From Candidatus Methylacidiphilales bacterium (GTDB lineage: Bacteria; Verrucomicrobiota; Verrucomicrobiia; Methylacidiphilales; JAAUTS01): DNA of 35,153 nt. Under the pieces are notes generated by a model, which did not search any database, had not been told where the DNA came from, and saw only the letters and a list, made by a program, of their open reading frames with translations. Positions 1 to 35,153 of this stretch are shown one piece after another (the stretch's first letter is position 1; each line of letters begins with the position of its first letter). The DNA is taken from the NCBI GenBank assembly GCA_028713655.1, contig JAQTNW010000037.1, forward strand, positions 1 through 35,153, in the 5' to 3' direction. A program made the translations under genes and the position numbers.

Positions 1-68
1 CGCCGATCCCCGCGTGCCATCACATGATAAATGGCCCCCGCAAACTCAATCCTGACCTGCCGCGCCAT
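1..68 (-). CDS. REP-associated tyrosine transposase (RAYT, IS200-like), N-terminal 22 residues, cut by window edge
   Basis: Read on the minus strand from the ATG at 68, the frame gives [20 protein letters not shown] followed by DR. That is the characteristic N-terminus of Y1_Tnp/RAYT transposases, in which 'RxxIEFxGAxYHVMxRG' leads into the first strand of the HUH-type fold. Only 22 codons lie in the window, so the HUH motif and catalytic Tyr cannot be seen. These proteins cut and rejoin single-stranded DNA at REP-like hairpins and are usually single copy and domesticated. Upstream of the start, 69-125 is AT-richer non-coding DNA ending in a run of T, and then a broken gpmA begins, so this looks like the end of an inserted element. 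The family call is recognition by motif, not a database search. Confidence 0.8.
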
Positions 69-129
69 ATCACCTGTCTATATTCCTTCTGGGTTTTGTC
101 AAGATAAGACGACTGACCCCTTTTTCCCG
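69..129. mobile_element. Putative terminal non-coding region of the RAYT element, abutting gpmA
   Basis: This stretch separates the transposase start codon from the first codon that matches phosphoglycerate mutase (130). On the minus strand its outer end reads as a purine-rich ggggtcagtcgtcttatc-type sequence. The exact element boundary is inferred from where gpmA homology stops, about 126-130. No target-site duplication can be checked because the other end lies outside the window. Confidence 0.45.
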
Positions 130-333
130 CACGGCAACAGCCTGCGCGCGCTGGTGAAGTACCTCGACAACATTTCCGACCAGGACATCCTGGAATTGAA
201 CATTCCGACTGGCATGCCGCTGGTGTATGAACTCGATGCCAACCTGAAGCCCATCAAACATTATTATGTGGGCGACCCGGAAGAAGTGGCGAAAGCCATG
301 GCGGCAGTCGCAGCCCAAGGGAAAGCGAAATAG
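130..333 (+). pseudogene. gpmA: 2,3-bisphosphoglycerate-dependent phosphoglycerate mutase, C-terminal fragment
   Basis: The open frame from 130 encodes [16 protein letters not shown] and continues through [12 protein letters not shown] and PIKHYYVGD to a TAG at 331-333. This is the last 67 residues of GpmA, the glycolytic enzyme interconverting 3- and 2-phosphoglycerate. The match begins abruptly at the second catalytic histidine (the His of 'AHGNSLRA'); the phosphohistidine RHG motif and about 180 upstream residues are absent. Reading upstream in frame gives non-homologous sequence (PFFP and earlier) belonging to the inserted element. The ATG at 31 is in frame but lies antisense to the transposase and is not a genuine gpmA start. 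I infer disruption or truncation by the RAYT element. A functional copy may exist elsewhere. Confidence 0.85.
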
Positions 334-543
334 CTTATCAGGCAGGATTTAACGCCCTAGTGGTCTATGCGCCGTCAAGGTTCGCCAATGCGGACCCTGA
401 CAAAGCGCTTGTCGGTGTTTGCAACACCGTCCGTAATCGTCACGCACTCAAAATGGTTGCCGGCCAGAAACAGAGCATAGTGAAAAGTCATAGACTTTTC
501 ACATTCTGAAAAATCCACTTGCGTTAACGGCGATGTCCCCTGA
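334..543. other. Intergenic remnant DNA
   Basis: No start, ribosome binding site or recognisable protein is present on the plus strand. The minus strand is open from 845 to 375, and its last 38 codons look protein-like, but most of that frame is antisense to the vapC remnant and I could not assign it. Probably decayed sequence between two pseudogenes. Confidence 0.4.
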
Positions 544-876
544 ATAGTTGAAAAAGAGTCGGGTGGTTCCTTTGCTGCCGATCTGGGTGGTGAGGCTGCC
601 TGGTGCGACATCACTCTTGTGGAATTATGGCATGGCGTACGGGGCGCCAGGGAGAAGCGTGAACTGGCCGAAATGGAAAATGAAATTGAACACATAGGGG
701 TGGATGCAGCGACTTGGCGGCTGGCCTTCAGGCTTGCACTCCATTGCCGGGGAAAGGGCCTCACTGTCCCAATCAGCGACATTGTCATCGCTGCCTGTGC
801 TGTGGCATATGGGTTGGAGCTGGAACATTGCGACAAACACTTCAATGAACTCCTGCCGCTGGCTCAATCACTTTGA
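544..876 (+). pseudogene. VapC-like PIN-domain toxin, 5'-truncated
   Basis: The frame is open from just after the TGA at 541-543 to the TGA at 874-876. It encodes the C-terminal two thirds of a PIN-domain ribonuclease: GEAAWCDITLVELWHG with the conserved Glu, then GLTVPISDIVIAACA with the third acidic residue, and LELEHCDKHF with the terminal Asp. PIN toxins cleave RNA and pair with a small antitoxin. The N-terminal strand with the first catalytic Asp (D-T/S-S-x-W) is missing, and no ATG precedes the conserved region; the only candidate is an internal GTG at 619. No antitoxin gene lies upstream. Best read as a dead toxin next to the broken gpmA. A translated 85-residue product from 619 would lack the active site. 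Confidence 0.75.
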
Positions 877-924
877 AGTTCCCCATCTCTGTGGATAAGG
901 TCCCTTCACGTTTTACAGCAAACA

Positions 925-1974
925 TCACAGAGATCTCATGCGGTTCAACTCATAATCGACGTTGGCGAGGTGGTAATCCAGCGTGTACTTGAGCGCGGTG
1001 CGCAAATCCGTCTTGGGTTCCCAGCCGAGCTGTTTGCGGGCTTCCTCGATCTTCGGCACGCGCCAGGTCACATCCTGGTAGGCTTTTCCGTAATAGTCCG
1101 CGCTGCTGACCGATTCCATCTGGATGCCCTTCGCGATGTCCTCATAACCCGGATAGCCGGCGACCAGTTCGACAATCATTTCTGCCAGTTCCTTGATGGA
1201 GTAGTTCATGTCCGGGTTGCCGATGTTGAAAATCTTGCGCGAGGCGCTGCCATCCTTGTTTTCAATGATGCGCATGATGCATTCCACCCCGTCCTCGATG
1301 AACGTGAAACAGCGGCGCTGCGTCCCGCCATCGACCAGCTTGATCGGTTTTCCCTTGATGATGTTGTGCAGAAACTGGGTCACCACGCGGGAACTGCCTT
1401 CCTTCGGGTCATTGATGTCGTCCAGCTTGGGCCCGACAAAGTTGAACGGGCGGAACAGCGAGAAATCGAGCCCTTCCTTTTCGCCATAGGCCCAGATGAC
1501 CCGGTCGAGCAACTGTTTGATGCAGGCGTAAATCCAGCGCTGCTTGGGAATCGGGCCGAGTACAAAGTTTGTGGTGTATTCGTCAAACTCCTTGTCCTCC
1601 ACCAATCCATAGACTTCGGAGGTCGAGGGGAAGACCAGGCGCTTTTTCCACTTCACAACCTTGCGGATGACCTCGACGTTGGCCTCGAAATCCAGTTCGA
1701 AAACGCGGATCGGGTCCTTCACATAAAGCGACGGGGTCGCGATGGCGACCAGCGGGATGACCACATCACATTTGTTGATGTGATATTCGATCCACTCCTT
1801 GCTGATTGTGATGTCGCCTTCGAAAAAATGGAACCGTTCATGCTTCAGGACATGGCCGAGTTTATTGTTGGAAATGTCCATGCCATAGACTTCCCAATCT
1901 TCCTTTTCGGTCAGGATTTTCCAGACCAGGCTGCTGCCGATAAACCCGTTGACTCCCAGAATTAAAACTTTCAT
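925..1974 (-). CDS. arnA: UDP-glucuronic acid oxidase / UDP-4-keto-hexauronic acid decarboxylating (ArnA C-terminal domain as separate gene)
   Basis: An NAD-dependent SDR-type epimerase/dehydratase of 349 residues. It corresponds to the C-terminal half of enterobacterial ArnA, which oxidises UDP-glucuronate at C4 and decarboxylates it to UDP-Ara4O on the way to UDP-L-Ara4N. Visible features are the Rossmann motif GVNGFIG (residues 7-13), the active-site segment PSTSEVYG (116-123) containing the Thr/Ser-Glu of ArnA, the Tyr149-x3-Lys153 pair in RWIYACIKQLLDRVIWAYG, and a distal SSADYYGKAYQDV segment also present in ArnA. The start is ATG 1974 because the Rossmann strand begins at once; an upstream in-frame ATG at 2025 would overlap the preceding gene by 28 nt. 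It follows the formyltransferase gene with a 23-nt gap as last gene of the arn operon. In E. coli the two activities form one polypeptide; here they are separate. Confidence 0.92.
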   Translation of the reverse strand: MKVLILGVNGFIGSSLVWKILTEKEDWEVYGMDISNNKLGHVLKHERFHFFEGDITISKEWIEYHINKCDVVIPLVAIATPSLYVKDPIRVFELDFEANVEVIRKVVKWKKRLVFPSTSEVYGLVEDKEFDEYTTNFVLGPIPKQRWIYACIKQLLDRVIWAYGEKEGLDFSLFRPFNFVGPKLDDINDPKEGSSRVVTQFLHNIIKGKPIKLVDGGTQRRCFTFIEDGVECIMRIIENKDGSASRKIFNIGNPDMNYSIKELAEMIVELVAGYPGYEDIAKGIQMESVSSADYYGKAYQDVTWRVPKIEEARKQLGWEPKTDLRTALKYTLDYHLANVDYELNRMRSL

Positions 1975-1997
1975 GGCTTTGTATAGAAGGGTTGATG

Positions 1998-2879
1998 CTA
2001 CCCGCGTGCCGGCGTGGAAGTCCATTCGTAATCGGTAATCTCAAGAGCCCCTTCCCCGGCGGCAATCACCAGCGGTACCGTGCTCGTGATCGTGCCCGGA
2101 GCGGAAGAGAGGTCCAGCGGCTTCGCCCACCAGACTTTCAGGCGGCGGCCATCGGGAAAATCCGCGAAAGCGCCGGGATACGGCCGGGTCACGGCCCGCA
2201 CCAGGTTGAAAATCCTGGAAGAAGGCCAGGCCCAGTCGATCCGTCCGTCCTCGGGGCCACGCCCCCCATAATATGTGGCCTGCGAATGATCCTGGACCAT
2301 GCGTGGCGCTGTGCCGGACAACAGGGCCTTCAATTGCCGGTCCAGAACAAGACGCGAAGCCTCAACCACCCGCGTCATGACATGCAAGGCCGAGTCTTCC
2401 GGGCCGATGGGGACTTTTTCCTGGTCCACAATGTCGCCCGCATCCGGTTCCTGGACCATGTGGTGCAGCGTCGTTCCCGTAAAACTTTCCCCATTCAGCA
2501 CGGCCCAGTTCACCGGGGCTTTGCCGCGATATTTCGGCAGATAGGAGCCGTGCATGTTGAACGCGCCAAGCCAGGCCAGTTTCAAAACCTGCGTGGAAAT
2601 CATTTTCCGGTAATAAAAGGAGAGGATCAGCTCCGGCTCGATTTCGTTGCGGAATTTTTCGAGCCATTCCTGCGTGCCGGTTTTTTGGTCATAAAAAACT
2701 GTCAGGCCGTGAGACTCGGCCAGCTCCGGGACGGAACGAAACCAGCGTTGCTCGTGCGGGTCGTCCCGGTGGGTGAAAACAGCGGCGATGTTTGCGCCGC
2801 GGCTGATCAAAAGATCCAGGCAGGCATAACCGACCTCGCTGTAAGCAAAAACGACAATGCGCGGACGTTTCGGGCTCAA
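1998..2879 (-). CDS. arnA: UDP-L-Ara4N formyltransferase (ArnA N-terminal domain as separate gene)
   Basis: A 293-residue formyltransferase of the methionyl-tRNA formyltransferase fold. It corresponds to ArnA residues 1-300, which transfer a formyl group from 10-formyl-THF to UDP-L-Ara4N. The catalytic triad is visible: Asn108 and His110 in AFNMHGSYLPKYRGKAPVNW and Asp146 in EPDAGDIV. A C-terminal OB-like segment follows (RPYPGAFADFPDGRRLKVWWA). The start is a TTG at 2879 that overlaps the arnC stop (TTGA), implying translational coupling; no better ATG exists upstream of the first beta strand (RIVVFAYSEVG). Alternatives are other sugar N-formyltransferases (e.g. WbtJ/VioF type), but arnB, arnC and arnT alongside make the ArnA role clear. 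No ArnD deformylase gene is in the window. Confidence 0.92.
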   Translation of the reverse strand: MSPKRPRIVVFAYSEVGYACLDLLISRGANIAAVFTHRDDPHEQRWFRSVPELAESHGLTVFYDQKTGTQEWLEKFRNEIEPELILSFYYRKMISTQVLKLAWLGAFNMHGSYLPKYRGKAPVNWAVLNGESFTGTTLHHMVQEPDAGDIVDQEKVPIGPEDSALHVMTRVVEASRLVLDRQLKALLSGTAPRMVQDHSQATYYGGRGPEDGRIDWAWPSSRIFNLVRAVTRPYPGAFADFPDGRRLKVWWAKPLDLSSAPGTITSTVPLVIAAGEGALEITDYEWTSTPARG

Positions 2880-3820
2880 GACAGTTTCTCCAGGACCTTT
2901 TCAACAATGTAGCGTGGGCGCTGCTGCACCACCTGGTAAATGCGCCCCACGTATTCGCCTATCAACCCAACGCCCGCGATGACAACGCTGACCAGGAAAA
3001 AGAGGATGGCAAAGAGGGTGAAAACGCCCTCCACCTCGGATGCGCCCGGGTAAATAAAACGGCGGAACAGGAGCACGCCGACCAGGCCGAGGCTCATCAT
3101 GCAGGACAAAAACCCGACACAGGTAAAAATATGAAGCGGCACCAGGGTGAACCCCGTGATAAGGTCAAAGTTCAAACGCAGCAGCTTCAACAGGCTGTAC
3201 TTGGATGTACCGGCGCCGCGGCCTGAGTGCGCCACTGAAACCTCTCCCGGATTGGAGGCGAAGCGGTAGGCCAGCGCGGGAATGAAGGTGTGCAACTCAT
3301 TACTGGAGACAATCGCCTGGACAACAGGACGGCTGTAGGCGCGCAACATGCAGCCCTGGTCCTCCATTTTGATATCGGTCATCATCTCGCGCAGGCGGTT
3401 GATCAGGGCCGAGGCATAACGCCGGAAAGCCGAATCCTGGCGGTTCTGGCGCACGCCGCCGATGGAATCATGCCCCTGCCCGTAACTGTCCACGAGTTTG
3501 GGAATTTCCTCGGGCGGATTTTGCAGATCGGCATCCAGGGTGACAATGACTTCGCCACGCACCCGCTCAAAGCCCGCAATGATGGCCATGTGCTGCCCGT
3601 AATTGCGGTTGAGCAACACCACGCGGATATGATCGGGCCGCTCCTGATGAAGCGAGGCAAGGATTTCGCGCGACCGGTCGCTGCTCCCGTCATCGACAAA
3701 AATAAGCTCCCAGGATTTTCCAAGCCGGTCCAGCGTGGCGCAGGCCCGCGCAAAGAGCGGGTCGAGATTCTTTTCCTCGTTAAAAACGGGAATGACAACG
3801 GAAAGATAAGGTTGGTTCAT
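2876..3820 (-). CDS. arnC: Undecaprenyl-phosphate 4-deoxy-4-formamido-L-arabinose transferase
   Basis: A 314-residue GT2 glycosyltransferase with an N-terminal GT-A domain and two C-terminal membrane helices (about 225-250 and 260-290). It matches the ArnC/DPM1-like family that moves 4-formamido-arabinose from UDP to undecaprenyl phosphate on the cytoplasmic face. Motifs are VVIPVFNEE (8-16), VDDGS (42-46), the metal-binding DAD (96-98) in VTLDADLQNPPEEI, and the membrane-proximal GEYVGRIY. The start is ATG 3820, which overlaps the arnB stop as ATGA; an in-frame ATG four codons earlier (3832) lies inside arnB. The 3' end overlaps the formyltransferase start. Paralogues such as polyisoprenyl-phosphate glucosyltransferases look similar, so the substrate is assigned from context. 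Confidence 0.92.
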   Translation of the reverse strand: MNQPYLSVVIPVFNEEKNLDPLFARACATLDRLGKSWELIFVDDGSSDRSREILASLHQERPDHIRVVLLNRNYGQHMAIIAGFERVRGEVIVTLDADLQNPPEEIPKLVDSYGQGHDSIGGVRQNRQDSAFRRYASALINRLREMMTDIKMEDQGCMLRAYSRPVVQAIVSSNELHTFIPALAYRFASNPGEVSVAHSGRGAGTSKYSLLKLLRLNFDLITGFTLVPLHIFTCVGFLSCMMSLGLVGVLLFRRFIYPGASEVEGVFTLFAILFFLVSVVIAGVGLIGEYVGRIYQVVQQRPRYIVEKVLEKLS

Positions 3821-4974
3821 GCGGATTGGCACACTTTCTTGAGAGCCGCCACAACGCGGTCCTGGTCCTGTTCAGTCATGAGCGGGAAAAGCGGCAGACT
3901 GGCGATCCGGTCGGATACATGTTCGGCATTCGGAAAATCCCCGCGCTTGAAGCCCCAGTTTTTTTGATAATAAGAACTGAGGTGGACGGCCTGGTAATGG
4001 AGCCCCGTGCCGATGTCATGCTCCTTTAATTTTTGCATGAAGTCGTCGCGCGAAAATCCGAGCCGGTCGGCATCGACCAGTACCGTGAACAAATGCCAGG
4101 CATGGCGGTGGCGATAAGAAACCTTTCCGGGAAGCGCAAGTGTTGTTATGGGGCCGAGCAACTCATAATAGCGCATGGCCAAAGCCGTGCGTTTTTCAAT
4201 GAACCCGTCCAGTGCCGGCAATTGATGGATGCCGAGCGCCGCCTGCATATCCATCATGTTGAATTTGTAACCCGCCAGGCTGATGTCGTATTGCGGGCTG
4301 CCCTGCCTGCTGAAACGTGCCCATGCCTCGCGGTCAATCCCGTGAAAGCGCAGCAGATTCACGCGCTTCTGCATCGCGGGGTCGCGGGTGACAATGCAGC
4401 CGCCTTCCCCGGTGGTCATGTTTTTATTGGGATGAAAACTGAAAACCTGGGTATCCCCAAAACTGCCAATCCGTTTGCCGTGATATTCCGTTCCGATGGC
4501 ATGGGCGGCGTCTTCGATGACGCGCAGCCCGTGTTTTTTTGCCAGCGCATAGAGAGGGTCCATGTCCACCGGAAGGCCTGAAAAATGCACAGGCATGACG
4601 GCTTTGGTTCTGGGTGTGATGGCGGCCGCAACGCCGTCCGGTTCCATGTTGAGCGTGGACCGGTTGATATCCACCAGCTTCGGCGTACCGCCGGCCAGAA
4701 CAATGCAATTGAGCGTGGCGGCAAACGTCATCGAACTGGTAATGACCTCGTCCCCGGGCTTGAGGTCCAGCGCCAGCAGCGCCATGAACAATCCCGCCGT
4801 CGCGGAGGTGCAACACTGGACGCCGGGCGTTTGAAAATAATCGGAAAGCATCGCCTCGAATTTTTGGACGCGCGGGCCGGTGGTGATCCAGCCGGAGCGG
4901 AGGCAATCGGACACCTCCTGGATGGCGGCCTCGCTGATCGTCGGGCGGGAAAAGGGCAGGAAATTTTCGCTCAC
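3817..4974 (-). CDS. arnB: UDP-4-amino-4-deoxy-L-arabinose--oxoglutarate aminotransferase
   Basis: A PLP-dependent DegT/DnrJ/EryC1 (type I fold) aminotransferase of 385 residues, the usual ArnB length (about 380), which converts UDP-Ara4O to UDP-L-Ara4N. Features are FLPFSRPTISEAAIQEV at the N-terminus, SGWITTGP (27-34), IEDAAHAIGTEYHG with the PLP-binding Asp155, and FSFHPNKNMTTGEGG with the Schiff-base Lys184. The open frame extends far upstream to 5613, but that part is antisense-like shadow over arnT. The true start is GTG 4974, overlapping the arnT stop as GTGA and placing the family's conserved N-terminus at residue 1. The 3' end overlaps arnC by 4 nt. Translational coupling along the operon is likely. 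Confidence 0.93.
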   Translation of the reverse strand: MSENFLPFSRPTISEAAIQEVSDCLRSGWITTGPRVQKFEAMLSDYFQTPGVQCCTSATAGLFMALLALDLKPGDEVITSSMTFAATLNCIVLAGGTPKLVDINRSTLNMEPDGVAAAITPRTKAVMPVHFSGLPVDMDPLYALAKKHGLRVIEDAAHAIGTEYHGKRIGSFGDTQVFSFHPNKNMTTGEGGCIVTRDPAMQKRVNLLRFHGIDREAWARFSRQGSPQYDISLAGYKFNMMDMQAALGIHQLPALDGFIEKRTALAMRYYELLGPITTLALPGKVSYRHRHAWHLFTVLVDADRLGFSRDDFMQKLKEHDIGTGLHYQAVHLSSYYQKNWGFKRGDFPNAEHVSDRIASLPLFPLMTEQDQDRVVAALKKVCQSA

Positions 4975-6617
4975 GGTTTTAATGGTTTTTGGATGTTGGT
5001 TTCTGTCTTGCGATACAGGCGGTAGGATTCTTTTCCAGACCGGCGGCCCTCCCAAAACAACCGCCAGGACCCCTCCGGCGGAGGCCCCATCAGGTTGCCG
5101 GTCCGATAATCCCCCTGCATGAGAAAAACATCGCATTTCGCGTAATTGGCGGCATCGACTTCCGCGCGCCGCGTTTGGAGCCCGGCATAATATTCCAACA
5201 GCGCCCGCTGCGGTTCCCCCAGTCCACGGCTTCCGACCGGGCCGGAATAACCGCCCAGCGTCTGGCGGAGATCGACAAAAGTTTTCCGGTAACTCATATC
5301 CCAATTGATGGTAGGCAGCCAAAGGGTCATGACAAGGAGGTAGATCAATGCCAGCCCCGCCGTCCAGTTGATGAGGAGGGGGAATGGCCGGGCCGAGCGC
5401 GCGCCCAGCAGGACAAAAATCCAAAAGCCCGTCCCAATCAATGCGGCGGCCAACATCCCGCCATGAACGGCAAGCTGGTAGTCCGGAATCTTGCTGTGAA
5501 AAAATTGCCAGAAGATGCCGGGAACATGGGTCAACTGCGCAACCCAACCAAGCCAGACAAACGCAGCCAGCGGCGAAAACGCAATGAGGATCAGAAGTCT
5601 CCACCCGCGGCACACAAGGTCCGGCAGGGATTCCAGATGTCTCGTACCCAGCAAGGCAATGGGCAGCAACAACGGCAGGCCGTAGATTTCACGCTTCTGT
5701 CCGGAGAGAGTCAAAACCACGATCAAAACGAGAAAGCCCGCCAGAGGCAGGCTGACTTCAGCGGAAGTCCAGCCACGGATTTTTTCCTTCCACAGCGTCC
5801 AGAGCATCAGCGGAAAGCCGGGCAGGGCAAACCAAAGCAATTGAACAAAATAAAAACCATAGGTGACATGGTCGGTTGCTTCCCGTTGTCCCGTAAAACG
5901 GCCAAGGTTTTGTACCCAGAACCATTGGGCAAACAGATCGGGTGAACGTTCATACAATAGAGCCGGCCAGATCAGCACCCAGGGCAGCGCGCTGATTACC
6001 GCAACGGCCAGGCTGGCCCAATAACCGCGCGTGCGCCACACCCCTGAAACAACCGGCAGCAGCAGGCACGTCAGACCAAGGACCCCCGGCCCTATCAAGC
6101 CTTTGGATAAAAAGGCAATCCCCGTTCCCGCGCCCAACAACAAGCCGCCGGCCAGCGGGCGGCGCAGAGCCATCGCTAGACCCAGATAAGCCATGGCCAT
6201 GCCGGCCAGCAAGGCGATATCCGTCACCATCATGTGGCCGATATGGAGCAAACCGGGGCTGGCGATCAGCAGGAGCGGCGCAATCCAACCCTTGCCGGGC
6301 CCGTAGAGCAGGCGCCCCGCACAACCCAGGCAGACAAAAGTGATGAGATGGAACAGAACGATGGAAAGCCGGGCCGCTTCGTAGGGTTGAAAGGGCGGAG
6401 CAAGCAAGCGCATAAAACCCGCGGCTGTCGCATAGAGCAGCGGAGGTTTTTCCATGAAGGGTTCGCCCCCCAGGGTAGGCACAATGAGATCCCCGGTTTT
6501 TGCAATATGAAACACCAACCCGAAGGAATAGGCCTCATCCGCCTTCCAAGGCTCGCGCCCGAAAAGTCCCGGCAGCAGCCAGGCTGCAAAGAGCAGGATC
6601 AGAATCGCTTTCTGCAT
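4971..6617 (-). CDS. arnT: 4-amino-4-deoxy-L-arabinose lipid A transferase (ArnT-like, PMT family)
   Basis: A GT-C/PMT-type integral membrane glycosyltransferase of 548 residues (E. coli ArnT is 550) with about 12 hydrophobic segments. It moves L-Ara4N from undecaprenyl phosphate to lipid A phosphates on the periplasmic side. The first periplasmic loop holds the signature acidic pair in PWKADEAYSFG, and PFMEKPPLLY follows, as in PMT/ArnT proteins. The start is ATG 6617 (MQKAILILL), with an AGGA about 5 nt upstream. The frame stays open to an ATG at 6695, but that codon lies in the end of a dispersed repeat and would add 26 hydrophilic residues before the first helix. This is the first gene of the operon, so its upstream region (6618-6999) should hold the promoter. 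PhoP/PmrA-type sites could not be recognised. Confidence 0.88.
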   Translation of the reverse strand: MQKAILILLFAAWLLPGLFGREPWKADEAYSFGLVFHIAKTGDLIVPTLGGEPFMEKPPLLYATAAGFMRLLAPPFQPYEAARLSIVLFHLITFVCLGCAGRLLYGPGKGWIAPLLLIASPGLLHIGHMMVTDIALLAGMAMAYLGLAMALRRPLAGGLLLGAGTGIAFLSKGLIGPGVLGLTCLLLPVVSGVWRTRGYWASLAVAVISALPWVLIWPALLYERSPDLFAQWFWVQNLGRFTGQREATDHVTYGFYFVQLLWFALPGFPLMLWTLWKEKIRGWTSAEVSLPLAGFLVLIVVLTLSGQKREIYGLPLLLPIALLGTRHLESLPDLVCRGWRLLILIAFSPLAAFVWLGWVAQLTHVPGIFWQFFHSKIPDYQLAVHGGMLAAALIGTGFWIFVLLGARSARPFPLLINWTAGLALIYLLVMTLWLPTINWDMSYRKTFVDLRQTLGGYSGPVGSRGLGEPQRALLEYYAGLQTRRAEVDAANYAKCDVFLMQGDYRTGNLMGPPPEGSWRLFWEGRRSGKESYRLYRKTETNIQKPLKP

Positions 6618-6686
6618 CGCATTCCTGCAGCCGTCCTGCCGCTCTTCAATTTTCTGTGACCCTTCCATGTTCAAGCCATTACTCCC

Positions 6687-6866
6687 AACCTGCATATTTG
6701 ATACTCATTTAAATGAGTCAACCTGTTAGCACCGGGACGCAACAACCGAAAGGCACGCGCTTGGCCCATGCAGATTATTGCAAAACCGCTTCCAACTAAG
6801 GCAGTTCCAATTCAAAAATCAAAGCAAAACACCCATTCAGGCGGTTTTGCTTACAGCCCGGATGTC
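6687..6866 (-). repeat. Dispersed two-hairpin repeat, copy 3 (minus orientation, first hairpin mostly lost)
   Basis: Reverse-complemented, this stretch matches the copy at 29310-29542: an inverted pair gcaaaaccgcct/agcggttttgc (6839-6850 and 6780-6790) around a gatttttgaattgg core, then gctaacaggttgac and an aaatatgcaggtt tail (6687-6700). Only one arm of the ATCCGGG hairpin survives (about 6853-6866). The tail contains the perfect palindrome actcatttaaatgagt. It lies immediately upstream of arnT, tail toward the gene. Confidence 0.8.
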
Positions 6867-6999
6867 GGAGTCCGTGGCTCTGTTCCAAGTTTTAAGTTTC
6901 GATCCTTGACCTTCCGCGAAGGAGGTTCGCGGGCAATTCGGAGGGCGTGCGAACGGATTAGGCGTTGATTTTACAACCGCTAAATCGTAGCATATAAGC

Positions 7000-7320
7000 A
7001 TGCTGCATCAAACCGTTGACCTGCGAAGTTTGGAGCTTCACAAGGCGATTGCACAGAAGCTGCGTGGACAGCCTTCATTGCTGCAGACTGCCCGCAACAA
7101 CGTGTCCCGTTGGCTGGCCCGCGACAGTTCCAGCCCCTACGACCCGGTCTCGGAGTGGAATGAAATTCTGACCCGGTGGTCTTTTGACGACATCCTTGCC
7201 CTTTTGGAAAGCGAGGACGAAGAAGCGGCACGGCTTCGCCAGTCCAGCCCTTTCCCGGGAGTTTTGAATGAAAGCGAGCGGCTCGCTATTCTGCGCAAGT
7301 ATGAACCATTCCGAATTTGA
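7000..7320 (+). CDS. Putative antitoxin-like partner of a DUF6036 nucleotidyltransferase module
   Basis: A soluble 106-residue protein beginning MLHQTVDLRSLELHKAIAQK and containing LLESEDEEAARLRQSSPFPG near the end. This pattern is typical of the small upstream partner found next to DUF6036/AbiEii-like nucleotidyltransferase genes; I know the pairing but no experimentally fixed role. The stop overlaps the next gene's ATG (7301) by 20 nt, consistent with a coupled two-gene toxin-antitoxin-like unit. No clear ribosome binding site precedes the ATG at 7000. Which partner is toxic cannot be decided from sequence. Confidence 0.7.
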   Translation: MLHQTVDLRSLELHKAIAQKLRGQPSLLQTARNNVSRWLARDSSSPYDPVSEWNEILTRWSFDDILALLESEDEEAARLRQSSPFPGVLNESERLAILRKYEPFRI

Positions 7321-7615
7321 ACATATTGTCCGGGCGGCTTCATCTGTTACCAAAGAAAAGGAATTCATCGTCATCGGCAGCCAATCGGTGTTGGGGAAAC
7401 TGCCCGACGCACCCCGAACCCTGCGACAATCCGTTGAATTGGATCTTTATCCAAAACATCGCCCCGATTTGGCTATTTTGATTGCCACTGCCGGCCAGGA
7501 ACAAAAAGCGCTTCTAACCCAAAGATGGAAAATGATCCAGACCCGGAAGCAGGTCAAGACTCAGGAAAGACTCCAGGAAATCCGGAATAAAATAAGACAG
7601 AAACATCCGGGTTAA
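7301..7615 (+). pseudogene. DUF6036-type nucleotidyltransferase, truncated
   Basis: The first 60 residues follow the family closely: MNHSEFEHIVRAASSVTKEK, EFIVIGSQSVLGKLPDAP, then SVELDLYPKHRPDLA. GSQ begins the nucleotidyltransferase active-site strand, and the following E-x-D (VELDLYP) carries the acidic metal ligands. After 'DLAILI' the family's usual continuation (a Phe/Tyr-Gly-Tyr-Tyr region and PAGW) is absent. It is replaced by a short Lys/Arg/Gln-rich tail ending in KIRQKHPG, and the stop codon lies in a copy of the atccgggtt repeat arm (7603-7613). So the gene appears shortened by a deletion or repeat insertion. It may still make a 104-residue product, but without the C-terminal half of the fold. 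Confidence 0.65.
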
Positions 7616-7674
7616 ATCCTGTTCCTTTTTCGCGTGGTTCGCGGACAAGGCCAAACTCCAGCCCAGAAAATGCC

Positions 7675-7703
7675 TTGCTTCCTGCGGCGCTTGATCTTAT
7701 GTT
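7675..7703 (+). promoter_or_regulatory. Weak sigma70-like promoter candidate for the cimA leader
   Basis: TTGCTT (7675-7680) and TATGTT (7698-7703) are separated by 17 nt, matching -35 and -10 consensus at 3/6 and 4/6 positions. Initiation would fall near 7710, next to the leader ATG. Weak evidence; offered because some promoter is needed here. Confidence 0.25.
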
Positions 7704-7710
7704 ATGCGTC

Positions 7711-7803
7711 ATGAGAGCAACCTTACAGTCCGGCGCTGCCCAGCCCTTCCAGGCCGGCGCCACGCTCTCGATTTCCATTATTATTGCGATTCAAACCGCC
7801 TGA
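7711..7803 (+). CDS. Isoleucine-rich leader peptide of cimA (attenuation peptide)
   Basis: A 30-codon frame from ATG 7711 to TGA 7801-7803. Residues 21-27 read I-S-I-I-I-A-I, so five of seven codons are ATT (Ile). It lies 79 nt upstream of the citramalate synthase gene, whose product commits carbon to isoleucine. The stop codon falls in the loop of a hairpin (7792-7813) that competes with a T-tailed hairpin (7807-7841). This is the arrangement seen in amino-acid biosynthetic leaders such as ilvL, thrL and trpL. An in-frame ATG at 7699 could extend it by four residues. No strong Shine-Dalgarno is visible before either ATG, which is the main weakness. Confidence 0.6.
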   Translation: MRATLQSGAAQPFQAGATLSISIIIAIQTA

Positions 7804-7841
7804 CAGGCGTTTGACCTTCGTGCAGCCTGCCAAACGCTTTT
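7792..7841 (+). promoter_or_regulatory. Transcription attenuator with antiterminator/terminator pair upstream of cimA
   Basis: Segment 2 (7792-7800, caaaccgcc) can pair with segment 3 (7806-7813, ggcgtttg): 8 bp with one bulged C around a TGACA loop. Segment 3 (gcgtttg, 7807-7813) can instead pair perfectly over 7 bp with segment 4 (caaacgc, 7831-7837), which is followed by TTTT and A. Segments 2 and 4 therefore compete for segment 3, giving an antiterminator and an intrinsic-terminator-like hairpin. The leader stop codon (7801-7803) lies immediately after segment 2. A ribosome completing the leader would mask segment 2 and favour the terminator, while stalling at the Ile codons (7771-7791) would leave segment 2 free. 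The T run is short and the terminator loop is 17 nt, so efficiency is uncertain. Confidence 0.6.
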
Positions 7842-7881
7842 ATCACAGGATGAGCACTAATTTTCAGTACCCTTAAAAAAC

Positions 7882-9459
7882 ATGAAACAACCTCCAGTCA
7901 CCATCTACGACACGACCCTGCGGGACGGTTCCCAGGGAGAGGGCATTAACTTTTCCCTGGCCGACAAACTCAGGCTGGCGGAGCGCTTGTGCGCGTTCGG
8001 CGTCCATTATATCGAGGGCGGCTGGCCCGGATCGAACGAAAAGGACATCGCCTTTTTCTCCGAAGCCTCGCGCAAAAATTGGGGCGCCACAAAAATCGCG
8101 GCCTTCGGAAGCACCCGCAAAGCCGGTGTCGCGGTTGAGCAGGACCCGCAGGTACGCATGTTGTTGGATGCCGAAACGCCCGTCGTGACTTTTTTTGGAA
8201 AGTCATGGCTGTTGCATGTTGAAAAAGTCCTCCGCACCACGGCGGAAGAAAATCTGCGCATGATCTTTGACACCGTCGCGCACCTCAAAAAGCACGGGCG
8301 CGAGGTGATCTACGATGCCGAGCATTTTTTCGACGGCTATAAAGCCGACCCGGCCTATGCCCTGAAAACTCTTCAAGCAGCCCAGGACGCCGGCGCAGAA
8401 TACCTCGTGCTGTGCGACACCAACGGCGGCAGCCTGCCCGGGGAAGTGCGTGAAATCACAAAAACCGTCGCTGAGAAAGTGAAAGCAAAGCTGGGTATCC
8501 ACACGCATAATGACTGCGGGTTGGGAGTGGCCAACGCACTGGCTGCCGTTGAAAACGGCGCCTTGCAGGTCCAAGGCACCATGAACGGGTTCGGCGAACG
8601 CACCGGGAACTGCAACCTGACAACCGTCATCCCGTTGTTGGAGCTAAAAATGGGCCTGCCCGCTCTGCCACAGGGGCATCTGCGCCAGTTGTGCGAGGTT
8701 TCGCGCTTTGTGGACGAAATCGCCAACCTGCACCACGACAGCCGGGCGCCGTTTGTCGGGCTTTCCTCCTTCGCTCACAAGGGCGGGATGCATGTCAATG
8801 CGGTGAATAAAACCGACGTCAGTTACGAGCATATCGAGCCCAGGCTTGTGGGCAACCGGCAGCGCATCCTGGTCGGCGAATTGTCCGGCCGCACCAACGT
8901 CATGCTGAAAGCCCGCGAGCTCGGGCTTCATCTGGAGGAAAAAGACCCCGCCACCCGGAAAATCCTGGATCGGATCAAGACCCTGGAAATGGAAGGGTAT
9001 GAATTTGAAGCGGCAGACGCTTCGTTTGAACTGCTGGTCCGAAAGGCCTTAAAGCCGCACAAGCCCTTCTTTGAACTGGAGGAATACCACACCACCATCC
9101 GCAAAAACATGGCGCATGACTTCAGCACCTGCGAAGCCACGTTGAGAATCCGCATCCAGGGGAACCTCGTGCATACGGTCGCCGAGGGGGATGGGCCCAT
9201 CAATGCGCTCGATCAATCCTTCCGCAGCGCTCTGATGCAACACTATCCCCAAATCGCCCGCGTCTCACTCATCGATTACAAGGTGCGCATCCTCAACACG
9301 GGATCCGGCACGGCTGCGCGCACGCGCGTGCTGATTGAATCGTCCGACGGCCACCATGAATGGGGAACCGTCGGGGTGTCCGACAACGTGATTGAAGCGA
9401 GCTGGCTGGCCCTGTCAGACAGCGTGGAATACTATCTCTTGAAACAACAGGAAAACTGA
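7882..9459 (+). CDS. cimA: (R)-citramalate synthase
   Basis: A 525-residue enzyme of the isopropylmalate/homocitrate/citramalate synthase family. It condenses acetyl-CoA with pyruvate to give citramalate, the threonine-independent entry to isoleucine. The catalytic TIM barrel shows IYDTTLRDGSQGEGINF (8-24) with the family RDG motif, the metal-binding HTHNDCGLG (about 206-214), and NGFGERTGNCNL. A linker with SSFAHKGGMHVNAV follows, then a C-terminal LeuA-type allosteric domain (about 390-520) ending in VSDNVIEASWLAL. Length and the N-terminal 'IYDTTLRDG' separate it from 2-isopropylmalate synthase and match the cimA/AksA-like type described in Leptospira and Geobacter relatives. Regulation by isoleucine is suggested twice over: by the C-terminal domain (family knowledge) and by the upstream attenuator (sequence). 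Confidence 0.92.
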   Translation: MKQPPVTIYDTTLRDGSQGEGINFSLADKLRLAERLCAFGVHYIEGGWPGSNEKDIAFFSEASRKNWGATKIAAFGSTRKAGVAVEQDPQVRMLLDAETPVVTFFGKSWLLHVEKVLRTTAEENLRMIFDTVAHLKKHGREVIYDAEHFFDGYKADPAYALKTLQAAQDAGAEYLVLCDTNGGSLPGEVREITKTVAEKVKAKLGIHTHNDCGLGVANALAAVENGALQVQGTMNGFGERTGNCNLTTVIPLLELKMGLPALPQGHLRQLCEVSRFVDEIANLHHDSRAPFVGLSSFAHKGGMHVNAVNKTDVSYEHIEPRLVGNRQRILVGELSGRTNVMLKARELGLHLEEKDPATRKILDRIKTLEMEGYEFEAADASFELLVRKALKPHKPFFELEEYHTTIRKNMAHDFSTCEATLRIRIQGNLVHTVAEGDGPINALDQSFRSALMQHYPQIARVSLIDYKVRILNTGSGTAARTRVLIESSDGHHEWGTVGVSDNVIEASWLALSDSVEYYLLKQQEN

Positions 9460-9477
9460 TCCGCCCGGACGGCTGGC

Positions 9478-9491
9478 TTTCCCGCGGGAAA
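9478..9491. terminator. Perfect palindrome between convergent genes, possible bidirectional terminator
   Basis: tttcccgcgggaaa is a perfect 14-nt palindrome sitting between the stop of cimA (9459) and the stop of the minus-strand membrane protein gene (9497). It could fold as a short stem with A/T-flanked arms. Position supports a shared terminator; the stem is short. Confidence 0.3.
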
Positions 9492-9496
9492 ATGGA

Positions 9497-9805
9497 TTAT
9501 TCCCACTTGACGTACTGATCGGGCTTCTCCGTTTCCTCGTCCTCGGCCTCATCGGCGGCTTTGATCGCGCGCTTCAAATAGACCATCCATGTAAGCCCTC
9601 CAATGAAAAGGCCCAAGCCAAGCGGCAAGAGGGCAAAGACCACGACAAAAGCCCAACCCAGAACCTCAAAGGCTTCGTGGATTGAAAGTTTTTGCGAGGT
9701 GAGCAGGCTGAGAATGGCAAACCCGATCGGAACGATGGTAAGCAAAATCCCAACGCCCGTTATCATGTTAGCCAAATTGAACCGTTTTTCCAAGTTCGCC
9801 TTCAT
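9497..9805 (-). CDS. Small two-helix inner-membrane protein of unknown function
   Basis: A 102-residue protein with two hydrophobic segments, about residues 14-34 (MITGVGILLTIVPIGFAIL) and 48-76 (AFVVVFALLPLGLGLFIGG). These are followed by a charged, acidic C-terminal tail (AADEAEDEETEKPDQYVKWE). The N-terminus is Lys/Arg-bearing, so an N-in/C-in hairpin topology is plausible. No family was recognised. It is transcribed in the same direction as the mla-ispD operon, about 100 nt after the ispD stop, and converges with cimA. Start ATG 9805. Confidence 0.65.
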   Translation of the reverse strand: MKANLEKRFNLANMITGVGILLTIVPIGFAILSLLTSQKLSIHEAFEVLGWAFVVVFALLPLGLGLFIGGLTWMVYLKRAIKAADEAEDEETEKPDQYVKWE

Positions 9806-9909
9806 CGCGTGATTCCTTTTTTAATTGCGGACCGCATTTTCAATTGGAGTCTTCGTATCCAGTGTCAAAATAATCGACATCGCCAGTTTTTAGCGAGTTC
9901 GCAGGCCTG

Positions 9910-10830
9910 TCAATCCGGATTTTTCTCCCGGCCCGGTTTGTTAGAAGGCCCGTCCGGGAAAATATCCCTCGCAACTGCCTGAAGCTCGTAAACCATGTTT
10001 TGCAGGATATCCGAGGATTGCTTCATTTTCTCCAGATAATCGGCAAATCGCGGGTTTTCCCCGCCGTATTTTTCAAGCAGGGGAAGATACCCGATCAGGG
10101 GGCTCAATTGATTGCTCAAGCGGTGGATCATGCCGCGAATCTCGCCTCCCCGTTCCCGTTTCAGCCATAATTCCAAAATTTCCCAGTCCGAGGGCCTTGT
10201 AATCTTCAGATTCAGGCGCCCGCTCTCTGCCAGATAAACCGGGTGGCCCAGCCGTTCCACCGCAGCCGCATCATCCGTGACGGGAACCCCCGCGGCCTGC
10301 ACCTTGGCATACGCTTCACAGATCAAGTCCCTGCGAAATACCTGAGGGGTGCCCATGGCCCAGATGTTGGAGCGGTCCAGCGTCTGGAGCACCCGGGCCT
10401 GTTCGTCCGCCTGCTTTAATGTGTCGGAAGCCCGATGAGCCGTCACTGCCGCTCCCTTTTCACGCGCCATCGACAAGACCCCTTCAATCAAATCCTCCGC
10501 CAGGAGGGGCCGGGCCGCATCATGAATCAAAACCTCCCCGGTCCCGTCCGAAATCTTCCGCAGACCCTCAAACACGGAATCCTGACGCTCTACTCCACCC
10601 AAAATGACATGGACCGGATTGTCTCCGGGCGTTTCCCGGACCAGTTCACCGACCCTGTCCCGGATGTCCTCCCGGGTCACCAGGATAATTTCCAGGATAG
10701 AAGGCGATTCCTTTAGCGCCTGCAGGGAATAGCACAAGACCGGACGGCCTGCCAACGGCGTCAGTATTTTGTCAAAACCCAGCCTGCGGCTGCTCCCGGC
10801 GGCCAGCAGAATGGCGGAACAGGTTTTCAT
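9910..10830 (-). CDS. ispD: 2-C-methyl-D-erythritol 4-phosphate cytidylyltransferase fused to a histidine-kinase-dimerisation-like C-terminal domain
   Basis: Residues 1 to about 228 form a complete IspD, which couples MEP to CTP in the non-mevalonate isoprenoid pathway. Visible are AILLAAGSSRRLGFDK (CTP-binding loop with the conserved Arg and Lys21), IHDAARPLL, the substrate-binding VTDDAAAVERLG, and LKITRPSDWEI at the end. IspD is normally 225-240 residues; this one has 306. The extra segment (about 232-306) includes IHRLSNQLSPLIGYLPLLEK with His236, followed by a second helix (EKMKQSSDILQNMVYELQA). That two-helix pattern resembles the H-box of HisKA domains, without an attached ATPase. The ATG at 10830 overlaps the mlaD stop (ATGA). 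No ispF neighbour. The fused domain's role is unknown. Confidence 0.9.
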   Translation of the reverse strand: MKTCSAILLAAGSSRRLGFDKILTPLAGRPVLCYSLQALKESPSILEIILVTREDIRDRVGELVRETPGDNPVHVILGGVERQDSVFEGLRKISDGTGEVLIHDAARPLLAEDLIEGVLSMAREKGAAVTAHRASDTLKQADEQARVLQTLDRSNIWAMGTPQVFRRDLICEAYAKVQAAGVPVTDDAAAVERLGHPVYLAESGRLNLKITRPSDWEILELWLKRERGGEIRGMIHRLSNQLSPLIGYLPLLEKYGGENPRFADYLEKMKQSSDILQNMVYELQAVARDIFPDGPSNKPGREKNPD

Positions 10831-11612
10831 CGCTGGCGGTCTTTGGTCAGTTCCGATTTTTTGCCGTCATCCTCTTTGGCGGGCTCGCCGGACAGGTCCT
10901 TGTAAAACAAAACGCCGCGTTTGCGCAGGTTGAAACTCAGTTGCTTGAAGTTTTGGATGGCGTCGCGCAGGTCGGCTGCAACTTTTTGGTCCTTCATCAA
11001 CATATAAACCGCCCCTTTCCCGCCTTCCGCATCCGCCATGAAATGGTCCACCCGCGCCAGAATGCTCTTGGCGCTGGCCACGGCCGCCGAGATGTCCCCC
11101 GCCGTTTTGTCCGTCAATATCTGCTTGTCCACCTTCTCCGAAATCCGGTCCAGACGCTGGACGATGGGCTGCATCTCCTCCGCCAGATCACCGATGCTCT
11201 TTTGCTGGTCCTGCATTTCCGGCACCCGCTCGCCATTCGTTAAATAACGTCCGGAAGAATCCTTGGGCGGAATCACATCCACAAACCGGTCTCCCAATAG
11301 GCCATAGGAGCCGATGCGGTATTTGGCGTTATCGGGGATTTTGACGTCGGAATGGATCCGCAGGATCAATTCCACCGCGTCTCCGTGTTCTATGATCAAG
11401 GGTGGGGAAATAACCGATCCCACCTTGGCGCCCCGGTACAGCACCTGGGAGTTTTTAATGATGCCGCTGGCGTTCGGAAACGGCACCACAATGTCGTAGG
11501 AACGTTTGAACATTTCGCCGAAGCGGCCGAAGGCCACGACCAGCACACCGGCGGCGATCAGCCCCAATAAAACAAAAGATCCAACTTTGATTTCCAGATT
11601 GCGTTCTTTCAT
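10827..11612 (-). CDS. mlaD: MlaD-like MCE-domain lipid transport protein
   Basis: A 261-residue protein with one N-terminal membrane helix (about 10-30, GSFVLLGLIAAGVLVVAF) and a single MCE domain (about 38-117), marked by VVPFPNASGIIKNSQVLYRGAKVG and IGSYGLLGDRFVDVIPP. The remaining C-terminal part is helical and charged. MCE proteins form hexameric rings in the periplasm that pass phospholipids between the membranes, driven by MlaFE. The ATG overlaps the mlaF stop (ATGA), and its own stop overlaps the ispD start. The extended C-terminus is longer than in E. coli MlaD (183 residues). No MlaC or MlaB genes are adjacent. Confidence 0.88.
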   Translation of the reverse strand: MKERNLEIKVGSFVLLGLIAAGVLVVAFGRFGEMFKRSYDIVVPFPNASGIIKNSQVLYRGAKVGSVISPPLIIEHGDAVELILRIHSDVKIPDNAKYRIGSYGLLGDRFVDVIPPKDSSGRYLTNGERVPEMQDQQKSIGDLAEEMQPIVQRLDRISEKVDKQILTDKTAGDISAAVASAKSILARVDHFMADAEGGKGAVYMLMKDQKVAADLRDAIQNFKQLSFNLRKRGVLFYKDLSGEPAKEDDGKKSELTKDRQR

Positions 11613-12355
11613 ACAATTGCATCCTGTGGTTCCGAGATTCCCTTCACAAATTTCCGCACCGCCGGGTCGGCGCTTTTTTGCATCTGTTCCGGCGTGCCCT
11701 CGTAATAAATCCGCCCTTCATGCAGATAGCATATCCGGTCGGCGACCTCGTAGGCGCTGACCATATCGTGCGTCACCACAATGCAGGACATGTTGAGCTT
11801 TTCCCCGAGCCTGACAATCAGCTTGTTAATGCTGTCCGACACGATCGGGTCCAGCCCCGTTGTCGGTTCATCATACAACATCAACTCCGGGCGGCTGATC
11901 ACCGCGCGCGCCAAGGCCACCCGCTTTTTCATTCCGCCGCTGAGCTCCGCGGGCATTTTCTTTTGTTGCCCCGGCAAATCCACAATTTCCAAAGCCTCGC
12001 CCACCCGGCTCCGGATCTCGTTTTCTGCCAGGCCTCCCTGTTCCACCAATGGAAAGGCCAGGTTCTCCTCAACCGACAACGAATCAAAAAGCGCCCCGTT
12101 TTGAAACAACATTCCAATATGACGGCGGTATGGGTTCAACTGTTCCTCCGTCAATTGCGACATATTCACGTCCTTGAACATAACTTCGCCCGAATCCGGC
12201 TGCATCAGGCCCATGATATGGCGAAGCAGCACACTCTTCCCGCCGCCACTGCGCCCGATGACCACCACGTTCTCGCCCGTCCCAACCTTCAAATTCACCC
12301 CTTTCAACACGGGTGCGCCGTTGAGCGACTTTGTTAAATTTCGAATTTCGAGCAT
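11609..12355 (-). CDS. mlaF: Phospholipid ABC transporter ATP-binding protein MlaF
   Basis: A 248-residue ABC ATPase with all motifs intact: Walker A GRSGGGKS, Q-loop region MLFQNGALFDSL, signature LSGGMKKRVALARAV, Walker B LMLYDEPTTGLDP, and switch His in VVTHDM. The 'LSGGM' signature and the IVSDSINKLI helix after Walker B are typical of the MlaF/Ttg2A branch. It starts 5 nt after the mlaE stop and its stop overlaps mlaD. It would energise MlaE/MlaD-mediated phospholipid movement at the inner membrane. Confidence 0.93.
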   Translation of the reverse strand: MLEIRNLTKSLNGAPVLKGVNLKVGTGENVVVIGRSGGGKSVLLRHIMGLMQPDSGEVMFKDVNMSQLTEEQLNPYRRHIGMLFQNGALFDSLSVEENLAFPLVEQGGLAENEIRSRVGEALEIVDLPGQQKKMPAELSGGMKKRVALARAVISRPELMLYDEPTTGLDPIVSDSINKLIVRLGEKLNMSCIVVTHDMVSAYEVADRICYLHEGRIYYEGTPEQMQKSADPAVRKFVKGISEPQDAIV

Positions 12356-12360
12356 GGCGG

Positions 12361-13164
12361 TTATTTATCGCTTAAAAACAGGCTGTTCAGGAGAAACGTG
12401 AAAAAGAAATTGGAAACCAGCAGGGCCAGGGAGGAATTGACCACCGCTTCGGTCGTCGTCCGGCCCACGCCCGCCGTCCCCATCTGCGGGTTGAAGCCTT
12501 TGTAACAGGACATGACCACAATAATGATGCCGAATAAAAATCCCTTTGACAGGCCGATCATGACATCGCTCACATCGGTGAACTTGACGGTATTGTCCCA
12601 ATAATAAGCCCCATCCACGCCCAAAATGGGAACCGCCACGATATAGCCGCAACCGATGCCGACCGCCAGCGCAAGCCCGGTCAGAATCGGGGCCGAAATC
12701 ATCATGGCCAAAAATCGCGGCACCGCCAGATACTCAATCGGGTAAACCCCCAGCGCGCGCAATGCGTCAATCTGCTCGGTGATTTTCATGGATGAAATTT
12801 CCGCCGCCATCGCCGCCCCCACGCGCCCCGCCAGCAGCAGGCAGCACAGCACCGGCCCCAGTTCGCGGCACATGGCCACGGAAACAGTCGGCCCGACCGC
12901 CGACTCCATTCCCAGTTTTACAAATTGAAAATGTACCTGGGCGGCAAAAACGGCCCCGGTAAAGGCGCCGGTCGTTAAAATCACAAACTGCGATTTGATC
13001 CCGATGAAATAAACCTGTTCAAAAAACAACCTCCAGCGGATGGGATATTGTACCATGCAGCGCAGGATATTGCCAAATAACAGCGAGATTTCTCCCGCCG
13101 CCCGGATGCCCACAATCAGTCTGGCCCCAAATCCGGCAATTATATTTTCCACAGCTTCAGACAT
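12361..13164 (-). CDS. mlaE: Phospholipid ABC transporter permease MlaE
   Basis: A 267-residue MlaE/YrbE-family permease with an amphipathic N-terminal helix and about five membrane segments. Family-typical stretches are QVYFIGIKSQFVILTTGAFTGAVF, VSVAMCRELGPVLCCLLLAGRVGAA (the 'RELGPVL..AGR' motif), and ISSMKITEQIDALRALG. The start is ATG 13164 (MSEAVENI); the open frame reaches 13251, but the extra 29 residues are Cys/Pro/Arg-rich and unlike the family. First gene of the mlaE-mlaF-mlaD-ispD operon, divergent from exbB with a 111-nt gap. Confidence 0.92.
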   Translation of the reverse strand: MSEAVENIIAGFGARLIVGIRAAGEISLLFGNILRCMVQYPIRWRLFFEQVYFIGIKSQFVILTTGAFTGAVFAAQVHFQFVKLGMESAVGPTVSVAMCRELGPVLCCLLLAGRVGAAMAAEISSMKITEQIDALRALGVYPIEYLAVPRFLAMMISAPILTGLALAVGIGCGYIVAVPILGVDGAYYWDNTVKFTDVSDVMIGLSKGFLFGIIIVVMSCYKGFNPQMGTAGVGRTTTEAVVNSSLALLVSNFFFTFLLNSLFLSDK

Positions 13165-13241
13165 GCAGATTGCCTTCATAGAGGGTCTGCGCGGAATAGA
13201 AAAGCATGGAGTTACAGTTCTGCAACGGCTCGATTTAGGAT

Positions 13242-13270
13242 TTGCCCCCATCCCACCAAGCTCCTATATA
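13242..13270 (+). promoter_or_regulatory. Sigma70-like promoter candidate for exbB
   Basis: TTGCCC (13242-13247) and TATATA (13265-13270) with 17-nt spacing, each 4/6 to consensus, just before the exbB ATG (13276). The start site would be almost at the ATG, so translation would be leaderless or nearly so, a reason for caution. Confidence 0.35.
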
Positions 13271-13275
13271 CAGGA

Positions 13276-14025
13276 ATGCGATTTTCCGCTTCTTTCCCTC
13301 CTGCGGTTCTTTCCACTTTAATCTTTTTTTCCGGCACGCCTTTGCTGCTCGCCCAATCCCGGACGTCCTCCCCACCTCCGGAAAATCTCAGTATCCTGGA
13401 AATGATCCAATCCGTCGGCTGGGTGCTCATCCCGCTTGTCCTCCTGTCCCTGCTCGTCATCGCCCTCATCGTTTTCAACTTTCTCTGGCAGCGCAAGTCC
13501 AACGTGGCTTCCGTCGAATTCCTCGATGACGCGCAGCACAACCTGAAAAGCCGGAAGCTGGAAGACCTTGTCGAAACCTGCCGCCGCCACAAGGGCGCCT
13601 GCCCCAAGGTGATCGGAAAAATCGTCGAATTCGCCCGCGAAAATCCGGAGACCACCCTCGAAGGCCTTAAAGAAATCGCCGAAGCGGAAGGCGCGCGCCA
13701 GGCCGCCCGCTTCAACCGGCCCAACCTCCTTCTCATGGATCTTGGCGTCATGGCGCCCATGGTCGGACTGCTGGGCACCGTCGTCGGCATCCTGCGCTCA
13801 TTCGGAAACATTGCCAGTGATGCCACGCCGATGCGCACCGTGGTGCTGGCAGGCGGTGTGTCCCAGGCCCTCATGTCCACCGCAATAGGGCTCGTGGTCG
13901 GCCTCACCGCCATGCTGTTCTATGCCTATTTCCGCGGGCGCGTCCAGGCCCTCGTCACGTTCTTCGAAATAACCCTCACCGAACTCCAGATCAAAACCTA
14001 CAACTGCCTGGCCAAAGGCCGCTAA
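13276..14025 (+). CDS. exbB: MotA/TolQ/ExbB proton channel family protein
   Basis: A 249-residue protein with a cleavable-looking signal peptide (MRFSASFPPAVLSTLIFFSG to about residue 27), a first membrane helix (about 45-70, VGWVLIPLVLLSLLVIALIVF), a cytoplasmic helical domain, and two further helices. The hallmark segment is LLLMDLGVMAPMVGLLGTVVGILRSFGNIA, with a conserved Gly-rich TolQ/ExbB helix, and AGGVSQALMSTAIGLVVGLTAMLFY follows. With ExbD it forms a proton-driven motor that energises TonB-dependent uptake or Tol-Pal. It lies 20 nt upstream of exbD. No tonB, tolA or tolB is nearby, so the partner is unknown. The signal peptide before the first helix is common in PVC/Bacteroidota ExbB proteins. 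Confidence 0.88.
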   Translation: MRFSASFPPAVLSTLIFFSGTPLLLAQSRTSSPPPENLSILEMIQSVGWVLIPLVLLSLLVIALIVFNFLWQRKSNVASVEFLDDAQHNLKSRKLEDLVETCRRHKGACPKVIGKIVEFARENPETTLEGLKEIAEAEGARQAARFNRPNLLLMDLGVMAPMVGLLGTVVGILRSFGNIASDATPMRTVVLAGGVSQALMSTAIGLVVGLTAMLFYAYFRGRVQALVTFFEITLTELQIKTYNCLAKGR

Positions 14026-14045
14026 ACCCGCTCCGGCCAACTTCC

Positions 14046-14486
14046 ATGCGACTTGGGAAACATATTGCCAATGAGCCAATGGCGCTCCAGCTCGCGCCGT
14101 TTATCGACGTCATTTTGTTTCTGCTGACCTTCTTCCTGCTGACCTGGAAAATCGCGCGCTACGAAGCCGAGCTCGGCGTCAGCTTGCCCGTGGCCAAACA
14201 GGCTGAAATTTCCAAGCGCATGCCCGGCGAAATTCTCATCAACGTGGATCGCGCCGGGAACATCATCATCAATAAAAAAATCCTGACCCCCGCCGGCCTG
14301 CAACAAATCCTCACCCAGGTGGCGGCGGATTTTCCCGACCAGGCCATCATCCTGCGCGCCGATAAAGCCACCAATTATCAGAACGTGATCAATGTCATCG
14401 ACATTTGCAAGGCGGCCAAGGTGTGGAACATCGCCTTCACCACCATGGAACCGGCCCAGAGCCAGAACCCGCCTGCGACGCCTTAA
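14046..14486 (+). CDS. exbD: ExbD/TolR family biopolymer transport protein
   Basis: A 146-residue protein with one N-terminal membrane helix (about 16-37). The motif LAPFIDVILFLLTFFLLTW carries the conserved proton-carrying Asp of ExbD/TolR (D21). A periplasmic domain (about 55-135) has ILINVDRAGNIIINKKILTPA and ILRADKATNYQNVINVIDICK, the typical ExbD beta-alpha-beta pattern. The last dozen residues (PAQSQNPPATP) are disordered. Follows exbB in the same transcript. Confidence 0.88.
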   Translation: MRLGKHIANEPMALQLAPFIDVILFLLTFFLLTWKIARYEAELGVSLPVAKQAEISKRMPGEILINVDRAGNIIINKKILTPAGLQQILTQVAADFPDQAIILRADKATNYQNVINVIDICKAAKVWNIAFTTMEPAQSQNPPATP

Positions 14487-14770
14487 GTCCTGTTTTACCA
14501 CCAAGGCACGAAGACACCAAGGATGAGGGGGATTGATTACTTTATTAATTTCCCGACTTGAGCCATAATCCGAATTTAAAGTCACGTTACTGCGTGTTTC
14601 CATTAAGCGGTTTACTCATTCTTTGGCCCCCTAAAAACAACCGACTCTTATTCCAGTTTTTCCTGTATCTGCGTTTATCTGTGTAATCAGCGGTTGAAAA
14701 TGTATAGACAGGATTTCTGGATTGCCGCTGCGACCGCTTCTGAAATTCTGAATTCAAAATTCTGCATTCA
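14487..14770. repeat. Intergenic region with 'accaaggcacgaagacaccaagg' and 'ctgcgtttatctgtg' repeats
   Basis: No gene seen. 14498-14524 carries the ccaccaaggcacgaagacaccaagga motif, 14662-14697 a degraded 'atctgcgtttatctgtgtaatc' motif, and 14748-14772 a tandem-like attctgaattcaaaattctgcattc motif that recurs at 20585-20635 and 30710-30733. These words are shared with other intergenic regions of the window. Confidence 0.6.
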
Positions 14771-16150
14771 TCAGTTCTCCACCCGGATCTGCTCCAAAGA
14801 CCTGACCTGGATTTGCAAGGTGTCGCGATAGGTCTCCACGACACCGCTCACGCGCAACTTCTTCCCAACATATGATTCGAGCTTTTCCTTTGCAAGCGGG
14901 GGATTGAAGTCCGCCGGGAAAAACACAAGGGCCAGCGACTCCCGGTAATGGTCCGCGAAATTCAAATAATAAATCGATCCAGATCGGTTGCTCCCAACCC
15001 GCAGAGGGCTGCCTGCAATCACCGATTCCATTCCCACCCTTGATTTCAACCGGCTTAAATCGCGCGGATCAAATACCACATTGTCTGCACTGCCCCAGGA
15101 AGCCGCGTTTCCCCCATTCACAGCCGGATAAGCATGCCGGACGGTGGTGGGCCGAACCGTCTTCCCGCGCCATAACCCAATCAAGGCAATCACAGCCAGG
15201 CATCCGGCTGTCCCCGTGGCAAGCATCCGGAAAAAATACCGCTGCCGTTTCCTTCGCTGAACGGAAAGACGGCCCTCCCCGACAAGGCTCCGCGTTTTAA
15301 AATCAAACTTCCCATTCCCGCCAAGTTCCTCCAGCTCACTCAACGCCCGCGCGGCAGTCGCAGGCCGTTCCCCGGGATCACGCCGCATCAAGCGCCGCAG
15401 CCAGTTTGCAAACCCCGCGCTCAACTCCGGCCGCAGCCGCACCAAATCCTCGGGTTCCTGATACAGATGCGACGCAACGACTTCCTGGATGGTTTTGCCT
15501 CCGTGCGCGGTTTTACCAGCCAGCGCATAATAAAAAACATTGCCCAGGGAATACAAATCCGACCGCGCATCGACCGGCTCTCCGGAAAATTGTTCCGGAG
15601 CGATGAAATAAATCGAGCCCATGATCGAACCGTCCGCTTCCAGGGTTTGCTGCTGGGGCTTTTGCTGGAACTTGGCGAGACCGAAATCGAGAATCTTAAC
15701 CATCGGCCCGTTGGTGGAAGGAACCAGCATCAGGTTGGCCGGCTTCAGGTCGCGATGGATCACCCCCTTCTCGTGCGCAGCGTGCAAGGCCAGCAGACTT
15801 TGCCGCGCGATGTCGCGCACTTCGGTCTCGGACTTTATTTGATGTTCCACCGATTTGTCAAGCGTTTCTCCCGCAAGATATTCCATGATGAAATACGGGC
15901 CCTGCTCGTCTTCACCGAAATCATAAAGCGTGACAATCCCGGGATGCTGCAAGGCAGCCAGGGCGTTGGCCTCACGCCAGCCGTCGGAACTTGGGAAGGC
16001 TTCGTCGAATCGTCGGTGCAGGCGCTTGAGCGCCACGGGGCGCTGCAACTTTTCATCCCGCGCATAATAGACCGCCCCCAGCCCGCCTTCGCCAAGCGGT
16101 TGAAGAATCCGGTAACGCCCGGCAACCGGCGGAGGCAGTTGGGTTTCCAT
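14771..16150 (-). CDS. Membrane-anchored serine/threonine protein kinase with an extracytoplasmic OB-like domain
   Basis: A 459-residue Hanks-type kinase. The catalytic domain (about 10-280) is complete: glycine loop GEGGLGAVY (20-28), VALKR with Lys42, IHRDLKPANL (131-140) with Asp134, and ILDFGLAKF with the Mg-binding Asp155. An activation segment follows (GSIMGSIYFIAPEQF), then RSDLYSLG. A basic juxtamembrane stretch (QRRKRQRYF) leads to one membrane helix (about 306-327). The outer C-terminal domain (about 360-459) includes SIYYLNFADHYRESLALVFF and GKKLRVSGVVETYRDTLQIQV. This beta-rich pattern resembles OB-fold/thermonuclease-like domains rather than PASTA repeats. The start is ATG 16150; a TTG four codons upstream is less likely. 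No dedicated phosphatase or substrate gene is adjacent. Confidence 0.88.
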   Translation of the reverse strand: METQLPPPVAGRYRILQPLGEGGLGAVYYARDEKLQRPVALKRLHRRFDEAFPSSDGWREANALAALQHPGIVTLYDFGEDEQGPYFIMEYLAGETLDKSVEHQIKSETEVRDIARQSLLALHAAHEKGVIHRDLKPANLMLVPSTNGPMVKILDFGLAKFQQKPQQQTLEADGSIMGSIYFIAPEQFSGEPVDARSDLYSLGNVFYYALAGKTAHGGKTIQEVVASHLYQEPEDLVRLRPELSAGFANWLRRLMRRDPGERPATAARALSELEELGGNGKFDFKTRSLVGEGRLSVQRRKRQRYFFRMLATGTAGCLAVIALIGLWRGKTVRPTTVRHAYPAVNGGNAASWGSADNVVFDPRDLSRLKSRVGMESVIAGSPLRVGSNRSGSIYYLNFADHYRESLALVFFPADFNPPLAKEKLESYVGKKLRVSGVVETYRDTLQIQVRSLEQIRVEN

Positions 16151-16359
16151 CCGTCCACCCAATCACAACCGTGTCACAGGCAGGTTAATTTTTCGAGAAG
16201 GCCAGGAAACAAGATGGATGGAGGTGAAGAATGTAGAATTTAGAAGACAGGAGTCAGAAGACAGAAGCCGGAGGGCGGCACAGTCAGAACATAGGTAACA
16301 CTTGGGACTTGAAACTGAAAATCCGCCACAGGACGGATTCGCCGGGCGCGAACTTGAAA
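16151..16359. other. Intergenic region with a hairpin-forming 'tccgccacaggacgga' repeat
   Basis: No gene. 16320-16340 (aatccgccacaggacggattc) is a self-complementary word that recurs at 20418-20437 (as ccgccaaaggacgg) and inverted at 33051-33070. The flanking words 'gacttgaaactg' and 'gaacttgaaac' also recur near 33070. Probably a dispersed repeat near the methyltransferase 3' end. Confidence 0.45.
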
Positions 16360-16956
16360 CTATCGGTAGCGCACCCATTCCTGCCATCTCTCCCTGTCCT
16401 TGAAGATTGGCAATGAATCTGAAACAGGATCATTGCGCCGCAGACGAAAATCCTTCCCGAAAAGAATATCGCCCTCTTCTTCGGATAGCGGATAAGGCGG
16501 CCCTTCGGGCTCCTGTCCGTACCAAAAGAAACCAACCAGGCTCCCGCCGGGAACCAGCAATTTGGCAACCCGCTCCTTGTAATCATTCCGGCGCGCCGGG
16601 GGCAACGCGCAAAGAAACGTGCGCTCATAGATCAGGTCGAAGCTGTGTTGCTTGAAATCCTGCGTAAAGAAATCCCCGCACACAATCCGCTCGGCAATTT
16701 CTCCCAGCACAGTCTGTGCGCGTTCGCGCGCGCCGGGCGAAAAATCAATTCCAGTCACGTTGTATCCCGCCTCATGGAATGCCTGGATCTCATAACCCGA
16801 ACCGCAACCGGGAATCAAAACCGTGCCTGGGGTTGATGAGCGTGCCAGAAACGACTTCAACGCGCGCGGGACACCGCCGAAGTCCCACGGAGTTTTTCCC
16901 GTGGCATACCGGCTGCTCCAAAAGTCCGGATGGGTGCTGTCGCTTGTTTCATCCAT
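16360..16956 (-). CDS. SAM-dependent methyltransferase, thiopurine-methyltransferase-like
   Basis: A 198-residue class I methyltransferase. The order of motifs fits the TPMT-like superfamily: N-terminal HPDFWSSRYATGKTPWDFGG (the 'W..RY..G.TPWD' signature), SAM-binding VLIPGCGSGYEIQAFHEAGY, acidic strand-2 end VTGIDFSPGA, CGDFFTQDF, and the family-typical DLIYERTFLCALPP before LLVPGGSLVGFFW. Members methylate small thiols, selenols, tellurite or halides; the substrate here cannot be named. The open frame continues upstream to 17244 through a repeat element; the start at 16956 (MDETSDSTHP) puts the family N-terminus at residue 1. Confidence 0.85.
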   Translation of the reverse strand: MDETSDSTHPDFWSSRYATGKTPWDFGGVPRALKSFLARSSTPGTVLIPGCGSGYEIQAFHEAGYNVTGIDFSPGARERAQTVLGEIAERIVCGDFFTQDFKQHSFDLIYERTFLCALPPARRNDYKERVAKLLVPGGSLVGFFWYGQEPEGPPYPLSEEEGDILFGKDFRLRRNDPVSDSLPIFKDRERWQEWVRYR

Positions 16957-17140
16957 AATGGAAAAATCGACTCTAATCGGGAATTGGCAAGGGGGAACGG
17001 AATTAAACCACGAAATGCACAAACAAAAAGATTGGCCACAAAAGAGCGCAAAGGAACAGCCGTAGCGACCGTTGCTGCCGAACAAATCCGCCCGGTAGGA
17101 AGGCGTGAGATTCCTCATGCCCGCGAATTGGCACATCGCT

Positions 17141-17390
17141 AACCCTGATGTTTCACACGCTTCTGAAAAATCCCGCAAAGTGGCCAGTCCAAAGGCCGGG
17201 CAGAAATAGGGGCACAGCCACATCCGGGTTAATAACAAAACCACCTGAATGAGAATTTTTGAATTGGGAACGCCCTATTTTGAGGCGATTTTGCAATAAC
17301 CTGCATGTATCCAGTGCGTGTCTTTCCACTGTTGTGCCACAGCGCTAACAGGTAGATCATTAAAATGAGCATGAAAGATGCAGGTTAGGA
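17141..17390 (+). repeat. Dispersed two-hairpin repeat, copy 2
   Basis: Aligns with 29310-29542 by eye. Hairpin 1 arms are aaccctgatgt (17141-17151) and acatccgggtt (17220-17230). Hairpin 2 arms are caaaaccacct (about 17235-17245) and aggcgattttgc (17283-17294), around gaatttttgaattgg. The tail is gcgctaacaggtagatcattaaaatgag...gatgcaggtta, ending at 17387. The rnc stop codon (17385-17387 on the minus strand) lies in the last bases of the tail. Confidence 0.8.
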
Positions 17391-18074
17391 AGTTTTTAAC
17401 TTTTTCAGCGCGGTAGCGGCAGCCTCGATCTCCGCGGTTTTCTTGCTGGAGCCGCTGCCACGCCCCAATTCCGCGCCTTCCGACATGACGATTACACGGT
17501 AGTGTTTCGCGTGGTCGGGGCCTTCCTCGCTCTCCACCACATATTCCGGCGTGGTTTTTCCCATCGCCTGCAGGCACTCCTGCAACGCGCCCTTCGGATT
17601 GAAAAGTTCCACCTTGTCCTTGTGCTCATCGATCCAGCTTTGCAGAACCGGTTCGAGCCAGGCGGCGCTGCTTTCAAAATCGCCATCGACAAAAATTGCG
17701 CCAATGATGGCTTCCATCGCGTCCGCCAGATTGGAGGATTTCGAGCGCCCGTGATTGAGAATTTCCCCCCGGCCAAGAATCAAAAACTGGCCGAGCTGGA
17801 ATTGATTTGCAATGGATTCCAGGGTTTTCCGGTTGACGATGGCCGCGCGCAGGCTGGTGAGATTGCCCTCGTCGAAATTCGGGAGCTGGCGGTACAGTTG
17901 GCGCGTCAGCACCAATTGCAGGACCGCATCACCCAAAAATTCCAGCCTTTGGTTGTCAGGCAATTTTTGCCTCAATTCATGCCCGCAGGAGGGATGCGTG
18001 AGCGCTGTCCGCAACAGCTTTTCGTCCCGGAAATGGTAGCCGAGGATTTCTTCAAGTTTGGCTGTTTCGTTCAT
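17385..18074 (-). CDS. rnc: Ribonuclease III
   Basis: A 229-residue RNase III, the double-stranded-RNA endonuclease for rRNA processing and mRNA turnover. The N-terminal nuclease domain (1-150) has the signature NQRLEFLGDAVL (41-52) with catalytic Glu45 and Asp49. The second acidic cluster is in NLADAMEAIIGAIFVDGD. The C-terminal dsRNA-binding domain (about 158-228) reads NPKGALQECLQAMG to GRGSGSSKKTAEIEAAATAL. Length matches the E. coli enzyme (226). The stop codon is supplied by the end of a dispersed repeat. No era or recO follows, unlike the common rnc-era arrangement. Confidence 0.95.
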   Translation of the reverse strand: MNETAKLEEILGYHFRDEKLLRTALTHPSCGHELRQKLPDNQRLEFLGDAVLQLVLTRQLYRQLPNFDEGNLTSLRAAIVNRKTLESIANQFQLGQFLILGRGEILNHGRSKSSNLADAMEAIIGAIFVDGDFESSAAWLEPVLQSWIDEHKDKVELFNPKGALQECLQAMGKTTPEYVVESEEGPDHAKHYRVIVMSEGAELGRGSGSSKKTAEIEAAATALKKLKTS

Positions 18075-18407
18075 TGGATAATTAGGTTTCCGCTACGCTA
18101 TAAAATTCATTTAACCACGGATATCACGGATGAGCACGGATAAAGATCCAAAATGAAAGTTTAAAACAAGCGCAGGTTTATCCGCAGATTTACGCGTGAT
18201 TCACGCAGATTGAAAACAGGGGGTCTCACACGAAGGCGCGAAGCCACGAAGGAACGCATTTCTTCCGTAGATTAAAAAACACCAGGCCCTTCAGTAACTT
18301 CTTTTCGATTTTTACAATCAGTGTTCATCCGTGTTTATCCGTGGTTCAATTTTAGTTTCCGGTTTTCCTCTGCGTTCTCGACGTCTCTGCGGTGAATCCC
18401 CGGAAAT
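18075..18407. repeat. Intergenic block of 'accacggat...tccgtggtt' repeats
   Basis: No gene seen. The left part holds aaccacggatatcacggatgagcacggata (18113-18143). The right part holds its inverted counterpart tgttcatccgtgtttatccgtggttcaatt (about 18320-18350), with 'cgcagatttacgcgtgattcacgcagatt' and 'cacgaaggcgcgaagccacgaagg' between. About 80 bp (about 18268-18350) is similar to 30980-31055: 'gattaaaaa..cag.cccttc...' then 'acaatcagtgt.catccgtg'. Confidence 0.65.
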
Positions 18408-19328
18408 TCAGTTCCGCGGCCTGGACCGGGGATGAAAATCGCGGTGGATGGAACGCAGGCGCTCCGCTTCCACATGGGTGTAAATCTCCGTAGTGCTGAT
18501 GCTGGCATGGCCGAGCAGTTCCTGAATGATACGCAGATCCGCGCCGCGGCTCAAGAGATGAGTCGCAAACGAATGGCGCAGCAGATGGGGATACACATTT
18601 TTCCGGATGCCGGCCTTTTTCATGGCTTCCTTGACCACATTCCAGATTTGGGCGGTGGTGAGTTTCCCGCCATGCCGCGCCAGGAAGACCTCGCCGCCTG
18701 AGCGCGCCTTTGCCAATGCGGGACGCCCCTTATCGAGGTAAAGCCGCAGGGCTTCACAGGCCCTGCTTCCGAGCAGTACCAGGCGTTCCTTGTTGCCCTT
18801 GCCGATGACGCGGGCGGTTTGTTCCGGGAGGTCCATGCGTTCCATGCGGAGGGTTGCCAATTCGCCGACGCGTATTCCAGCGGCGTAAAATGTTTCCAGA
18901 ATCGCGCAATTGCGCAGTCCCAAAGGAGTGTCATCCCATGCCACAGCCAGGAGCCCGTTCACTTCCTCTTCGGTCAGGGTCTCGGGCAGGTAGCGGAAAA
19001 GTTTGGGCAGCTCGAGCAGCGCGGCCAGGTCCCGCGTGATGGCTTTTTCTTTTTTCAGGTAACGCAAAAGATTTCTGAGGGCGACAATTTCCAGCTTGAG
19101 CGAGGCGGGAGAAAGCCTGCGTTTTTCCTTTTGCTCCCGGAGATAATTCTGGAGGGTCGCCAGATCCAGTCCTGCCCAGTTTGGAAGAGTTGTTTTTTTG
19201 TCCAGCCAGGCGGCAAAACGTTCAAGCACCGTGCGGTTGGCGAGCTGCGTGTTGGTGGCATGGCCCTTTTCCAGGGCCTGCCAGGCGAGGCAGGCTTCAA
19301 CCGTCTGCGGGTCGATCATAGCCTGCAT
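18408..19328 (-). CDS. xerD: Tyrosine recombinase, XerC/XerD family
   Basis: A phage-integrase-family site-specific recombinase of about 306 residues (XerD is usually about 298). Xer proteins resolve chromosome dimers at dif in the division septum. The N-terminal SAM-like core-binding domain (about 5-90) has NTQLANRTVLERFAAWL. The catalytic domain shows the full set: Arg in YAAGIRVGELATLR, Lys in VIGKGNKERLVLL, His-x-x-Arg in PHLLRHSFATHLLSRGADL, His in LLGHASISTTEIYTH, and the nucleophile Tyr in EIYTH. Spacing and the C-terminal HRDFHPR are XerD-like, but XerC cannot be excluded. ATG 19328 (MQAMIDPQ) is chosen; ATG 19319 is possible. The frame runs back to 19412 through repeat-like sequence and is not believed. 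Confidence 0.88.
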   Translation of the reverse strand: MQAMIDPQTVEACLAWQALEKGHATNTQLANRTVLERFAAWLDKKTTLPNWAGLDLATLQNYLREQKEKRRLSPASLKLEIVALRNLLRYLKKEKAITRDLAALLELPKLFRYLPETLTEEEVNGLLAVAWDDTPLGLRNCAILETFYAAGIRVGELATLRMERMDLPEQTARVIGKGNKERLVLLGSRACEALRLYLDKGRPALAKARSGGEVFLARHGGKLTTAQIWNVVKEAMKKAGIRKNVYPHLLRHSFATHLLSRGADLRIIQELLGHASISTTEIYTHVEAERLRSIHRDFHPRSRPRN

Positions 19329-19408
19329 GCCATGGTTTTTTTTGGAAATCCGCTGTTTGCTTTTCCTGCTGCGGCAGCAAGGCAGGGACTTGGAACAGGC
19401 AGGCGCCG

Positions 19409-19497
19409 GCAAAACCGCATTAAAATACGAAGTTTACAATTCAAAAAAATCCTTGCTCAGGCGGTTTTGCTATTAATCCGGATGCTGCATCCGGATT
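19409..19497 (-). repeat. Dispersed two-hairpin repeat, copy 5 (partial, minus orientation)
   Basis: Arms gcaaaaccgca (19409-19419) and aggcggttttgc (19459-19470) flank an aattcaaaaaaatc core as in hairpin 2 of the family. Next to it, aatccggatg-ctg-catccggatt (19475-19497) is a collapsed hairpin 1 with a 3-nt loop. The 3' end of purC, including its stop codon, is encoded inside this hairpin. Confidence 0.7.
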
Positions 19498-20351
19498 AGC
19501 GGGCGCAGGCTTGAGCCTGACAATTTTTCATAGGCTTCAAGGTATTTGTCCCGCGTTTCGCGAATGACTTCTTCAGGCAAATGCGGTCCGGGTGGCTGGC
19601 GGTTCCAGTCTTTCAACCCCAGCAGATAATCCCGGACAATTTGCTTGTCGAAGCTGGGTTGGCTCTTTCCAGGTTGATATAAATCCCTGGGCCAAAAACG
19701 GCTGCTGTCCGGGGTGAGCAATTCGTCAATCAACGTGACTTTCCCATCCACCCAGCCGAATTCAAATTTGGTGTCCGCGATGAGAATGCCCCGTTTTTCC
19801 GCCCATTCATGGGCCCAGCAATAGATGGCGATGGAGAGTTCGCGCAGTTGGAAATAAAGATCCGAACCGATGAGTTTGCCGGCCTCCTCCTCGGTCAGGG
19901 GTTCATCATGGCCGGTTGCCGCCTTGGTGGTCGGCGTGAAGATTGGGTCCTGCAAACGTGAGGATTCCTGGAGCCCTTTCGGCAGTTGGATGCCCTGCAC
20001 CCGTCCGGTTTTTTTGTAGTCGTTCCAACCGGAGCCGGCGAGATAGCCGCGGACAACGCATTCCATCGGGATTGTTTTAGCACGGTGGCACACCGTGATC
20101 CGATTTTTCCAGCCGGGCTGGTCGAGTTCCGGCGGAACATCAAACGAGATGGCGTGGGAAGCGATTTCAATCGGAAGACGGTCGAACCAAAATCGGGACA
20201 TCTGGGTCAGGGTGATGCCTTTGCCGGGGATGGGATCGGGCAGTACGACATCGAAAGCGGAAATGCGGTCGGTGGCGATCAGGAGCAAAGTCTCGTTCCA
20301 GGTATAAACATCCCGGACTTTTCCTTGGTGCAGAAGAATGGGCTTGGACAT
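19473..20351 (-). CDS. purC: Phosphoribosylaminoimidazole-succinocarboxamide synthase
   Basis: A 292-residue SAICAR synthetase, joining aspartate to CAIR in purine synthesis. Family motifs are LLHQGKVRDVYTW (ATP-binding GKVRD), LLIATDRISAFDVVLPDPIPGKG, PMECVVRGYLAGSGWNDYK, and the late LIADTKFEFGWVDGKVTLIDELLTPDSSRFW. It belongs to the longer (about 290-300) type found in yeast ADE1 and many PVC and Bacteroidota species rather than the 237-residue E. coli form. Anomaly: the last residues (LIRMQHPD) and the stop are encoded by a palindromic repeat arm at 19475-19497, so the native C-terminus may have been replaced. ATG 20351. Confidence 0.94.
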   Translation of the reverse strand: MSKPILLHQGKVRDVYTWNETLLLIATDRISAFDVVLPDPIPGKGITLTQMSRFWFDRLPIEIASHAISFDVPPELDQPGWKNRITVCHRAKTIPMECVVRGYLAGSGWNDYKKTGRVQGIQLPKGLQESSRLQDPIFTPTTKAATGHDEPLTEEEAGKLIGSDLYFQLRELSIAIYCWAHEWAEKRGILIADTKFEFGWVDGKVTLIDELLTPDSSRFWPRDLYQPGKSQPSFDKQIVRDYLLGLKDWNRQPPGPHLPEEVIRETRDKYLEAYEKLSGSSLRPLIRMQHPD

Positions 20352-20694
20352 GAGGGAATTTTAGCCGTGCGGATGGAAATTCCAACCTGAAATACTGAAA
20401 AGATTTAACGAAGAGGGTCCGCCAAAGGACGGATTCGTCCCGTGTGCGAACACAAGACGCCAAGGCGCAAAAACACTTTTTTGACCGCGAAACACACGAA
20501 AGCCACGAACAAAGGGTTGGCCGCGAAAAAACGCAAAAATTGAATAAAACATCTTTTACAAAGAGATCACGGGGTCGGAGAAAAGTCAAAAGTTTGAGTT
20601 CCAAAATTCTGAATTCTGCATTCCACATTCTGCATTTTTACGCTCACTGCTCTATTGATTCGCAGCGGGAAAGGGGTAATGTCAGGCGTTTTCC
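20352..20694. repeat. Intergenic region built of dispersed repeat words
   Basis: No gene seen. Contains tccgccaaaggacggattcg (20418-20437), 'acacgaaagccacgaacaaag' (about 20490-20515), ttttacaaagagatcacgg (about 20553-20571; cf. 29186 and 30670), and a run of attctgaattctgcattccacattctgcat (about 20588-20637). A promoter for the downstream glycan gene must lie here but none stands out. Confidence 0.55.
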
Positions 20695-23232
20695 ATGAAT
20701 TCATCTGATGTGCCGTCCGGCAACCGCATTGTTGCCCGCTCCAAGTTCCTGTTTGATGGGAACCAAAAATTCTATTTGCAAGGGGTGACCTACGGGCCTT
20801 TCCGTCCGGAGACACCTGGGGGGCCCTGTCTGCCCGGCCCTGAAAAAGCCGAGCGGGATTTTCGCATGATCCGGGATGCGGGGCTGAATGTGTTGCGTTT
20901 GTATCACAGCCCGCCGCGCTGGCTGCTGGACATGGCATGGAAATACGGCCTGCGGGTGCTGACCACCATCCCGTGGCCGTTGCGGGGCCTTTTTCTGGAT
21001 GATCCCAAGGTGCTGCGGCAGATCCGCGAAAATGCGCGGGAAGCCGCGCGCGCGAATTCAGGCCACCCGGCTGTGCTGGGATTTTATGTCGATAATGAAA
21101 TGCAGCCGGATCTGGTCCGGTGGTATGGGCCCCGGAAAATCGAAAACTTTTTCAACTCCCTGATTCAGATCGTAAAGGATGAAGATCCCGGCGCACTGGC
21201 TTCATATGCCAACTTCCCGCCCACGGAATATGTGACGCCGAGGCTGGTGGATTTTTATTCCTATAACGTGTACCTGCACAACCGGAATGAATTTTCCGGC
21301 TACCTCGCCCGCCTGCAGAATATCGCGGGGGACAAGCCCCTGGTCATCGGGGAGTTTGGCATGGACACGATCCGCCACTCGCAGGAGGAACAGGCGCAGT
21401 TGATTGCCGGGCACTACGAGGAAGTGTTCCGCGGCGGCGCGGCCGGCACGATTTTGTTTTCATTCACCGACGAATGGTTTACCGGCGGGCAGGACATCAC
21501 GGACTGGGCTTTCGGCCTGGTGGACCGCAAGCGGAAACCGAAGTTGTCCTATCATACGGTTGCCGAGAAAACGATCCGGACCGGCGAGTCGGTCAGCGAG
21601 AAATATCCGATTGCGGATGCACCCAAGGTTTCGGTGGTGGTGTGTACCTACAACGGCGGCAAAACCCTGCGCGGTTGCCTGGAAACGCTCGGAAATTTGA
21701 AATACCCGGATTACGAGGTTGTGGTGGTCGATGATGGCTCCCGCGATGACACCCAGGAAATCCTGGCGGATTTCCCATGGGTATCAAATATCCGGCAGGG
21801 CAATCTCGGCTTGAGCGTGGCGCGCAACAACGGGATGAAGTCAGGCACAGGCTCCGTCATTGCCTATACCGATTCCGACTGCATGCCCGACGAGGACTGG
21901 CTGTATCATCTGGTGCAAACCTTGATCCGCAGCCAGTTTGCCGCCGTTGGCGGACCAAACATTTCACCGCCGGCTGTGAACTGGATCCAGGCCGCCGTTG
22001 CCGCCGCGCCAGGCGCTCCAAGCCATGTGCTGCTGTCGGATACCGAGGCGGAACATGTACCCGGTTGCAACATGGCCTATCACCGCTGGGCGCTGGAAAT
22101 GATTGACGGATTTGATCCGGTTTACCGCAAGGCAGGAGACGACGTTGATTTGTGCTGGCGGCTGATGGCGCGGGGGCACAAGGTGGCGTTCAGTCCCGCG
22201 GCGGTTGTCTGGCATCACCGCCGTTTTACAGTCAACGCCTATTTCGGCCAGCAAAAGGGCTATGGCGAGGCGGAAGCCCTGCTGCGGTACAAGCATCTTA
22301 ATTTTTTTGACGACTCGGGTTCGGCCCGCTGGAAAGGCACCATTTACGGAGCGCCCATGGTGGATGATTTTTTTGGCCAGCCGATCATTTATCACGGCGA
22401 ATTTGCCATGGGCTTTTTCCAGTCGATCTACCGGCGGCCGGAGGCCTTCTGGAAGGCGATTGTCGGCAGCCTCCAGTGGAACATTGCGACGCTTTTTATT
22501 CTGGTGTTGTCGATGCAGTTTGAGGTATTGCGGGTCGTGCCGTTGCTGATGTTTGGCGCCACATTGCTCTCGGCGCTTTCCTATATGGGACGGGCGCATA
22601 TCGAGCCGAAATTTGACACCATCCCGTCGCGCCTGTTGCTTCTTTACCTGGCGTTGACCCAGCCGTGGTCAAGGGCCTGGGCGCGCTATTTCACCTGGCT
22701 GGAACACAAGCGCACTCCCAAAACCGTGCTTAACTCAAAGGAAGAGGAACTGGTGGAACCCATCGGGCTTTTGAATTGCGGGCAGCAGGCATACTGGGGC
22801 GAAAAGGGATTGGGGCGTGAAATTTTACTGGGGAAAATCGTGGAACGCCTGAACAAGGAAGGCTGGCGTTACGTGCTGGACAACGGTTGGGGCGACTGGG
22901 ACATCGAAATTCTTACAAGCCGCTGGTGGCATGTCAGGCTCAGGACGCTTTCGGAACATTATCCGGAGGAAAAACGCCTGACACGCGTGGCCAACACCCT
23001 GGTGATGAATACGTTCAGCATTCTGACGCTGCTGATCATCGCAGGCCTCGCTTTGACCTTCGGATACATGTTTGCGCCGTATTGGTGGGCCGTCCTGGGG
23101 GCCGCCCTGGCCGCGCCCGCCTACGGGTTCTGGCGCGGGCTGGTGGTCCGCCACCGGATCGGCGAACTGGTGCAGGTGGCCGCCGGCGAGTCCGGGCTTA
23201 TTTCCATTGCCAACGACGCGGACCGCAAATGA
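20695..23232 (+). CDS. Bifunctional protein: N-terminal clan-A glycosidase-like domain, central GT2 glycosyltransferase, C-terminal membrane helices
   Basis: 845 residues. Residues about 8-300 form a TIM-barrel glycoside hydrolase-like domain (GH2/GH5-like). It has FYLQGVTYGPF, MIRDAGLNVLRLYHSPP, a candidate acid/base Glu135 in GFYVDNEMQ, and a candidate nucleophile Glu220 in VIGEFGMDT, so both catalytic glutamates are present. Residues about 308-560 form a GT-A family 2 domain: VSVVVCTYNGG, VVVDDGSRDD, the DSD metal motif (393-395), and GDDVDLCWRL near 483. Two hydrophobic regions follow (about 594-630 and 770-812), with a soluble segment between. The stop overlaps the next gene's ATG (ATGA), so it is coupled to an ABC exporter. 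I infer synthesis of a glycan or glycolipid that the partner exports, possibly trimmed or transglycosylated by the GH domain. The product is unknown. Confidence 0.8.
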   Translation: MNSSDVPSGNRIVARSKFLFDGNQKFYLQGVTYGPFRPETPGGPCLPGPEKAERDFRMIRDAGLNVLRLYHSPPRWLLDMAWKYGLRVLTTIPWPLRGLFLDDPKVLRQIRENAREAARANSGHPAVLGFYVDNEMQPDLVRWYGPRKIENFFNSLIQIVKDEDPGALASYANFPPTEYVTPRLVDFYSYNVYLHNRNEFSGYLARLQNIAGDKPLVIGEFGMDTIRHSQEEQAQLIAGHYEEVFRGGAAGTILFSFTDEWFTGGQDITDWAFGLVDRKRKPKLSYHTVAEKTIRTGESVSEKYPIADAPKVSVVVCTYNGGKTLRGCLETLGNLKYPDYEVVVVDDGSRDDTQEILADFPWVSNIRQGNLGLSVARNNGMKSGTGSVIAYTDSDCMPDEDWLYHLVQTLIRSQFAAVGGPNISPPAVNWIQAAVAAAPGAPSHVLLSDTEAEHVPGCNMAYHRWALEMIDGFDPVYRKAGDDVDLCWRLMARGHKVAFSPAAVVWHHRRFTVNAYFGQQKGYGEAEALLRYKHLNFFDDSGSARWKGTIYGAPMVDDFFGQPIIYHGEFAMGFFQSIYRRPEAFWKAIVGSLQWNIATLFILVLSMQFEVLRVVPLLMFGATLLSALSYMGRAHIEPKFDTIPSRLLLLYLALTQPWSRAWARYFTWLEHKRTPKTVLNSKEEELVEPIGLLNCGQQAYWGEKGLGREILLGKIVERLNKEGWRYVLDNGWGDWDIEILTSRWWHVRLRTLSEHYPEEKRLTRVANTLVMNTFSILTLLIIAGLALTFGYMFAPYWWAVLGAALAAPAYGFWRGLVVRHRIGELVQVAAGESGLISIANDADRK

Positions 23233-24992
23233 ACCTCTACCGACGCATCGTTTTTTATTACCGCCCGTTTCTGGGCTCAATCTTTGTTTCCATCCTGCTG
23301 CTGCTTGCCGCCATTGCGCTGAATTTGCTCAAACCCTGGCCGGTCAAGTTTGTGATTGATGAAGTGTTGAAGCAGGACGGAGGCGCCTATCACCTGCCGT
23401 TCTGGAACGGCCCCTTGAGTTTTGAGGGAGCGCTCCTGGTTTCCGTGGTTTCACTGGTGCTCATCCATCTTCTCTGGGGTGTGTTTAACCTGTTCAATAA
23501 CTATTGGCTGGTGGGAATCGGCCTCCGCGCCCTGTTGCGGCTGCGGACCGAAGTCTATGCCTGGCTGCAGAGCCTGCCGCTGCACTATCATGACAGCCAC
23601 AAGAGCGGCGACAGCACCTTCCGCGTCGCCTACGACACCCAGGCCATCCAGACTTTTTTCAACCGCGGCTTTGCGACCATCATCGGCTCGTCCCTGACTC
23701 TGGTTGGAACGTTCATGGTCATGTTCCAGATGAACCCCCGGCTCAGCCTGTTGTCATTGATGGTGGTTCCGCTGCTGCTTGCGGCCATCTGGGTCTTTGC
23801 CTCGCGCATCCGGAGGGAATCCATGCGCCTGCAGCAGGAGGAAAGCGATGTCATGTCGCGCGCCTCGGAAGGTCTTGGCAGCATCCGCATTGTACATGCG
23901 TTTGGTCGTGAAGAATTTGAAGTCAGCCAGTTTGAGAGGGAATGCGAGCAGTCGCTCGAAGCCAACCGGAAACTGACCCTGACCAATGTGCTGAGCAGCC
24001 TGGTGGTAGGATCCGTCACCGCCCTGGGGAGCGCCGTGCTGTTGTATTACGGCGCGCAGGAAGTCCGGAACGGCCATTTGAAGGTGGGCGATCTGTACAT
24101 TTTCATCAGCTACCTCGTCATGCTGTACCAACCGCTGGAGCAACTCAGCTACACAGCCTGGGCCATGGAAGGCGCCGCCGCAGGAGCATCCCGGGTGTTC
24201 GAGATTCTGGACACCGAAAATGATGTCCGGGATTTGCCGGGCGCGGCGGACTTCAAACCCGCGGGCGGAAGGATCGAGCTGCAGAACATTGGGTTTGGCT
24301 ATGAATCCGGGCGCACGGTTCTGGGAGATGTAAGCCTGGTCGTGGAACCGGGGCAGACCGTGGCCATTGTTGGAGGCACCGGCGCTGGAAAAACAACGGT
24401 GCTGTCCATGGTCCCGCGCTTTTACGACCCGGATTCAGGCAGGGTTTTGGTTGATGGGCAGGATGTGAAGCATGTGAAAAAGAGCTCCCTGCGCAGCCAG
24501 ATCTCGCTGGTCCTGCAGGACACGGTGCTTCTGAACGGCACCGTGGCGGAAAACATCGCCTATGGTTGTCCACAGGCCACGCTGAGCCAGGTCATGGAAG
24601 CAGCCCGGGCCGCGCAGGGACATGAGTTTATCAGCGCCATGCCCCAGGGCTATGACACGCAGGTTGGCGAGCGAGGCGTCAGGCTCAGCGGCGGACAGCG
24701 GCAACGGATCGGAATCGCGCGCGCGTTTCTGCGGAACAGCCCGATCCTGCTCCTGGACGAACCGACCAGCGCGCTGGACTTGAAAACCGAGGCCGAGTTG
24801 ATGGGCGCCCTGAAAAACGTAATGCAGCGGCCCACCACGCTGATTGTCACCCATCGCCTGGCAACGATCCACGACGTGGAACGGATTTATGTCATGGAGC
24901 ACGGGCGGGTTGTGGAAAGCGGTTCGGGACCGGAGTTGCTGGCCCGCGGCGGCCTCTATGCCTCGCTTTGGCATGCAGCGGACAAGCAGTAG
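23229..24992 (+). CDS. ABC exporter, fused membrane and ATPase domains (MsbA/NdvA-like half transporter)
   Basis: 587 residues. The N-terminal exporter domain (about 1-320) has six helices, beginning FYYRPFLGSIFVSILLLLAA. The C-terminal nucleotide-binding domain is complete: Walker A VGGTGAGKTT (about 380-389), Q-loop SLVLQDTVLLNGTVAENIAYG, signature VRLSGGQRQRIGIARAFLR, Walker B PILLLDEPTSALD, and His switch VTHRLA. It would work as a homodimer. Related exporters carry lipid A (MsbA), cyclic beta-glucan (NdvA/ChvA) or peptides. Translational coupling to the GH-GT2 gene argues for a glycan or glycolipid cargo. The reading frame is open from 22887, but ATG 23229 is the start because it overlaps the upstream stop and begins the first helix. 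Confidence 0.9.
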   Translation: MNLYRRIVFYYRPFLGSIFVSILLLLAAIALNLLKPWPVKFVIDEVLKQDGGAYHLPFWNGPLSFEGALLVSVVSLVLIHLLWGVFNLFNNYWLVGIGLRALLRLRTEVYAWLQSLPLHYHDSHKSGDSTFRVAYDTQAIQTFFNRGFATIIGSSLTLVGTFMVMFQMNPRLSLLSLMVVPLLLAAIWVFASRIRRESMRLQQEESDVMSRASEGLGSIRIVHAFGREEFEVSQFERECEQSLEANRKLTLTNVLSSLVVGSVTALGSAVLLYYGAQEVRNGHLKVGDLYIFISYLVMLYQPLEQLSYTAWAMEGAAAGASRVFEILDTENDVRDLPGAADFKPAGGRIELQNIGFGYESGRTVLGDVSLVVEPGQTVAIVGGTGAGKTTVLSMVPRFYDPDSGRVLVDGQDVKHVKKSSLRSQISLVLQDTVLLNGTVAENIAYGCPQATLSQVMEAARAAQGHEFISAMPQGYDTQVGERGVRLSGGQRQRIGIARAFLRNSPILLLDEPTSALDLKTEAELMGALKNVMQRPTTLIVTHRLATIHDVERIYVMEHGRVVESGSGPELLARGGLYASLWHAADKQ

Positions 24993-25055
24993 CCCCCGCG
25001 TTCTGTGTGGCCAAGTTTTTGGCACGGGGAATCATACGCGCGTTGGACTTGGGCA

Positions 25056-25083
25056 AATACGGATTGATTATGTCACTATATAA
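25056..25083 (+). promoter_or_regulatory. Sigma70-like promoter candidate for the parDE-like module
   Basis: TTGATT and TAAAAT spaced by 16 nt lie within about 25060-25092, just upstream of the ATG at 25098, with an additional TATATAAG between them. The start would be very near the ATG. Toxin-antitoxin operators often overlap such promoters, but no clear operator palindrome is visible. Coordinates approximate. Confidence 0.3.
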
Positions 25084-25097
25084 GGTAAAATGTTCTT

Positions 25098-25316
25098 ATG
25101 GGTTCGGCAATCGATTTGGAGCAAATGACAACAGTGGATAAGCTGTGCCTGATGGAGGCATTGTGGAAAGACTTGTCGCACAAGGAGGCCGTTATCGCTT
25201 CCCCGGAGTGGCATGGTGATGTTCTAGCCGAACGAGACAGATTGGTCGAATCTGGGGCAGAGTCATTCATCGATTGGGAAGTTGCCAAAAAGAAGCTTCG
25301 CGAAGAGCTTCAGTGA
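25098..25316 (+). CDS. Addiction-module antitoxin (Unstab_antitox/ParD-like)
   Basis: A 72-residue protein matching the small 'addiction module protein' family. It has LEQMTTVDKLCLMEALWKDL, then SPEWHGDVLAERDRLVESG and FIDWEVAKKKLREEL; the P-x-W-H and (I/V)-D/P-W-E-x-A/V-K words are typical. Such proteins neutralise the downstream RelE/ParE toxin and repress their own promoter. The stop overlaps the toxin's GTG as GTGA, as expected of a coupled pair. ATG 25098 is the first possible start after a promoter-like region. Confidence 0.8.
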   Translation: MGSAIDLEQMTTVDKLCLMEALWKDLSHKEAVIASPEWHGDVLAERDRLVESGAESFIDWEVAKKKLREELQ

Positions 25317-25614
25317 AGATAGACATTCAGCCTTCGGCACTGGCCGATTTAGGGCATGGATTTCGATTTTACGAAAAGCAAACGCTGGGTTGGGTGGATA
25401 TTTTCTCGATTCTCTTTATTCGGATATCGATTCCCTCCAACTCTATGCAGGAGTTCACCCCATCCACTTTGGCAAATTCCACCGTCTCCTTTCGGAAAAA
25501 TTCCCGTATGCAATTTACTATCAGGTGAAAGATCATGCCGCGTATGTGCGCGCCGTTCTTGATCTTCGGCAAGCCCCCGCTTCGATAGCAAGCAAACTGC
25601 AAAGATTGAAATAG
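25313..25614 (+). pseudogene. RelE/ParE-family toxin, frameshifted
   Basis: From GTG 25313 the frame reads VKIDIQPSALADLGHGFRFY then EKQ, the normal ParE start (beta strand, then the long helix). Family similarity then continues in the -1 frame from about 25385: NAGLGGYFLDSLYSDIDSLQ, YAGVHPIHFGKFHRLLSEKF, PYAIYYQVKDHAAYVRAVLD and LRQAP. Loss of one base in caaacgctggg (about 25383-25392) explains the change. The original frame terminates at 25528. The two halves together span the whole toxin, so this is a single recent lesion or a sequencing error. No canonical X-XXY-YYZ slippery heptamer is in frame at the junction, so programmed frameshifting is not favoured. The antitoxin upstream is intact. 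Confidence 0.8.
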
Positions 25615-25688
25615 ACAACCCCTTTCCCCATCCGTATTTATTCGTGGTTCAATCAAATAATGGGACGAGCGCCATTCGTCCCTCCTTT

Positions 25689-27419
25689 TTATTCCTTCGA
25701 GGGTTTCTGGCTTTTTTTCAGGAGCATTCGCTCCTTTCGCCGCAAGTTGCTGTCTTCCCTCAATACTTGCAGGCGGATGCGAAAACGTTGCGCGTGCGCC
25801 ACATTGCTGAAAAAAGCGTAAACGATCAAGAGAACCAGGAAGCCGATGCCGGCCAGCGCGGCCAGAGCCAGCCATGCCAGCAGAAAAGCGTATTGCGCGT
25901 TGGAATTGGTTGTGTCGATGGCCCTGGCCTGCATGCAGGCCTGGAAGGAATTGTAAAAATCAAATTTTTTCAAGGCTTGTTTGGCAGCCCTCAGGCAAAG
26001 GTTGCTGATATCCAGTGACGCTTCCTTCGACAGGAGCGGTTTGACCCGCTCCATCTGCTCCCATGCCTGGCCATAACGTCCGGACTCGATGTCCGCCCGC
26101 ATTGCCGCAATACTCGCTTTGGTTGTTTGTTCGACTTTTTCGATCCGTAACGCTTGAAGTTTTTTGTTCAGCACGGCAAGCCTGTCGTCTGTCAGGGAAT
26201 GGCTGGCGAGGAATTGGGTGCAGTCCGCCAAGGCCGCATCGGATTGCGCCAGGTCGAATGATTCCAATGCCTTTTCAAGCCGCAAAATGAGTTTTTCCTG
26301 TTGGTTGCGGGTGTTCAACGCCTCAATTTTTGCCAAAACTTTTTCTTTGCCGTTATTTCCAGGCAGTTCCGCCAGCGGCAGAATGGATTCAAGGACTTTG
26401 AGCGACTCCTGGAATCGGCCTGCCTTGGCCATATCCGAGGCAAGATCGGAATTCTTTTGGATGAATTCGGAAAGAAGGAGTTGCGCGGAATGCAGGGCGG
26501 GCCATTTATCGAAAACCACTTTTAATTTGTCGCGGGCTAGTCCGATATCGGGGGGATTATGATTCAGGAGATGGGCGGCCTCAAGGTAGGTCGGGATTGC
26601 CGAGCGCTCGCTTGTGAGATCGGTGTGCGGCAGCGTGGCGGCAACTTCTCTTTCATGCGCCAGGATGGCGGCCAGATTCTGGCGTTGTTGCGCGTTTCCA
26701 TCAGGGGCCGTGGCAATTTTATTTTCCAATATGAAAATGCGCTGGCCGGAAACGATGGCAGCGGAGTCCAGCAGCAGCGGGTAAAGAAGGTTCGCGGGAT
26801 TGGCCAAAATCTGCGCGCATTCCGTTTCAAAAACAGCCGTTTCCTGAGTGGGCCCTTCGTCCGTCAGCACCTGCCAGAGGCGCCAATCCGCTCCGTCGGT
26901 TGTGCTCAAATCCGCAGGACGGAACTTCAGGGAGTCCACCCGCACATAACCCTTTCGCAGCAAGTCCAGATCTTCCTCGACTTGTTTGAGCCGGGTTTGG
27001 ACTTCAACGGTTTTGGGCGTACCGGGATGTTTTTGAATGAATTCCCTCAGTGGAACGGCATACCTGGCTTCATGTTCCGCAAGGCGGACTGCGGACCGCT
27101 GCGGAGCCAGCAACGATTTTAACTGGATATAATCACGTTCAGTCGAGTCTCCGCGCTTGACCGTTTGAACCAGGGACTTGTCTATTTGGATTTGGCGGGC
27201 AATCCCCTTCCATTTGGATACATCAATAATGTAACCCTTATCCGTTTCCCGGGTGATGGCGCACGGTACCTCGCGATTGGAAATTCCGTCGGGCAGCGCG
27301 GCGTCCTGTTTTAAAACAACCGTGTCCGGCATGGGAAGCTCTTCCGCCCGGCCAGGCATGGTGGCAAGAACGGCAAAAACAACCCCCAGGAACGGCAAAA
27401 ATCGAATGTAAAGCTTCAT
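25689..27419 (-). CDS. Secreted/membrane-anchored helical-repeat protein coupled to pilT, unknown function
   Basis: A 576-residue protein. An N-terminal signal peptide (MKLYIRFLPFLGVVFAVLAT, cleavage near GRAEE) precedes a beta-rich segment (about 30-75). A long, mostly helical region with TPR-like character follows (about 95-500; e.g. AKAGRFQESLKVLESILPL and ESGRYGQAWEQMERVKPL). One membrane helix lies near the C-terminus (about 520-548, YAFLLAWLALAALAGIGFLV), and the tail is basic (RFRIRLQVLRED... RRKERMLLKKSQK). The predicted topology is a large periplasmic part with a short cytoplasmic basic tail. The start is ATG 27419, overlapping the pilT stop (ATGA); an in-frame TTG at 27425 is less likely. 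Coupling to pilT suggests a role in pilus function or its control, an inference. No family recognised. Confidence 0.75.
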   Translation of the reverse strand: MKLYIRFLPFLGVVFAVLATMPGRAEELPMPDTVVLKQDAALPDGISNREVPCAITRETDKGYIIDVSKWKGIARQIQIDKSLVQTVKRGDSTERDYIQLKSLLAPQRSAVRLAEHEARYAVPLREFIQKHPGTPKTVEVQTRLKQVEEDLDLLRKGYVRVDSLKFRPADLSTTDGADWRLWQVLTDEGPTQETAVFETECAQILANPANLLYPLLLDSAAIVSGQRIFILENKIATAPDGNAQQRQNLAAILAHEREVAATLPHTDLTSERSAIPTYLEAAHLLNHNPPDIGLARDKLKVVFDKWPALHSAQLLLSEFIQKNSDLASDMAKAGRFQESLKVLESILPLAELPGNNGKEKVLAKIEALNTRNQQEKLILRLEKALESFDLAQSDAALADCTQFLASHSLTDDRLAVLNKKLQALRIEKVEQTTKASIAAMRADIESGRYGQAWEQMERVKPLLSKEASLDISNLCLRAAKQALKKFDFYNSFQACMQARAIDTTNSNAQYAFLLAWLALAALAGIGFLVLLIVYAFFSNVAHAQRFRIRLQVLREDSNLRRKERMLLKKSQKPSKE

Positions 27420-28471
27420 GTGCAATATCCGGCCATGTTTTCCTGATCACGGGCGTTCGCGACCGCCTCCTCGGGAGTAATCAGATTCTGCTCGAGGAGA
27501 TGAATCAGGTGGTCGTCTATCGTGTGCATCCCGTCATTTTTCCCGATTTCCATGCAACCATAAAGCTGGTGCGTTTTCCTGTCCCGGATGCACGAGGCAA
27601 TGGCCATGTTGTTCAGCATGAGTTCCGTGGCGACCGCCCGCCCCTGCCCGTCAGCCCGGCTCAAGAGGCGCTGGGAAAGAACGCCCTTCAAGCAGTTGGC
27701 CAGTTGGGTCACAATCTGGTTTTGCTGTTGGTGCGGAAAGATATCGACCAGCCGGTCAATGGTTTTGGGGGCGTCAATCGTGTGAAGGGTCGCAAACACC
27801 AAATGGCCCGTTTCCGCCGCGGTGATGCCCGCTTGTATGGTTTCCTGATCCCGCATTTCACTGATGACAACGATGTCGGGATCTTGCCGCAAAACATGAC
27901 GCAGAGCATTGGCAAACGACTTGGTGTCGGCGCCGACTTCGCGTTGTTTGATGACGGAGAGTTGATTGGTAAAAAGGTATTCGATCGGGTCTTCAATGGT
28001 GATGATGATGCCGGAACGCCGAGCGGCGATCATTTGAATGATGGAAGCCAGGGTGGTGCTTTTCCCCGAACCCGTTGTGCCTGTGATGAGAACCAGGCCG
28101 CTGTCCAAATTCAGCAGGTGTTCAACCGTTGGCATGTGGCCAAGCGTTGCCAGATCCGGAATATTTCTGGGCACAATACGATAAGCGGCTTCGGTGGTAC
28201 CCCGGGAGACATGGGCATTTCCACGACAGCGGCCTCCTGTGTGTGTTTCGAGAAGGAAATCCAGTTCCCAATTTTCCTCAAACCGGGCCTGTTGCATTGG
28301 AGTCAGGCCGGAATAAACCACGGCATGGCAGTCTTCCGGAGTAAGAGGGGTGTCATTTAACGGAATCAAGTGGCCGCTAATGCGGGCCATGGGCGGGTTA
28401 TTTGCGATGATATGAAGATCCGAACCATTTCGATTGGTTGCTTCTTCTATAAACTCGAAAATGGAAGGCAC
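27416..28471 (-). CDS. pilT: Type IV pilus retraction ATPase PilT (or PilU)
   Basis: A 351-residue secretion-superfamily ATPase, the usual PilT length (344-370). N-terminal PAS-like domain: GSDLHIIANNPPMARISGHL. Catalytic domain: Walker A GTTGSGKST (131-139), Asp box IEDPIEYLF (159-167), Walker B DPDIVVISEMRD with Glu205, and His box with His223 and His230 in AAETGHLVFATLHT. Then IDRLVDIFPHQQQNQI and QRLLSRADGQGRAVATELM, both typical of PilT. It powers pilus depolymerisation at the inner membrane (twitching, DNA uptake). The C-terminus lacks the classic AIRNLIR helix, reading LIHLLEQNLITPEEAVANA, so PilU or a paralogue is possible. No other pil genes are in the window. Confidence 0.9.
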   Translation of the reverse strand: MPSIFEFIEEATNRNGSDLHIIANNPPMARISGHLIPLNDTPLTPEDCHAVVYSGLTPMQQARFEENWELDFLLETHTGGRCRGNAHVSRGTTEAAYRIVPRNIPDLATLGHMPTVEHLLNLDSGLVLITGTTGSGKSTTLASIIQMIAARRSGIIITIEDPIEYLFTNQLSVIKQREVGADTKSFANALRHVLRQDPDIVVISEMRDQETIQAGITAAETGHLVFATLHTIDAPKTIDRLVDIFPHQQQNQIVTQLANCLKGVLSQRLLSRADGQGRAVATELMLNNMAIASCIRDRKTHQLYGCMEIGKNDGMHTIDDHLIHLLEQNLITPEEAVANARDQENMAGYCT

Positions 28472-28540
28472 AGAGGAAGCCTAAAAGGGGGCTAGCGCCA
28501 TGCAACCCAATAATTACGCGCATTTTCCCGAAAATTCCGT

Positions 28541-29101
28541 TCACCGAAACAGGTTGTAGGCTTCTTCGATGTTAGGCGTGCCAATGTTGATCGCAAGGTT
28601 CTGGCGGGCGTCCTTGATGACAACCGGAACCAGCCAGTAGCCGACGGCATAACGGCTCTTGTATTGGGCGTAAAGACGGTAGCTGCCGGGTGACAATCCG
28701 TGGATTTCAAACCTGCCCTGCGCATCCGCCTTGAGCGTGGTGACGGCATGGGCGACCGCGGTGCCGCCAATGGCGTCAAGATCCAGATTGTGGAATCCAT
28801 CATCAAAATTCGAGCGCGATGCCTGCATCAACCAGCGGTCGTCGCGGATTTTTTTGATCTCAGCACAGGCATTCTCCGGCACCACGGCAATACCCAGGCC
28901 GTTGAGAAACTGGATCTGGCCCTTTTTCATTTCGATGGTTGCCTGCCCATGCACGCTGGCTCCGGTGGGAATGGGAATTGGCGCCGGGGTGGGTGGAGGC
29001 GCGGGCACGGCGGCCTCCTTGCTTTTTTGCGAGTCATCACCGCAGGACGCCAGGACAAGCGCAAACAGGCAGAAACCGGCAAAGAGTGCTTTGGGCTGCA
29101 T
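28541..29101 (-). CDS. Lipoprotein with carboxypeptidase-regulatory-like beta domain
   Basis: A 186-residue protein. The N-terminus MQPKALFAGFCLFALVLASC is a type II signal peptide with lipobox LASC, so the mature protein would be lipid-anchored at Cys20. A Pro-rich linker (PAPPPTPAPIPIP) follows, then a domain with GRFEIHGLSPGSYRLYAQYK, which resembles the prealbumin-like CarboxypepD_reg fold. Function unknown. The frame extends upstream to 29179, but the lipobox fixes ATG 29101. It lies downstream of pilT's upstream region on the same strand, about 70 nt before the pilT start. Confidence 0.75.
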   Translation of the reverse strand: MQPKALFAGFCLFALVLASCGDDSQKSKEAAVPAPPPTPAPIPIPTGASVHGQATIEMKKGQIQFLNGLGIAVVPENACAEIKKIRDDRWLMQASRSNFDDGFHNLDLDAIGGTAVAHAVTTLKADAQGRFEIHGLSPGSYRLYAQYKSRYAVGYWLVPVVIKDARQNLAINIGTPNIEEAYNLFR

Positions 29102-29309
29102 AATAGAAGTATGCACGGCGGGAAGGGCCTGTCGAGATGACGCCTTTTGCCCGAAAGGTGATTTTAACCACCAAGACACCTAGAAAGCCGTTTTACAAAG
29201 AGATCGCGGAGGAAACTAGGAATGCTGAAAGCCGAAATCTGACCACTGAGAGCTGCTTGAACTTAAATACAAGCCCTGTCTTGTCCTGCGGCGTTTGCAG
29301 CCTACACTT
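29102..29309. repeat. Intergenic repeat words upstream of two-hairpin element copy 1
   Basis: No gene seen. 29168-29215 combines 'accaccaagacacctagaaag' with 'ttttacaaagagatcgcggagga', both recurring elsewhere in the window (14498, 20553, 30670). Confidence 0.5.
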
Positions 29310-29542
29310 AACCCGGATGTTTCACACGCTTCTGCAAACCCCAGCAAAGTGTCCTGCTCCAAAGTGTGGCAGGAACTGGGGTGCAGGGACATCCGGGTTA
29401 CAAGCAAAACCGCCTGAATGGGTATTTTGTTTTGATTTTTGAATTGGAGCTGCTTTATTTTGAGGCGGTTTTGCAACAGCCCCCATAGGCCCGGCGCTAA
29501 CAGGTTGACCATTGAAATGAATATAAAATATGCAGGCTAACC
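29310..29542 (+). repeat. Dispersed two-hairpin repeat, copy 1 (complete, reference copy)
   Basis: Hairpin 1 spans 29310-29399: outer arms aacccggatgt and acatccgggtt, inner arms ccccag/ctgggg and tcctgc/gcagga. Hairpin 2 spans 29404-29474: gcaaaaccgcct and aggcggttttgc around gatttttgaattgg. The tail 29494-29542 reads gcgctaacaggttgacc...tataaaatatgcaggctaacc and ends 4 nt before the M29 aminopeptidase ATG (29547). No open frame of note. Confidence 0.85.
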
Positions 29543-29546
29543 GCTT

Positions 29547-30659
29547 ATGAAAGACGATCGTTTCCATCAACTGGCCCGCGGGCTTGTCCGGTATTCCACA
29601 GCTCTCAAGAAAGATGAAAAAGTTTTGATCGAACTGTTTGACGCCCCGCCGGAAATGGCGGTCGCCCTGATCCGCGAAGTGCGGGCCGCAGGGGCGATTC
29701 CCTATGTCCAGACACAGGCCGGACCCATCCAGCGCGAACTCTTGAGGGGGGCGACGGAGGAGCAGTTCAAATATTCCGCCGAAATCGAACTGAAACGGAT
29801 GCAGGGCATGCAGGCGTATATCGCCATTCGCGGCGCGCATAATATTTTTGAATCATCCGACGTGCCGCCGGACCGGATGAAACTGGCCGCGAAACTCATG
29901 CGGCCCGTGATGGATCACCGCGTCAAAAAAACAAAATGGGTCGTGCTGCGCTGGCCGACCCCCGCGATGGCCCAGCAGGCGCTCATGAGCACGGAAGCGT
30001 TCGAGGATTTTTATTTCCGCGTCTGCACCCTGGATTATTCGAAATTGGCGCCGGGCATGAAATCATTGAAAAAGCTCATGGACCGGACGGACAAGGTTCA
30101 CATCAAGGGGCCGGGCACGGACCTGGGATTTTCCATCAAGGGAATCGGATCGGAAATCTGCGGCGGCCTCCGAAACATCCCGGACGGCGAAGTGTACAGT
30201 TGCCCGGTAAAGGATAGCGTTGAGGGAGAGGTTAGTTTCAATGTGCCGTCCGTTTATCAAGGCGTCTCGTTTGAGCACATTCATTTGAAATTCAAGAAAG
30301 GCCGCGTGGTGGAGGCGTCGGCCAACAACACGGAGCGGCTGAATCAGATCCTGGATTCCGACGAAGGCGCGCGCTACATCGGGGAGTTCAGCCTCGGGTT
30401 TAATCCCCATATTTTGCAGCCGATGCGCGATATTCTGTTCGACGAAAAAATCGCCGGTTCGTTTCATTTCACCCCCGGCCAGGCGTACGAGGAGGCCGAC
30501 AACGGGAACCGTTCCCAGGTGCATTGGGACATGGTTTGCATCCAGCGCAAGGACTACGGCGGCGGCGAGGTTTATTTCGACGGCAAACTCATCCGCAAGG
30601 ACGGCCTCTTCATGGGCGGACCGTGGACCGCGCTGAATCCGAAGTCGATCCTGGGATAA
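29547..30659 (+). CDS. Aminopeptidase, M29 family (AmpS/AmpT-like)
   Basis: A 370-residue thermophilic-aminopeptidase-family metalloprotease, a dinuclear-metal enzyme removing N-terminal residues from peptides in the cytoplasm. Family features: N-terminal domain with [20 protein letters not shown], then the metal-binding C-terminal half. This contains [20 protein letters not shown] (Glu ligand), [16 protein letters not shown] (Glu), and [20 protein letters not shown] followed by VHWDMV (His and Asp ligands), and ends in [13 protein letters not shown]. Length is a little below the usual 400-410, shortest in the N-terminal domain. ATG 29547 follows directly after repeat copy 1, so its promoter and leader would have to lie inside or upstream of that repeat. 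Confidence 0.88.
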
Positions 30660-31119
30660 GACCGAAAGTCATTTTACAGAGAGATCGCAAAGAACGCGGA
30701 GGAAATGAAGAATTCAGAATGTGGAATTCTGAAGAGGCGCCACAGGACGAATAGGGAGTGCGCCGTCAAGTCCGTGTTGAAAGATAGGATGTTAGCTAAA
30801 ACGCCAACGGCGTTTTGTCCTTCAGCCCGGGGTTACCACGCCGAAGCGTAGCGAAGGCGGGAGCTACCCTGGGTAAAATAAAAAATCACCCCGAACCCTG
30901 AAAGTGATTCCGGCAATTGCATGAACAAAACAGACGCAACCCGCGTTCCGCGGAGGTGGACGGTGTGCAAACAGATTTGCACGGATTAAAAACCATCAGA
31001 CCCTTCTACGGCCTATTTCCGATTTTCACAATCAGTGTCCATCCGTGGTTCAATTGCGTTCGCCCCCTGTGTTCTGTGGCCAAAACTTGATGCCTTGGCG
31101 CAAAACATCCGGATGCCAA
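30660..31119. repeat. Gene-free intergenic region with several dispersed repeats
   Basis: No gene seen. 30670-30700 repeats ttttacagagagatcgcaaagaacgcggagga. 30710-30733 carries the gaattcagaatgtggaattctg motif. 30800-30872 is a hairpin-rich 'caacggcgttttgtccttcagcccgg...gctaccctgggt' sequence. 30980-31060 is similar to 18268-18350 ('gattaaaaaccatcagacccttc' then 'acaatcagtgtccatccgtggttc'). Gives way to the 3' end of rpiB. Confidence 0.6.
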
Positions 31120-31575
31120 TCAAACGCCAGGCAGTTGCTTGTCCAGGACAGCGATTTTGTTCATGCGGCGCTCGTGCCGGCCTCCGGCAAAATCGGTGTG
31201 GAGCCAGATATTTGTGAACTTAAGGAGTTGTTCCGGGCAAAATTCCTGGCCGCCGAGGCAAAGCACATTCGAATCGTGATGCTCGCGGGTGTTGAGGGCG
31301 CAGTGTTCGTTATAGACCAGCGCTGCGCGGATACCGGGGATTTTGTTGGCCAGCATGCACATGCCAATGCCGTTGTTGCAAATCAGGATGGAACGATCCA
31401 CTTCGTGGCGCGCGACAGCCTCGGCGGCCGGAATGCCGTAGTCGGGATAGTCATCCGCCGGGTCCAATTGATGCGGGCCGAAATCGACCACCTGGAAGCC
31501 TTGTTTTTCGAGTTCGGACTGGATCTGCGCTTTGATTTTAAAGCCGCCGTGGTCCGCTGCGATGCCGATTTTCAT
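31120..31575 (-). CDS. rpiB: Ribose-5-phosphate isomerase B
   Basis: A 151-residue RpiB/LacAB-family isomerase interconverting ribose-5-phosphate and ribulose-5-phosphate. Motifs: MKIGIAADHGGFKIK with the substrate-binding Asp-His, VDFGPHQLDPADDYPDYG, ILICNNGIGMCMLANK with the catalytic Cys, GIRAALVYNEHCALNTREHH with the phosphate-binding His/Arg, and NVLCLGG. Length matches E. coli RpiB (149). The ATG at 31575 follows the tRNA-Val gene on the same strand by 31 nt, so the two may be co-transcribed. Confidence 0.93.
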   Translation of the reverse strand: MKIGIAADHGGFKIKAQIQSELEKQGFQVVDFGPHQLDPADDYPDYGIPAAEAVARHEVDRSILICNNGIGMCMLANKIPGIRAALVYNEHCALNTREHHDSNVLCLGGQEFCPEQLLKFTNIWLHTDFAGGRHERRMNKIAVLDKQLPGV

Positions 31576-31606
31576 TCAGGAATATACTCCGGGCTTCCGT
31601 TTTGAC

Positions 31607-31681
31607 TGGTGCAGCCTAGTGGGTTCGAACCACTGACCTCCTGCGTGTGAAGCAGGCGCTCTACCACTAAGCTAAGGCTGC
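31607..31681 (-). tRNA. tRNA-Val (anticodon CAC)
   Basis: Read on the minus strand. The acceptor stem gcagcct (31681-31675) pairs perfectly with aggctgc (31617-31611). A D-arm with agcttagtggtagagc follows, then anticodon stem cctgc/gcagg around loop ttcacac (anticodon CAC). The T-arm loop is ttcgaac (ggttcgaaccc). Discriminator A, then an encoded CCA (31609-31607). 75 nt with CCA and no long variable arm. The genome-encoded CCA and perfect stems indicate a functional gene. Confidence 0.95.
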
Positions 31682-31807
31682 ATGAAAGGGGGTGATTTTA
31701 ATCCAGGGCGAGTGCAGGGGCAAGAGGAAATGGAGCATGAAGAAGGCAGAAAGCAGAAGCCAGAATGGGAAAATGCGGCTTTTCAGAAGCAGGTGAGTCA
31801 ATCCGGG

Positions 31808-32458
31808 TTAAACATGCAGGATCACGTCCTTGGGATGAAAACGCACCTTGGGCGTGGCGGCATATTTGTCCTGGGCCGAGCGGTAGCCGGCGCAACAGGC
31901 CACAACGGTTTTTAATCCGAGCGCGTTCAGTCCAAGAATTTCATCGTATTTGGCGGGTTCCAAGCCTTCCATGGGACAGGTGTCGATGCCCAGCAATGCG
32001 GCGCTGGTCATGAAGTTACCGAGGGCGATATAAACCTGACGGGTGGCCCATTCGTGCAGCCAGCCTTCCTTGGCCGCTTTGTTGGCAAAACTGACCATCA
32101 TGCCGCGATAGCCTGCCAGGGGTTCGACGCTGCCACCCCGAATTTCAACGGCGCGGGCCAGAAAGCGGTCGATATAGGCTTCGTTGACATCGGTCCGGAT
32201 GGCAAAGACCACATGGTGCGAGCAATCGGTGACCTGTCCCTGGTTCCAGGAAACCGCCTTGAGTTTTTCGCGGACTTGGGGATCCGTGACGACGACGAAC
32301 TTCCAGGGTTGCAGCCCGAAGGAAGAAGGGGACAGGATCAGGCTTTCTTCCAGCGCAGACCAGTCCGCGGGAGCGATTTTTTTAGCGGGATCAAATTGTT
32401 TGGTGGCGTAACGCCATTTCAGGGTTCCGAGCAGTTTTTCACGAGGGATGGTGTTCAT
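31808..32458 (-). CDS. NAD(P)H-dependent nitroreductase family protein (NfsB-like)
   Basis: A 216-residue FMN-dependent flavoprotein. Features are WRYATKQFDPAKKI (FMN-phosphate-binding RYATK at the N-terminus), LSPSSFGLQPWKFVVVTDP (the family's 'SS.NxQPW' segment), WATRQVYIALGNFMTSAALLGIDTCPMEG and the C-terminal Arg in PKVRFHPKDVI. Relatives reduce nitroaromatics, quinones or flavins with NAD(P)H as cytoplasmic dimers. The physiological substrate is unknown. The stop codon (TAA at 31810-31808) is followed by cccggat, a solo arm of the dispersed repeat family. Confidence 0.9.
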   Translation of the reverse strand: MNTIPREKLLGTLKWRYATKQFDPAKKIAPADWSALEESLILSPSSFGLQPWKFVVVTDPQVREKLKAVSWNQGQVTDCSHHVVFAIRTDVNEAYIDRFLARAVEIRGGSVEPLAGYRGMMVSFANKAAKEGWLHEWATRQVYIALGNFMTSAALLGIDTCPMEGLEPAKYDEILGLNALGLKTVVACCAGYRSAQDKYAATPKVRFHPKDVILHV

Positions 32459-32651
32459 AAATTTTCTTTGGTTGAATTATGATTATTACAGGCGATACTT
32501 TAGCCCATAAACCAAATTCCGCCAGTGTCCAACCCGGATGTGAAAAGTCAAGAAAACCGCCAAGACAGCTCCTGCCACTGGTACAGCCTCGGCGCCTCAA
32601 ACTCCAGCCGCTGTTGCGCCAGCAAATTGATCGGAATGGTTTTGCAGGATT
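32459..32651. other. Intergenic, with a solo repeat arm
   Basis: No gene seen. aacccggatgt at 32531-32541 followed by 'gaaaaccgcc' looks like a decayed piece of the two-hairpin repeat, and ggttttgcagg lies near 32638. The nitroreductase promoter should lie at about 32465-32510. Confidence 0.4.
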
Positions 32652-32879
32652 ATGACTTTTAATCAAATGCGCGAGAAACTGGGTATGGACGGCCATAGAA
32701 TGGCCGTCACTGGTGCGATTCTGAGTGTTCTATTCTTGTTTGTGGCGCTTTCCGTACCGCCAGTTACTCCTGCGCTCGCACAAGCCAAAGAATCGGCAGA
32801 GGTAGCAGACTGCCGCCAAGCGGGTATCCTGTTATTTGCCTATGCCAATACGAGGGCGATACCGCTTAATTATCTCTAA
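32652..32879 (+). CDS. Small membrane protein or decayed pseudopilin-like fragment
   Basis: A 75-residue frame. One hydrophobic segment (about 19-40, VTGAILSVLFLFVALSVPP) is followed by PALAQAKESAEVADCRQAGI and LLFAYAN. The second part resembles the stretch after the N-terminal helix of the pseudopilin-like proteins abundant in PVC bacteria ('ALAxAKExARxxxCxxNLKQLGLAxxxYAND'). The N-terminal prepilin peptidase motif (G-FTLxE) is absent and the frame stops at once, so this may be a broken remnant. No ribosome binding site is evident. Low confidence that it is expressed. Confidence 0.35.
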   Translation: MTFNQMREKLGMDGHRMAVTGAILSVLFLFVALSVPPVTPALAQAKESAEVADCRQAGILLFAYANTRAIPLNYL

Positions 32880-33280
32880 CAAGAGATATAAGCGCAGAGA
32901 AACCCCCTTGTCTTCCCCCTTTTCAGGGGGATGGGTGCAGCTTGCGCGAGTTTAAAGTCTGCCGCTTTCGCCATCTCTTCTTCGCCACCTCCTTCGCCGA
33001 GGCTGCGGTGGACAGGCAAGTTTTGATAAAGTTTCAGGTTCGCCACGGCGAATCCGTCCTGTGGCGGATTTTTAGTTTCAAGTCTCTGGTGCCGGTTTCA
33101 TTTGCGTTAATCCGCGTTTATCCGTGGTTCTATTTCCCATTCGATTATTGTTCGCACACCGCCTGCCGCGGCGGGCTTTGGCGGACCCTCTGCGTTAAAG
33201 GGTTCTTTCTCTGTGCTTCCCCGGCATGGCCGGAAAAGATTTGCGGCTTGGGACGGGCTGGCGTAGCCTCATCCCCTCCT
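32880..33280. repeat. Intergenic region upstream of lysS with dispersed repeat words
   Basis: Open in the lysS frame from 32942 but not coding-like. It contains aatccgtcctgtggcggatt (33051-33070), 'gcgttaatccgcgtttatccgtggttc' (about 33103-33129), and 'cctctgcgttaaaggg' words found in other spacers. These make a longer lysS N-terminus implausible. Confidence 0.55.
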
Positions 33281-34744
33281 ATGGAAGATGCGAGCGAACT
33301 ATTGGCCATACGCAGGGCCAAACTGGACAAGCTGCGGGCCCTTGGCGTGGATCCTTTCGGACAAGCCTTTCCTGACGTACTGTCTTCATCCGCCATTCTG
33401 GCCGCATTCGAGGAGGAAAAGCGGGTGCGTTTTGCCGGCCGGGTCATTGCGCACCGCGACATGGGCAAAAGCCACTTTCTCCATTTGCAGGACGAGTCGG
33501 GCAAGTTGCAGGTCTATGTGCAGACCAAATCCATGACCGAACCGCAGGCCGCAGTCTTCAAGCTGGTCGATCTCGGCGATTTCATCGGGGTGGACGGAAC
33601 GCTGTTTACAACAAAGACGGGCGAAAAAACCGTACGGTCGGAGTCGCTCACATTTCTCAGCAAGGCATTGAAGCCGTTGCCGGGCAAATGGCATGGCTTG
33701 CAGGATGTGGAGCAGCGCTATCGCCAGCGGTATCTGGACATGATCAGCAATCCCGAGGTGAAGGACACGCTGCTGCTACGCAGCCGGATTGTGCGGGAAG
33801 TCCGCAATTTTTTGGAAGAGAAGGGCTTTTTGGAGGTTGAGACCCCGATGATGCAGTCCATACCCGGCGGGGCGGCGGCGCAGCCGTTTGTGACGCATCA
33901 TAATGCGCTGGGGATCCAGCTTTATATGCGAATCGCGCCGGAGCTTTATCTCAAGCGCCTGCTGGTCGGAGGCTGTTCCAAGGTATTCGAGCTCAACCGG
34001 AATTTCCGGAATGAAGGCATTTCGCGGAAGCACAATCCCGAGTTTACCATGCTCGAGGCGTACTGGGCTTATGCCGACTACGAGATGATGGCGGCGCTGA
34101 TTGAGGAACTGATCGTCCATCTGGCGGAGAAATTTTTTGGCGGCCCGCTGTTGCAGCATGTGTACAAGGATGCGGAAGGGCAGGTTATCGGCGAGAAGAG
34201 GATCAACCTGACGCGGCCCTGGAAACGGAAAAAATACCGCGACTGCATCAAAGAGGCGGCCGGGGCCGATTGGTTCGATCTGACGCCGGAGGCCCGGGTG
34301 TCGAGGGCTGTGGAACTGGGCGTGGAAATAGGCTCGGGGCTGGAGGATTTTGAGGTGAGCAACCAGGTGTTTGAAAAGCTGGTGGAAGCGAAAGCGGTCG
34401 ATCCCCTGTTCGTGACCCATCTGCCAAAGGAGTTGGTGCCATTGGCTCGCCAGAATTCGGAAGACCCCTCGGTGGTGGATGTGTACGAACTGATCATCAA
34501 CGGCCAGGAAATATCGCCCGGCTACAGCGAGTTGAACGACCCGGTGGTGCAACGCTGGCGCCTGCAGGAGCAGGCGGGCGCGGAAGTACAAAAGCTTGAC
34601 GAGGACTTTCTCGAAGCCCTGGAACACGGCATGCCGCCCGCTGGCGGACTGGGACTGGGCATCGACCGCCTGGTGATGATGTTGACGGGCGCGGAATCCA
34701 TCCGGGATGTGATTCTGTTTCCGTTGCTGAAGCCGAAGGCCTAA
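33281..34744 (+). CDS. lysS: Lysyl-tRNA synthetase, class II
   Basis: A 487-residue class II LysRS, the cytoplasmic enzyme that charges tRNA-Lys. The N-terminal OB anticodon-binding domain (about 1-140) has RFAGRVIAHRDMGKSHFLHL and DESGKLQVYVQ. The catalytic domain shows RYRQRYLDMISNPEV and RNFLEEKGFLEVETPMM (motif 1 region), FELNRNFRNEGISRKHNPEF (motif 2), GQEISPGYSELNDP, and GGLGLGIDRLVMMLTG (motif 3). The frame is open from 32942, but the family N-terminus begins at ATG 33281 (MEDASELLAIRRAKL), and upstream sequence is repetitive intergenic DNA. The TAA stop (34742-34744) is immediately followed by cccggatgt, the left arm of a two-hairpin repeat. Confidence 0.95.
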   Translation: MEDASELLAIRRAKLDKLRALGVDPFGQAFPDVLSSSAILAAFEEEKRVRFAGRVIAHRDMGKSHFLHLQDESGKLQVYVQTKSMTEPQAAVFKLVDLGDFIGVDGTLFTTKTGEKTVRSESLTFLSKALKPLPGKWHGLQDVEQRYRQRYLDMISNPEVKDTLLLRSRIVREVRNFLEEKGFLEVETPMMQSIPGGAAAQPFVTHHNALGIQLYMRIAPELYLKRLLVGGCSKVFELNRNFRNEGISRKHNPEFTMLEAYWAYADYEMMAALIEELIVHLAEKFFGGPLLQHVYKDAEGQVIGEKRINLTRPWKRKKYRDCIKEAAGADWFDLTPEARVSRAVELGVEIGSGLEDFEVSNQVFEKLVEAKAVDPLFVTHLPKELVPLARQNSEDPSVVDVYELIINGQEISPGYSELNDPVVQRWRLQEQAGAEVQKLDEDFLEALEHGMPPAGGLGLGIDRLVMMLTGAESIRDVILFPLLKPKA

Positions 34745-34865
34745 CCCGGATGTTTTCACATGTTTCTTAAAACTCCTGCAGAGTGTCCAGTCAAAAGGCC
34801 GGACAAAATCGGGGGGTGCGGCCAGATCCGGGTTAATAACATATCCGCCTGAATGGGAATTTTTT
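34743..34865 (+). repeat. Dispersed two-hairpin repeat, copy 4 (truncated in hairpin 2)
   Basis: Hairpin 1 arms are aacccggatgt (34743-34753) and agatccgggtt (34824-34834). Inner words gagtgtccagtcaaaaggccgg match copy 2. Then aataacatatccgcctgaatgggaattttttga matches the left half of hairpin 2, where the copy stops and the next gene begins. It overlaps the last two bases of the lysS stop codon. Confidence 0.75.
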
Positions 34866-34867
34866 GA

Positions 34868-35153
34868 GTGAGCACTGAAACAAATGAGCGGGTCGAAGTC
34901 GCGCGGATGCCGGAAGGCATTCATTATGCCTACTGGTTTCAGGTCTTCAATTCGCTGTCGTTTTCCATCGTGTTGGGCGTGCCCATGCTGTTGTTCATGA
35001 AGCGGCTGGGGGCCAGCGCCACCATCCTCGGAATTGTCAATGCGCTGGGCCCGCTGCTGAACATCCTGCAGATTCCCGCGGCGCGCTATGTGGAGCAGGT
35101 GGGATACCGGAGTTTTGTGCTGCGCGGGTGGTCGCTCCGGAGCGTGTTCATCA
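34868..35153 (+). CDS. Major facilitator superfamily transporter, N-terminal part (runs off the window)
   Basis: The frame from GTG 34868 has about 95 codons to the window end without a stop. A hydrophilic start is followed by GIHYAYWFQVFNSLSFSIVL and GVPMLLFMKRLGASATILGI, then LLNILQIPAARYVEQVGYRS. The pattern of two helices, with an A-x-x-x-x-x-G-Y/R-R loop between helices 2 and 3, is typical of MFS permeases. The start could also be ATG 34907 (MPEGIHYAY). No clear ribosome binding site lies before either, because the upstream DNA is the truncated repeat. Substrate unknown. Confidence 0.65.
   Translation, partial: MSTETNERVEVARMPEGIHYAYWFQVFNSLSFSIVLGVPMLLFMKRLGASATILGIVNALGPLLNILQIPAARYVEQVGYRSFVLRGWSLRSVFI

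Follow-up and report, generated by a model that had tools for sequence, protein, structure and literature searches.

A probable isoleucine-responsive leader-peptide attenuator upstream of the citramalate synthase gene in Verrucomicrobiota

The citramalate synthase gene, cimA, of a Candidatus Methylacidiphilales bacterium (genome 3.29 Mb, 95% complete) is preceded by a short, isoleucine-rich reading frame and two competing hairpins, raising the question of whether the gene is controlled through translation of a leader peptide. The locus lies in a stretch of 35,153 nucleotides, the whole of which is referred to here as the window, and its features are collected in Table I. The initial annotation of this DNA had read the region as a ribosome-mediated transcription attenuator. 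The 30-codon frame from which that reading started is present, with a C-terminal end of I-S-I-I-I-A-I-Q-T-A before the stop codon, and the gene 78 nt downstream is indeed a citramalate synthase, with named matches mostly from Verrucomicrobia. Five of the last 10 codons specify Ile, in every case as ATT (at 7771, 7777, 7780, 7783, and 7789), and these lie 10, 8, 7, 6, and 4 codons ahead of the stop. A known Rfam class was ruled out, as neither the window leader nor eight relatives match any covariance model (leaders, riboswitches, T-boxes) at the gathering threshold. The sole Rfam match in the window is a tRNA gene (31610–31681, minus strand; 72.3 bits). The peptide as a whole shows no sign of purifying selection, as is usual for leader peptides, and selection thus lends translation of the frame no separate support.

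Table I. Features of the cimA leader region in the window
Feature	Coordinates	Strand	Basis and remarks
Putative -35 element, TTGCTT	7675..7680	+	17 nt upstream of the -10 element; TTGACA or TTGCCA at the same place in relatives
Putative -10 element, TATGTT	7698..7703	+	Ends 7 nt ahead of the leader ATG
Leader peptide ORF, MRATLQSGAAQPFQAGATLSISIIIAIQTA and stop	7711..7803	+	Sequence (ATG at 7711, TGA at 7801-7803); Ile-rich frames upstream of cimA in relatives
Control region, five Ile codons	7771..7791	+	Sequence; comparable Ile-to-stop spacing in f34 and f33
Hairpin A, putative antiterminator (segments 2:3), over leader stop codon	7791..7814	+	-11.3 kcal/mol; position matches conserved f34 antiterminator
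Hairpin B, segments 3:4 and a following TTTT (putative weak intrinsic terminator)	7805..7841	+	-9.6 kcal/mol; excludes hairpin A
cimA, citramalate synthase, proposed regulated gene	7882..9459	+	TIGR00977, 756 bits against a cut-off of 450

The lack of a strong ribosome binding site had been noted as a weak point of the attenuator reading. No Shine-Dalgarno site is seen for the leader in the window, and leaderless initiation probably explains this. The putative sigma70-like promoter ends 7 nt from the leader start in the window, and 4–11 nt from it in most relatives, from which window transcription is predicted to begin at about 7710–7711, with the leader frame leaderless. A Shine-Dalgarno-driven leader was rejected on this ground, the promoter position making leaderless initiation likelier. 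TTGACA-like sites end 4–10 nt upstream of the start in f1, f9, L052, and other leaders (families are labels of the search tool, the window species belonging to f1), and TTGCCA-like sites end 7–11 nt upstream in most f33 leaders; promoters in f34 are less clear, being weak or unrecognized in several loci. The promoter score averages 7.4 over 18 leaders against 4.6 at background positions, with low scores in that narrow scan range for some members (e.g., L041 and L048). When the offset was scanned, the top mean fell at +9 and the second at +1, the former being favored because the −10 hexamer there overlaps the fixed ATG.

Enrichment was assessed in 154 cimA upstream regions (the relatives being non-independent) against 2.0 Mb of background, counting frames with a promoter-like site 5–11 nt upstream of the start codon and at least three Ile codons among the final 12. 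At a promoter score of at least 8, seven such frames are observed and about 0.29 expected; at a score of at least 7, there are 13 against about 1.1, an approximately 12-fold enrichment that increases at higher scores and is uncorrected for relatedness. The promoter of the window leader scores only 7. In its context, the leader frame well exceeds chance expectation. Three loci that have no leader (L006, L009, and L011) carry promoter-like sites immediately upstream of the cimA start codon, and leaderless mRNAs may be common in the group.

The competing hairpins described in the initial annotation were recovered at the same places. Hairpin A pairs 7791–7801 with 7805–7814, and hairpin B pairs 7805–7813 with 7831–7839, directly followed by TTTT; as 7805–7813 is common to both, the two are mutually exclusive, and their energies are similar. 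A second reservation, the short U tract, holds: the window has TTTT and no strong tract, and a standard terminator scan gives no match at its leader. The fold of 7785–7845 is unexceptional relative to shuffled sequences (z = −1.1; 28 of 200 shuffles equally good). Given this weak terminator and unremarkable fold, the case rests on the relatives and not on the window alone.

Roughly 80 related genomes of Verrucomicrobiota have comparable devices upstream of cimA, some with textbook terminators. Ile-rich leader frames precede the gene in five families (f1, f5, f9, f33, and f34), and conserved Ile codons and alternative pairing, which the initial annotation had proposed as the check to make in relatives, are both present, so that its reading gains support from the frames of five families and from the f34 helices with their U tract.

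The anatomy is clearest in f34. The scan of this family gave 33 loci, of which L373 is without an anchor and L350 and L351 are shortened by the contig end; in the latter two the terminator is present and the stop motif is absent from the short remaining upstream sequence. The other 30 loci, whose upstream sequence is complete, all combine a stop-overlapping motif, TGA[AG]CG, with a downstream intrinsic terminator. Each of them has at least one Ile codon among the final 16 of its frame (two or more in 26; a single one near the frame end in L349, L362, L368, and L371). The Ile codon nearest to the stop is 3–12, mostly 7–8, codons away. Loci L168, L187, and L190 come from genomes already represented by L346, L352, and L359 and were counted once, and L353, L361, L363, and L364 are near-identical, alignment A2 comprising 27 distinct sequences. 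The stop codon lies inside GCTGAACGAGTTTT; the pairing partner of this segment, AAAAC..CGTTC, is at the same time the 5′ arm of the terminator. In this antiterminator 95.1% of alignment cells are paired, against 34–67% when slid, and its covariation is reached by 8 of 500 shuffles; the helix varies little, just one pair having changes on both sides. The terminator (AAAACCCCGTTCCG/CGGAACGGGGTTTT), which is followed by T-rich sequence, has 97.4% of cells paired against 33–69% when slid, and covariation reached by none of 500 shuffles; it has a U tract, and its folding energy ranges from −17 to −28 kcal/mol. Segment 2 begins in the stop codon, a geometry that fits masking of the segment by a ribosome that has reached the stop and its exposure when the ribosome stalls at the Ile codons. 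Judged by its sequence anatomy, f34 is a textbook case of ribosome-mediated attenuation, with the segment order of the window (CAAACCGCCTG across the stop, AGGCGTTTG, and CAAACGC-TTTT). A separate segment 1 was not identified in f34 or the window, and the f34 terminator was not found in named contigs with matches to the window cimA.

Leaders of the other families are more varied. In the family of the window species, L005 encodes MRALSNRKNFPCDPFGSALSISISIIINA, keeping ISISIIINA, and L007 encodes MRLREASLVLSTVYSVVESRLITIP, each followed by a stop, while L006, L008, and L009 have cimA without a leader. The f5 leader L013 ends in VGLSIIITA, and f9 leaders end in IVIRIS or SVPVVII. Sampling of the class yielded further leaders. 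A U-tract terminator was not found in L005 or L013; at the leader stop both have a strong hairpin that lacks a U tract, as does the f9 g13 group. When three f9 sequences were masked in silico up to a stalled ribosome, the stop hairpin was lost in all, and a downstream helix was retained or formed in two.

In f33, which includes one locus named Prosthecobacter, 47 loci have a leader, mostly of the form I-R-I-x-x-G-L-x-x-A, with a conserved Ile codon eight before the stop in 42 of 47 and a CGA-ATT-to-stop spacing of nine codons. A hairpin follows the Ile codons, its 5′ arm lying inside the leader frame, and some members have a second, U-tailed hairpin. The first is 83.6% paired against 30–46% when slid, with seven pairs changed on both sides, a number equaled by 2 of 500 shuffles; pairing was counted on a hand-stated structure, which leans the figures towards that structure. 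When the f33 alignment was folded automatically, the consensus had three pairs only, probably owing to differing downstream lengths. Sequence comparison establishes the frame and its control codons, the position of the promoter in most leaders, and both alternative helices of f34. A further leader, in L052, ends in NIISIIIINLS, and between it and cimA lie a very long hairpin and then TTTTTT; the record is named Staskawiczbacteria, a name that may be wrong given the similarity of its cimA. Ile-rich TTG frames in f8 (L121 and L124) were set aside, as their promoter is weak and structural support is absent.

It is likely that the region is a ribosome-mediated, isoleucine-responsive transcription attenuator of cimA, and we infer that stalling and termination both operate in the window species. 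Transcription would begin at or beside the leader ATG and, judging from the promoter position, ribosomes would load directly onto the 5′ end, with no Shine-Dalgarno site involved. With charged Ile-tRNA scarce, the ribosome would stall at the first Ile codons, about 8–10 codons ahead of the stop, leaving the stop-overlapping segment free to pair with segment 3 as the antiterminator, and RNA polymerase would continue into cimA. With Ile plentiful, a ribosome at the stop codon would cover the stop-overlapping segment, segments 3 and 4 would pair as the terminator, and transcription would end ahead of cimA.

Footprint geometry places a complication at the last of these steps. A ribosome at the window stop codon extends to about 7813, covering segment 3 besides segment 2, so the terminator would be possible only after release, in competition between hairpin A (−11.3 kcal/mol) and hairpin B (−9.6 kcal/mol), and the case for termination is less clear-cut for the window species than for f34. 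The same leader and Ile sensing might act in the window species through Rho-dependent termination or control of cimA translation rather than an intrinsic terminator, as the weak window terminator and the U-tract-free stop hairpins of L005, L013, and the f9 g13 group would allow; this is rather unlikely, given the U-tract terminators of f34, part of f33, L052, and the ilvB leader described below, and the TTTT directly after hairpin B. It is also quite improbable that the device is real elsewhere and that the window copy is a decayed remnant, with cimA now constitutive from the promoter at 7675–7703. Some f1 genomes have no leader, which, like the weak terminator and unremarkable fold, would suit such decay, but the window keeps all five Ile codons, an uninterrupted frame, the promoter in its place, and the exclusive hairpins, and L005 of the same family keeps the Ile-rich end. 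That the frame is merely a chance run of Ile codons in non-coding DNA, as the non-significant window fold taken alone might suggest, is very hard to credit and is already contradicted by the comparative sequence data, namely the enrichment over background and the conservation in many genomes of several families.

No threonine deaminase exceeds the cut-off in the window genome with the one ilvA model used (95% completeness applying here also), and citramalate may be its only route to 2-oxobutyrate and isoleucine; if so, this would explain control at cimA. The data suggest attenuation at the committed step of the citramalate-based isoleucine pathway.

The ilvGMEDA and trp-type leaders of Escherichia coli are ribosome-mediated attenuators. 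The present leaders share with them a short frame with control codons for the pathway product, mutually exclusive RNA segments, a stop codon beside or in segment 2, and a terminator upstream of the structural gene (clear in f34); they differ in the cimA target, in Ile (in some relatives Ile/Val) control codons, in being probably leaderless, and in that f34 and the window have no identified segment 1. The E. coli systems have been modeled (PMC1183508). In Corynebacterium glutamicum ilvBNC, the leader-peptide ATG lies one nucleotide from the transcription start, and the attenuator comprises terminator, antiterminator, and anti-antiterminator hairpins (PMC11857589); a branched-chain amino-acid leader peptide and a start near the ATG, here predicted, are common to both, whereas phylum and gene differ and no Rfam family matches the present leaders. 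The attenuator RNA of Sinorhizobium meliloti trpL (rnTrpL) likewise has its 5′ end at the leader-peptide ATG, as predicted here from the promoter, but there the control is by Trp at trpE(G), and trans functions are reported (PMC7298713). Ribosome-mediated attenuation itself has long been described, and leader peptides with leaderless initiation have precedents (PMC11857589, PMC7298713). A 2010 survey listed leader-peptide systems for Proteobacteria and Actinobacteria only, and newly added Firmicutes (PMC2965389). In partial coverage of the literature, no report of leader-peptide attenuation in Verrucomicrobiota or of such control at cimA was found. Provisionally, then, the type of control is familiar and the phylum is one for which no description was found. 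The data suggest that leader-peptide attenuation, apparently leaderless or near-leaderless, is widespread in Verrucomicrobiota. Some f33 loci appear, from the record name Prosthecobacter, to belong to genera that have cultured species, which would make this directly testable.

The f33 leaders have one further peculiarity. All 47 carry the codons CGA-ATT, while cimA of the same genomes has a strong codon bias, CGA accounting for 2.4% of its Arg codons and ATT for 10.5% of those for Ile. The heptamer CGAATTA is invariant in the 46-sequence f33 alignment and is shared by several f9 leaders (examples are L278, L286, and L297 in f33, and L024, L028, and L033 in f9); it is absent from the window leader. 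It is tempting, if unlikely to prove right, to speculate that, besides Ile sensing, CGAATTA with its rare Arg codon gives the f33 and f9 leaders a second signal at the nucleotide level. This could be a built-in slow codon that times translation, or the motif could be bound by a regulator that recognizes DNA or RNA, and if the signal were real the leader would be a two-input attenuator of a new sort.

Upstream of trpE, ilvC, ilvD, and the other ilvB copies examined, no convincing comparable leader was found. A Val-rich leader, MNQVLVQLVTISVVVVSDSAAVELCA and stop, does lie upstream of the second ilvB of G003, a genome of the window's family (L212, minus strand, about 3424–3290). It has a TTGACA-17-TATAGT promoter and is followed by CCCACG...CGTGGGTTTTTTATT, a perfect U-tailed terminator, and by these sequence features is probably a valine attenuator.
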